From positions 43,475,546 to 43,539,545 of the forward strand of contig CM055101.1 of NCBI GenBank assembly GCA_029204225.1: DNA of 64,000 bases. The letters are read 5' to 3'. How positions within the stretch are numbered: the first letter of the stretch is position 1; the number at the start of each line of letters is the position of its first letter. The notes under the pieces were generated by a model. The model was given only the letters and a program-made list of their open reading frames with translations. It was not told the origin of the DNA and did no database searches. A program made the position numbers and the translations under genes. Positions 1 to 64,000 of this stretch are shown here, piece by piece. The stretch is from Diphasiastrum complanatum (lineage: Eukaryota; Streptophyta; Lycopodiopsida; Lycopodiales; Lycopodiaceae).

Positions 1-1923
1 GTTAGGGTATTGACTAGCCTCTCCATATTGGTTGGGTGGTTCATGCTCCACAGGTGTCCTTTTGGTTTACATGTGACAGGATTCTTGAAGATCTTCACTT
101 GGCGATCGTTATAATGCTCTTGGCACTTTCGACGAGTGTCCGATTCTTCCTCTCAGCTACACCATTGGACTAAGGTGAGTAGCTGTTTGTGAACTGCTGA
201 TGTATTCCATTGGCTTTGCAGAAGTCCTTGAATTCGGTGGAGATGAATTCTTCCCCTCCATCAGTATGTAGAGCCTTGATCTTTCTCTGGGTCTGATTTT
301 CAGCAGACGCCTTGAACTGCTTGAAGAACTTGAAAGCTTCGGATTTGTTCTTCAGGAAATAAGTTGCAGTTTTTCGAGAGAATCATCAATGAAAGTTAGA
401 AAAGAGTTGAAACAGTCTGCATTGGGCCACAAATGTCTCTATGTACAAGATCAAGCAAACCTTTGGAAGTATGAACTGAATCATAAATATTACGACTTCT
501 AGCATGCTTGCTGATAATACAGCTTTCACATGGAGAAGTTTGCTAATAGAAGGAAGATCTTGCACTATATTCTGAGTCAACATTTGTTGAATACTATTGA
601 AATTTAGATGGCCTAAGCATATCAGTTGATTTAGAAGTGGTGAAGAGCTTTGCTGTTTGTCGAATAAGAGTGACTAAGCTTATACAGATAGCCACATCGT
701 CTACCGAAGGCTAAAACCTTCCTCTACATGCAGAGTATTGTGCAGCCCTCTGTATCAAATTCGATCCTCCGACCAGAATCAGTGATTCTGCTTATCGAAA
801 GCAGATTCTTGGTAAGGTTAGGAACATGAAAAACGTTGGACAACAACTTTACATCACCTTTTTGGAATTCGACTTTGACTATTCCTTCACCTTCGATAGT
901 ATGGGATGAGTTGTCTCCAAGTTGCACAACGCTTGAGTCGGTGAATGGCTTGTAATCCTAGAACTAGTCTCGATGGTGAGTCATGTGTTGAGTTGCTCCG
1001 AAGTCCAAATTCCAGGAGTCGATATCCTGCTGCCCTCCAACCTTGGTCATGAAGGCTGCTTCATTTTCCTCTTGTTCCTGGATCGAGTGATTGGTTGTAG
1101 CAGCATTGGCTTGCTGTTGGAACTGCTTCTTCTTGTCGTTGTTGTACTTCAAAGTTCGATAGTCCTTAATGAGATGGCCAGTCCTCTTACAATATTTGCA
1201 GAATGGTTTTTCTATTGGCTGGAATGATGAAGATCTTGTAGTTGATGGTGTGTTTGATACAGGCTGCTCCATGTTGCTCTTGTCAGTATAGTCTGACTTT
1301 GTAGATCTGTTGGATCTAAACTTTTGATGTTTCTTTGTATATAGAGCCTGAGGATCCGATCCTGAGCTGGAGGAGGAAGCATTCCTTCTAATCTCCTCTT
1401 GTAGTAGCATCGAGATGACTCTTGATAGAGTTAGATGCTGTTGGGTCGAAATAGCCATGTCCCAAGTTTCATAGGCATCAGGGAGACTCGATAATAGAGT
1501 CATTATTGCATCCTTCAATGACTGAGCCGGTTGCAGTCATCTGCTCCATAAGGTTCTTGAAAGTGTTGAGATGGCTTGAAACACTATCTGCATCATACAT
1601 TCTGAGAGTGAAGAATTTCTTCCTCAGATGGAGTTTGGAATTGACATCTCTGATGTCGTAGAGAGTTGCTAGGATGTCCCATGCATCCTTAGCTGTCTGA
1701 GCAACACGAATGTGGCTGATCTGAGAGTCTTTGATGTTGAGAGTGATCCCTCTGTCTCCATTTGGTGATGCTGGCTGCATCAACCTCTGGTTTGACCTCA
1801 GTGCCATCAACGATGTCTCACAGTTCTTTGGCAAGTAGAACTACTCTCATCTTGAACTTCCAGAGATGGTAGTTCTCTCCATTGAGTTTGTCAATCAGAG
1901 ATGAACTAGAAGATGATTGATCC
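1..1923 (-). pseudogene. Ty1/copia gag-pol, 5' part, decayed
   Basis: Read on the minus strand, a copia polyprotein starts at the ATG at 1923-1921 (MDQSSSSSS..., then NGENYHLWKFKMR, a typical copia gag opening). A TGA replaces the expected Trp codon near 1832 (AKEL*DIVDG). A frameshift near 1765 leads into a UBN2-type gag block (AKDAWDILATLYD, LHLRKKFFTLRM), and another near 1510 leads into the gag end (IMTLLSSLPDAYETW). A zinc knuckle follows (CKYCKRTGHLIKDY) whose last Cys is Tyr, then a protease motif reading WNLDFGATQHM where DSGA is expected. The GAG-pre-integrase stretch (724-927) and part of the integrase core (HTDGGEEF, about 240-280) close the copy, which runs off the window. Several stops, shifts and lost key residues show it is dead. 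Confidence 0.9.
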
Positions 1924-2058
1924 ATTCTGGTATAGTTGCGAGATCGTTGGTAGAAACAACGATATCAAAATACTGTTGGCTGCGCACTTGCTGAAATGAG
2001 GTCTTGGTAGAAACAAGACTGATAACCTGCAATAGAAATGCAGGTTACTGAGCCACCC

Positions 2059-2070
2059 GCTCTGATACCA
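2059..2070 (-). promoter_or_regulatory. Primer-binding site of the copia element
   Basis: On the minus strand this reads TGGTATCAGAGC, the usual plant copia primer site complementary to the 3' end of initiator tRNA-Met. It lies directly after ...CCGACA, a plausible LTR end in CA, and about 135 bases before the gag start at 1923. A second copy of the same 12 bases lies at 2143-2154. Confidence 0.75.
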
Positions 2071-2348
2071 TGTCGGATTTGTAGGGATATTGTGAAAGTA
2101 TCGAATGATATCGGATTAAGTTGAGTTCTGATTGAAACAGGAGCTCTGATACCAGATCGATAATGATAGTATGGCAGCGGAAGTAGAACGACGGATGGTG
2201 CGTGGATCGGAAGTGCTGCAGTTACCAGCAAAGACGATCAAGAGGAGTAAACAATAGCAATGTGCAATAGAACAATACAGTAGTGGTGACAAAAACTTGC
2301 ACTCTGATTGATAAGAAAAATGAGTACAAGAGCGTGAAGCAGCACAAG
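2071..2348 (-). repeat. Probable 5' LTR remnant of the copia element
   Basis: This stretch abuts the primer site and precedes gag on the minus strand, so it is where the 5' LTR should be. It has no coding content. The outer edge is not defined; it seems to stop at the inverted repeat beginning at 2349. A second primer-site-like 12-mer at 2143-2154 suggests a rearranged or nested LTR end. Confidence 0.45.
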
Positions 2349-2413
2349 AGAGTTGGCGCAAAAATGTACCTATCGATCCACAGGATCTGTAGGTACATTT
2401 TTGCGCCAACTCT
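2349..2413. repeat. Perfect 23-bp inverted repeat
   Basis: Arms 2349-2371 and 2391-2413 are exact reverse complements (AGAGTTGGCGC... and ...GCGCCAACTCT) around a 19-base loop. The right arm runs directly into the telomere-like tract. Confidence 0.9.
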
Positions 2414-2439
2414 AAACCCTAAACCCTAAACCCTAAACC
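2412..2439. repeat. Interstitial telomere-like repeat (CCCTAAA)n
   Basis: About four uninterrupted copies of the plant telomere unit CCCTAAA. It sits between two perfect palindromic structures. Confidence 0.9.
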
Positions 2440-2470
2440 GCAAAAGCTATATATAGCTTTTGCGGTTTAG
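2433..2470. repeat. 38-bp perfect palindrome
   Basis: The sequence from CTAAACCGCAAAAGC to its mirror GCTTTTGCGGTTTAG has no loop and is centred on TATATA. Its left arm overlaps the last telomere-like unit. Such a perfect palindrome would extrude as a cruciform. Confidence 0.9.
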
Positions 2471-2899
2471 AATTCCTGTAGGTAAACTCCTCCTCTGTAC
2501 CTATAGATCTCCAAACTCTTGGAGAGGAGCTGTAGTGCGTAGGAGTTGGAGGTGGGAGAAGGGGCCTTAGTTAAGTTTAATGTTCCTTTGGGGTCCAAGG
2601 GCCAGGCGGCACTATGCGGTGGTCCCACATGGTGAGTAGGGTCTAGAAAGGACACTTGGGATCCTTTTTGGGCCCCACTTGTCCTTTTTGCATGAGGTTG
2701 GAGAGGAGCTTTGGGGGGGGGGGGTAAAGGAGGTACATTCACCTTCCTCTACCCCATTCTCAAAGTTGCTTGTAGAGTTTTTGAGTTCTCAAGCTTATTT
2801 GTTTCTTGAGGCCTTCTTCTCTAGTTTTTAGTTTTTAACGGTTTTGATACTGTTGTTCTCCGTTTTTCCTCTAGTTTGCTGCTACGTACTGCTTTTGCC
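2471..2899. other. Leader region upstream of the gypsy gag, no gene
   Basis: No coding content is supported. It contains a 12-G run at 2713-2724 and lies just upstream of the gypsy gag ATG, so it may include remains of its LTR or leader. No primer site was recognised. Confidence 0.35.
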
Positions 2900-5356
2900 A
2901 TGGACACTCCTATGGAAGAAACACGAGCTCCAAGTCCCGTCGGGACTGATATGGAGAATATGACGCGTGCAATTAATTTGTTGCAGCAACAAATTGTTGA
3001 CATGCGGGCTAAACATGAACGGGCGGAGGCCGAAATGCGGGCTATGTCCCAATCTCGGCAAGCACTCCTCAACCCGATGTTTACTCCGGAGTTTTTCACC
3101 GGAGAGAAAAAGGATAGACACGAAGATGTAGTCTTGGCCTGGTTTGATCAATGGACTTCACATTTTTCCATGCACGATCTACCAGATAGCTCGCGGATTT
3201 CTACGGCCATCATGTTTTTACGTGGTAAAGCGTACTCATGGTGGCAGGATCTTGAAGATCAAGCTACGGTCCCAACTACTTGGGATGATTTCCAGGTAGC
3301 CTTTAAGGCTGCCTTTATTTTATGCCTGTCCTTGACGATGTTGAATATTATTGTTGATTTGCCACGTTGCAAATGGGAACGAAGCCCTTGGACGTCTATC
3401 TGGAAGACTTCCACGTCTATCTGGAAGACTTTCAAGAGGCTGCTTCGCAGTTATTTAACCGTGCGTACTCCTTAAGCTGCATTTCATATTGGGCTTGGCC
3501 AAAGAATATCAGTTGGGGGTCCGTCACAATCAGCCACAATCCTTAGAGGATGCCCCGTGCGTTTCGCTCAGATTTTCGACGACACGCACACTGTGACCCG
3601 CAAAGAGCAGCAAAGGACGAGATCCAAAGACAAACCCTCTACGGGCCCTCCTTTCAAAAAGGGCAAGGAGCGAGTGGTTGATGAAGCTTCCCCTTCGAGA
3701 AAGAAAAAGAAGCGGCCTCGGTTGGAGAGGGCTGACTTTGATAAGGACGGGTTGTGTTTCTCCTGCATGGAGAAGGGGCACCTTTCCAAGGGATGCCCGA
3801 AGAGATGGAAGAAGGGTGGTTGCTCCTTTAAGTCACCAGGTAATTCTTCTATTTCTTGCATTATGTTTCTTTCAAAGATGAAACAGTTTGTATGAATTGT
3901 TGTTTTAACATTGCGGGTTTTGGACCCCACGACCTCATTCGTATGAGTGGGTTCGTAGGTAGCCAACCCGTGAGTGCTCTTTTTGACGACGGTTCTACGC
4001 ATAATTTTATTAATGATAAGTTGGTGCAGAAGCTGCAGTTAGCAACCGTACCAAGTGACCACAAATATGTCGTTAGGATGGCAGCTGGTGGGGAGCAGCA
4101 GGTCTGGGACCACTTTGTCCCCCACGTGCCGTTGAGGATTCAAAACTATGTAGATAGTTTATCTTTTCATGTTATGAATCTTGATAAGGTAGATTAAATC
4201 CTCGATAAACAGTGGCTTTATGCTAGGAATGAGACCTTAAAGAAAGATTATGTTTCTCATAGTATCTCTTTCTTGCATAATGACTCATTGGTTTGTCTTA
4301 TAGGCGATGAGTCTGATCTACCTCTTATGTTATCTGAAAGATGAATCGTACATGGATGCTTTTTGGTACTCATAATTTCAATGTTGATGTTTCGTCTTTC
4401 CCTAAAGCATTGTCTTTTTCTGATTTCAATCTAGAATCTTCGCCTGAGGGCAAAATCTTTAAGAGACTTAGGGAGGAATATAAGGATATATTTCCTGAGC
4501 AGTTGCCTGAAGGTCTTTCCCCTCACGGGGAGTAGACCATCACATAGATCTTCTTCCCGACAGCTCTCTTGTATCGCTTTTTCCCTACAGGATGAGCCCT
4601 AAGGAAGAAGATGAAGTTGCTAGTCAACTTAAGGAGTTATTACATTACGTAAGTGTCATATTAGACCCAATAAAGTTTCTTGGGGAGCTCCTGTTTTGTT
4701 AAACAGCAAGAAAGATGGCGGTATTCGTCTTTGTGTCGATTACAAAAAGCTTAATAAAATGACAATCATGAACCGTTATCCCTTACCTCGGATGGACAAC
4801 TTAATGGACCGATTGAATGATGCAAAGTATTTCACCAAATTGAACCTTAGGTCGGGATACCATCAAATTAGAATTCATGAGGGAGATGTTTCCAAAACTG
4901 GTTTTCGTTCTAGGTATGTCCATTACGAATTTTTAGTTTTACCCTTTGGTCTAACTAATGCCCCGACAACCTTCCAACAGATGATGAACGATATTCTTCG
5001 TCCATATCTAGGGAAGTTTCTCGTGGTATTTTTGGATGACATTCTAATTTATAGTAAGGAGCACGAGGCGCATTTGCATACAGTCTTAGATAATCTAAGG
5101 CAGGCAAAGCTTTATGCTAAGGAGTCTAAGTGTGAGTTTTTTAGATAAGACTCAAGTACTTGGGACATATCGTTTTTGATCGAGGTCTTGAAATCGATTA
5201 CGATAAAGTCCAGAAAGTTCGTGACTGGCCTATCTTGAAAACCATTAGGGAAGTTAAATCTTTTTTGGGCTTCACGGAGTTTTTCCATAAATTCATTAAA
5301 TACTATGCCTTAATTGCATTGCCTCGAACCAAACTTTCGATCCAACATGAAGTAGA
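2900..5356 (+). pseudogene. Ty3/gypsy gag-pol, truncated and broken
   Basis: The gag starts at ATG 2900 (MDTPMEETRAPSPV) with a coiled segment, then the retrotransposon gag core (FTGEKKDRHEDVVLAWFDQW, FLRGKAYSWWQDL). After a frameshift near 3330 and a stop, a zinc knuckle appears (CFSCMEKGHLSKGCPKR, about 3755-3810). The aspartic protease follows near 3970-4040 as ALFDDGSTHNFIND, where the family has D-S-G. Reverse transcriptase spans about 4690-5146, with FLDDILIYS at the YVDD box; the first catalytic Asp is Asn ([11 protein letters not shown]). A short RNase H-proximal stretch (SFLGFTEFFHKFIKYY) ends near 5345. RNase H, integrase and the 3' LTR are missing, the sequence changing abruptly at about 5357. 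Confidence 0.92.
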
Positions 5357-6530
5357 GTAGGTGAAGATGAGTATCAAACCTAATAAATCCAGCCCTCTTG
5401 AGTCCATAACAAACCTCAATAAACTCACCAATGAGATCTCCCTTGCCTTGAAAAAATTGCCCCTCGATTTGCTCCATGTAATCTTCTCCAACCAACCTTT
5501 TGCCATCTCGATCATGAGTGCTCAATTCACAATCATAGAATCCTTTGAGTTGATGAAGAGATGTGAGATCCATGCCTTGGATCTTCCCAAGAACCAATCT
5601 TCCATTGCTCTTTCCTTCATAGGACTCCCTCTTAATGATTGCATCATAAGAAGTAAAAACCTCAAAGACATTAGAAGCCATGAAAAAATCATTAGTAATA
5701 TAAGGCTGATTGAAGTACTCTCTTTTTTCAAACAAGAACTTCTATTCAATGGTTTAAGTAATGACTCATATGATAATGAATCTTCCTCACTATCATTCAC
5801 AATGACATCATTCAAAGTACATCCTACTTTGAACACTTCACATACTTCTCTTCTTCTTGACTTGTGACTATCTCCGTCACCAACTCTCTTGATAGAACCA
5901 TTTGATCTACTCTCTTTATGAAAACATGTGACTCCACTTGCTGGAAAAATGACTTGGTAGAATCATAACAAAGAAATTTAAAAGAACCACCTCCTTCATG
6001 AATGCACCTAGCAACATTTTTTTCCATATGATCAAAGAAATTATTAACAACTACCTTTTCCAAGGAAGAACCTTCACCACCTCCATTGATGAAGTCAGCT
6101 CTTTCCTTACCTTTTGCATGCTTGCACTGGCCATGAAGAGCCATTGAAGAGCCATCATTATCCTCATAACTAGCCAAGTTAGCACAAAGATGAACATTTC
6201 CAAAAAGCATATTAGATCTTGATCTAGATCTAGCATAAAGAAGCTTGTTAGACTTTGCATAAGATCCACCAATTTTATTGATGCTAAAAGGGAACTTTGG
6301 AAAGTTGAGACCAATCTCCTTTTCCATTCCATCCTTTTTGTTATCCATAACAAAAGCATCAAGCTTGAAAAGTCTACCTTGTCTATTGCCCCTAGCAACC
6401 AAGATTTCTTCCTTTGTAATGAAACAAACATCACCACCAAACTTTACCATGTATCCTTTCTCTATCGTTTGACCACAACACTTAACAAATTCTTTGAGTG
6501 AATGGAACAAAATCAATTGCACAAGATTTC
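5357..6530 (-). pseudogene. Retroelement debris with copia pre-integrase motif
   Basis: The minus strand holds a 232-codon open stretch (6522-5824). Early on it has EFVKCCGQTIEKGYMVKFGG and VARGNRQGRLFKLDAFV, which resembles the GAG-pre-integrase/protease-end block of copia polyproteins. The rest and the next minus frame (5735-5310; SNGRLVLGKIQGMDLTSLHQ) are acidic or polar and not recognised. It abuts the broken gypsy RT at 5357, so one of the two probably inserted into or recombined with the other. No LTR was identified. Confidence 0.5.
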
Positions 6531-6611
6531 TATTGCATAGGCTCTATCATTCCTTATGAGTAGAAGCAATTAGAAGTCAATTTGAATCTGATTTTTCCAG
6601 TGCATGGTTAG

Positions 6612-6742
6612 TGCAAGTCATTGCATATTGTTGCATGAGCTTGCATGTTCCTTAAACATTCTTGCATGTCATTTCATGTTGTTGCATGAGCTTGGATGTT
6701 GCTTAAACGTTCTTGCATGTCAATGCATGTTGTTGCATGAGG
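6612..6742. repeat. 51-bp tandem repeat, about 2.5 copies
   Basis: Units start at 6624, 6675 and 6726, each opening with CAT(A/G)TTGTTGCATGAG and closing with TTCTTGCATGTCA. Copies differ at a few sites. It lies just upstream of the hAT element. Confidence 0.85.
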
Positions 6743-7255
6743 TCTTTTAAGCCTCGAGGCAACTTGTGGGCTTATTAGATCCAAGATCCTCAAGCTTCCC
6801 CTAAACTTTGGTGTCTCGAATTGTGTTTTTTCACGCTCTAGGCTACCCTGATTTGCAGCACATTGAATATTTAATGTTTCTGTTTGATTCATTTCTTATG
6901 TACTATCCTAATAGTATGTAAATGATATTCAAACCATAGTTGCACTACGATTCTGAATCGCAGTTTAGAATCGCAATTCGGAATTTTCCTAGAATCGTTT
7001 TTTTTTTTTGATTTTTTTTTTGGAAATCTGGGTATTAGATGAAAGCTCTAATTAAGAGCATTATTGCTGTGTAGTTTGCCAAATTTTTCAGGTACCGGAT
7101 GGTCCAGTTCAGGTGCATTAATCCATGTTGGATTCTGTCAAGGATAAAAATTCAAAACTAACCTCTAGCTGTTCGTTACAATCACAGATGGTCCCAGTGG
7201 GACAGAGACAGAGAATTGTAGAGCAATTGTACCTTGCTTTTTGCTTCGTGGGGGG

Positions 7256-7335
7256 CTGCCCCCCGACCCCCCCCTGCTCCCCCCTGGACCCCCCCGGCGA
7301 CAGTAGCAGGGGGGGGGGGTGCTGCCCCTGCACGT
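7256..7335. repeat. G/C-homopolymer-rich segment with fold-back potential
   Basis: Runs of C (six to eight) recur on the plus strand, followed by a run of ten G and GCTGCCCC. Several G tracts on the minus strand could form a G-quadruplex, and the C and G runs could pair as a hairpin. It lies in the 5' leader of the hAT element. Confidence 0.7.
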
Positions 7336-7627
7336 AGATAAAATTGGGCTCCAAATGCGCGCCGAGAAGGGCCCAATATTTATGCCCCCAACTGTATGCA
7401 CATTGCACTCACATCTCCAGTGAAATGATTGCAAAAGTGATCATCATCCATAGAGTTGATAGTTTGGGCTGTATACAGCATTAACAATTACTGAGAACCA
7501 GAGCAAATAACAACCAAATAGCTACTGACTTTTATCTGTCTGTGCCCTATTTACTGCACTTCTGGGAGGCAAAACGCTGGTTTGACCATTGCTCCCCTAA
7601 AAAAATTTCAGCCATAAGCTATTTTTG

Positions 7628-7628
<1 letters not shown>

Positions 7629-7683
<55 letters not shown>

Positions 7684-7692
7684 ATATATATG
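7629..7692. repeat. (TA)n microsatellite
   Basis: About 60 bases of nearly pure TA repeat, interrupted once, upstream of the hAT transposase gene. Confidence 0.95.
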
Positions 7693-8091
7693 TATCATAG
7701 GTTACCGCGGGACCGTACTGGTACTACGGTACCACAATATAATAATATTTTTAATATTTAATATTTTTTTTAATTTTTTTGACCTAAATCTACCCGCCCC
7801 CCTCGCATCTTCTCTGAAATTCTTTTGCGCCCTCGCTGCCCTGCCTTCGCTACTGTTTTTGCCTGCCTGCCTTTGCTGCCTTGCGTCGCCCTTCGCCCAT
7901 GCAATGCCCTGTTTGCTGCCTTGCGTCACCCTTCGCCCATGCAATGCCCTGCCTTGCATCTGATTTGCTTCGCCTTGCCTTCGCCCATTTTCAGCGTCTC
8001 TCCAACAGTGAACCCTACTGTTTTTTTTCCAACTTTCCATCCTTCCAGCTTTAGCTTCATCTGCATTTTTTCCCTAGTTTTCTCCATCACA

Positions 8092-10474
8092 ATGGTGCAG
8101 TTCGACCTTTCCGATCTGTGGGACGAGGTGAACGTTGTCAGGCGGGTCCGACAAGACCAACAAGACCGGTCAGAAGGTCGTGCGTTGCCGATACTGCCTA
8201 GTCGAATTTGTTGCGTCCCTCACTCGCCGGCCACGTCTTGTGGCGGGGGAGAACACCATTTCGGAGGGCGTTCTCCGGTTTTGCACCGCTCCTTATGTGG
8301 CTGACCCAGAGTTGCTGCCTGCTTGGCTGGCACGCACGAGGAGAGGGAGTGCATTCTCGTCCCGTCCCATTGCTCCTCATCCCCCTCAGACAGTTCCACC
8401 ACACGCACCCCCATCTGCACCCATTCCGGTGGATCCCGTCCCCTCGCGTCCGCCAGTTGCCACTACGGTTCCACCACCACGTCCTGTTGCTCGCACGCCC
8501 CCAGTTTACGATTTTCTCATGGACTCTCCGCCACCCGAGCAGGCCCAGGATGCTAGTGACGAGGCCTTCGAGGATGTTGAGGAGATCCCTCCCTCCCTTC
8601 GTTCCCATCCGGATGATGTCCTTAGCCAACAGTTTTCGTATCCCATGCCAGATGTTGCCCCTCCAGTGTACCCCACTTATGTTGCTGCACCCATCCGTGC
8701 CAGTGCATCCCACTCTCCCCATCCCACGTCTACAGCCGATGCATCCACTAGTGCCCAGCCTGTCGCGTCATCATCCATTCCCGTCACGGTTGATGCACCA
8801 TGCTGGAGGTCCACTACCCGTCGCCCACCAGCAGGGAGAGCCCTTACACAGCAGACCATTCGCGGCGTGCATCAGCCGCACATGGACAGAGAGGCCACAC
8901 AGGTCGTGGCCAGTTTGATATATGAGCTGAACCTTCCTTTTGCCATCACCGATTTTGAGCCTTTCAGAAGGGTATTCCGCCTTGCACAGTCTGTCAGCCC
9001 TAGCTGGAGAGTCCCTAGTTCAGAGGTTGTTTGCACACACATGCTGAGAGATAGGGTCGAGTCCTTGTCTAGAGAGATGGAGCCTCTACGCCGCCACTGG
9101 GCCACATATGGATGCAGCATCATGTCCGATGGCTGGACTGATGTCAGGAGGAGGCTGACCTCAACATCTTGGTCTCCAGCTGCATGGGTACAGAATTTTT
9201 GAGAGCCGTGGATTGCAGTTGAGGGGGGAGAGTCATATCTGCAGAGTTCATGTATGACGTCATTAGGTCTTCCATCCTGTCCATAGGCCCCCCAGCATGT
9301 CGTTACGGTGGTGACGGACAATGCCACCAACTGCGTTCAGATGGGTGTCCTGCTAGAGGTCGAGTTCCCTCACATCGTCCATACCCCCTGTGCAGCGCAC
9401 GACATAGACCTTCTCATGGGGGACATAGGTGCAGTTCCCTGGGTTAGAGCCATCGTCCGCAAGGCCCTCTTCCTGGTGACTTTTGTCACCAGAAAGAGGC
9501 GTGTTCTTGCCATGTTCCGGGTGTTCAGCCATTTGGACCTCCAGAAGCCAGCCCCCACACGCTTTGCTTTCGACTTGGTGGTGATCGACCGTCTGATCAG
9601 GTGCAGGGCACAACTTCTACAGATGGTTGCCAACGATCTTTGGCGTGCCAGTACGTTTCAGCACACTGAGGATGGGGAGCACTTTTCTTCCACGGTGAGG
9701 GGAGAGCAGTTCTGGAGGGATGTGCAGACATTGTCAGGACTTTTTCGACCACTCTACATTGTGCTTCGCATGGCTGACAGCGAGGGGTTCACACTTGGAC
9801 TAGTGTATGAGCTCGTGGACCGGATCAGACAATTCCTGCAGCTGCCCATCTTACAGCCAGAGAGGTAAGCAGTATAGTAATGTAATTGGTCTTTATCTTT
9901 TCAGTGGTTGCTAGTTTGTTTTTTTGTCGATGTTACGTTTTTTCCGTAATTCGTGTAGGATGACGGAGCTGAAGTTCATTTGGGAGACGCGGTGGAACTA
10001 CTTTCACAGGAGTATCCACAGCGTTGCATACATCTTGCATCCCCTCTTCCTCTCTCCGACACAGATATCAGACAGGGAGCTCGAGTCGGATTGGCTTGAG
10101 TACATATATAGGGTGGGTCCACACATTGGCTTGGATCCTATCATACTCATGGAGGAGCTAGCTGCATTTCGTTTCGGCATGGGCACGTTCGGTCACCCGG
10201 CTGCTCAGGATCCTGAGGATGATGCCGATGCCGATGAGACCACCACCCTCCCTGCTAACGTGCCATTGCCCTCCTCTGATGATGAGCTCACATATGATTC
10301 AGACGAGACAGTCGACCTAGCAAGGGTTGGTCCACGTGCCCCACCCAGTACCCCCGCATCACGCCCCCTTTTAGATGATGGCTGGTCAGAGTTTGCGAGG
10401 GAGACAGAGGCTGCTGCCCAGAGACAGATAGTGCAGAGACGACTCAGAGCATCACAGGCAGGCAGTTCTTCCTA
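8092..10474 (+). pseudogene. hAT transposase (BED finger, DUF659-type), broken
   Basis: The best start is ATG 8092 (MVQFDLSDLWDEVN); a one-base shift just after it is needed to enter the long frame at 8135. A BED-type finger comes first (VRCRYCLVEF...), then a Pro/Ser-rich linker (about 8370-8860), then a DUF659-like block with GCSIMSDGWTDVRRR near 9110-9155. A one-base loss near 9153 and later a one-base gain near 9290 enclose a shifted stretch that would also contain a TGA. The hAT core resumes (TVVTDNATNCVQM, HTPCAAHDIDLLMGDIG) to about 9866. A GT...AG intron fits 9867-9958; the next exon gives MTELKFIWETRWNYF and an acidic tail ending at 10474. The hAT dimerisation motif is weak. Confidence 0.85.
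9867..9958 (+). other. Predicted intron in hAT transposase
   Basis: The coding frame ends ...LQPER at a GTAAGC donor and resumes after a pyrimidine-rich stretch and TGTAG acceptor with MTELKFIWETRW. The intervening 92 bases are T-rich and contain stops. Confidence 0.6.
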
Positions 10475-10884
10475 GAGACCCCCCCGTGGCAGAGGGAGAC
10501 CCCCAGGCAAGAGTGTACCGCAGAGGGTTCCTTCCGGCAGACCCAGAGGCAGGCCAGCCAAGAGGGGACGCACTGATGATTTTTCTAGTCGTCTCTTGGC
10601 AGGCGTTGGCCCAGACTTACAGGAGTTCCAGATGCCTCCAGACTCCCAGCCAGACTTTGTATTTGACACCCCTGGAGATGCGTCTGGCACGCAAAGGGAT
10701 GATTTTTTTAGCACAGACTTGTAGATACTGATACACATTTTAGCATCATGTACAGTGGCATCAGATGAGATGTATATATTTTTTTACAGTATATTTGTGT
10801 CATGGCCAATTTACCGTGGTTGCTTACAAATGGTTAGCTCTCTGAAGTTTGAATGGCCAATCAGAAATGGTTTGCTCCGTGCAA

Positions 10885-10887
<3 letters not shown>

Positions 10888-10927
<40 letters not shown>
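10888..10927. repeat. (GA)n microsatellite
   Basis: Forty bases of uninterrupted GA repeat in the 3' part of the hAT element. Confidence 0.95.
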
Positions 10928-10929
<2 letters not shown>

Positions 10930-10977
10930 AGCACATCTGCATCTCATTCAAAACATATGCATCATGTTCAACCATGT

Positions 10978-11003
10978 AACCCTAAACCCTAAACCCTAAA
11001 CCC
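10978..11003. repeat. Interstitial telomere-like repeat
   Basis: About 3.7 copies of CCCTAAA inside the hAT element. A shorter AACCCTAAACC occurs again near 11808. Confidence 0.85.
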
Positions 11004-12315
11004 GACACCCCAACAAATGGCACAGTCAACATAACACTCCAAACCCTAACAGATCATCCTAAACCCACAACCCCACAACCATAAGCATCAAAACAAGCCA
11101 CAAGCATAACCGTCACAACCACATCCATAAACATCATCAACCCCATCCATGTCCTCATTGTGTCGTAGGCATTGCACCACAGGTATGTGCAGATTCAACA
11201 TCAAAGCTGCACTTGTGCAGCATACACTTAAACCTGCGTAGAATGTATTAATGGTCCAGGAATACAGTCCACTGGTTCGTGATCCTGATACGAACCCAAC
11301 GGATCGAGCCTGGCTCGATTCGGGTATCGTTCGGTCAAAATGGCCCTTCGACTGGAGTGAAGCGCAATTAGGTCAAGCGAAATGGACTGCTTTTGCAACT
11401 CTCCGTCCGACGGCCTTGTTTCTCCAAACGGGATCCGTTTCGGGTGCCGTCTGTTTCGGCCAGTGGACAACCTCGATACGAACCTGTGGGAACAAACAGG
11501 ACGAGGAAACGACCGACGGTCGGGCCGCAACGTCCGTCCGAAGTTCGACGTTAAACAGGGCTTCAGGGACACTTTGTCCAGTTGGGACCTGAAAACTGGG
11601 AGATGTTTCGGAGCCTCCGTGCTGGTATGCAAAATTTCGACATCGTATTGCAGCGTGTTGAAGTAGTGCCATAACTAATTAGTAAGCTGTTGAAGTTCAT
11701 TCGAGAAGAAACTGATCTCATCAACCGATTCACAAGAGTGTATAGCTTGTCACTCTTCTGGTGAGCGTTCACCTCTCCCCAATCCTTTGGCGAGCATTCA
11801 CTTCTAAACCCTAAACCAGTAATATGTTTGCCATACAAACCATCATCTTCACTCGAAACCACTCTCAGATCTTTCTTTGCCGCTTTTTTTGGAGCTTAGT
11901 TCCCAATGAAGGTTCGTAATAATTTATGAACTGCTGACTGGCCATGGTTGTTTAGTTATACTGAGGTTATGAGAGGCATGGCCCAGTGGTTAGGTTGTTG
12001 CAAATTGTTTTGGTACCGTTTTCCCATTTTTTAACAGGAGGGGGCAGGTGGGTGTCAGACACCCTCTAATAATTAATTCCGGGGGGAAAACAGGGGCCAT
12101 AAATCGCTTTTATTTTGCTTTTGGGATGGGGGACAGTGTAGGCAGGTGCCTGTATTTTCTTTTTTTTTTTTGAAAAAAAAAATTTGAAAAAAAAAGGCCG
12201 CCATCTGCTTCCTTAGATATATATATATATTTCATTTATTTAATTTTTTTTGCACGATTCGTTGTTAGAATCGCGATCCGAGCGAATTGCGATTCGCTGC
12301 AACTATGATTCAAAC

Positions 12316-13777
12316 ATCAATACTTATCTCACATTAATGAGAATCAATCATCATGTAAAAAGATTTTGTGAAGGATTTCACATTTTTATCCATAACTTTT
12401 TGATGAATGATCCAAATCAAGTTTTGTAAAGTGGAGATAGGGCGATTTTTACTCTACCAGGACTGTTTTGAGTCACACAGGTCATGCCACATGTCAGTAT
12501 GATACTTGTCCAACGTGGATAAGCTGATACAGAAACAGAAAACTTACCAAAAGTCAATACACAGTATTCTGTAGTGATTTTTATGATTAAAATCACATCT
12601 GAATCTTCATTCAATATTTTCAGATCTATATTTGACAACTGCCATGTGTCATCAGATCATTTCATAGACTATAAAATAGTCTATCACATATTCTCCTAAA
12701 TAAATTTTTAACAATATTGTGTATTTATTGTTTTGTTTCTGTATCATCTTCTCTAATTTTCTTTGATGAATTTAGTTTCTTTCGTGAGTAAAGTTTGTGA
12801 TTTTGGATTTTCTTAGATCGCACGAAGACTTATTGCTAAATATCTATTAACTTCATGTCTTTTGTGATAGTTTCAAGTTCATTTTGAACTTAGGTTAACC
12901 ATTCTTGCACTAGAAAGATTGATAACACTAATGCAGATCCAAGTAATATATGCGTGGTTGAGTCCTTGAATTTTGTAACGTTTTTGTGACATCCTCTATT
13001 GCAGTAAATTGCTTGAGAAAATCAATTGATACATTTAAAAAGCATGTTGTGCAAGATGATCACTTTTTATCATACCAAGTGATAAGCTATTTTTCGTAAT
13101 GCTTTATGATTGGATCTTCTCTCTCAAATGTGGCTTTGATGATTGTAGTGAAGGAAATGTAGAAGACATCCAGCTTTCCACGGTTGACAATGCTACTTCT
13201 AGGGTACAAAAGAAGATAGCCAAGCAATTACGATTTCTAGCGAGTGAGTCCCATCTTGTTGTCTCTTGTTAATTTGTTATCTCTTAGATCGCGAGAAGAT
13301 CAGTGTTATTGAAGTCTATAATTTTATATTGAGGGTGGTAATATGCTTAAAAGAGAAATTGAGCATAGGCAAGCTACTTCTAATGTATTTGGCATTGAAA
13401 AAGCTATTGAAAGTTTTCATGATAAGCCAAATTGTATTGAAACACATTCTGAACTTCTTGGTACAACACAACATACAGCGGAAAAGCTATTGAAAGTTTT
13501 TTTGTAGATCAAAATCATTATAGTACATTTTTGAGCTAATCAAGGTACATATTTATTGATTGTTTCTAGAACATACAAATGATGTGCAACTATGATAATT
13601 ATGTATATAGGGAGAGCACGTTGCGAACCACAAATGCATAGTTGTCATGGTTCTGCCCTCATCTAAGGGTGTAAGGGCTTGGTGGGTGGATGCAGTTCGC
13701 TCTGCAATTGGCAGGCCTCCACTGCCCTTGGATAAGGGTGTAGTCACAATTGTTGTGTATATGTATGGAGTATATGT
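12316..13777. other. AT-rich intergenic DNA
   Basis: Short ORFs only, with no recognisable motif. The segment GAAAAGCTATTGAAAGTTTT recurs in part (about 13397-13418 and 13480-13500), a weak internal duplication. A TGCAACTATG, identical to the hAT right end, lies at about 13575. Confidence 0.5.
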
Positions 13778-14374
13778 ATGGATCATAGTTGCAGCAGAAC
13801 ATTTGCAAATTTTTTATTTTAAAAGAAAAAACATAAATGGTTGGAATTTTTTTTGATAGTTTAGTTCATAGATGCGCAGCGTTCGGAACGCTACATTCCG
13901 GGAGCGTTCTGGAACGGTTTCGGGATTCAACAACATTCCAGATCGAAACGTTGGAAATTATTTATTGTTTGTTTTTTAACTATGTGTTCGGGTGGGAAAA
14001 AACATTTAGGGATGTAAAGTTTTTTTTGAAACACATTGCAAAGCATAGTAACTCCTAACTTGTAAGTACTAGTAACTACCAACTGAACTATGCATATTAC
14101 ATTGAACTCCATTCGCTAATTGAACAAAGCATTTAGACTTCAACACACTGCATACCAAAACTGAAACTTGAAAGCAATTAAATAATGTAGAGTACAGTGC
14201 TAAGTGTATATGATACAAAAACATGGAAATTGATCCACATTCCACACTTGCCTCATGAGAATGATCAATATGTTTGATGTCATAAACAATAAAGCTCTGA
14301 TATATGCAGTGAGCGGGCCAATGGCTACATGAGTATGATAGATGCACAATGGACCAAAATAAAACAATGAATCT

Positions 14375-14800
14375 CTATGACTCAGAGGCATCATGATCAA
14401 ATGGGGATTTCTCCTCGTCACTATCATTGGTAGACGAGTAGGAAGATAAATTCCTTGAGTACGTGTGGTTGTGTCCCTGGACCTCTGCCTCAGCCAATAG
14501 CCTCCATAGGAACTGCCGCCTTTGCTGAACCTGGGCCACTACCATCAGTAGACCCTCCGCCAACTGACTCCCCTGATGGAAAAGTCTCTCTTGTAGATGA
14601 TGGCCCTGCTGCTGTTGCTGATGGTGGCCATGATGGGCCTGGCTCTGCCGATGAAGTTTGTGATGGCCCTGCTACTGATGGTTTAAACCGTGATGGTCCT
14701 GTTGCTGTTGTTGTTGCTGCTGATGGACATGATGGGCCTGTTGCTGATGAACTAGGCCGTGATGGCCCTGTGTTGCTACTGCCAGGCCTGTGGTAGCCCT
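14375..14800 (-). pseudogene. Gln/His-rich and acidic tail, hAT-like remnant
   Basis: Read on the minus strand, this gives a His/Gln-rich low-complexity stretch (HHVHQQQQQQQQDHHG) with one TAG where CAG would keep the run. It then gives LLMVVAQVQQRRQFLWRLL and an acidic Ser-rich end (STNDSDEEKSPFDHD) with a stop at 14375. It follows the BED finger fragment in the same orientation. Its origin as a transposase tail is inferred from position and composition only. Confidence 0.4.
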
Positions 14801-14913
14801 TGATCTTGTGCCAATAGAACCTAACTACCCACCAACCTTCCGTAGACCCTTGTTGTTGCTACTCCTCTGTATGTGCTCAGTAGGCGCTCTCGCTCAGGTG
14901 CAGGAACTGCCAC

Positions 14914-15075
14914 TCATGGGGCAATGCCCATGGTCCACCCATGTGGCTTGGTCAAACCAAGCAAGTGTGCTTTGATCCTCGTCATGGTGCTGCAAAAGGT
15001 GGCACCGCAAAACAAGCAACACCATTTGCATGCACTTGAACTTGTAAAAACTACAGCGTCTCCCTTCAAATGTAT
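14914..15075 (-). pseudogene. BED zinc-finger fragment (hAT-like)
   Basis: The minus-strand frame gives WIHLKGDAVVFTS followed by CKWCCLFCGATFCSTMTRIK and AHLLGLTKPH, then a stop at 14914. The CxxC spaced from a downstream His-containing AHLLG stretch matches BED fingers of hAT transposases, which bind transposon ends. It is the only DNA-binding piece left in this element. Confidence 0.6.
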
Positions 15076-15839
15076 CCACCTCCGCCCACACGTCTTGTCC
15101 CGCCACAGGCATGTCTATAGAAACCTTCAAGATGCTATAAAATAGTCAAAAACTAAATGGAAAGTGTATAAGTGCTAAAAGGGAGCCAAAACAAGCCTAG
15201 AGACGCCTAAGACCTAAACCACAATGCCAAAGACCTACCCTAAATCACTAAATCCTAACCCCTACACTTAGAAAAAAACAATGCAAAATGCCTCATGCAC
15301 ACCAACCACACAAGTGCTCATAGCGACCACCTATGCATAAAGAAGCTGGAGAACATGCAATCACCCTCTCCCTCTCCCTAGCAACCCTACGACCAATCTT
15401 AGCAAGGAATCACTCCAAATGATGGACTATGGCCTCCAAACAAAGCAAGGAAAAAAAGCTTAAAGAAGCCACTTTGCTTGCAAATCCCCACATAATTTTG
15501 TAGCCTCCTGCACATCCTCCTCCTCATCATCATCCCTAGCCTCTGAGGCCTCATCAGATTAAGACCCTTGGCTTTGATAGTCGCTCTCCTCAGTCTCCTC
15601 GGTAGAGCTATTGAAGTTGCCCTCTGAATGCTGCTGTTGAGAGCAGCAGCAGCCTGAGTCCGTCGTGATGCACCTCGAGTCATAGGTCCTGCACATAGAG
15701 ATTTGCAACTACTAGAAAGTACCCATTGCCCAAAATCGAACTTTGAAGACTCAAGACCCAAGAGGTGACCTAGATAGTAGATACTAGAATCTAGGTAGTA
15801 CATACTACAATCATGAAACTTTTGACTATACATTCACTC

Positions 15840-16519
15840 ATTTCACGACTCACATGTGACAAATTCACAAATCACAAATCGTTAATGAATCATCAAAGTT
15901 CAAACTAGTCAACGTTCAAGTTTCAAGACTTCAAGTAGCAAGATTTAAGTGATAAGCTTCAACACTAAGCACTCAAGAGCCTCCATGCCCTTGTAATGTA
16001 TTTTTTTTGGAGTCCGACACTCGAGTTCAATATTCTAGTCAAAGAGCTTAGGTTATGTTCCTATGTGTTTGTTTTTCATTGTTCTTCATCATTCTAGTTA
16101 GAGTTCTCTTCTGCTTTCTAATGTTTTTAATGTCTTTTATGATAGGTACTATGCTACGTAACTACATATAATTTTGTCACACCAATTACATTATTCAACA
16201 CTTAACGGATACTTCGCGCATGAACATTTTGCGCATTGAAGTGCGCTGAATTTTAGACAATTTATCCAACATGAGATCAGAAGTTGATCAATAAGAGAAC
16301 TTTGGTTTATCTTGAATATTTATACGGAATCGTAGACTTGTAGTATAATGTCATGTGTTGTAGAGGAGATATATTCGTTTCTTTCATATAACAATAGTGT
16401 GAGTTTTGGAGCAATAGGTTTGGAAATATTATTGTTAATGTTTGCTTGGACTTTGCAAACATTGGATCCAGGGTTGCAAGAGACCGCGTCTGTATTATCC
16501 GCAAGAAAAACTATTTCAA

Positions 16520-16550
<31 letters not shown>

Positions 16551-18380
16551 ATGATGGAGGTTGTCTTCTCTTTTAACAAGCTCTCTCTGGTATCTCTATC
16601 CATCTGCTGCAAAAAACCCGTAGAGAATATTACAACTGAGTTTATCATTAGAAATGTGCATATACTATAGACGAGAGGGAGCGACATTAAATGTTAGTCA
16701 AAAGCTTGCTCATCATTGGATCTTTATGGTGTATGTAACTACATGATGCATGTGCCTCATCAGTAGCCTTTTTTGGTCTCCAAATATTAGCTTCCTTTGT
16801 CGCTAAGCTTTTGACAATACTAGTTGACAAAGCCATCATCATGTCTCCATCCTGATGATTCTAGAAGCAATTGAGATGTTGATACAATATGCATGATGTC
16901 AGTCAGGTGACATTTCATTGCTATTCTCTCACATTTGGATGTGTTGTTCTTATCTCATCATGAAGGATTTGCAAGGACAAACTTGTGACCTTCTCGACCT
17001 TTTTCAAGAGAAAGGTTGGAGGTGGACATGAGATGGTAGCAATATCAATGTATCTTGATATTTTACTCATACCCAGTTTTGTAGGACTAGTCACGTGTTG
17101 TATCTTCTTATACCTCCTCGAGTGTACTTATTATAGGGCCACCCTTTATCATGCAACAAAAAACTATTTTCTGATTTGGAAAGGGAAGTACCTAGGTGAT
17201 TAGTATGGAGCACTGAGGTCCCATTGTAATTACCAGGCAATCATTAGCCCTTTATCATACATCATCAATTCCAAGTATTCATCTTAGGAGACATTCTTCA
17301 TCCAAGGATTCTCCTCCACATTTTTTGTTAACTAATGAGAGAGGATGTTACATGCCAATAATTCTAAGCTCATCGGTGTGTAGATAGAGTGAATCTCCTC
17401 CCCCTTGTGGAAAGACAGCTTAATGGCATACTTTACGAATAAACTATCAATCAAGAAGTCATGACATGGATAAATGAGCTGAAACTCGGATCCGACAGAT
17501 GGTTGAACTTCAGCCATACACAGCCTGTACAAAATCCTTGACTTGACCTCCCAAAACCATTCTATGAGGGCCTCTAGGCTCGTTCTATCAAGGACCAATT
17601 TACCTCCATTTAGCTAGATAGAGGAAGCCTGTAACATTGATTGTTCTCCCCCGAATGTGTTTTTGGTTTGCAGTGCATCTCTATCTATAATTGATCAGAT
17701 CAATAAAGCTCTATGCAATGTTAGTTTTGCCTCTTTCCAGTTTATCAGTATGTTGTTCTGCTAATGCATTGATTGATCATTTCTAAGTTTAGTTAACAAT
17801 ATCTAAACTATCAAAAAAATTCCAGCCATTGGTGTCGCACCCTAACAAAAAAATGCGATCCGATCACAGATCATTTTTGCAGAAATTCATGATTTGCTGC
17901 AACCAAATGCATTTGGAAACTCCCACATTTGGAACCTGTTTCAAACGTGGGTTCTATAAATGCTTTTTAATTTTGTTTTGGGTCTTGGGACGCTATAAAC
18001 AAGGGTATGGTCTCGAGCCCTATTTTGGCATGCAAAGAGGATCTAAACTAACTTGATTGGCGATTGAGTTTGTTTAATGCCCTAAAATAGCAAAAAAAGA
18101 TTAATGTTGCTTATTTGGAGTGGGAGATCCATTTGAGATGTGTTTCGTAATTATGATGTTCCTATGAGCTTTGACTTAGTAGATGCATTATAACGAACCA
18201 ACTTTCATTGTTCAACTGCTTATGGTCTTTTTTTAGAGATGATAGTAGTCTTTATTTTACTTCGACCGCCCACTTAAAAGAGGGAAAACATTTCCAAACA
18301 GTTGGAGGATTTTCCAAATGTTCTTACGACATTTCAAACATTTCGCATTTGAGCGTTTCAAATATTTGGTTGTAACTATG
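15840..18380. other. Interior of the hAT-like element, no gene supported
   Basis: AT-rich with short ORFs only. A (CT)n tract lies at 16522-16550. An 88-codon minus ORF (17598-17332) is unrecognised. CAAATATTTG- and CATTTCAAACATTT-like repeats lie near the right end (18300-18375). Confidence 0.4.
16522..16550. repeat. (CT)n microsatellite
   Basis: Twenty-nine bases of CT repeat. Confidence 0.95.
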
Positions 18381-18435
18381 GCTGCAACTATGATCCATAT
18401 TACATACCATAATTGCAATATGCATTTTGAAATCT

Positions 18436-18590
18436 AAGGTTAGGGTTTTTGGGGGGGGGTGGAAGGCCCTGCCCCGAGGGCCTTCCGTGCTGGGAGGGCC
18501 CTTGCCCGAGGGCAGGGCCTGATCCCGCCCGAGGGCAGGGCCCGACCTGCACGGAAGGCCCGAGGGGTTTGGGCCTTCCCCTGCGTAATG
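18436..18590. repeat. GC-rich fold-back repeats
   Basis: Several overlapping inverted repeats built from GGAAGGCCC, GAGGGC and GCCCGAGGGCAGGGCC, preceded by a G10 run and GGTTAGGG. The whole block is far more GC-rich than its surroundings. It could fold as nested hairpins or form G-quadruplexes. Confidence 0.75.
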
Positions 18591-19896
18591 GCAAGTCTGA
18601 GATTCTCATCTCTCATGGATTCCGGCAGAATCCTTCATGCGTTTATTCAAGAAGGAGAAACAGAACTACTACTTACTTCAGATGCAAGTAATTTCCACCT
18701 ATGGAGGTGCATCACAAATACAAAGGAAAATCAAAGACTTGGCATTACGGAAAGTCAAAAAAAAAAATTGCTTTCTTTACAATTCCTTGAATGGTTTTGC
18801 TTCTCCTTGAAAACAAATTAGGGAAACTATCAAAAAAATGATCTAAGCTACAATAAGAGCAAACAAAGGTTCTATGTGAACAGGTTAGAAATCTAAATTT
18901 TATATCTAGTACCAGTCTGTTTCACACAAGGTGCATGTCTCTGAAGCCGCCCTTGCCACCATAGGAGTAGTCATGGGAAAATGCCAAACCCCATCCCATA
19001 AGGTAGCTAATACCACCATAGCCCCTTTTGTGCATACTCAAGTGGCACAGTTACAAAACAAACGATGGTTATCTCATCGAAGCCATCAAAGACCCTGTAG
19101 TCCAAGTTGCTGCTCAGTTGATTAATAGGTTCGTTGTAGTGTATAGCTTCATATCTGCTGCATTGAATCATTGAATCTCATACCGAGGTTGCAGCGGGTG
19201 TAGTGGAACTTTTATTGTTCAAATTATTGACCAAATAAGCATACTTGGAGTAGCCTGCTATGGAGGCCCTGCTAGAATACATCTTGTTGGAGTATTTGTA
19301 TCAAAAGCAAAAGAGACTTGCAACTATTGCATATATAGTCTAGACTCTATTTCAAGAAGAAAGACTATGACAGTCTATCTTCGAATTTGTCACATTTGGT
19401 GACATATTCTCAATTGTGCACAATGTTTCCACGAATCGCGATTCATTGGCTGACGAATCGCGATTCGTCAAAGAATCAAACGGTCCCAATTCGAATCGGA
19501 AAGAATCGGGACTAGAAATGTTTTGTAACAGTCCAGGCCCGATTCAATTGCAATTCACTTTTTCCTCTTTTTTGTGCCTCTTTCAAGGGAAAGAGAATAG
19601 GAGAGAGGGAGAAACTTGAGGAGAGAATAGAGAGCCTAGAGGAGAAAGGAAAGAGCTTAGAGGAGAGAGGTGGTATTATGGTAAGGGTGCAATATGTTAG
19701 AACTTAGGTTAATTTTCATTTTTGAGTGCACTTTGAAGGAGACAAATTAGGATAGGAGTTAGGAGAAGTTAGAACTTAGGAGATTAGTAGCCACTACTAT
19801 TAGTCGAATGAAGGAGAAAGGCTAGAGCTAGGAGTTAGGAGAGTCTTGGAGAGAGAATAGGAGGAGGAGGTGTGGGTGTGAATTTAGGAAAGAGTT

Positions 19897-19919
19897 GTGT
19901 GTGTGTGTGTGTGTGTGTT
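19897..19919. repeat. (GT)n microsatellite
   Basis: Short GT repeat in the leader of the composite hAT remnant. Confidence 0.85.
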
Positions 19920-20133
19920 TGTGAAAATGTGAATCTGGTTTTAGCTAGTAGAGTTGTTAAAAGTGCTAAAGTTTAGAGTCAGGTAATAGAGGTGAGAGGA
20001 GTGTCAAAGTTAGGAGAGTTAGGAGTTAGCTTAGGAGTTAGGAATTATGAGTTGAAACTTGAGAGTTAGGAGTTGAGAGTCATGGTGAGAAACAGGGATC
20101 CTATATCGGATCATGTCACAGTTGCTTCGGGAT

Positions 20134-20262
20134 ATGGTAGCTTGGGCACAAAACGATGGACGCACGTGCAATTATTGTCAGGTGAGCTACACAGGAGGTC
20201 CAATGCATATTCGAGCACATCTCCTTTGTTTGTGTGGCTATGAGATCGAAGCATGCCCATAG
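20134..20262 (+). pseudogene. BED zinc finger of hAT transposase, fragment
   Basis: A 42-codon frame from ATG 20134 reads MVAWAQNDGRTCNYCQ, then GGPMHIRAHLLCLCGYEIEA and CP before a stop. It has CxxC, the GG turn and the downstream His of a BED finger, the module that binds the transposon ends. Its frame is separated by stops from the DUF659 fragment 320 bases downstream; an intron or decay could explain this. Confidence 0.65.
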
Positions 20263-20584
20263 GCACCTCCAGGGCTATCGAGCATGATTGCGAGACCAGG
20301 AGCAATTCAAAGAGAGGAGATCATTCCTCCGACGGTCACTACAGGTGAGCACCATAGTACGTACACTTGTGACTTGATATTTGATTCTTTAAACTTTTGC
20401 TTTCAAATTTTGAATTTTGCAATGTACATATAGTGATTAAATGTTTTTCAATTTCTTTTGTTGCAATAGGATCAGCTAGGGGCATCATGCATCCACCTTA
20501 GGTCAGGATGAGGCAGAGCCATAGACCGGCACATCTACGCCACATGTAGATGTAGCTGGTCCCTCTACTTCTAGACCCCCCTCC

Positions 20585-20970
20585 AGAGGTGTTACTGGTA
20601 GAGAATATTATGTGCAGCCATTCGGGGTGACAACAAGCATAGGGCAGATGTGGCTATCAGAAGATTGTGACCTCCCCTTCCATCTAGCAAAGACTCCTGC
20701 TTGGGGGGATATGATAGAGAGTGTTGTTGCGATAGGGGCCACCTACCGTGGACGTTGCATGGAGTCCCTAAGCACCACACATTTGATGAGGGAGGTTCAA
20801 GATGTAACCAAATAATTGGAGCCCGTTCGTGAGTCGTGGAAACAATTTTGGGTTGGAGTGACACCAGGAAGCGACATATCATTAATATTCTAGTTTCTTC
20901 CTATGTGGGCACCATGTTCTTGAGAGCCATCGACACATCGGCACCTTGCACCATTGTTTCAGGTGAGTAA
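20585..20970 (+). pseudogene. hAT DUF659-type fragment
   Basis: The frame at 20612 gives SIGQMWLSEDCDLPFHLAKT and PAWGDMIESV, the usual block upstream of the hAT catalytic core. Further on another frame gives INILVSSYVGTMFLRAID, which matches the DUF659 strand ending in the D(A/T)S segment. It resembles a different hAT lineage from the copy at 21.1-21.6 kb, so two transposase fragments may have been joined. Confidence 0.55.
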
Positions 20971-21120
20971 CGAGTTCATGACGTGTTGGATTTTGATGCT
21001 CATTGCTAATTAGAATTTTAATCATTTTAATTTTTGATGCTCGTGAGTTGACTGTTGTTGCTCAATTAAAATCTGATGCTAGTCTCAATGCTCGTTGCAA
21101 TTTGTTTAATGTTACAGGTG

Positions 21121-21637
21121 GGTACACCTACTCACACATCACGCAAGAGATTGAGGAGATGTTCAGAGGTTGTTCGCACACACATGCTGAGAGATAGGGT
21201 TGAGTCCTTGTCTAGAGAGATGGAGCCTCTATGGCGCCACTGGGCCACATACGGTTGCAGCATTATGTCCGATGGCTGGACTGACGTCAGGAGGAGGCCG
21301 ATCCTCAACATTTTGGTCCCTAGTTGCACGGGCACACAATTTTTGAGGGCCGTGGATTGCAGCAGGGGGGCGAGAGTCATTTCTGTCGAGTTCATGTTCG
21401 TTGTCGTTAGGTCTGCCATCCTGTCCATAGGCCCAGAGCATGTCGTTACGGTGGTGACGGACAATGCCAACAACTGTGTTCAAATGAGTGTCCTCCTAGA
21501 GTCCGAGTTCCCCCAGATTGTCCATACCCCCTGTGCAGCGCACGACATTGACCTTCTCATGGGGGACATAGGTGCACTTCCCTGGGTTAGAGCCATCATC
21601 CGTTAGGCCCTCTTCCTGGTGACTTTTGTCATTCCCT
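21121..21637 (+). pseudogene. hAT transposase fragment, near-copy of 9.03-9.48 kb
   Basis: An open 176-codon frame (21076-21606) reads HMLRDRVESLSREMEPLWRH, GCSIMSDGWTDVRRR, ILNILVPSCTGTQFLRAVD and TVVTDNANNCVQM. It aligns by eye with the broken transposase upstream and lacks that copy's frame lesions in this stretch. It ends in a TAG at 21604 where the other copy has CGC AAG, and homology stops near 21637. Confidence 0.8.
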
Positions 21638-22965
21638 ACAAATACAACGATGCTAGATTTGATTTAAAAAGTCTTCTTCTAGTGATAGTAGTCTTAAGTA
21701 TGTGACCAAGCTCATTATTCCGCTTCACAAATTTGCCTTTTATTGTCCACTTCTTGCCCACTACAAAGATTGCTTCAAAGGTGCTTTGAATCATTTGCTA
21801 TTTCAACCATCTTGTCTACCTCGTTCTTCTTCAGTGCTTCACATTTTTTAAGTCTGGCCTTTCAAACTCGAGCACAATGAGTTGTCATTGAATTGTCACT
21901 GTTGTATCTTTCATGAATCATTTTCTATTCCAAAAACAACTCTGCTGCTCCATAGGGATTTTCTCACTCATCAATCAGAGTTTCACGTAAGACGTAAGAA
22001 AGTCGATATTGTGACCTGATGACACGGCCTGACAAGCTGTCATAGAGGCAGTGAATTGCGACTGTCCAGATCCGAGTTGTTAGTGTTGAGATGCTAGCCG
22101 GTAAGCAATGGGGTGACCAAGCGGGTCACAGGTCCATGGCAGGGCATGGGGGTGGAACCTATGAGTGACTCAGCAGGTAGCAAGCATGCCAAGTGGACCA
22201 ATGACCCACAGTTGGTGGATGCCATGTTCATGATGACAGGAATAGTAGGTAACAGGACTCTAAGAGGGGATGCCTACAGTTGGGAATATCATTCTTCACA
22301 CTGGCCAACTGAGGTTCTTGAGCTAAAGGAGAGAAGTTGGTAAAGCATGTATTTCTTTCTAGCTGTTGTTCTATAGGTCGGTTTTCCAGTGTCAATTCTC
22401 TCTCCTTAATGCACTTTATGCTCAATCTAGGTTGCCTACACCCTACGTTACAACCACATCTACTAGCATACATCTTCAACAGTGCAACCCTCAAAGTCAT
22501 ACTTTGATTGGTTATGTATGCACCGCTGATCTATCTTAGAATTTGTGGGAGTCAAGCTATGAAAGCAACATATAGTCTTGAATATTTATTGGTCTATATA
22601 AAAGAGCATCCCTTACCTGTAGCCCTTGAAATAGTGAATTCCTCTTTAAAAATGCTCAATTTTTAACAAAAAATGTGAAAAAAGGGATGGATGACAAGCG
22701 AACCAGAGACTTTCCAGTCAAAATGTTGTGAAAAGTTACTGTCATTCTGGACAAAAGTTCTCTTTTGCATTTTGGCAGCCAATGACCCAGAATACTGTGC
22801 AACTATTCTTAGAACCATGCAAGGGGCTATGGTGACTTTGAACTATGCATGGATATTTTAATGTCTTGCTGTTTAGCACGTAGGTAAGCAGAAGTTTTTG
22901 AGACTGTTTTGTGGCGACAAGAATGTGTTCATCATACTGACGTTTTCTTGAGTGTGTGCCAACAG
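21638..22965. other. Region between hAT remnant and SLX9-like exons
   Basis: No gene is supported. It should contain part of the first intron, and possibly exon 1, of the SLX9-like gene, but no N-terminal SLX9 motif was found. Confidence 0.4.
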
Positions 22966-23954
22966 AAGAGAAAAGTGAGACGCCATGACAGAGGAAGGAA
23001 AAACATTGATCTTTCATCTCTGGCTGAGTTCCTGCCCGACCTGAATGAAAAATCTAGGGATGCAAAGTCAGTCAAAGTATCAAAAGTCTTTCGGAACAAA
23101 GCTCGCCAAGAAGTTGTGTAAGTATTTCACTAGAACTAGAGTGTAAATTAACAACTACTTTGAAAGAGCTTGATACTAATCAAGCATGACAGAATGAGTA
23201 GTAGTAACTGTTGTGAAATTGATCAAGTTTGCGGCTTGTCATGGCATCTATCTTTTTGCTCATGTATGTGCATAACACTGCATATTAGCAGTGCCAGTTT
23301 CCATATGTATTATCATGAAGGGTTCTTGTCTAAACGTGGGCCTGAGATCTGCACAGCTTTTGTCCTTGTGTCTGTATCTTGAAAGAGTCGATCTCTGTGT
23401 TGGCTTATTCTGTCATGCCTATAAGACCTGGCAACTTAGGCTGGTGCTTTTTTTGTTTGGACACTAAAACACAAGCTTGCTACATTTGGTGTACGCTTAG
23501 AAAGCACATCATTTTTTCTTTCTAAGAATGATGGGCATCCTCATGCGAAGGTTCAATCGGGGAAAACTTTGAATAAGGGTGCTTTGCGTTCTATTTGCCC
23601 TTTACTCTTCTATCAAGATTGTCTGTGGGATTCTGTCAGAGTTTTCTATGGGTTACGGCAGACACTAAGCCTTTCTTTGTATATTGCTCGATTCTCGATA
23701 TGTTTTGTTCACTATGTTAGCAGAGTTCACAATCTTATTGTTTGTATTTCAGGGTCAAGGAGACCAAACAGCTTGCAGCTGTGCTTGCCCATACGGCATT
23801 TCAGTCTAATCCTTTTTCTGCAATACAACAGCATTTGATTAATACTCTTCCAAAACAAGCAGTTCCTGCAAAAAAGCCTGTGGCACCACACAAGAAAGAT
23901 AAAAAGCCAAAAAAGCACAAGACACCATTGGATGGACGTATGGATACGACATAA
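22966..23954 (+). CDS. SLX9-like ribosome biogenesis protein, last two exons
   Basis: Two exons splice in frame: 22966-23117 (acceptor CAACAG, donor GTAAGT) and 23753-23954 (acceptor ATTTCAG, stop TAA). The first encodes a basic stretch, then NIDLSSLAEFLPDLNE. The second encodes VKETKQLAAVLAHTAFQSNP and FSAIQQHLINTLP, then a Lys-rich tail. This matches the C-terminal half of the SLX9 family, nucleolar proteins known in yeast to act in pre-rRNA processing and small-subunit export. The N-terminal basic part is absent; its exon is either further upstream beyond the hAT remnant or lost. The intact frame across the intron suggests a functional gene. The family call rests on recalled motifs. Confidence 0.72.
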
Positions 23955-25777
23955 TCCTATCTATGGGAGTTTTACTGATCAAGTAGGATATGCATCACTG
24001 CCTCTTCCACATTTTGGTGATACTGGTAGCTTTATATATCTTATAAAGCTGATGGATTATACTCCTTTGTCACAAGCAATCCAGAGATCTCATGTGCCAC
24101 ACTACCACCTACCTACCTACCTTTGTTGCCGAGTAAGACATGGTTTCCTGTAGTCTTCTACCTTTCTTCCTGAAGTTTGCTCAGTCAGTGAGAGGAATAC
24201 AAGTAGATTAGATGGTCATGGTTTAAGAAGTATACTAATATTTATGAATTTTGTTACTCAAATTTTTAGCATTTTCTTGACCCCAACAACAGGGAAGGAG
24301 AGCAACCAAGAAATTTTTGTCGGTTGATTTCTTGTCTCCGGAGAGAGACAGCTAGTTTTGTATTTTTCAACTGGAATTTTGCTAGCACATGGCAGTCTTA
24401 ACTGTTGAAGGATTTAAACCAAATGTGTGATATGTCAATTTTATTTGGAAGGGTCTTTTACCTTTTATGTAATTCATAGATCTAGAGTTTGAGCTTCAAT
24501 CACAAGTGTTCCTCTTTTCTTGTTCTATTCCTGTATAACAGGTTTGCAAATGAACATTCAGCTGATCAGGAATTCATAAGTTGACTGGGACCAGTTATGA
24601 GAATTATCATACTGCCATAGTTCAAGTTCATTAATATTCTGCTAAATATCTTATATGCTGGCTTTACTTCATCATCTTATTTCAGAGAGTCCTTATAATC
24701 TATGAACTTAAGTATTCAATGTCCTCCACGATGGAAAATGTACTACTTTACACTGATATCAGCATGCAAGTATGTACAAGATATAAGCGTCGAGTTATCT
24801 ACATGCATAAGCTACTGTAAACCAGGTTTTGACCAGCCACAAACTTTCATTGAACACTACAATTTATTCATATCTTATATACTGGCTTGACTTCATCAAT
24901 CTTATGTCAGAGGTTAGTCCTTATCATCTACAAACTTCAGTATTCATTATTGTCCAGGATGTAAAGTGTTCTACTACTTTACACTTACATCAGCATGCAA
25001 GTATGTATGAGATTTGAGCTTCAAGTTTATCTGCAGGCATAAGCTACTGTTGGATCAATTCAAAAACCGCCGCTGACCACTGAAAACGAGTATTTCCACT
25101 GCAAGCCAAGGCAAGGATACACAGGCTGAAAATTACAAGAAACCAGATATGTTGAATACTTATATAGGATTGCGATGTGATTTTTTTCCTTGTGCATAAA
25201 AAACATTTGAGCTACTCTGGCTTACGGGCATCTCGATTGCATCAGATAAACTTATATGGTAACCAGCTTAGTACATAGGTGGATGTCAGATTCTCATAAA
25301 TACCTTTTAAAAGTTTAAATGTTAAAGGGAACATCCGGCCTTGTCTATGTACATGTCTTTTGAATTTACTACCCATCATAGTAGCAATTTGAGTATCTAG
25401 AAAATTGAAATGGACTGCAAAAGGCGTACAATAGGAACAATTTTCCCGGTTTCCTAAACCAGGATTATAGAACAGTTTTTTCAGAGCCTAGTAACTTGAA
25501 TATAGTCTTTTAACAAGGCATTAGACAAAATTGAGACAATTGTTAGTCAAGCTAGCTTATGTATAAGGTTGGTTCTATCAAACAAAAACCTTGTTTGGGC
25601 TCCCTTGCGCACAACTGGAATCAAATCCTAGATTTTGAGGTGAAGACATTATGAAGACTGTTTCATATATTTTCCCGTAGTTTTATTTTCTAATATGTCT
25701 ATGATTTATTTCTAAGGTTAGTCTTCTCAAGTAACAAAGTGGAAAACTATGAAAGGTTGCTCCTTTGAAGTTCAAAT
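23955..25777. other. Downstream of SLX9-like gene, non-coding
   Basis: AT-rich with no supported gene. It holds the 3' UTR of the SLX9-like gene and an imperfect duplication at 24645-25050. Confidence 0.45.
24645..25050. repeat. Imperfect tandem duplication, offset about 224 bp
   Basis: Copy 1 (about 24645-24818) and copy 2 (about 24869-25050) share CTTATAT(G/A)CTGGCTT, TACTACTTTACACT, ATCAGCATGCAAGTATGTA and GCATAAGCTACTGT in the same order. They differ at many sites, so the duplication is old. Confidence 0.75.
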
Positions 25778-26511
25778 TGTTAGAAGTCAGTATTTGTCTT
25801 ATTTGTCCTTTAATGGAGATTCCTCTATTGATGCTCTGACTGCGAAGTCGAGGTACCAGAAAGTACACCCTGGACGGTTGTCAGGGGTCATCAGAGTTTA
25901 TTTTCTCCCTGGGTGGAATCTTTTGAAGAGATAGCATGGTGAGTATAGAGGAATCTCCAGGCTTGGATTGCGTGACTTCATGGGGTTAATGCCATATTTA
26001 ATGAAGTTGGGGCAATGTATATGGTTTTGAGGACCCAAGGAGCATATTTTTAACTTTTGGTCAATGTGCTCAAGTTTGAAGGGGCCCAACTCATAATGGG
26101 GGGTCCATGGGGCAAGTGATCTTCTTCTCCAATTAGCACTTGGTTGTCCAATGCCAAGGCTTTTCATTTGCTTTTGTAACTCCTATGTAACATGGCTCTT
26201 GGCTGTTGGCTTTTGGATATTCACATTGGAAACCATTGGCCTCTATCTCTACTAGTATAAGTAGGTGCTCTCTTTCTGCTGAAGAGTAGAGAAAGGGCTC
26301 GAAGAGGCTGAAGAGGAGGAAGAGCCTGAAGAGGCTGGAGAGACTAGAGAGAGTGGCAATGCTTATGTACATACATTCTTTGTATAGAGATTTGTTTCCA
26401 TTGATATCCTAGTTTGCTTCCACTAGTATGCATAATTTGTGATTGTTCATAAAACATTAATCACTTAATTCATTATGAATGTTTTCGCTTCTAGTTCACC
26501 TTGAATTCCGA
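25778..26511 (+). repeat. 5' LTR
   Basis: Begins TGTTAGAAGTCA and contains a TATA-like CTAGTATAAGTAGG and the AG-rich stretch after it. It closes with TTCACCTTGAATTCCGA, followed by a degenerate primer site. It is highly similar to 28815-29562 across its length. Confidence 0.8.
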
Positions 26512-28654
26512 ATGGGTATCATAGAGGTTCATAGGTTACATGATCAACATTCATAGCCTCTACATCTTGAAGATTATTATGCATAATTGAAGGTAGGTAG
26601 ATGGGCGATTTTCTTCCAGCAAATGGAGTTTTTGAAGAGTGCATTTTTTAGCAGATTGGGCCCACGTTACAATGTCTTTGTGAGCAAATTTGATGTAGAT
26701 TTATTGGCACATTTTCCAAACAAGGAGCATATTTCTAGGCAGATTGGGTGCAAATCTCCTTCACTATAGGCACATTTTTCACCTATTTTGGACGGTTTTT
26801 TTGACACTGTTAGTTGCTGGTTTTCTACTGGCAGGTCACTGTTTTTCAAACTTTTTTGATCACTGTTTTTCAAACTTTTTTTATCGCTGTTTTTTTTCTC
26901 AGATCTATTGTTCATTTTTCAGCTAGCCAGCAGAGAAAATTTGTGATATAATAGGTGAATTTAGTTGCATTTGTGAACAAGTTTTCATTGTTTTAGCGCT
27001 AGAAATTAGTGAGATGTTGGATTTTTTTCAAAAGCTTGGATGCTATTAATACTCTTCTACAAACTTTTTCGAATGAATAGGGTCTCTCTGAAATGAAATT
27101 TCAGAATTCTATACAAGGGTTCTTGGCCACAAGAGCTGGAAATTTTTGTGTCTGCGAAGGGTCTGTTGGATTTTCCCATCTTTTTTTCACTGGGAGCCTT
27201 CTCACTGGCACTTAGACTGTGAACTAACTCTCGCAAGCTTCTCTGTGTCCTGGTCTCACTGAGATGGAACTGTAGAGAGCTCTGCGAGAGTTCTTACGGA
27301 TATATGGATTTTTTTGGTTTTTACAAGGGATCTTTAGCATACATAATAATCTGTGCTTTCCAATTATTCTTCTTTCATAAGTTGTTTATAATTGATTCAT
27401 GTGTATTTGTTGTCCATGCTTGTTTGAAAATGCAAACATTAATGAGTGCAAATTTAAGTGATGAATTGGATTCCTATTGAATCTTGTGTAACTTTTTGGG
27501 TGATTTCTAAAAGAGGGACATATATATATGTGTTTTTAGCATGAATTATGGTTCTCTACACTTTAGAATCATGTTGGGAATTTATTTTCTTAAAGAATGA
27601 GAAGTTTCCTACCATTTTCAAGTTACATTTTTAAGAATTCATCACGCTGGAATTCGTTTTCTCTTTTATAGAATTGGCTTTTTAGATCGGTTCTACAATC
27701 ATCTTTACATAGAGAATTGTGCATCAATAATGTTGGCCTTTTTGCCACGTCTTAAATTTCTATTTTGATGTGATAATCTTGTTGGGGAGATTGCATTTTG
27801 GATCTTATTCTTGTGAACAAAGAGAGAAAGTATTAAGTCATTTATTCCTTGTCATACATTTGATTTCCTATTTAGAATTTGGATACTAATGAGCATTTTT
27901 TAATGTATAAGACAGGTACACATCATAAGAGAGAAATTTGGTGGAACACAATTCCATTGTTTGATCTGTTAGCAGGTGGTCCTAAAGAAGAAGAGTGTGG
28001 AACAAGTTAGCCAAAGCTGTGTTTTGTTGGTGCATTTATCGGTTTAGCTATGTTATTACAGAATAAGCAAAAACATTCCATATCTGGAGTTCGATCTCAA
28101 GTAGCTCTCCATGAAGTCTACTGCCATAGATTAGTCGAGATCTACTAATTTCAATAGTAGTCCTGTTTTTATGCTAAAGACTAAATCAGATGCATGTACA
28201 AAATGAAGGATTTTAGAACCATCGACACCAGCTTAATTCCTGAATCTGCTCTCATAAGTCACAAGGTGACATTAATCCTCATTTCAAAATTATTGCAATT
28301 AAGCTTGATGAAAACACAATGTTGTAAAGAATGTTACTTTTGAAGTGTGAAACTTGGGAACTTATGGAGCCTCCAAAGTCCATGAAGGCAAAATTGGGTT
28401 TTGTTATCTGGTTGGTCATTGGTTTTGAGACGTCAACTTGGAGTTACTTGAAGGTTATGTTATAAAGAAAGAAGTACCCTGGGCACGACAGACTGGAGGC
28501 AATTTTTTTGGCTACATTTTTTTTGGAGTACTGCAGTTTCTTCCTTATGCTTCGAGAAAGTATTATATTTTTTATGGATTGAGAGATTCTAACTGGCAGT
28601 TGAGCACATATCTCTTGCTGCTTGGGAACCTTTTTTTTTTATGACTTATTCTTT
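26512..28654. other. Interior of the LTR element, no coding remnant recognised
   Basis: AT-rich. Short repeats of CACTGTTTTTCAAACTTTTT near 26838-26885 and paired 'ctctgagat' statements around 27230-27290 are the only structure seen. Confidence 0.4.
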
Positions 28655-28775
28655 ACAGGTAGCTGTGACAAATTCATTGAAAGTGAGAAAAAGTCACTAA
28701 GCGTAGAGTTTGAGATGAAGGACCTCGGGGACCTACACTATTACTTGGGAATTGAGGTCTGGAGACAGCCAAGAA
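28655..28775 (+). pseudogene. Copia reverse transcriptase fragment
   Basis: The frame gives SVEFEMKDLGDLHYYLGIEV, the block that follows the YVDD box in copia RTs by about 40 residues. Nothing of the polymerase remains on either side. Confidence 0.75.
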
Positions 28776-28814
28776 CCTTTGATGGGGGTAAAACAAAATT
28801 AAATTTGTGGAGTG

Positions 28815-29562
28815 TGTTAGAAGTCACTATTTGTCTTATTTGTCCTTTGATGGAGATTCCTCTGTTGATGCTCTGACTGCGAAGTCGAGGTACTAGAAGG
28901 TACACCATGGATAGCTGTCACGGGGTCATCAGAGTTTATTTTCTCTCTGGGTGGAATCTTCTCAAGAGATAGCATGGCAATCGCGTATAGAGGAATCCCC
29001 AGGCTTGGATTGCGTGACTTCATGGGGTTAATGCCATATGTAATGAAGTTGGGGCAATGTATATGGTTTTGAGGACCCAAGGAGCATTTTTGAAATTTTT
29101 GGTCCATGTACTCAAGTTTGGAGGGGCCTAACTCATAATGGGGGGTCCATGGGGCAAGTGATCTTCTTTTCCAATTAGCACTTGATTGTCCAATGCCAAG
29201 GCTTTTCATTTGCTTTTGTAACTCATATGTAACATGGCTCTTGGTTGTTGGCTTTTGGATATTCCACATTGGGAACCATTGGCCTTTGGATTTCTCTATC
29301 TCTACTAGTATAAATAGGCGCCCTCTTTCTGCTGGAGAGTAGAGAAAGAGCCCGACGAGTCTAAAGAGGAGGAAGAGCTTGAAGAGGCTGGAGAGACTTG
29401 AGAGAGAGGCTGCTTATGTACATACATTCTTTGTAAAGAAATTTGTCTCCATTGATATCCTACTTTGCTTCCACTAGTATGCATAGTTTGTGATTGTTCA
29501 TAGAACATTAATCACTTAATTCATTGTGAATATTTCCACTTCTAGTTCACCTTGAATTTCGA
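28815..29562 (+). repeat. 3' LTR
   Basis: Begins TGTTAGAAGTCA like the upstream LTR. It is preceded by a purine-leaning stretch (GATGGGGGTAAAAC about 40 bases upstream). TATA-like CTAGTATAAATAGG lies near 29305. Confidence 0.8.
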
Positions 29563-31269
<1,707 letters not shown>

Positions 31270-31298
31270 TCACATAGTTACCTTTGACAAGTCAAAAC

Positions 31299-31462
31299 TG
31301 TGAAGAATTGAAAAAGACTATCTATGTTAGATATAGAGGTCTTATGTTTTTTATATCAAAGATAGATCTTGAATCTCAATCTAGTCTTGATCTTGGTGCA
31401 TCTACACACCTTAGGAGATCACAAGTACATGTTGTGGACATTCCACACGTGTGAAATCTACA
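31299..31462 (+). repeat. 5' LTR with internal deletion (164 bp)
   Basis: Starts TGTGAAGAATTGAAAAAG and ends GTGTGAAATCTACA, exactly the ends of the 724-bp reversed LTR at 42875-43598. About 560 bases of the middle are gone. The joint TATATCAAAGATAG combines the two flanks through a shared ATCAA, suggesting a microhomology-mediated deletion. Confidence 0.8.
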
Positions 31463-31474
31463 TGGTATCAGAGC
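31463..31474 (+). promoter_or_regulatory. Primer-binding site (tRNA-Met type)
   Basis: TGGTATCAGAGC lies immediately after the LTR end CA. It is the site for priming minus-strand DNA synthesis by initiator tRNA-Met in plant copia elements. Confidence 0.9.
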
Positions 31475-32289
31475 CTACCTAAGGTTACCATACATTTTTA
31501 TCCATTTAAGTGAAAATTACTCATCAATCTTGAACTAGAAATTGTCAAGATCCATTTTTCTAGCTACCTTGTTCAATTTTGGATCAAAAGAGATCAAAAG
31601 GACATTGATTGGGTCTGACCTGGTACTGTACGGAATCAGGTGCTCGGACACGTGTGAGGAACATCCAATTTCAGTTTGGGAGTTCTCTCTCATGCTTGAT
31701 CCATTTATCTTGCTTGATAGCTTGTTTTGAAGCTTTTTTTGCTAGTTTCTGATGCAATCAGTTTCATTCCATTTGGTTGAGCCAATCAGAAGTTATGAGC
31801 TTTTGAAGAGGGTTAGGTAGGACACCTAGACCTGGATGGACACATTTGGTTTGGTCAAGAGATTGCTTGGTTGTTCCAAAATTACAGTTGAATGCTTACC
31901 AATCTCATCTATATGTGATCTAGGCACTGTTTTGAGATCTTAGCCATTTTGTTTCATGCAATATCATTGTATTTGAGTCAAATTTGGTTTCTTAGTGTAC
32001 TTCACACATGCTAAGAGTGTTTGATCCTAACTTTGCCCATACTCCATCATTTGATGTGAAATAGATCTTGTTTTAGAGAGATTTGTGTATCTTGTGAGAA
32101 TCAATTCACAAATAGTTGCAAGATCTTTCATAGGAGGAGATAGTTCTCCATTATTGGATCCTATTGAGAGTGTGTAGCAACATTTATTGTTCATCATTTG
32201 AGTTTTCTTCACTTCAAATGTCTTCAATGGGGTCATCCTTGTTGGAACCAAGTGAAAGATTGTCTACTTCAAACTATTCAATTTGAAAA

Positions 32290-35200
32290 ATGAGGATGGA
32301 GTCCATCTTGATCCTTCAAGACGTGATGGACATAGTTCTTGGCCTTGAAGAAGAACCACAAGTTCTTCAAGAGGTTCAAAAATACAAAAAGAGAGCTAGG
32401 ATGGCTCTCCACTACATTAAGATGAATGTCTCTAATGAGATATTGAGGGAGATAGTTACTTGTACAACAGCTAAAGAAGCTTGGGATTGTCTCAAGACTA
32501 TCTATGAGGCTAAGAATACCTCTAGGCTTCTCACTCTTAGGAATCAAATCTTTCAAAGTAGCCAAAAGAGTGATGAGAGTGCATCTAGTTATGTTTTGAG
32601 AGTAAAAGATATTCATAGAGAGCTTGCTTGTATTGGTGATTCCATCAATCAAAATGAGCTAGTTCAAGTCATTCTCAATGGCTTGAGAAGTGAATTTGAT
32701 AATCTTGTCCAATCCTATGCCATTAAGGAGGAGCTACCAAGTTTGGAGGCTCTCCAAAGTGTGCTAATTTCAGAAGAATCAAGACAAGAGTATAAGCTCT
32801 TGAGGATGGACAAGCTTTCTCTCACTCATAATGATGGCAAAGCTCTTTTTGCCAAGGATAAGCACAAAGAGAGGAGCAAGAACCAACATCAACAATCCTC
32901 AAGCAAGGACAAAGTCAAATCCAAAGACAAAGATGAGGAGGAAGATGATTCCTCTAATGCTTCATCATCCAAGCTCAAGAAGAAGAAGATCAAGTGCTTT
33001 TATTGTGGCAAGAAAGGCCATTATGCCACCAATTGCTTCAAGAAGAAGAATCAGCTCAAGCAAGCCAACATTACCAATGAGAAGGAAGACACTATTGCAA
33101 GTGAAGGAGAGGGATCTCTTATGGTCTCTAGTTTCTCATCTACTCATTTCAAGAAGGACGGCCTATGGTATATTGATAGTGGAGCCTCTTCACATATGTG
33201 TAGCTCCAAGGACTCTTTCTCTTCTATTGCACCTTATGATGGAGTCAAGACATCAATATACACTGCAAATGATTTTGAATGTCCTATTGAAGGCATAGGG
33301 AACATTCCCTTGAAGCTTGCATCCACTAAACTTCTTTCTCTCTCTAAAGTTCTTTATGTACCTAAGCTTACTAAGAATCTCATTAGTGTTGGCCAATTGC
33401 TTGATAATGGCCTTGATGTAAAATTCAATGTTGATACTTGCACTATTAAGAAGAATGATGAGATACTTGCATTAGGATCTAGATTTGGAGGCATCTATAA
33501 ACTAGATCCAAATGAGTATGTGAATGCTTGTAATGTTGCTCTTGTGAACAAGCTCTCTATGGAGGAATTATGGCATAGGAGGTTGGGACATCCCAACTAC
33601 AAATCCATGCTCTCTATGATCAAAGAGGTCAAAGCTATTGGCTTGCCAAAGTCATTCTCCAAGAAGATCAAGCCTTGTGAGGCTTGTGCTATTGCTAAAT
33701 CTCACAAAAAGCCATTTACAAGATTTTCTATCAAAAGCAAGCATCCTTTGGAGTTAATCCACTCGGATGTGCATTTCTCATCAACTATAAGCAAGGGAGG
33801 AGCCACTTGTTTTGTTACTTTCATTGATGATTTCACAAGATTCACTTGGATATATCTTCTTGCTTCTAAATCTATGGTGTTTGATCATTTCCTTATTTTC
33901 AAAGCTTATGTAGAGAAGCAATTCTCATTCAAGATTAAAGCTTTTAGATGTGATGGAGGTGGTGAATATATCTCCAATAAATTTCATGATTTTTGTGAGC
34001 TTGAAGGCATAAAAAGGGAGTTCTCTTGTGCCTACTCTCCATCTCAAAATGGAGTGGCCGAGAGAAAGAATAGATCTCTATGTGAATGTGCAAAATCTAT
34101 GAGAATTGAGGCATCTTTTCCCAAAGATTTTTGGGGAGAAGCCATTAATTGTGCAAATTATCTTTGCAATAGGCTCCCACATATAGCTCTTGGAGGAAAG
34201 TCACCATATGAAATATTATATTTGAAGAAGCCTAAGGTTGATCACCTTAGAGTTTTTGGATGCATATGCTTTTCCCATATTCCCTTGGAAACAAGGAAGA
34301 AGGAAGATCCTAGTGCATGCAAAGGGATCATGGTTGGATACTCATCCACCAAGAAGGCCTATAGAGTGTTTGTACTCTCTACTTCTCAAGTTATTGAAAG
34401 TAGAAATGTTGTCTTTCATGAAGATCAACACTTATCTTTTGAAGAGGCCGAGATCAAGAAGTCTATGGATGCATCACCTATTATTGATTTTGAAGACAAT
34501 TATGATGTGATCGGGTCGAGATTTGAAGAAGACTCTCCTCGGATTTTCTCACCAAGAAGATCCATGAGAGATAGATCCGAGCCTAAGAGGCTCTCATATG
34601 TTGACAAAGGCAAACAAGTGGATCTTGATTCCACTAATTATGTTATTTATGTCTCTCATGAAGAGCCAAAGAATGTACAAGAGGCACTCAATACCAAGGA
34701 GTGGTATGATGCCATGAAGCAAGAGTATGATGCATTGATCACCAACAATACTTGGGAGCTTGTGGATCCTCCATCCAACAAGCATGTGATTGGTTGCAAG
34801 TGGGTATTTTGGATCAAGTTCAATTATGATGGCACCATCAACAAGTATAAAGAAAGATTATGTGCCAAAGGATTTGCTCAAATCCATGGCCTTGATTATG
34901 AGGAGACCTTTGCACCCGTTGCAAAGATGGTGACAATAAGAATTCTTATTTTTCTTGCTTGTTTCTTTAAGTGGAAGGTGTTCCAATTAGATGTATCCAA
35001 TGCTTTTCTAAATGGTTATCTTGAGGAGGAGATTTATATGGAACAACCTCAAGGATTCATCAAGGATGAGTCCAAAGTGTGCTTGCTCTTCAAAAGTCGT
35101 TATAAACTCAAGCAAGCACCAAGATCATGGTATTCAAGATTTAATTCTTTTCTTATCTCACTAGAATTTACTCTTAGTGACTATGATCCTTCCATGTATC

Positions 35201-35664
35201 TAAAGTTTGTTGATAGCAATATTGTCATTCTTCTAATTTATGTTGATGACATTATTCTTTGTGGAAGTTGTATCAAGCTAGTTGATGAAACTAAGCTAGC
35301 ACTTGGATGTGAGTTTAAAATGCAAGATCTAGGAGAGATACATTACATACTAGGCCTAGAAATTGATTTTTATGAAAATCATGTCTTTATATGCCAATCT
35401 AGATATGCTCACTCTATGCTGAAAAATTTTCATATGGAAAATTCTAAGAGCATAGGTACTCCAATGGAGCAAATTGTAAAAGATCCTAATAAAGGTGATG
35501 AAAGATCCTTTGAGGACATCACACTTTTTAGGAGTCTTGTAGGCTCCTTGATTTGGCTTACCATTACTATGTCTGATCTAAGTTTTTGTGTGCACAAATT
35601 GAGTCAATTTATGCAAGATCCTAAGATCCATCATTGGAAAATATTTCCATATTTGGCATATTGA
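32290..35664 (+). CDS. Copia gag-pol polyprotein, C-terminally truncated
   Basis: One open frame of 1,124 residues. Gag (about 1-235) ends in a CCHC knuckle CFYCGKKGHYATNC (236-249). Protease has DSGASSHM with Asp at 296. Integrase has an HHCC zinc site (LWHRRLGHPN at 427; Cys 463 and 466) and a D-D-35-E triad at D493, D555 and E591, in CDGGGEY and NGVAERKNR. Reverse transcriptase has D901 in QLDVSNAFLNG and YVDD at 984-987. The frame then reaches SQFMQDPKIHHWK and diverges into seven unrelated residues before a stop, so RNase H is absent. The ATG at 32290 fits gag, though the usual first residues differ. The open frame implies recent insertion, yet mobilisation would need RNase H and a 3' LTR from elsewhere. 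Confidence 0.93.
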   Translation: MRMESILILQDVMDIVLGLEEEPQVLQEVQKYKKRARMALHYIKMNVSNEILREIVTCTTAKEAWDCLKTIYEAKNTSRLLTLRNQIFQSSQKSDESASSYVLRVKDIHRELACIGDSINQNELVQVILNGLRSEFDNLVQSYAIKEELPSLEALQSVLISEESRQEYKLLRMDKLSLTHNDGKALFAKDKHKERSKNQHQQSSSKDKVKSKDKDEEEDDSSNASSSKLKKKKIKCFYCGKKGHYATNCFKKKNQLKQANITNEKEDTIASEGEGSLMVSSFSSTHFKKDGLWYIDSGASSHMCSSKDSFSSIAPYDGVKTSIYTANDFECPIEGIGNIPLKLASTKLLSLSKVLYVPKLTKNLISVGQLLDNGLDVKFNVDTCTIKKNDEILALGSRFGGIYKLDPNEYVNACNVALVNKLSMEELWHRRLGHPNYKSMLSMIKEVKAIGLPKSFSKKIKPCEACAIAKSHKKPFTRFSIKSKHPLELIHSDVHFSSTISKGGATCFVTFIDDFTRFTWIYLLASKSMVFDHFLIFKAYVEKQFSFKIKAFRCDGGGEYISNKFHDFCELEGIKREFSCAYSPSQNGVAERKNRSLCECAKSMRIEASFPKDFWGEAINCANYLCNRLPHIALGGKSPYEILYLKKPKVDHLRVFGCICFSHIPLETRKKEDPSACKGIMVGYSSTKKAYRVFVLSTSQVIESRNVVFHEDQHLSFEEAEIKKSMDASPIIDFEDNYDVIGSRFEEDSPRIFSPRRSMRDRSEPKRLSYVDKGKQVDLDSTNYVIYVSHEEPKNVQEALNTKEWYDAMKQEYDALITNNTWELVDPPSNKHVIGCKWVFWIKFNYDGTINKYKERLCAKGFAQIHGLDYEETFAPVAKMVTIRILIFLACFFKWKVFQLDVSNAFLNGYLEEEIYMEQPQGFIKDESKVCLLFKSRYKLKQAPRSWYSRFNSFLISLEFTLSDYDPSMYLKFVDSNIVILLIYVDDIILCGSCIKLVDETKLALGCEFKMQDLGEIHYILGLEIDFYENHVFICQSRYAHSMLKNFHMENSKSIGTPMEQIVKDPNKGDERSFEDITLFRSLVGSLIWLTITMSDLSFCVHKLSQFMQDPKIHHWKIFPYLAY

Positions 35665-36240
35665 GGCCAAAACTTGTTTTAGACTTAGAGGTTGACTTTT
35701 CAAAGTTCATTAGTCTAAATTTCATTTGAATAAACACTTTTTGAAAGTGTGGGAAAGTTAGAATGCGAGTTTGAGTAGATTCAATTTGAATAGTTGGGTA
35801 CATTGAATCTAGACCCAAGATTAGTAGGGTTAGCATTTTGGTGGGAAAGCCAAGTGGCCAAATAGGGTTTGGACCTATTATAAAAGGATGTAACTCATGG
35901 AGAGAGCAATCTTCTCTCTTCTCTATCTCATTTCATGCTTATACATGGTTCTCTTGGGTTCTACTATCCATTGGTGCACTATCTTGGTGATTGCTTGCAA
36001 TTCTATGCTTAGAATGATCTATATTTGTGAAATACAGTAGCTTGCTGGTTTTGTACAGACAGCAACAGTACATAATTATTTCATTCAATTTTGATCAAGT
36101 TCTATTAGTGTTTGCATCTCAAATTGTGTGTAGATGCTGATTTTTCTACATTGGTAAAATTGGTAGTGTATTTCTCTTTCTAACCAAGATCATTCAAGTA
36201 GATTGGATCTTAAGGATCTGAAATCTTTCACGGAAACCAT
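35665..36240. repeat. LTR-like stretch downstream of the truncated copia ORF
   Basis: Non-coding, with a TATA-like TATTATAAAAGG at about 35877 followed by a CT-rich stretch (TTCTCTCTTCTCTATC), as in many copia LTRs. It is not the same family as the 5' LTR at 31299. No partner was found in the window, so the call is tentative. Confidence 0.35.
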
Positions 36241-36843
36241 ACAACAATGTGATCCAAAACGTATATCCATGTCTTGAACAACATTCGAGAGAACACAATG
36301 AAGAAAACTTTGCTTGGATTAATAGCTAATCATAGTTACAAACCTATTCCAACCACTCCAAATATACCATACCTATGCCATGCCAACCAAGACATCGAAA
36401 CATATAAGAATTAAGCTTCCGAACAAGCACAAGCCCATACTTTTTGTGCTCATAGAACGTAATTTTTGTGCCTTACGATGTGGAAGGTGCATGTAAAAAA
36501 CATTGACATGACAATTTACGGCGAAGAAAAGAAGAAAAAAAAGTAAAAAAAAAACTTATCATGCTGCGGAAGGTCACCTCCTCGGCCATTCCACTGTGGG
36601 AAGGGACTTGCAAGGGTTTGGTAGGAAATAGAGAGGAGAAACGCAAAAGAAACATCAAAAATTAGAAGGGGCTTGCGGCTCTGTCAGGCGCACCTCTCTA
36701 GGTGCCATTCTCACTCATGCACCTCCTTTGACAAACCGCAAAGTGACTGTTGAAGAGAATTTAAGGTTGTACTTGTAGCACCTTTACTCTCGTACTTCTG
36801 CGCCGTCTGTCAGCCCTGGAAGGCCTTACCTAGGTCAACAGCT
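36241..36843. other. Intergenic, no gene seen
   Basis: No recognisable content apart from A-rich runs near 36525-36555. Confidence 0.4.
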
Positions 36844-37542
36844 ATGGAGGCTACGACACCCTCCACTTCCTTGCAAAACATGACAAGTCTAACAAACAAT
36901 GTCGTTTTAAAACATTCTAATATCCATGAGAAAATCGCAAATTGGACATCTATAATGACAGATGCCTTAAAAGTATTGCTTGAAAACCATCCTACTTACA
37001 CTCGCAAACAAATCATGCTAGAATTTCAACACATATTCCCAGAAATAAACTATACTTTTGCAACTGTATTTTATTGTATTAAAATACTTAAAAAAGGAAA
37101 CTACAAACATGTTAACAACATGGACATGTGATATGACAAACTATGTTAAAGAACTTGTTCAACAAACACCAACATTATCCAAAAAAACATATTATCAACA
37201 AATTCCAAACCAAATTTCCTCCTATTATGATGAAAAACGAACGTATTCTATATCGTATACGAAAAGCATCCTGCACCAATAAATGCGTGAACAATACAAG
37301 TACGACAAACATGAACACTTGCTCTAAAAAAGCGAAACACAACAAACAGTATTGGACTCACGATCTAATATTAGTCATTAGACAATTGATTTTGCAACAT
37401 CCTACATTATCTATAAAACAACTTATGACCAAATTCTTACATATATTTCCTGATGCGACATGCACAAAGGCTAGTATTTTGAATAGAATCACATGCGCTC
37501 GTCGACATGCAGTATACAACAAATCGAGAAACCCGATTTCTT
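36844..37542 (+). pseudogene. Three tandem ~55-residue modules upstream of Helitron Rep
   Basis: Allowing one-base shifts in two A6-type runs (near 37092 and 37183), the translation holds three copies of one module. Module 1 has NWTSIMTDALKVLLENHPTY and KQIMLEFQHIFPE. Module 2 has TWTCDMTNYVKELVQQTPTL and HIINKFQTKFPP. Module 3 has YWTHDLILVIRQLILQHPTL and KQLMTKFLHIFPD; each ends in an Ile-Leu-Arg-Ile-like segment. The W-T start, P-T turn and amphipathic helices suggest a helix-turn-helix or Myb-like DNA-binding repeat, but I cannot assign a family. It ends at a TAA near 37540, about 50 bases before the DUF6570-like frame. Confidence 0.55.
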
Positions 37543-37589
37543 AACAGGTAACTAAGAATCAAACAAACCAAGAATCCAGCAACTGGAAC

Positions 37590-38225
37590 TTGAGTTTAAC
37601 AAAATACTATGAACGTATTGAAGATACTCCAATTTATCCATGTATTAGTTGTGAATCTATCTTTTTCCGTTTTCAAATGCACATCGCAAATTCTGAAAGC
37701 ATAAATTTTATCGAGACACTAAAACCCATTTCTTTTGATCTATATATCGAAACTACTTGCTACATATGCAAAGATTGCCGGAAAAACGTACTGCAAAACA
37801 AACTGCCCAAATTTTTTTCACCTATAAATATGTGTTTAAATCCTGAAATACATTCAATTACAACACTCAATGAATTAGAAGAATGTTTACTAGCTCCTAG
37901 AATTGCTTTCTTACAAATACATGAATTAGTGCACCAAGGTCAGTTTGGAACAACTGGAAGCATCATAAATGTACTTGCCAATCTTGACAAAATACAAAAT
38001 ATATTGCCACGTTTTATAGACAATGACAGTGCCATGATTATTGGCCTTAAAAGAAAACTCGAATACAAAACAAACTATATGATTGGCAAAGTCCGTCCCA
38101 TGAAACTAATGACTGCTCTTGTCGATCTTTGTAAAACTCCATTATACCAAAAACTAGGAATGTTAACCATTCTTGGAAAACGTATTTTGACAATCTTGCA
38201 AAACATTCATGCTCACCAAACATAG
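37590..38225 (+). pseudogene. DUF6570-like protein of Helitron element
   Basis: A 211-codon frame. It begins with a Cys-rich part (YPCISCESIFF, then CYICKDCRKN) that looks like a zinc site. It then has LNELEECLLAPRIAFLQIHE and SIINVLANLDKIQNILPR, the signature of the DUF6570 domain found N-terminal to Helitron replicases. The frame ends where the next Helitron segment (NEETIIDDTLIHP..., EELKYPALYFG) continues in another frame. It belongs to the same broken polyprotein as the Rep domain. Confidence 0.75.
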
Positions 38226-39897
38226 ATGAATCCAGCAACCACGAAACTGATAATGAAGAAACCATTATAGATGACACATTAATACATCCATTTACAAGTA
38301 ATAAATATGTTGTCGATTACGAAAACTGCTACAAAACTATCGCTCCTTGTGAAGGTCAAAATCCTATTGGAATATTTCAAGATACATATGCTGAAGAACT
38401 TAAATACCCAGCACTATATTTTGGATCTCGACGCATAATGCATGTTTCTAACAAATACACATATCAGCACATTGCAAAATGGGAATTGTTGCACTATAAA
38501 AACAAATTTAGACAACATACAACAAGCCTGTTTTTCAAAGCAATCAGAATACTTGTTCATCAAATACTTGGTTCTATCTGGATAAGATTACAAAAAGGTA
38601 CATTTCAAAATAAAAAAATTGACAGCAAAAGACGTGATTCATGACACAAATATTGAACAAATGCTTCATTCAAATTTAGGATATCAAGATTTTTACCATA
38701 TTCGCACATCTCCTGATTATAAACAGAGTTTGCATAAAAATATTTTTGCAATGATGCGACAACTAGGACCACCCACATTTTTTATAACATTATCTTCTGC
38801 CGAACATAAATTGTCACCACTCATGTGTTGTTTACAAAAACTAAACTCGAACATTTCACATCGTGGTGATTACAAAACTAAAAATGATTTTTTTAGAAAC
38901 TTGATCAGACATGATCCAACAACGTGTGCAAGATATTATATCATGAAAATAAATGCACTTCGCACATTGATATTAAAAAAAATAGATACCTTAGGAAATA
39001 TTCAAGATGATTTTTTTGTTACTAAATTTCAAAATCATGGCAGTCAACATGAACACGGATTACTATGGGTTGCAAATGCACCAATATATGAAAAAGCACC
39101 TGAAACTAAAATTACTCAATTTACAGATATATACATTTCATGTGATAGTTCAAAACTCGACACAAAATCTAGATATACAAACTCATCATCATAGATCCAC
39201 ATGTTATAAAACTCGAATATCTAAACAATGTCGCTTTCATTACCCACGACCACCAATGCCATACACTAGTATTTTGCATCTGTATCCAGAAATAGACATA
39301 TCAAAAACCTCTACCTTAAACTACATCGATACAGTAAAACGTGCAAATTTTCTAACATGGCTTGCTACATTGCAAATACTGCTTTCTGATTATATAAAAG
39401 CAATACGCATCAATTTGAAAAAACCAACAATATTTTTGCAACGCCATCCAAAAGACGTATACACAATTTACTGTTACAATTTCAATCCATCCATAAGTCA
39501 GCTTTGGAATGCAAATATGGATTTGCAATATATTCTTCATCCATATGCAGCTGCAAGTTACTGCACATCGTATTTAACAAAAATTGATACTACTCTTTCG
39601 CAATCATTAAAACATGCATTTACAGAATTTATACATCAAAATGTAAATACATATACAAGATTAAAAAAACATGGGCAATGCATTTTTAAATGCACAACAA
39701 ATGAGTGCACAACTTGCAGCATTTATTGTATCATCATTACGTTTACATGCTTCCATGAGAACATTCACATTCATTAATACGAACCCTGAACCAACACGAG
39801 CATTTGTTCTTAAAAACAAACAAAGTTTGCAATGTCTTCATCTCGATTCAACAGACATCCGATATGCAACAAAAATTGAAAAATACCTTACTTGACC
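38226..39897 (+). pseudogene. Helitron replicase (Rep/HUH) domain, frameshifted
   Basis: Frames join to give the Helitron N-terminal region: FFITLSSAEHKLSPLMCCLQ, FFRNLIRHDPTTCARYYIMK and then the HUH motif QHEHGLLWV (H-E-H at 39048-39056). A shift near 39180 leads to QTHHHRSTCYK, CRFHYPRPPM and AIRINLKKPTIFLQRHPKD. The YCTSYLTK motif follows, with two Tyr codons at 39559 and 39571, the expected catalytic pair for rolling-circle nicking and joining. A further shift near 39670 gives MGNAFLNAQQMSAQLAAFIV. Catalytic residues are visible but the frame is broken at least four times. Confidence 0.82.
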
Positions 39898-40500
39898 TGT
39901 TGACTATTCAAGCCTTTGTTTAGCAGAATTCACTGCAAAATATCGATTAACAACATCGCAAATATGCAAACGTCGAAAATCTCAAATAATTAGATACGTA
40001 AATTACAACAAACTTAAAGATTCTGAAAATTTTTATCGTGAACATCTGCTTCTATATAAACCATTCCAAGTATCAGAATACATGATTCTAGAATCACATT
40101 CATCGTACGAAGCTGCGTACCATGCACACTATGACATAATACAACACAACAAATAAAAACTTCATTTCAATCAAGAACTTGACAAATATGCACGCTGCAT
40201 TTGGGAAGACTCCGAAAACGAATCATCAAACACTGAAACATCAAATCAAAACCTGAATATCTGTAACATCAATAATTATGATCTACAGACTGAATTTCCA
40301 ACTCATGCATAATGCAACCCCAAAAAACAAATAGATACAACTCCAAAATTAACATACAAAATCATGAATCAAAATACATATTATCACGAACTTGCAAAAT
40401 TAAATCCCATGCAACGCCTGCTTTTTGACGACATAATGCACAAAAAACGAACAAATAACAAAAAACGAATTCATCTATATTTGACTGGAGGCACTGGTAC
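39898..40500 (+). pseudogene. Rep-helicase linker and start of PIF1-like helicase
   Basis: After a stop at 39893, frames give RRKSQIIRYVNYNKLKDSEN and FYREHLLLYKPF, the usual linker in Helitron proteins. From about 40362 the frame gives AKLNPMQRLLFDDIMHKK and IHLYLTGGTGT, the beginning of the PIF1-type helicase up to its Walker A loop. The Walker A Gly-Lys is missing; the sequence diverges immediately at about 40501. The rest of the helicase is deleted. Confidence 0.72.
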
Positions 40501-40514
40501 AATTATTTAATACA

Positions 40515-40690
40515 CTACACAGTAAAATTATTCATGCTATATTTGCTCATAAAGCCCACAATGTACATATTATTGCAATATATAGACAACCAACAACTAA
40601 ATATAATACTTAACAATATTCCCAAAAACGCACCCACTATTATATTGAGCGACATAAATATTAATGCATTAAACATAATGGGCCTTGGAG
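40515..40690 (+). pseudogene. Endonuclease/exonuclease/phosphatase-like fragment
   Basis: Two frames join to give AHNVHIIAIYRQP, then NIILNNIPKNAPTIILSDIN followed by IN. This resembles the strand-turn segment around the catalytic D(F)N motif of EEP-fold (AP-endonuclease-like) domains, with DIN in place of DFN. Such a domain follows the helicase in Helentrons. Its position directly after the truncated helicase supports a large internal deletion rather than chance. The fragment is short, so the assignment is moderate. Confidence 0.5.
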
Positions 40691-40868
40691 GATATAAGTA
40701 TACCCATTGGGCTCTCACTAGTGCATGTTGGATTGTGGTAATGGTAGTCGAATGTTGTCGGTTTGACATCTCTCTCCTATTAAGCATTGGTAGAAGTGTG
40801 TGTTTACATTGTAGATGACTACTCAAAAGATGAATCTAGGTGAATAGGAGTAAAATTAAACTCCAATA
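40691..40868 (-). repeat. Copia 3' LTR start, truncated
   Basis: Read on the minus strand it starts TATTGGAGTTTAATTTTACTCC directly after the polypurine tract CTTAAGAGGGAG. The same start with few differences occurs at 45783 (TGTTGGAGTTAATCTTACTC), so this is a family LTR. The far part merges into the Helentron fragment. Confidence 0.6.
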
Positions 40869-41845
40869 CTCCCTCTTAAGCTTACTTCTAGGAACCTGAA
40901 TGAAAATTTAATATATTAACTAAGGTAACATGTTTATCCTTTGACAAAGGTTCTGTTAGAATATCAGCCAACATAATGTTGGTGCAACAATAACTTAATT
41001 TGACATTTTTTTCCTGAATTTTTTCTCTCAAGAAATGAAATTGAACTTCAAATGCTTAGTTATAGAGTTAGTTCGTGGGTTTAGAGAAAGAGTTATGCAT
41101 CTCTGATTGTTGCAATGGAGTGTAGTTGGTTTGATCTGTCAAAATTTCATATCCTGGAGTAATCTTCTAAGCCAGATACTTTCCTTAACAATAGAGGTGG
41201 TTGCAATATATTCTGACTATGTAGAAGACAAAAAGAAATATATTTCTGCTTTTGATTGTTCGATGAAATGGGTCCTCCTACAAGAAAGCATAAGTAACCA
41301 AAGGTGGATTTTCTGGTATCCATGTCTCCAACCCAATCTGAGTTGGAATGGGCAATTAGAATCATGTGCATCATTTGTATTTCCGTCAAACACAAAGCAT
41401 AGTGGTTTGTGGCTTTTATGTACCTTAATGCTCTTTGTAGAGCTTTCCAGTTATGTAGGCTTGAATTCGACATGTACTGCAATAGTGTGTTGATTGTGTA
41501 TGCAAGATCCAGTTGTGTGCAAGTCATGGCATACATGCTTGACCCAATTATCGACTGATAGGGGTATTTGCACATTTCTTTCTGGTCTGCTTCAGTCATT
41601 GGGAACATATCCTCCGATAGCTTGAATCCTTGATCCATGGGCGAGTCTATAGACTTGTAGTCTTCCATGCCATACTTGTAGAGTATATTAATTAGATACT
41701 TTTCTTGGCTTATGGCAATCCTTCTGTTTGTTCTATCTCTGGTGATCTCCATGCCAAGAAAATAGGGTCCTTCAATAAACTCAAGAAAATAGTCCATTGT
41801 ACTAACTCGTGCGGTTTTGTGTTGCGGGATAGTGGCAGGTAACAA
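40869..41845 (-). pseudogene. Copia RT-end and RNase H fragment
   Basis: From 41845 the minus frame reads GPYFLGMEITRDRTNRRIAI, then YQSIIGSSMYAMTCTQLDLA and the RNase H stretch SDWVGDMDTRKSTFGYLCF. It ends in frame-shifted DNA that still encodes NIMLADILTEPLSKDKHV, the usual copia C-terminus, next to a polypurine tract. RT upstream of FLGMEI and all of gag and integrase are missing. The breakpoint near 41797 carries a 52-bp sequence found again at 44096. Confidence 0.85.
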
Positions 41846-41850
41846 CTGAG
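41797..41850. repeat. 52-bp repeat, copy 1
   Basis: Shares TACTAACTCGTGCGGTTTTG and TGTTG(C/T)GGGAT(A/G)GTGGCAGGTA with 44096-44150. Flanks beyond the repeat differ. It sits at the breakpoint of the copia RT fragment. Confidence 0.85.
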
Positions 41851-42874
41851 TATCCTAAAACTTGTTTCTCTTTATGGTACCTGGTATCGTTGGGGAATGA
41901 CGTGAATAGATGGACTAATGATGGGGCGAACAATTGGATCAGAATGATCCTACTACCACACGAAAGTGGTGGTTTACTGATACCCTCGGTGCATGCACTA
42001 CAACATCAGTAGGCGAACACAAAACAGAGTTTGATTGCGCAATTGTTTGTAGAAGCGAAAGAGCAGAGAATCAGACAAAGTAGTAAGAAAGTCAGACAGA
42101 AAACAGAATAGCAAAATATACAATTCTGACAAAGTCTCTAAACACAATGAGAAAACAATATTTGATCCAAGAGCTACAAGTCAGATTGATGCTATGAGCA
42201 CAAGACAATAGCGGACAAAATCGCGTGCTCAGGAAGCTAACTCCGCTCTGTGAAAGCTATGAGCTTATTGCTAACAATCAGTCTAAAAGAAAGAATCGAT
42301 GCGCGAAAGCATCTACTGGGTCTGTCTCTGATTCAGCATTATTAAATATTTGATTACAATATTCATCTATATACAATTTACAATTGTGTAGATGTATGTA
42401 CAAGAAGGCGGCGTGGAGCCGTTGCGCCTTCTAGAGTAGATCGTGGCTGCTGCTCTCATTGTCCAAGTAGTTGCATAGTACATGAAGTAGGCGTGAGAAG
42501 GCTTCGATTGTTCGGAGTCGAGTGTGTTGCTGCCAATAATTAAGTCAGGATAGTCATTTGACGGTCCTCAGCAATAGTCAATTGACTCGACAAGTCAAGC
42601 TTCCCCGATAAGTCAACCAAGGCTTCCCCGATAAGCCGACCAACTCTAACAAGTCGGCGGTCTGCCACTCTCTTGTACACTCTCTTGCATGTCTTCGATA
42701 ATGGAGTATTTCTACAAATTGTGCAACAATGTATGTAAAACTGTAGCAATATGAATGGAACTAGATCAACATGGGATTTAGGAGAGTAGAGGAATAAATC
42801 CAACATGTACCTTTATACAGTTTTGTTTTTGCCTGTTACGCTATAAAATGAAAGTGTTCAAAGGGTCTGGTTTT
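41851..42874. other. Non-coding, LTR/leader-like debris
   Basis: No gene recognised. It contains internal repeats of CAAG(C/G)CTTCCCCGATAAG (about 42595-42640) and GACAAGTC words. Confidence 0.35.
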
Positions 42875-43598
42875 TGTAGATTTCACACGTGTGGAGTGTC
42901 CACAACATGTACTTGTGATCTCCTAAGGTGTGTGGATGCACCAAGATTGAGATTCAAGATCTATCTTTGATTCTATGGCAAAAACACACTACTACATGCA
43001 TTCAATCACTTTCAACTCTCACTCACACGTGTGGGAAGTACTAAAAAATTATTCTAAGTAGAAACAAGCTGCTCTCCTCGAGTAGAGAGAGAAAATCATC
43101 ATGAGCTCTCGGGTAGAGTGAGAAAGCTAAAAATCCAATAACACTCAAAATCCACACAATCTTTAAATCAATTAGATCCAAAATGAGGAGTACAATGATA
43201 CTAGTAGATCCACGAGCTACCACTATGCTTAACTATGATTGGACCACACTTTGCCACCTCTTAATCCTATTGGACCATTGATCCATGCACCTCTTAATTC
43301 TATTGGACTATTTTCAAGCAAACCTCAAATTCCTATTGGACCTCACATGGTTCCACCTCTAAATCCTATTGGACCTCTTAGAATTCATCAAACAAAAGCA
43401 TTACACTCGTCTACACTCTAATTGGCATGAGTTTAGCCTCTTACTTTATTTTGGCTCAATAGTGGCATTACAAGTGGAAATACATAATTTGCCATCTATG
43501 CCAAATTTGTTCCTATCAACATCCTACACCTACATGCTTGATATAAAAAACATAAGACCCCTATATCTAACATAGATAATCTTTTTCAATTCTTCACA
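42875..43598 (-). repeat. Full-length copia LTR (724 bp), reversed
   Basis: On the minus strand it runs TGTGAAGAATTGAAAAAG to GTGTGAAATCTACA. These are the same ends as the 5' LTR at 31299-31462, but with the middle intact. A polypurine tract (TTTTTTAGGAGGAG, 43599-43612) precedes it, so it is a 3' LTR of a minus-strand element. Confidence 0.82.
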
Positions 43599-43740
43599 CT
43601 CCTCCTAAAAAATTATCTATGAAGATTTAAGCATTGATCTTGATATAGCTCCAAGATTAGATCTATGCTTGATGAAAGCACTTTTGCTCAAAGGCTTGGT
43701 GAGTAGATCGGTGTGAGAAATTGGCAAAAATCTAGCTTGG
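43599..43740 (-). pseudogene. Copia RNase H C-terminus
   Basis: The minus frame reads ARFLPISHTDLLTKPLSKSA, then FIKHRSNLGAI before a stop 30 bases from the LTR. This is the classic copia pol end. The rest of the element is missing beyond 43740. Confidence 0.75.
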
Positions 43741-44259
43741 TATTTTTTATGATAGAAGTTTGTAAGTGGCACGGGTTAGAATAGCATGGATTTGCTCTGA
43801 CACCGGCACACGTGTTCACACCATGGCTTTTAGCGATAAGCAATATATACGGCGAAAACTTTTCATACTTGTGTTATAAACAAATTAAACTGATACGGAC
43901 CAATGCCCAAAAACTAATCAGCATGGCACTCGCCTTGATACGGTAACGGAGGGGCTTGGCCTATCGCTATAAAATCATCTTTGGGTTTTGGAAGACTGGA
44001 CTATGTTTTAAAATGCTATTTATGCTGATGAGTAGTATAACTTCTTTTTGACATGCATAACAACTAACGCTCAGCTATGACACCTGTCTTCCCCACTGTA
44101 CTAACTCGTGCGGTTTTGTGTTGTGGGATGGTGGCAGGTATCAGCTGGACGTTTTGAGAGTGGTTATGCTATGTGGTACTTTACTGTATTGTATTTTACT
44201 TTTCAGCTTTATTGTACCTTGTTGGTTTATGAATAAAGGCTTCAAAGGGTTTGGTCTTG
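43741..44259. other. Intergenic with 52-bp repeat copy 2
   Basis: No gene. The 52-bp repeat shared with 41797-41850 lies at 44096-44150. A G/C-rich stretch (43780-43980) has no recognised match. Confidence 0.4.
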
Positions 44260-45086
44260 CTTTGTCAAGAGGAACTATGTGAAATTGTGTATCTCTCTCC
44301 AATATATGTGTGTGTGTACTTTTTAGCATGTGTGAGGACACACAAATCAATGTGCTTGATCTTCTAAGATGGGTGTGATTGTACATGAAACTATCACTTG
44401 ATTGTACAAGCAATCTTCCTAGACAATTTTCAAGACAAGAGCACACAAGCATTCATTAATGACCATCTACACTTTCTCACTCAAACCAAACACTTAACAT
44501 GGAAAGAACTAAGTCCCAAAAAAATACAAAGAGTGAGAGAGAGCCCTTGCTCTCGTGTAGAGAGATAAAGAGAGGCTAGCTCTCTGGTAGATAGAGAATA
44601 GAAGAGAAACACTCTAGAATTGTTATTAGCTCTCAAAAACCATATGTACAATGAGAGAGCTCTTCCATATAGTACTAGCATGAGATTTAGCATGAGTAAA
44701 TGCTCTAGAATGGTCGGACCCCATTAATTGCCTTTCTACATCATGACTGGACCCCTAGATTTGCACCTCTCATCGTGATTGGACCTCATGATTTCCACCT
44801 CACAACTTGATTGGGCCTCATCATGTGCACCTCTAAACATGATTGAAAAGTGATTGGCCTTGTGATCTAAACCTCTAAATGTGATTGGGCCAAATGGGTG
44901 CATTTCAATCCTAACATTATGTGACAAATGTCATTATCTCACTAGAACTCAAGTTTGAGGCCTGTTGACTATTCAAACTCATCATAAATGAGCTAAAATG
45001 ATTAGGCCTACCCTCCACACATGTGATATTTGTATATGTACATGAAAGTATAAACTAATCAAGCTAAATTTTGCAAAATCTTCACA
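44260..45086 (-). repeat. Related copia LTR, reversed
   Basis: The minus-strand start TGTGAAGATTTTGCAAAATT at 45086 follows a purine stretch (TTTTGAGAGGAG). It resembles the family start at 43598, and the interior has the same layout: 'GCACCTCT...TGATTGGACC' phrases and an AG-rich region with CTCTCTC. The far edge is uncertain. No coding remnant adjoins it convincingly. Confidence 0.6.
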
Positions 45087-46867
45087 CTCCTCTCAAAATT
45101 TAGCTTGACTACTATGGTAGCTTCCTCCAAAACTTAAGTAGCTAAGAATAGCTTCTCAAGTAGATCCTTTGGCATGAAATTGATGAGAAAACCAGCCAAT
45201 AGGTTTGAAATTGCAGCAACATCACCATAGCCATGACAAGGCTTCTTTGAATGAGAACCATCTCCAAGCATCTTGAGAAGCTTTTCACTACTTGAGCACT
45301 TTTTCCCATTGATTTGTTCCATCCTTGAAGCATATGGTTGATCCAAAAGCTCCTCCTCCTCGAAAATAGCTACAAGTTCATAAGGAAATCAAGATTATTC
45401 CTTGACTCATTTATCACAAAGATCCATCATCATGTTACCAACATCATAAGAATTAGAAACATCAAGATTGGCAAGACTATGAATGCTAAAATAACAAAGA
45501 GTTTGCATCATGTCTTTATGCTTGGAAGTCAACTAGTTGACTTGTTGATGCCGATGTCGATGGTGAGTCATGAGACTCAAACTCGAGTATTGTCTATTGT
45601 CGAGTGGACCTTTGCACAAATAACCATGTATTTTTGCAGACTGTTTGAATATGCATGTAAAACTACAGACTGTCTCGAATAATAGTTCATTTTTGCATAT
45701 TGTTGTAGAGAGTGGATATTTACATTGTACAAGAGTACTCAGAAGATAAATTTAAGTGAGTAGGAGTAAGATTAACTCCAACACTCATGAGAGGAGAGAA
45801 AATGAGAGTCAAAAAGAGAGGAAAGATGTTGTAGAATCAAGTCCCAAGGTTGTTGATCATGTAAACAATAATGAGGTTAAGTCATTAACATATCCAATAT
45901 CCTAATGTAATGTAAGAATTGTTTTCTATTAATCCTTATGTGGTGGCTTCTATTCTTGAGTATTCTATTCTTTTAGGTGTTTGGTGGATCTTGGTGTGGA
46001 CCAAGAAGAGGAAGGCTTGATCATGGATCTTCGTGGTGACCAAGAATGGAAGGACCTGATAAAAAAAGGCTGGCTCAAACTAGCATTCAAGAGGTCGTAT
46101 GTCAGGCAATTTGGTGATCTATCTACTCTTGGGATCTCATGTACTCTCATGTTCATGTGGATAGAAGATTGTCTCTATTTTTTGCATGATGGTGATCATG
46201 CTATCTCTTCGTTGGTCTGTGGACTTGAGGGACAAAGATCTATAAAAATCAGCATGCTACTTTTGCTTTTGATGATAAAGAAAAATATGTAAGATCTATC
46301 CTTAAAAATTTAAAGAAAGATAGTTGTTTTGATCTATCTTTGGAGGCTAGTTGTAAGCTTATTATTGAAGATAGTAAATATCCTTGAAGGACAACATTCT
46401 TCATATATATATATTTTTTTAAAGCTTCATTTGGTTTATCTTTACTAAGCTTTATCATTCTGTTTATGGGCTTAGTCATGTTATGAAAAATCCTACTGAA
46501 GTTTTTTGGTGTTTGGCAAGGAGCATCTTGTGGCACTTCTTTGGTACAATAACTAGTGATTTTGGCATTGATCATGGAAGAATTATTTCGAATCCTCTGA
46601 ACGAGACATGGACGAAATGCCCACTCACTTGGAGCTTTTACAACATCACTAATACGAGCAATGATGTGATCCTTCATTGAAAATATATCAAGGATAGGCC
46701 CTTCTATGCCCTCTTGTTGAATGACCTCGTATTAAACAAGACTAGTAGTTGGCCTTTGCTCCACCCCCGTCACGATGTCCCAAAGGCTTCTTTTCCATCA
46801 TAATGTTCTTCATCTTGAACTTCCAAATGTAATTTTTCTTGGGTAGTCTTAAATTCATATGTTCAAG

Positions 46868-46871
<4 letters not shown>
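45087..46871. other. Retroelement debris, mixed
   Basis: Contains a copia-LTR start on the minus strand at 45783 (TGTTGGAGTTAATC, preceded by CCTCTCATGAG). There is also a short minus ORF (45346-45134) and a 142-codon minus ORF (46677-46249). Neither ORF has a motif I recognise. Confidence 0.4.

Positions 46872-46950
<79 letters not shown>
46872..46950. repeat. (CT)n microsatellite
   Basis: About 79 bases of uninterrupted CT repeat, 600 bp upstream of the mS23-type gene start. Confidence 0.95.
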
Positions 46951-46952
<2 letters not shown>

Positions 46953-47057
46953 ATAAGAGGTGTAATTGAGTCTATCAACATGTGGTGAGTAGATTTCTAT
47001 GTATTGGCCACATGATCTTAAACTCAAGGCTCCAAGATGTCAACGATGTTGTAAGTA

Positions 47058-47295
47058 GGGTTCTTTGCCTATTACCCAACTTGGCATGTTCTTGAGGCTT
47101 GTCCCTATTGATCCACGATCTAGGATAGGTCCTCACGATCTAGGATAGGTCACAGGGTAAGTAGGAGCTTATTTGGGTTCTTTGCCTATTACCCAACTTG
47201 GCCTGTTCTCGAGGCTTGTCCCTATTGATCCACGATCTATGACAGGTCCTCATGTCAATCAAACTATGATGGAGGGTAAGTAGGAGCTTATTTGG
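47058..47295. repeat. 117-bp tandem duplication upstream of mS23-type gene
   Basis: Both copies open with GGGTTCTTTGCCTATTACCC (47058 and 47175) and close with GTAAGTAGGAGCTTATTTGG. They differ by a few substitutions and one short internal repeat (GATCTAGGATAGGTC). It lies within 500 bp of the gene start, so it may be in the promoter. Confidence 0.85.
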
Positions 47296-47551
47296 ATCCC
47301 TGCCCCCCACAGGCAAGGACTACCAATAGAGACCATCTTTTTTGATAGATATAATATGATTTGAAATTTCGGGCTCAATGGTTTTGTAGTGGGTCAAATT
47401 GAGCAACTATGACTTAGGGTGTGTGACCGAGGGTGCAGGCATGGCCCCTCCCTGCCTTTCATCTCGTTGTTTTATTTTATAGTTTATTTGAGAAACAAAA
47501 GGCCTTGGAGAGCATAGCGATGCAGACAGAGTGAGTGTTTGCGACGCGATC

Positions 47552-50146
47552 ATGTCTCTGATGCGAGGCGATTTGATGACAAAAACCATGAAGGCAGTGA
47601 AATCTAAGATCATCGACAAGCCTGCTTGGTTTGATGCCGTTCTCAGGTTCCTTTCCGTCTTTGGAAGCACAGCCTTTTTCTGCCTTCATGTTTCTAACCC
47701 TAGGGATCCAGTAATTCCTCTGATCGCCTCTGTGTTTTCTTATCTATGTGAAATCACCTCTTTCGCTATGGGTTTTCCTCATGTAGTAATCAATTTCCGA
47801 GCATTTATGCAATGTTTCGTGAAACAATCGGGTTCCTCTTTAGGGGTTAGGGTTCACTATGGAGGGATTCTCCCGCCTTTGTGCATTTATAAGCTGATGT
47901 ATCATAAGCTAAAATTGCATTACTTGTATCCAAAGTTCCAAGTAACAATGACCAGCCTTCATTTTGCAATCAAGATTGTATTGCAAAGAGCTCTTTCTTT
48001 TAGATATTGCTACCAGTATCATGAAGCATACGAGGCTAGGGAATGACCTTGTGGCTCAAACAAATAATAGTATTGCAAGGACCTCATAAGTTGTTGTGGA
48101 TATTTCTTGCTCCACATTCGTATCACACTTATTCACCATTAAAGAAAGGCCGATAGAGTGTGATTCCTTCATGGTGCCATTCTCTATTTACATTTTACCA
48201 TCTGAAGAGCTCTTGGATGCTTGACAACTAAATGATGAAATAAGAAATTGGCTTGACGTGCTAAGGAGTTAGAATGTCGTAAAAGTAGAAAAGCAATTGT
48301 GAAATTACAAGCTTTTCCACAAAAGCTTCTATCCATTTGTGAGGGGAAGCTTTTCCTTCTCTTCAACTTCTTTATATCTTGCCTACCTTCCAATATGGAC
48401 CTTGAGTTTAGTGGGTTAATTTGGCCGATGACTGGCTCTATATGCCTCTAACCCAACCAGTCTAGCATATAGTCAGTAATAGGAATCAGCCTTGTGACCT
48501 GATGTAGAATCTCAATCCAAACCTTTTAGACCAAAGGATTTTTTTTCCATTTCTCTTTAGCTTACGTTCCTATACAGTTTACACTAATCAAGTGTACGCC
48601 TCTACCAAAGTGTCAAACAAAGCTGACTCCTCGACATGACTGGTGAATGCATGCTTAATGAACATAAACCCAATCATGTTCCATTGCTTTATAGTTTAAA
48701 GGCAAAAAGTCGATCAACAGGCAGCACCCAATCATATTTCATACTGGTCCTACTGAAAGGATGCATAAATACTGTAGAACCTGGATCCCAACTCACTTTT
48801 GTAAGAAGAGCTTTGATACCAAGTTAAATCCCAAATACCTCAGAACACAAAAAGCATTATTGAAGTAGAGTAAAATACAGTAAAATGTACAAAGCATAGG
48901 CTGATGAATATGATTATCATGATTGAGTCCTATAATCTAATAGTTAGTCATAAGCTGAACTTAGATACTAGGAAGCTATTTTCCAAACGGTCAACTATCA
49001 ATAATGAGGTTCATTGGCCTATCTATACTAACAAAGCCAAGTAGTAAATGACGGACCCATAGTACCAAATTATATCGTTCAAATGACAAACAACAACAGT
49101 GAGTTACGGCCTATAATTCTGGATGATATAAATCCATAACTTTTGCAAAGATCTTTGCGCTCAGAAGGGTTTTTAGTTTTTACATTAGGAATATGAATGT
49201 TAAAAAAAAAACATTAATGTTTCTTTGAGGAAGAAGGGACTTTGTTTGATTGGCTCTCCTCTTTAGTGCTAGTCTTCATCATAAAATGCGTCTGAATTTC
49301 ACCTCCAAAAAAAGCAATGAAAGTTCAGCCCACTAGTCTCTGTGTAAGTTTATGAAATCTAATGTGGTCTAGAGAAGGACTAAAACTTAGCACATTAGTC
49401 TTTGTGTAGATTTAGGAAATCTGTTGTGGAGTTCTGTTATGCATGTGGCCTGTATGTATGCCAGGACACAGTTGACGCAAGTATGTACGTCATATCATTT
49501 ACTATAGGTATGCATGATGGAAATTTTTATAATTTACATGTCACTTTACTCTTTTCAGGTAGTTTTGTGTACTTAGCATATATATATTAGCAACAGTGAA
49601 AATATGCATACTTGCTGGTCTTATCAATACCTGTGAAAAATCAATTCACACAATATTGTAAGGATAATCAAGAGGTTCACAGCTCAACAAAGAGGCCCTT
49701 CAACCGGCTCTACATGTGTTTTTTGAGTTTACCTGTAGGCTGTATTTATATGCACGACCATAATGTAACTAGATATCTGTGTACTTGGTCATAGTCATAG
49801 ATATACTTTATGCTTCAATCAATAATGTCAACCCTCGTTACCCTAACAAGCTTTGAGCATCTATTGTATTACTGTTCACAAATTACCCTAAAATGTTACC
49901 ATTAGAACCAACTAAATCACTTTTATATAGTCAAAATAGCTGCTGTGACTGTCATAGCTGTGATGCCCACCACATTTTGAGGAAGTTGTATGAACTTTGG
50001 AGTTTTTTGGAGTTTTTGTGCAGTGTGCCTCCACAGATGGTGAGGCCTAGAGGAATAAGGGCGAAAAAGATAAAGTTACCTGAAGATCCTTATGTGGAAT
50101 CTTACTATGCACGTCATCCAGATGCTGACTGTATACCTTTTGAGTA

Positions 50147-50200
<54 letters not shown>

Positions 50201-53200
50201 TGCCCATAGAAGGTCACTGAACACTGAACTGCTTGGCTGGTAATTTCTGAGACAGTTTTGGGTCTCTTTAGTCACTTCCACCAGTATTGTTTCTCCTTTC
50301 TGTCCAGCTTGGTGTCTATCTTGGATTTCTTTAGCTAATATTTTGTCCATTCTGCAGTTTCTGGTCTTCTGCTTTCTACTTCCAACATTGCTTTGCTGAA
50401 AACACTTCACTTACCTGTGGAAAGGCCTAAGATTTATGAATTTTACAAGCAGTGGTTTTTCTTCTACCGTGTCACAACAAATTTTGAATATTCTGTTGGC
50501 ATATAAAGTTTGTAAAGTCGGAATGGCCAATAATAATAATGACACACCTGCATTTTTGAAAGAGTGAGAATTTGTTGTTTTTTATGTTTCATGTCCCATC
50601 TATTTTTGAAGACAGATTTTAGCAAGTGACTCTGCCTCTCTTTGTAACAGATTGAATAGTTTTGATCCTCCTCCTGCTCGCAAGTTTGCATGGCGACAAA
50701 TGGAGATCATGAAGAAGATGAAAACCAAGAACAGGAAGCTGGCAAGAGACATAGTTGAGGTATTTCCTCACGTTTGATTTACAAAAGGGGGGCAGTTGGT
50801 GCATCAGGGACAGTTTTAATTAATAAGGATAACAAAGTTAGACTTCCGTTGGGACAGCCATTATTTGACCAAGAACAAACATTCTTACTTCCTCTCTATG
50901 GAACAGTTTTAGGATTGGGTTGAGCATCAGTTGCCATGCCATGCAATTTATGAACCCTTTTTTTGGCTGTTTCAGAGTCTATCTAGAACCTGTGCTGCCT
51001 AGCTAGTAACAATGATTGTGGGGCCGGGCCACTGTTTGCTTTTGAGTAAAGTGCTGTAAGGGCTGTTATCTAGATGAGATATATGCCACACTTTAGTGCA
51101 GGTTAAATGGCACAGCCATCAGTTCACAAGCCTAACAAAACATTACTTGCATAGTGGTCTTATGCACAGGCTCCTGTGGTTTCATCTTGGATAGGAGTCT
51201 ATGAAGCATGTTATATAGAACCTTGTCATACAGACAACAGTTGCCATGCCATACAATTTATGAACCCTTTTTTTGGCTGTTTCAGAGTCTATTTAGAAAT
51301 TGTGCTGCCTAGCTAGTAACAGTGATTGTGGGGCTGCGGTTTGCTTTTGATTAAAATGCTATAAGGGTTGTTAACTTAATGAGATTTATGCCACACTTTT
51401 ACTGCAGGTTAAATTGCACGGTCATCACAAGCTTAACAGAACATCACTTTCATAATGGTCCTATGCACAGGCTCCTGCGGTTTAGGCTTGGATAGCGGGC
51501 TATGAAGCATGTTATATAGATCCTTGTCATCAGAGACTGCCAATTTGATTGCGGACATGAAAGCAATGGCTTGATGTTGATAGTTTTCAAAAGTTAGCAG
51601 AACAAGCCTCAAATTTATGGTCTTCATTTCAAAGCTCAGTTGGCTAACTTTCTTCCAAGAAACATTATCCTCAACCAAAAAAGAATTTCAAAATTCACCT
51701 CAGCTTTATTCTGCTTCACTTATCATTTGCCAATCTATATGGGCTTCAACGTTGCTTTGCTATCTGAACACTTGCTGTTTTCTCAAGGAGTTTTTTATAG
51801 CCCCCTTTTCTTGGTAAACACCTCCACTCTTTCTAATATTGTTGTTTTGCATTGGAAGTGCTGAAGGAGGAGTGCTAATGTACTTATCACATACGAGTCT
51901 ATGACAGTTGAATCACATTGTCAAAGAGAGGGAATTAGCAATCAAGTTAGTTCCTATCCTCTCTTTGGATCTCTCTTCAAGTGTGTGTCGAGCTTCACAG
52001 ATGACTATTCTTGTAGGCTCTTACTTATTACTTCATCTGATTTACACTTTCAGTTTCATTTCTTCCCTTCACCTTTTCCAAGTTTTTTCTTGTTGAACAA
52101 AATAGACATTAAGTCAGATCTATAAAATAGAAGTCCACATGCACTTGTGCACATGAATGTCATGAATATGGATAACAAGCAGGTAGTTCATGATACATGT
52201 GAAAACGAGGCAATGTGACAACTTCGGCTCTCAGAAAATACAGTTACAGTACTGATTCTTTAGTTTTCTCTGAGCTATCTGCTAGCCAGGTGCCCTAACC
52301 TCAAGGAGGTTAAATCACTTGTCAAATTAAAAGTATATCATATTTGTATACATTATGCCTTTCAGAGCTTCCTCTCTATTTTTCAAGTTATTTACTGGGA
52401 GTAGACTTCTGGACCAGATTCCACGGACATGCATTGATGGCATGTTATCTAACTATAGGAATTTCATCAATTTTCAGTTAAAATCTCTATGCTGGTTCCA
52501 GAAATAACTTGGCCATCTTGTTTGGCTGTGTTGGGAAGAACACCTTAAATGAGGTAGTGGAAGGTTCCCCCCCTCCATTGCTACATGAATGTAAATCTAT
52601 ACCCTTGGATTTGATGGTACCTTGAGCCCTTATAGAGTTAGTTGTCCAAGTGATTTTGTATCTTCAGTACTTCATGTTTTTGAATATGGAGACACTTTGA
52701 AACTTTGTAAATGGATCTGAATATTACAAAAGTCTTTTTACAAAACGATGCGAAACCTTTTGAAGGATTAACGTAACTGAAGCAAAAATGTAACAGTTAG
52801 TTGATAACAAAATGATTCAGCAGGGTTAAAGAATGGGTGAGGAAATTGATAAGCTAAATAAACTTTAGGAGCTGAAGAATATACAATGTCTAAAACTACA
52901 TGATCTTGACTCTTTTCTACTCAAGAATGATGCTTGTATGAAAATATTCTTGCTTCTGTTCTGCAATGGTGGTCAGAATCGGCTGGAATAGATGGCTGGG
53001 AGTGTGTGATTTTGTTCACCTATCATTAGAAGTGACTATGTGAAGTGAATATTACGACCTTTATGACCATACACATATTACTTTATGATAGGTTAGTGGT
53101 GAAGATTAAAAAAGCATATGAGACTGGTACTTTATTGTGTATTCATATTTTAGGGTTGATCACATGTACAATTTTTAACATCTAGGCTGTATGTTGCAGG

Positions 53201-53448
53201 CTGAATGGAACCTCGAAGAAAAGTTACAGCAGGAGCATTTAAGGGCTGAAAGAAGAAAAGCTATAAGAGAAGGACGCTCTCCTCCACCATTGAAAAAAAG
53301 TGTCTTTGAGGAAGTTCAGGAAGAGGAAATGAAACATACGTTGGATGGACTCAAAAGAATTAGAGGTATATACCGAGAGCAAGGCATGTCTTGTGTTATA
53401 CCTTTTGAAGATGCTATTCAACGTAAGCAAGCCTACGATTTTCGCTAA
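47552..53448 (+). CDS. Mitochondrial ribosomal protein mS23-type, four exons
   Basis: Exons 47552-47646, 50024-50143, 50651-50759 and 53200-53448 join in frame through GT...AG junctions into 573 bases, 190 residues plus stop. The protein opens MSLMRGDLMTKTMKAVKSK and IIDKPAWFDAVL, then VPPQMVRPRGIRAKKIKLPE, DPYVESYYARHPDAD, SFDPPPARKFAWRQM and a highly charged helical C-terminus. This order matches the plant mS23 (Rsm25/MRPS23-like) small-subunit protein of the mitochondrial ribosome. That family in plants is of similar length, though the name rests on remembered motifs. The acidic/basic tail (EEVQEEEMKHTLDGLKRIR) is probably coiled. Introns 1 and 3 exceed 2.3 kb. The ATG is chosen because it begins the conserved MS(F/L)M(R/K)GDL; the upstream GTG frame has no ATG. 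Splicing phases agree throughout, so the gene is likely functional. Confidence 0.78.
50144..50199. repeat. Compound (CT)n(CA)n microsatellite at a donor site
   Basis: The repeat begins within a few bases of the exon 2 donor GTACTC of the mS23-type gene, so it forms the 5' end of intron 2. Confidence 0.9.
50931..51535. repeat. 310-bp tandem duplication in intron 3
   Basis: Copy 1 starts at 50931 and copy 2 at 51241, both with TTGCCATGCCAT(G/A)CAATTTA. They share the same order of words to about 51535, with roughly 10 percent difference by eye. Confidence 0.85.
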
Positions 53449-55199
53449 AACGACTCAACAAAGGTGCAGTGCATTCTTGTTCCTCAGCAGTACATTGAGA
53501 CTTCCCCATGGTCTGTAGTCCAAAACATATGGCTTGTCATGAACTTGAGTTCGAGTGAGGAACATTACTTGAGGAATAATGAAAAGATGACACGTACACA
53601 GGAGCTTCTGGACATTGTTTCTCTTCATAACTTGTCCAGAAAACTTGTAGATCGCGATCCACATGCGACCATGGTAAATTTTGTTGGTTGCATTGTAGTT
53701 GTGATATCTTTCAAATGTTGCTATATGTGTTCATTTTGTCCTATCTTCAATCAATTAATTTTAGCTTCATAGTGTATAATAATTGGATATTTGTATCATA
53801 GTGTATCATAGTTGGATATTTGTATCCCCATACTATCATATATAGTAGTTTAGCAGTCAAGGCTTTTATCCTTATTGCTAGCCTTCATCATGACATCTCT
53901 GCCCTCACCTCCAAAAGAAAAACAGAAACTCAATACAAATGTATGAAAGATATGGGGACATTCAGCTACTCTTAGGTATTGACAGAACAATCATGGATGC
54001 CGTAGCATTTAATCCAAGCTATGCATGACGGAGTTGATGGAGGGTGTTTATAAGGTTGAAGATCACATGCATACTTTTGTACATTGGGTACTATCCTGGA
54101 CCAAACATTGATATATATCATTAATAATATGTTGGGAGCACCACAAAGTTTGTTTTAAAGGATGGAACACCATAGTAGCATAAGGTTATGGAGTTTGTCC
54201 TTTTTGAAGAAGCAACATAAAATCAACTTGTTACTCTTTGCATACATGTATGAAAGTTAAGCATGCAAGTAATTTATGGATATGACTTGCACCTACTCTT
54301 AGGCCCCAATGGCATGATTAGGGATGTCGAGGCATGATGAAGTGGATGATTTGGCCCGTTTTACTGGGCCATCCTAGTCATAATGTGGTTTGCCCCTTCG
54401 TATTTTGAACTACGTTGTACGATTATAATCGGTTAGAATTGCACATCCTTGAAGTACCTCAAGATCTTAAGCATACTTGCATGGAACGCGTTCCCAAACG
54501 CAATCGGGAATGCGATGTCGGAAATCCCATTGGGGTTTAGAGCATGCATGGTATTTTTTTCGTGTAAACTTTTTAGGTGATTTGAGATTCTTCTCATGAT
54601 GTTTTTTTAGCTTTTTTATGTTTTAACTGTTTTTTCTATTTTTATGTTATAAATGTTTTTTTAAATTTAAAAACAAAAAACGTTCTGGAACTCAGATGTA
54701 GTGGATGTGTCCAACTGCAACGATGTCTTCTTGTCATAATCTTTTTTAGTTGGTTTAAAATGTGGATATCACTGTTTTGGAATGCTCATTTTGAAACACA
54801 TTTTGCAGTAAAATGCGTTCCATTGCCATAGTTATCATAATAATTTTTGGTTGGTTTATAATGTCCCTTCTGATAGCATGGGCCATGAATACAGTTGTCT
54901 GTGGGATGTGTATGAAAGGGTATAAAAACTAATCACTTTGAAGCAAAAAATCTCTCAATGGCTTAGAGACCTATGTTTTAGGTTCCCTTCCAAGAATATG
55001 AAATTTTTGTTTAAAATGCACTGTTTTGGAGGAAAACTTGTTTTCATGGAGGAAAAGAAAGTTTTGAATCTTAAATTTCAGAAAAATAAAACAAAATATT
55101 CTAAAAGATAGCCTAAAACTAAAAGAAAAATTTAAACATTTCAAAATACGTATGTTGCACGAATCAATTTCTAAGTTAAATTGTACAAGATGTTGATAT
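53449..55199. other. 3' flank of mS23-type gene and intergenic
   Basis: The open stretch just after the stop (to 53772) is most simply 3' UTR. Beyond 54470 there is a possible short inverted-repeat element (about 54479-54836). No other gene is seen. Confidence 0.4.
54479..54836. repeat. Possible short MITE-like element
   Basis: GCATGGAACGCGTT at the left and, inverted, GGCAATGGAACGC at the right (around 54815-54830) form loose inverted ends about 350 bp apart. No target duplication was identified. Similar GAACG words occur at 13875-13920. Confidence 0.3.
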
Positions 55200-55230
55200 T
55201 TCACACACACACGCACACACACACACATAT

Positions 55231-55334
55231 CATAGATGCAGCGAATTGTGATTTGAATCATGATTTGCTGCATAAAATCGCTATTAATTTTTTTATTTAT
55301 AGAAGATATTTTGGGCCAGCTGATCCGCACTGGC

Positions 55335-55394
<60 letters not shown>

Positions 55395-55953
55395 AATTTG
55401 GTGAAATTAGATCAATTTGGGGCATGTGAGAATTCAATGCCCATCTACTCATCATTCCGGAGGTGGTGCACACAGTGGTTATGACATTTGAGTTGTGTGG
55501 CGAACGAAATCAGCAAACGCAAATTTTAGTCAACTGTAGGCCCTGTTTTTTGAAAGTGATTACGTTGAGCTGTAGGTAATGAAATCAAGCAGTATTTGAA
55601 ATGAGTTGAATGAGATCAATGGCTCTAATGGGTCTAGTTGACCTGGCCCGCTTCATATCAGATTGCATGAGCTGCACTTGTTCAGAATATGCTTTTGTTG
55701 CTCTCTACAATGTACAAGTGCTTATAAGCAATTTCTTGAGGCATTAGAATTGGTCCAACACATCAGGTCCTAATTGCCCATATTTGGTTCCGAAACGACT
55801 AGAATCCTATGTAATCATGATCCTCTCCTTTCCTCTCTTCTGATACCCATATTGCATACATTTTTTTCAAAAATAAAAATTGGTATCGCAATTTGCAACC
55901 TTTGAACAATGCGCATACCGCGAATCGGATCGCGATTTTGGGCAGCAACTATG
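55231..55953. mobile_element. Non-autonomous hAT-like element
   Basis: It opens CATAGATGCAGCGAATTGTG and closes with the inverse AGCAACTATG. Both ends carry the AATCGCGATT-like subterminal motifs seen in the 6935-12307 element. It is 723 bp, holds a (GA)n tract and no transposase. Both flanks are (CA)n repeats, and the 8-bp flanks (ACACATAT / ATCTATAC) do not match, so the target duplication cannot be proved. Confidence 0.55.
55337..55392. repeat. (GA)n microsatellite
   Basis: About 56 bases of GA repeat inside the short hAT-like element. Confidence 0.95.
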
Positions 55954-56416
55954 ATCTATACATACACACACACACACACACACACAAATAAGACTGAAGC
56001 TCCCTTTGGGTTTGAAAATCTGTCATATGTTTTACTAAGGTGCCCAAGTATTTGGCTTTTTTTGGACTTGGCATTCAGTAATTGTTTATTCACGAATAGA
56101 AAATAGGAGATTGTAATACTTGGTGGGTATTTGAGTTGGCAATAAATTCTTTTTGGATTATATGGAATTTTGCATAAATACAAAGCTAGAGAGTGGACGC
56201 AAATTAGGTCTCAGCATTCTTCTCAAGTCTACATTCATACAAGTATTGCTGAGGTAGAAAAATAACATTCAATAGTAAATATTAGAATGCTTAAAAGTAC
56301 TCGATGCCAAGAGGTAGAATAAGAAGATATATTAATTATCATAGTGTAAGCTTCAAGCCCTTAAAGACAAAGTTCTTCCTAAAGATGGAAAGGGGATTCT
56401 TATCAAGGATTGAATT

Positions 56417-57122
56417 TTGAGCCATGCCATAATATGTTTGAATCTATGCTTGCCAAGAAAAAGTCAATTGCCGTGTGGTTCAAGCAATTTAGGGAAGAGC
56501 AGTGACACCTATAATTGGGGAACGATGAACAAATCTTTAAATCCTTCGATTGGCACTGAGGGGCATGATGCTATTCAGTTGCAAGATGACAATCTGTCGC
56601 GGAAGTCCCATATGATGTCAATGGACAAGCGGAGGTTGCCAGCTCAGCTAAGAACACGAGCCAAATGGAAGATTACTAAGCCGAAAGTTGTGGTTAAAAA
56701 TGATCTTGATAGGTACTCAGATGTGAGCACACCCCTGTTCATGGTGCAAATGTGGTTGAAGGACTGCTTGATGATGAAGTCCTTGCACATGTTTCTGATA
56801 ACGTTGTGGATGTTGAGGATGATGTGGCTGACAATGATTCTCTTGATGGTGTTGATCTTGATGAAGCCACTAACCTTGAATCAGTAAATATCCACTCTTG
56901 TGAAACTTGTGGGTCCGCCTATTGACGCCGATAAGAATGTCTTTGTTAAGGAACGGTCAGTGCCTGGTACCCTTGCTGATGCACAATGGGTGCTTTATGA
57001 TACTGGTGACATTATGCCACAAGGTGTTCGATTGCAAACACTGGTTACGGTGTCATATCCACTGATGCTAAAGTCGGATATTATTATAGTTCAGTCACAT
57101 TTATTTAGGCCTCTTTATCTTT
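56417..57122 (+). pseudogene. Unrecognised broken ORF with acidic segment
   Basis: A frame from about 56525 reads NKSLNPSIGTEGHDAIQLQ and RTRAKWKITKPKVVV, then shifts near 56735 to a strongly acidic stretch (NVVDVEDDVADNDSLDGVDL) in an alternative frame. It shifts again near 56910 to PPIDADKNVFVKERSVPG and LADAQWVLYDTGDIMPQG. The alternating frames with protein-like composition look like a decayed coding exon, perhaps of a transposase or host gene copy. I do not recognise the family. Confidence 0.4.
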
Positions 57123-57309
57123 GATATATCTTTGAATAACTTGTCATTGCCACGACCATTAGATGTTTCTTCATATTCGATGTTTATCTTCATCAATTGA
57201 GTAGGTTCATTGGGGTTTTGCATCACAAAATAGAAGAAAAATATGCATGTAATAGGGTATTACATATACCCCCCCCTCAAATGTGAAGCGCCCTCATGAA
57301 CAATTGAAA

Positions 57310-57609
57310 TTAGCAACACATCAAAATAAGATATTTCTTCAACACATTCCATAGTGGATCTTGAACAATCATAAAAGATAAAGTCTTTACTTGAATATAT
57401 ATACAATGTGTATACATCACTCTGGAGCATTTTGTAATATTAGAGAGCTTTTCATCCAAGTGAATTTGTCTTTCAATTTTCCTTCTCTTGGCCTCATGGA
57501 ATTGACCAACAACATGTCCGCCAAGATTAGCAAAACATGTCCTCAACAAGGTTATGTTATAAACAGATGCTGCAACAAGTAGATCTTCATACGTGTCCTC
57601 TTTCAGCAA
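57310..57609 (-). other. Unrecognised minus-strand ORF
   Basis: A 99-codon frame reading ATYEDLLVAASVYN-like residues at its start (KEDTYEDLLVAASVYN), then NLGGHVVGQFHEAKRRKIER. It lies downstream of a longer unrecognised minus ORF and could be a continuation of it after an intron or decay. Confidence 0.3.
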
Positions 57610-58329
57610 CTCAGCATTTATTCAAATGAAGGAGCCATCCAAATAAAGACTCTGGATTGCTGTAAGGACATGGCCGATAAGAGTGCCAAAGTGGGTCACT
57701 AAATAAGTAACGAACTTCACATGGTCTTTATGAGCTCTTATTTCTTTGATGCAACAGGCAACATTCTCGTAGTGACAATGATAACCAACTTCCCAGTCGA
57801 CATACATCTCCCACAACTCTGGATAAGAGACGTCAATACCTTGCAATCGGTTCTCTTTGTCGAACCTTGCAAAATCTGACTCTTCCTTTGGCCGGTACAG
57901 GTCAAATTGAAAACGTCTGCTCAAATAATAAATTTGACCTTGATAATATTTGAAGAAGTCCATTTCCTTTTATTTTAAATAATCTAATGCATATAGTAAT
58001 GTACATCCTATATATAATTCTACACTATCGAAAGGAACTACAAAAAAATTTCCCTGCAAAATTGTCGAACAGATGCGCAAGTACCTTATCGTTCTTCTTT
58101 GACTTGGTTGTTCAAGTTCGTTTGGCTTTGTGGGTGTCAGCAGGATCGGCCTCTGCTTCAAGCTCCTTCGCATAGATGGCAGCTTTGATCTGGGTCCACA
58201 GCGACTCGAGTTCTCTCTTCAGTCTGTCATTCACAGTTTGTTGTGTCGTCAATGTAGCATAGGGGTTCGTTGCTGGGAGCGGCAACCTCGCCTTCACCTG
58301 CATAGCAAGAGGAGAGAGAGAAAAGTTCC

Positions 58330-59133
<804 letters not shown>

Positions 59134-60515
59134 GGGTCCTCGGCCCAAAGTAGTGTCGGTCCCTCGGCACTAGGCTGCAACTGTCGTGGATGGGCGATGT
59201 TGTCGGTTCTTTTATTGCTGAAAAATGGATGCTTCAGAAAAAATGTGGATAGAATTCGCTTACATAAAACCTGAGGCTTTATTGGATGATGGCAATCAGC
59301 AAGAACTTGGACTTGCCAGATTTTCAATAATACCCGTAAGGGTCTGGTGGCCATTCCGGATAACCTTGTCCATTGACAATTGGGTAGTTGATGCATTCCA
59401 TCGGAGGATCCCAAGATAAATCTTGCTGATATAATGAATTCTCATAGAAAGATGCAACTGGTCCCAATGTCCTAGCCCCCCCCCCCCCCCCACCAAATTT
59501 TAAAGTGGATATGACGTGCTTGCTTGACTCTCTTGTCTGTCCAGGTATTCGTGGTATGCTATAACCTGACGACTTTCCTCAACAGTCAATATCATAGATT
59601 GAGGACAAGGCTTTGTCATTGTAGGCACTGGTGCTTGCTGTACTGGAGGCCTATTTGGGCTTGGATTCCCTAGATTTGGCCTTTGAAGAATGGACATACC
59701 CCGAATTGGCATTCATTTGGGGGTCTGTTGAATTGTGGAACAATTAGACTTTGGTTGAATCTTACTCGTTGAGGGGCAATCATCAACTTTAGTCTTCCCT
59801 TGATCATTGCACTTCTCTGTTGAAGGCTACGTGATTGCGCTTTTTCTTGGATCTTGTGTCTGCCTTCAATTTGCTCTTTTGACACTGGTCCCCTTTGTAA
59901 TTCATCACGAAGAAATCCTTGCAATGATTGTGCTAAGAGCCTTGATAGAACCTGCTGGAATTCCTTGGTTTTCAATCTCTTGACTTCCTCAACTATCACA
60001 GGCTTGATCTATTCTGCTAGCTCTTGCTTCTGTGATGTTGTTGTCGGTTTGTTCGTGGGTGTTTCTATGTGCCTTGGGACTTTTGTCAAATTGTCTTCTT
60101 CCTCACTCGTTTCATAACCCGGTGGCACTAAGATTTTTCTTTTATAGTGCGTTCGAGGTGGAAGGGTCACCACAGGTGCATGTCGGTCTACATAGGCCAA
60201 ATGCCTCCTGGCTATTTGTGAATTTCTCATCGGACAATTTTGGCATGGATGATTGACTCCGCATTGTGCACAACATGGTTCGAATGTTGATGGATCTCCT
60301 CGATGTGGACATTTAGCTTGACGATGTTTTCTTTCGAATCCATAGCATCTTACCGAGTGCAATATACCATCGCCTCTAAGTTGATAGACATACACTGGTA
60401 GTAGATTCCTCTTAGGATCTTCCACAAAATAAACTGGTAGGCTATTGTGGTCTTCCTGACATCATCTTTGAGAAAATATGGTTGTCTTTTGACTATGGTG
60501 ACATGACACTATAAT
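59134..60515 (-). pseudogene. Gag-like, Cys-rich ORF remains between the repeats
   Basis: The minus frame from 60425 reads VYQLRGDGILHSVRCYGFER and PCCAQCGVNHPCQNCPMRN, a Cys-rich block that could bind zinc. The next frames read FQQVLSRLLAQSLQGFLRDE (from 59999) and IAPQRVRFNQSLIVPQFNRP (toward 59670), then MTKPCPQSMILTVEESRQVI (59712-59500). The Gln- and Pro-rich composition and zinc-like block suggest a retroelement gag, but no canonical CCHC knuckle or polymerase is present. Confidence 0.45.
59478..59491. repeat. C-homopolymer
   Basis: A run of about 14 C; the flanking sequence shows no other structure. Confidence 0.8.
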
Positions 60516-60612
60516 CGGTCGCTACTTAGAGAGAGGAGAGAAGAGAGAGAGAATGTCTAGGTTGAGAAAGGCCTTGGGGGCTCGAGCGCCTACCCAAAGT
60601 TATTCTATCCCA

Positions 60613-60689
<77 letters not shown>

Positions 60690-61258
60690 AGGTTGAGAAA
60701 GGCCTTGGGGGCTCGAGCGCCTACCCAAAGCTATTCTATCCCAACGTAGGGAGAGAGAGAGAAAGAGAGAGATGGAGATAGAAATAGAAAGAGCAAGAAC
60801 TTTATTTAGAATAGAGATGATGCTTTACAATGAAAAGTGGCCTCCTTATATAGTTGAGAGGGGAGGCCATCTTGGCTCTCATTGGCCCTTTCTAATTGGC
60901 TAGAATCCTAATCCTAGCCATTCAAACGAAACTTATTGCAATCTAATGGTTCAATAAGAAGAGGACCAAACTCACATGATTCATGTGAGATTCCCTCAAC
61001 TTAGAACCATGTAACTTGACTTTGGAGTTTTTATTATTTTATTCTATTTAGGTCCCAAGTCTTTTATTCAAGTTCTACCTAACCATTTTGCGTGCTCATT
61101 GGGTTGGGCGTAAACACGCGCAGGACGCCAGTGCCCTCGCACTTATTATTCTAACTGTACAATGTACTGTGGCGTGGTCCACTAGGTAAGGCTTGGCCAA
61201 CAATATTTTAAGTGGTGGGACCGACTTGTTTATTTATGTACAAGAAATACCCACAACA
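60516..61258 (-). repeat. LTR-like repeat, copy 2
   Basis: Near-identical to 58376-59133 from TCGGTCGCTAC to AATACCCACAACA. It carries hairpin modules 60558-60615 and 60689-60748, separated by (GA)n at 60616-60688. If these are LTRs, this is the 5' copy of a minus-strand element with only 1.4 kb of interior. No primer site was found at 60515, so two independent solo LTRs are equally possible. Confidence 0.6.
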
Positions 61259-62210
61259 CATTTACCTCCTCATGGACTTCCACACCTGAGTAGCTAAAAT
61301 CTTTAGAACTGTCGAGGTCACCTGAATATGTCTGCTTTCCCTTGTGATAGGTCAGAACCTCTGCCATTAGGTTCTCGATATTCTTCAAGGCTTGAGTGTG
61401 TTCCTCATGTGAATTCACACTAGAACACCTAGCCTCTAACAGTTCTTTCAAATCAATAAGCTCGTATAGAAGTTGAAGGAGTTTGCTCTTGAATGTGTCC
61501 TGCAGCGTTGATTGGACTTCCACTTGGCTGCATCAACTTTGATCGTGCCAGCGTTAGAACAGCAATGTAGTGAGTTTTCAGCACTTATCCTTGTCAGCTT
61601 TCGAAGTCCAGCTGCTGCTGCAGATCTTCTGTCTTCTTTTGATAGAAGTCTACCTTATTATTAAGAGCAATGCGCTCTAAATCAAATGAAGCAATTTGCT
61701 TCTGTGCAGCAGATAACTCATCCTCTTTCTTGTCCAATTTGGACTGAAGAGACAAGGAATAGTCATCGGATTTTCTCAATGTGACTTCAAACTTATTGTT
61801 ACTCTACTCCATGGTGTTGAGTTGAGCCAAGAGTTTGGTCATTTTCTTCTTTATGTCTTCATTTAGCCCCTGCATTTTGGCTATCTTCAACTCATACCTT
61901 CTTTGAACAACATCAGTATTTCGCAGATATAAGATCATCTGCTTTATTTCGGGGTTTTACTCTGCCAACCAGTCAGGTGTATCTGGTTCTAGAGTTCGGT
62001 CCCTTTTGCTCTACTTCTGCTTGATTAGGTGTATCTTCATTGTCAGCAGTAGCAGCAGTGGTGGTGGTGGTGGGATCCACTGTTTGAGCACTAGAATTAT
62101 AGGTATCAATAGAGTATTGCGGTTGAGTATGACACATAGTAGGTTGCCGAATCGATGGTATTTGGATCCAGATAATGGACAGTGTCTTGTGGGACAGGTT
62201 GATTAACAAC
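61259..62210 (-). pseudogene. Coiled-coil gag-like remains
   Basis: From about 61950 down, the minus frame reads MTKLLAQLNTME, a TAG, then KFEVTLRKSDDYSLSLQSKL and DKKEDELSAAQKQIASFDLE; heptad-like spacing indicates a coiled coil. Downstream (61523-61230) it reads LLQLLYELIDLKELLEARCS and HTQALKNIENLMAEVL. The N-terminal stretch (62212-61973) is Thr-rich. Such proteins open the gag of some large plant gypsy elements, but this is a guess from composition. Confidence 0.4.
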
Positions 62211-62212
62211 AA

Positions 62213-62648
62213 ACTGTTGACGTGGTGATGGGTATTGATTTGGTGCAGTTGGTCATTATAAAGCTAGATCGAACGGATCTAGCTCCCAAGCTATGGATCA
62301 ATCACAAAGAGGAGTATGGCATCATACTAGCAGCATCCTGCCACTGGTCATGCTATCAAGCATACACTAGTGAGAGCCCAATAGGTATACTTATAGCTTC
62401 CAAGGCCCATGCACCACTAGTAGTGCATTGTGACACCTCACTGGACACCTCTGTAGCCTATCTGGGCCACGTCATCCAGTTTCCCAATGACTCACTGATA
62501 GACCCATACAAATCCACCATCAAGTGTTTAGACCTACAACCATTAATTATGACCATATACACATAAGGGCCCCAATTCCCTTATAGTCACAATTAACTTA
62601 TGGGTTGTTGGTCTACCGGTCCCTAGTGAGACCAGTCATGGGCATGAC
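62213..62648 (-). repeat. Probable 3' LTR start of the gypsy element
   Basis: On the minus strand a polypurine tract (AAGGGGGGGAGAATG, about 62663-62649) is followed by TGTCATGCCCATGACTGG, a typical plant gypsy LTR start. The far edge is undefined. Confidence 0.55.
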
Positions 62649-62689
62649 ATTCTCCCCCCCTTATTCAAGTTTTGTCCTTAGAACTTAAA

Positions 62690-63325
62690 ACTGGGAAAGA
62701 ACCTCCTTAAGCTTCCTTCCTATTCCTAGGAATAATCATCGTCCGTACATCCTTCCATCGAGCCAGATGCTTGGTAGCTATATGATTTCATACTCGTTTA
62801 GTTCTTGTATCCAAGATCTTTCCGGGTTCAAGCGGAGACACACCCGATGATTCATCCAACAGGTCCAATCGATCTCCAGATCCAAGATGCTCACGTAGAC
62901 TCTTTCAGAGATGGCTTATGTGAAATACGGGATGCACTTGAGATCCATCCGGGAGTTCCAATCGGTAAGCTAAGGATGTGATCTTTTTCAAGATCTTAAA
63001 CGGTCCTCTATATTTAGGGGACAATTAACAATGCTAGCCGGTACACATTACACTTGAATCCATCGAGATTCTCAAAAAATACCCAACCCCCCTCTAGGAA
63101 GTCTCTTAGTGATCTTTTCAAGCTTGCATAATGTCGGTCCCCATCCTGGGTACACTAGACATTCTCACGTGCAATCCGTAGCATTTCCTGCATATCATGT
63201 AAGAAATCCGCTACTTTCTGAAACTTGGACACCCGAGTCTCTACTACAATGGGTGATATAGGTATAAAACTGTACGTAAGCATGCACGGGCTATAACCGA
63301 TAGCCAAATGCTTACTATAATTCAA
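62690..63325 (-). pseudogene. Ty3/gypsy integrase C-terminus
   Basis: The minus frame reads AIGYSPCMLTYSFIPISPIV, then VADFLHDMQEMLRIAREN and a stop, then LKRSLRDFLEGGWVFF. After a break it reads RPFKILKKITSLAYRLELPD, VFHISHL and DTRTKRV*NHIATKHLARWK. This is the integrase tail plus the chromodomain-like end of gypsy elements. Stop codons and gaps show decay. The integrase core would lie beyond 63325, but the sequence there is unrelated. Confidence 0.8.
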
Positions 63326-64000
63326 CCTCCATCAAGGTGATTACCTCTCCAAGAAGAATAAATATCTTAACTGATCTTCTGATCTTGTAGGTAATCCTTC
63401 TTTTAACAGATCAAGTATAATTAAAATCTGAACTATGATTCGTCAATCATAATTCATCGGATTCTTGTCCTATACTCAATAAAGAAGGTAACTACCAATG
63501 ATCAGAAGAACTTTTAAACTTAGAGTCATCTCTAGTTTAGCAAATACTGCCTGACCAAAAGCGACCAGTGAACTTCGAATTGCGAATGTTCAAAATGTCA
63601 CTTTGGTACTGTAAAGCCTAAACAGACACTCTATGACTACTTGGTCTATACCCGAATAAACATAGTTGATTTGGTAAGGTGATCAGTCGTACCGAAATTC
63701 CACTAACCTATTTATTCATCTAGGGTATGAATACTATCCTCTCCTATGGATTAGGTATTTCCTAGAATCCGAGTTATGATTTACCAATCACAACTCTCCA
63801 AATTCTTGAGACTATACCATATCATAAGAGTGTATCATAATTCTTAAAAGACACATGAGCTGTTCACAAAGTCCTTTCTACTGGAAAGTTCCAGACTTTT
63901 ACAACTCACACGTGGTGCCAATATAAGGGATTGTAATCTAAAAACGCCCTTACTTTAGAAACGACACAAATTGTCATTTCAAAGTTAGGGTCCCAATCTA
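63326..64000. other. Non-coding with weak internal duplication
   Basis: No gene. AACTATGATTCGTCAATCAT near 63431 and GAGTTATGATTTACCAATCA near 63770 head two similar ~50-base stretches, an old duplication with about 340-bp offset. Confidence 0.4.

Follow-up and report, generated by a model that had tools for sequence, protein, structure and literature searches.

We analysed a window of 64,000 nucleotides of Diphasiastrum complanatum DNA (the whole stretch), within which we took the three-frame translation of the block at ~36.9–40.68 kb and scanned it against Pfam in pieces. The parts of this block all lie on the plus strand. It begins with an N-terminal region (36914–37544) holding three tandem helix-turn-helix (HTH)-like units, shifted into three frames and recognized by shuffle tests between the units. 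There follow a DUF6570 domain (37545–38225; PF20209, 8.6e-6, 26.7 bits against a cut-off of 24.3), with 78% amino acid identity to the same-genome locus L047, and a Helitron-type HUH Rep (38586–39194; PF14214 (Helitron_like_N), 3e-18, 67.2 bits against a cut-off of 28.9) with motif 2, GSQHEH, at 39039–39056. Using tblastn to relatives, we placed the C-terminal part of Rep at 39172–39777, with its Y-x3-Y motif (YCTSY, 39559–39573) 0.5 kb downstream of GSQHEH, and a Rep–helicase linker with in-frame stops at 39665–40312. The PIF1-like helicase starts at 40313 and ends in Walker A at 40501 (LTGGTGT, 40481–40501); it matches the relatives, and its score of 116 against the L030 helicase was reached by none of 5000 shuffles. 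A 16-base deletion joint (40502–40517) leads into an EEP endonuclease fragment in two frames (40518–40677), identified by matches to relatives, with IYRQP at 40578–40592 and SDININ at 40648–40665; SDIN stands in place of the GDFN of most relatives shown. An unrelated repeat (40678–40733; 89% match to 62410–62355) ends the element on the right, and no family pieces were found beyond it within the window.

This is the order that the sequence-only reading had described (DUF6570, HUH Rep, PIF1 start cut at Walker A, EEP-like piece), now supported by Pfam for the first two parts and by relatives for the rest, and the HEH and Y-x3-Y that it reported in Rep could both be placed. Its endonuclease piece, drawn at 40515–40690, holds up as a piece but not in its right end, which stops at ~40677. 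It had also assigned most lesions to A runs. The frame shifts near 38613 and 39668 do lie in A7 runs, as judged by eye, but further lesions fall outside such runs, among them the largest, the deletion at 40501/40518.

The last helicase residue of the window corresponds by tblastn to position 5259 of L037 and the first EEP residue to 6841, so that 1581 bases of the L037 helicase are replaced by 16 bases in the window copy. Helicase deletions in L035 and L041 have other end points, and the loss in the window therefore seems to be decay peculiar to this copy and not a design without helicase. The 3′ end and ~1.58 kb of the helicase are gone, and the window copy, having lost most of its helicase, is unable to move itself.

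A second Helentron copy is probably represented by a helicase fragment at 36233–36447 (plus strand), which adjoins a copia LTR and shows 84% DNA identity to L044 4980–5192 (68% amino acid identity, E = 1.7e-21). Since the main copy is 62% identical to L044, in a different part of the element, this fragment probably derives from a separate element of the L044 lineage. The copia element itself occupies 32287–36231 and contains a 1125-aa open frame with gag, integrase and RVT_2. Its stretch at 35640–36231 looks like an LTR because it recurs in L045 (93%) and L047; a search of the window turned up no further copy of it.

Relatives in the same genome and the endonuclease domain

A search of the genome for DUF6570 gave 50 matches among 66 scored candidates, spread over many contigs, and we took stretches of 10 kb from 20 of these 50 places. 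The window DUF6570 piece finds a match in all 20 loci. By tblastn, the helicase is present in 13, EEP in 12 and the helicase followed by EEP in 11 of the 20. EEP is present but a helicase match is not in L041, the reverse holds for L029 and L031, and tblastn detected neither domain in L032, L034, L045, L046, L047 and L048; one of these six loci is masked over most of its length. PIF1 exceeded the Pfam cut-off in L040, L042, L044, L037 and L030. Four pairs are near-identical (L029/L030, L031/L033, L034/L035 and L040/L042) and match beyond the common block of the family, so the 20 loci are not 20 independent insertions. None of the fetched loci retains an unbroken Rep–helicase–EEP frame; the longest ORF in the family region is 649 aa, with one partly masked locus set aside.

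Phylogenetic analysis of the DUF6570–Rep block resolved three lineages: {window, L047}, {L044, L045} and the 16 others, each of the first two being supported at 1.0, as is the group that they form together. The 16-member lineage is younger, because its members are mostly 90–95% identical to one another, with L048 and L039 somewhat lower; the window copy shows 52–53% DNA identity to most of them. No relative turned up in three scans of viral contigs.

The endonuclease assignment depends on these relatives. Neither window EEP piece matched an EEP profile in Pfam, nor did both joined with X, and single pieces of the window block gave no PIF1 match there either. The absence of such a match at 40515–40690 was the outcome that the sequence-only reading had named as counting against it, and taken literally it does so, but we uphold the identity because relatives in the same genome carry EEP. 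In alignments to the EEP domain of L035 the two window pieces fall on neighbouring stretches, with scores reached by 1 and 0 of 5000 shuffles; the corresponding matches to L044 are weaker (2 and 1 of 5000). Among seven relative ORFs spanning EEP that were tested, four scored above a Pfam cut-off (24.5 and 27.4 bits): L030 (34.1 and 31.4 bits), L043 (33.6 and 29.6), L035 (41.4 and 34.7) and L041 (28.3, PF14529 only). L037 fell just under both (23.4 and 22.6 bits), and L036 and L044 gave no EEP match in Pfam at 0.01; the L044 ORF covers no more than the first half of the domain, while several EEP motifs are altered in L036. The motifs LNTRS, LQET, GDFN and SDH, read by eye in the relatives, are presumably those of EEP. 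In L035, one unbroken ORF includes both PIF1 motif VI (3e-6 to a solved PIF1) and EEP, and in the L044 ORF the helicase likewise reads on into EEP.

Rep motifs, N-terminal repeats and composition

PMC4067079 gives two signatures of Helentron Rep that hold in most cases: a serine between the glycine and the residue before HxH, and F/Y-x-R. The first is present, as G-S precedes the histidines in the window and in every one of the 10 relatives, among 20, whose motif can be read, whereas the canonical Helitrons of the same genome read G-L in 7 of 7 legible loci (of eight; the motif was not found in L008). The second is absent near Rep motif 2: by eye, against the text of PMC4067079, legible copies read FAFV or FFV before TxFQ, and the published arginine three residues ahead of the Rep motif is a valine in this family. 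Y-CTS-Y is shared by the window and 13 of the 20 loci. Both histidines of the HUH motif are retained. The window has E between them and all 10 legible relatives have D; the HUH family takes its name from a hydrophobic residue at that position (PMC6213432). At E up to 1, the sole PDB match of the L030 Rep ORF was Helraiser (7lcc, E = 0.0047), and the L035 helicase end also matches this structure. The resemblance to the family Rep is weak. Helraiser is a canonical animal Helitron and is not known to carry EEP.

The HTH-like units of the window resemble one another: no score among 2000 shuffles equalled that of the first against the third, or of the middle unit's first half against each. Its second half resembles the other two weakly (33 and 68 of 2000). 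L036, from the younger lineage, has two such units (0 of 5000), and likeness between lineages is weak (10 of 5000) or nil (3158 of 5000), depending on the pair. A single-sequence model of the third unit gave three helices with a mean pLDDT of 75. A fold search with the unit gave no significant match (best E = 1.4); its weak matches included homeodomain and paired domains but also ribosomal proteins.

The sequence-only reading had called the block markedly A-rich against its surroundings, and base composition agrees: A is 0.398 in the block and 0.273 in window positions 1–30000, and G is 0.119 and 0.214, respectively. The coding strands of the window copy, L044 and two copies bounded at both ends range from A 0.385 to 0.398 and G 0.119 to 0.140. 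As L044 and the bounded copies are similarly A-rich, this is a trait of the family and not of the window insertion; it may reflect a foreign origin or a strand bias. Rep stretches of 540 bases from eight canonical Helitrons of the same genome gave A 0.265–0.311 and G 0.213–0.259.

Ends of the element and relation to described families

Ten 3′ ends are visible among the 20 loci. All stop at CACCTTGTT, and the sequence diverges beyond it into nine different flanks, with one in common to L040 and L042. With stretches upstream of them added, L037 and L043 are delimited at both ends, by a block of 9665 bp in L037 that is 93% identical between the two and lies at unrelated sites. Both start with CATTACC and, 78 bases from the 5′ end, contain a short hairpin in which four bases separate ATGCGC from GCGCAT. 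No subterminal inverted repeats were found in these two copies, where inverted matches between the opening 200 and the closing 150 bases reach at most 8, and shuffled sequences fold about as well as the 3′ end (z = 0.46). Their 3′ flanks start with TT, one 5′ flank ends in TTT and the other in an AG repeat, and no target-site duplication was seen at either copy. With CATTACC at the 5′ end (two copies), CACCTTGTT at the 3′ end (ten) and no significant hairpin there, the family lacks the 5′-TC, 3′-CTRR and 3′ hairpin of canonical Helitrons. Neither the canonical Helitrons nor the textbook Helentrons have termini like these. By eye, ORFs in the upstream part of the 9.67-kb element (L049:1250–1750, minus strand, and L050:1700–2461) look RPA/OB-like, with a cysteine pattern. 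Tests of this reading on one such ORF gave it no support: no Pfam profile exceeded its cut-off, no PDB match was better than 0.91 and the model had a mean pLDDT of 34.

Like the Helentrons described in PMC4067079, this family combines Rep, a PIF1 helicase, a C-terminal EEP domain and G-S before HxH, and comprises several copies with one 3′ end together with internally deleted copies. It differs from them in lacking both the 12–15-bp subterminal inverted repeats and the 3′ palindrome, which are structural rather than naming traits, in lacking the arginine signature, in showing the TT target in one of two copies, and in its plant host; its tandem HTH-like N terminus and DUF6570 are possible further differences. 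Helitron2 and proto-Helentron elements belong to the Helentron-like Rep/helicase group and have non-canonical ends, as does this family, but PMC5148889 and PMC4067079 describe proto-Helentron and the surveyed fungal Helitrons as being without an endonuclease. The canonical Helitrons L001–L008 of the same genome have a Helitron_like_N Rep in common with it (27–29% amino acid identity for the better matches) and differ in their G-L motif and in being without the A-rich bias. In view of the helicase followed by EEP in 11 of 20 relatives, in one frame in L035, and of the Rep G-S signature, though not the arginine, the Helentron reading stands. The window block is very probably a dead, internally deleted and 3′-truncated copy of a Helentron-type rolling-circle transposon whose family is resident in this genome.

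Origin of the family and its residence in the genome

The abundance of canonical Helitrons in this genome (150 scored of 1332 candidates), together with the missing Pfam match of the window EEP piece, would suit a canonical plant Helitron remnant bearing an EEP-like string by chance. We judge this very improbable given the recurrent helicase–EEP order and its single frame in L035, the G-S in place of the canonical G-L, and the differing composition. That order and the unbroken passage from helicase into EEP in L035 weigh equally on the idea that a LINE endonuclease fragment came by chance to lie beside a Helitron remnant; although EEP domains also occur in LINEs, and Pfam names PF14529 'Endonuclease-reverse transcriptase', we give this slightly less credence still. 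Least credible of all is assembly contamination. Earlier plant matches could not be separated from it, according to PMC4067079, but the 20 copies fetched here lie within contigs of 48–102 Mb and have different flanks, and the window block adjoins a copia LTR also present in L045 and L047. This genomic context argues against contamination.

A recent entry of Helentrons into the plant lineage from an animal, fungus or protist is unlikely without being negligible. The coding strand is unusually A-rich and G-poor, and Helentrons are mainly known from animals and fungi (PMC4067079); composition is, however, weak evidence, and three diverged lineages in one genome imply either long residence or several arrivals and thus count against a single recent one. 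Long residence is the reading we set beside this. We see about an even chance that Helentrons are genuine long-term residents of a plant genome, in at least three diverged lineages of which one is young, and form a branch with an anatomy of its own: HTH-like units in tandem at the N terminus, DUF6570, a catalytic motif with an acidic middle residue (HDH/HEH), and termini that resemble neither those described for Helitrons nor those described for Helentrons.

By analogy with known families, an intact member would move when Rep nicks one strand at the element end through its tyrosine, after which the helicase would peel the strand off for joining into a new site. The probable task of the EEP domain is to nick the target or to assist in resolving the joint, and that of the HTH-like repeats is probably to recognize the element's own ends.

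Thomas et al. (2014; PMC4067079) described Helentrons as widespread in opisthokonts and did not report them from most plants; the few plant contigs with such sequences were short and may be contamination. In a literature search by titles and the starts of abstracts, we recognized no report of plant Helentrons beyond those doubtful ones, and we do not claim priority. The present data place endonuclease-bearing rolling-circle elements in a host presumed from its transposons to be a plant, on long contigs, in three lineages and with one 3′ end against nine flanks. If long-term residence is the true reading, it would settle for this host the question of contamination raised in 2014. The defined ends offer a starting point for seeking empty sites, small derivatives and captured genes, and the acidic HUH residue and HTH-like repeats are departures open to bench testing.

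Other mobile elements have left traces elsewhere in the window. Two ORFs at 8132–9865 match DUF659, one of them under the cut-off, and we take them to be probably the remnant of a hAT-type transposon. Two pairs of direct repeats of 750–780 bp, 25778–26511 with 28815–29562 (91%) and 58372–59133 with 60512–61258 (87%), are possibly the LTR pairs of other elements.
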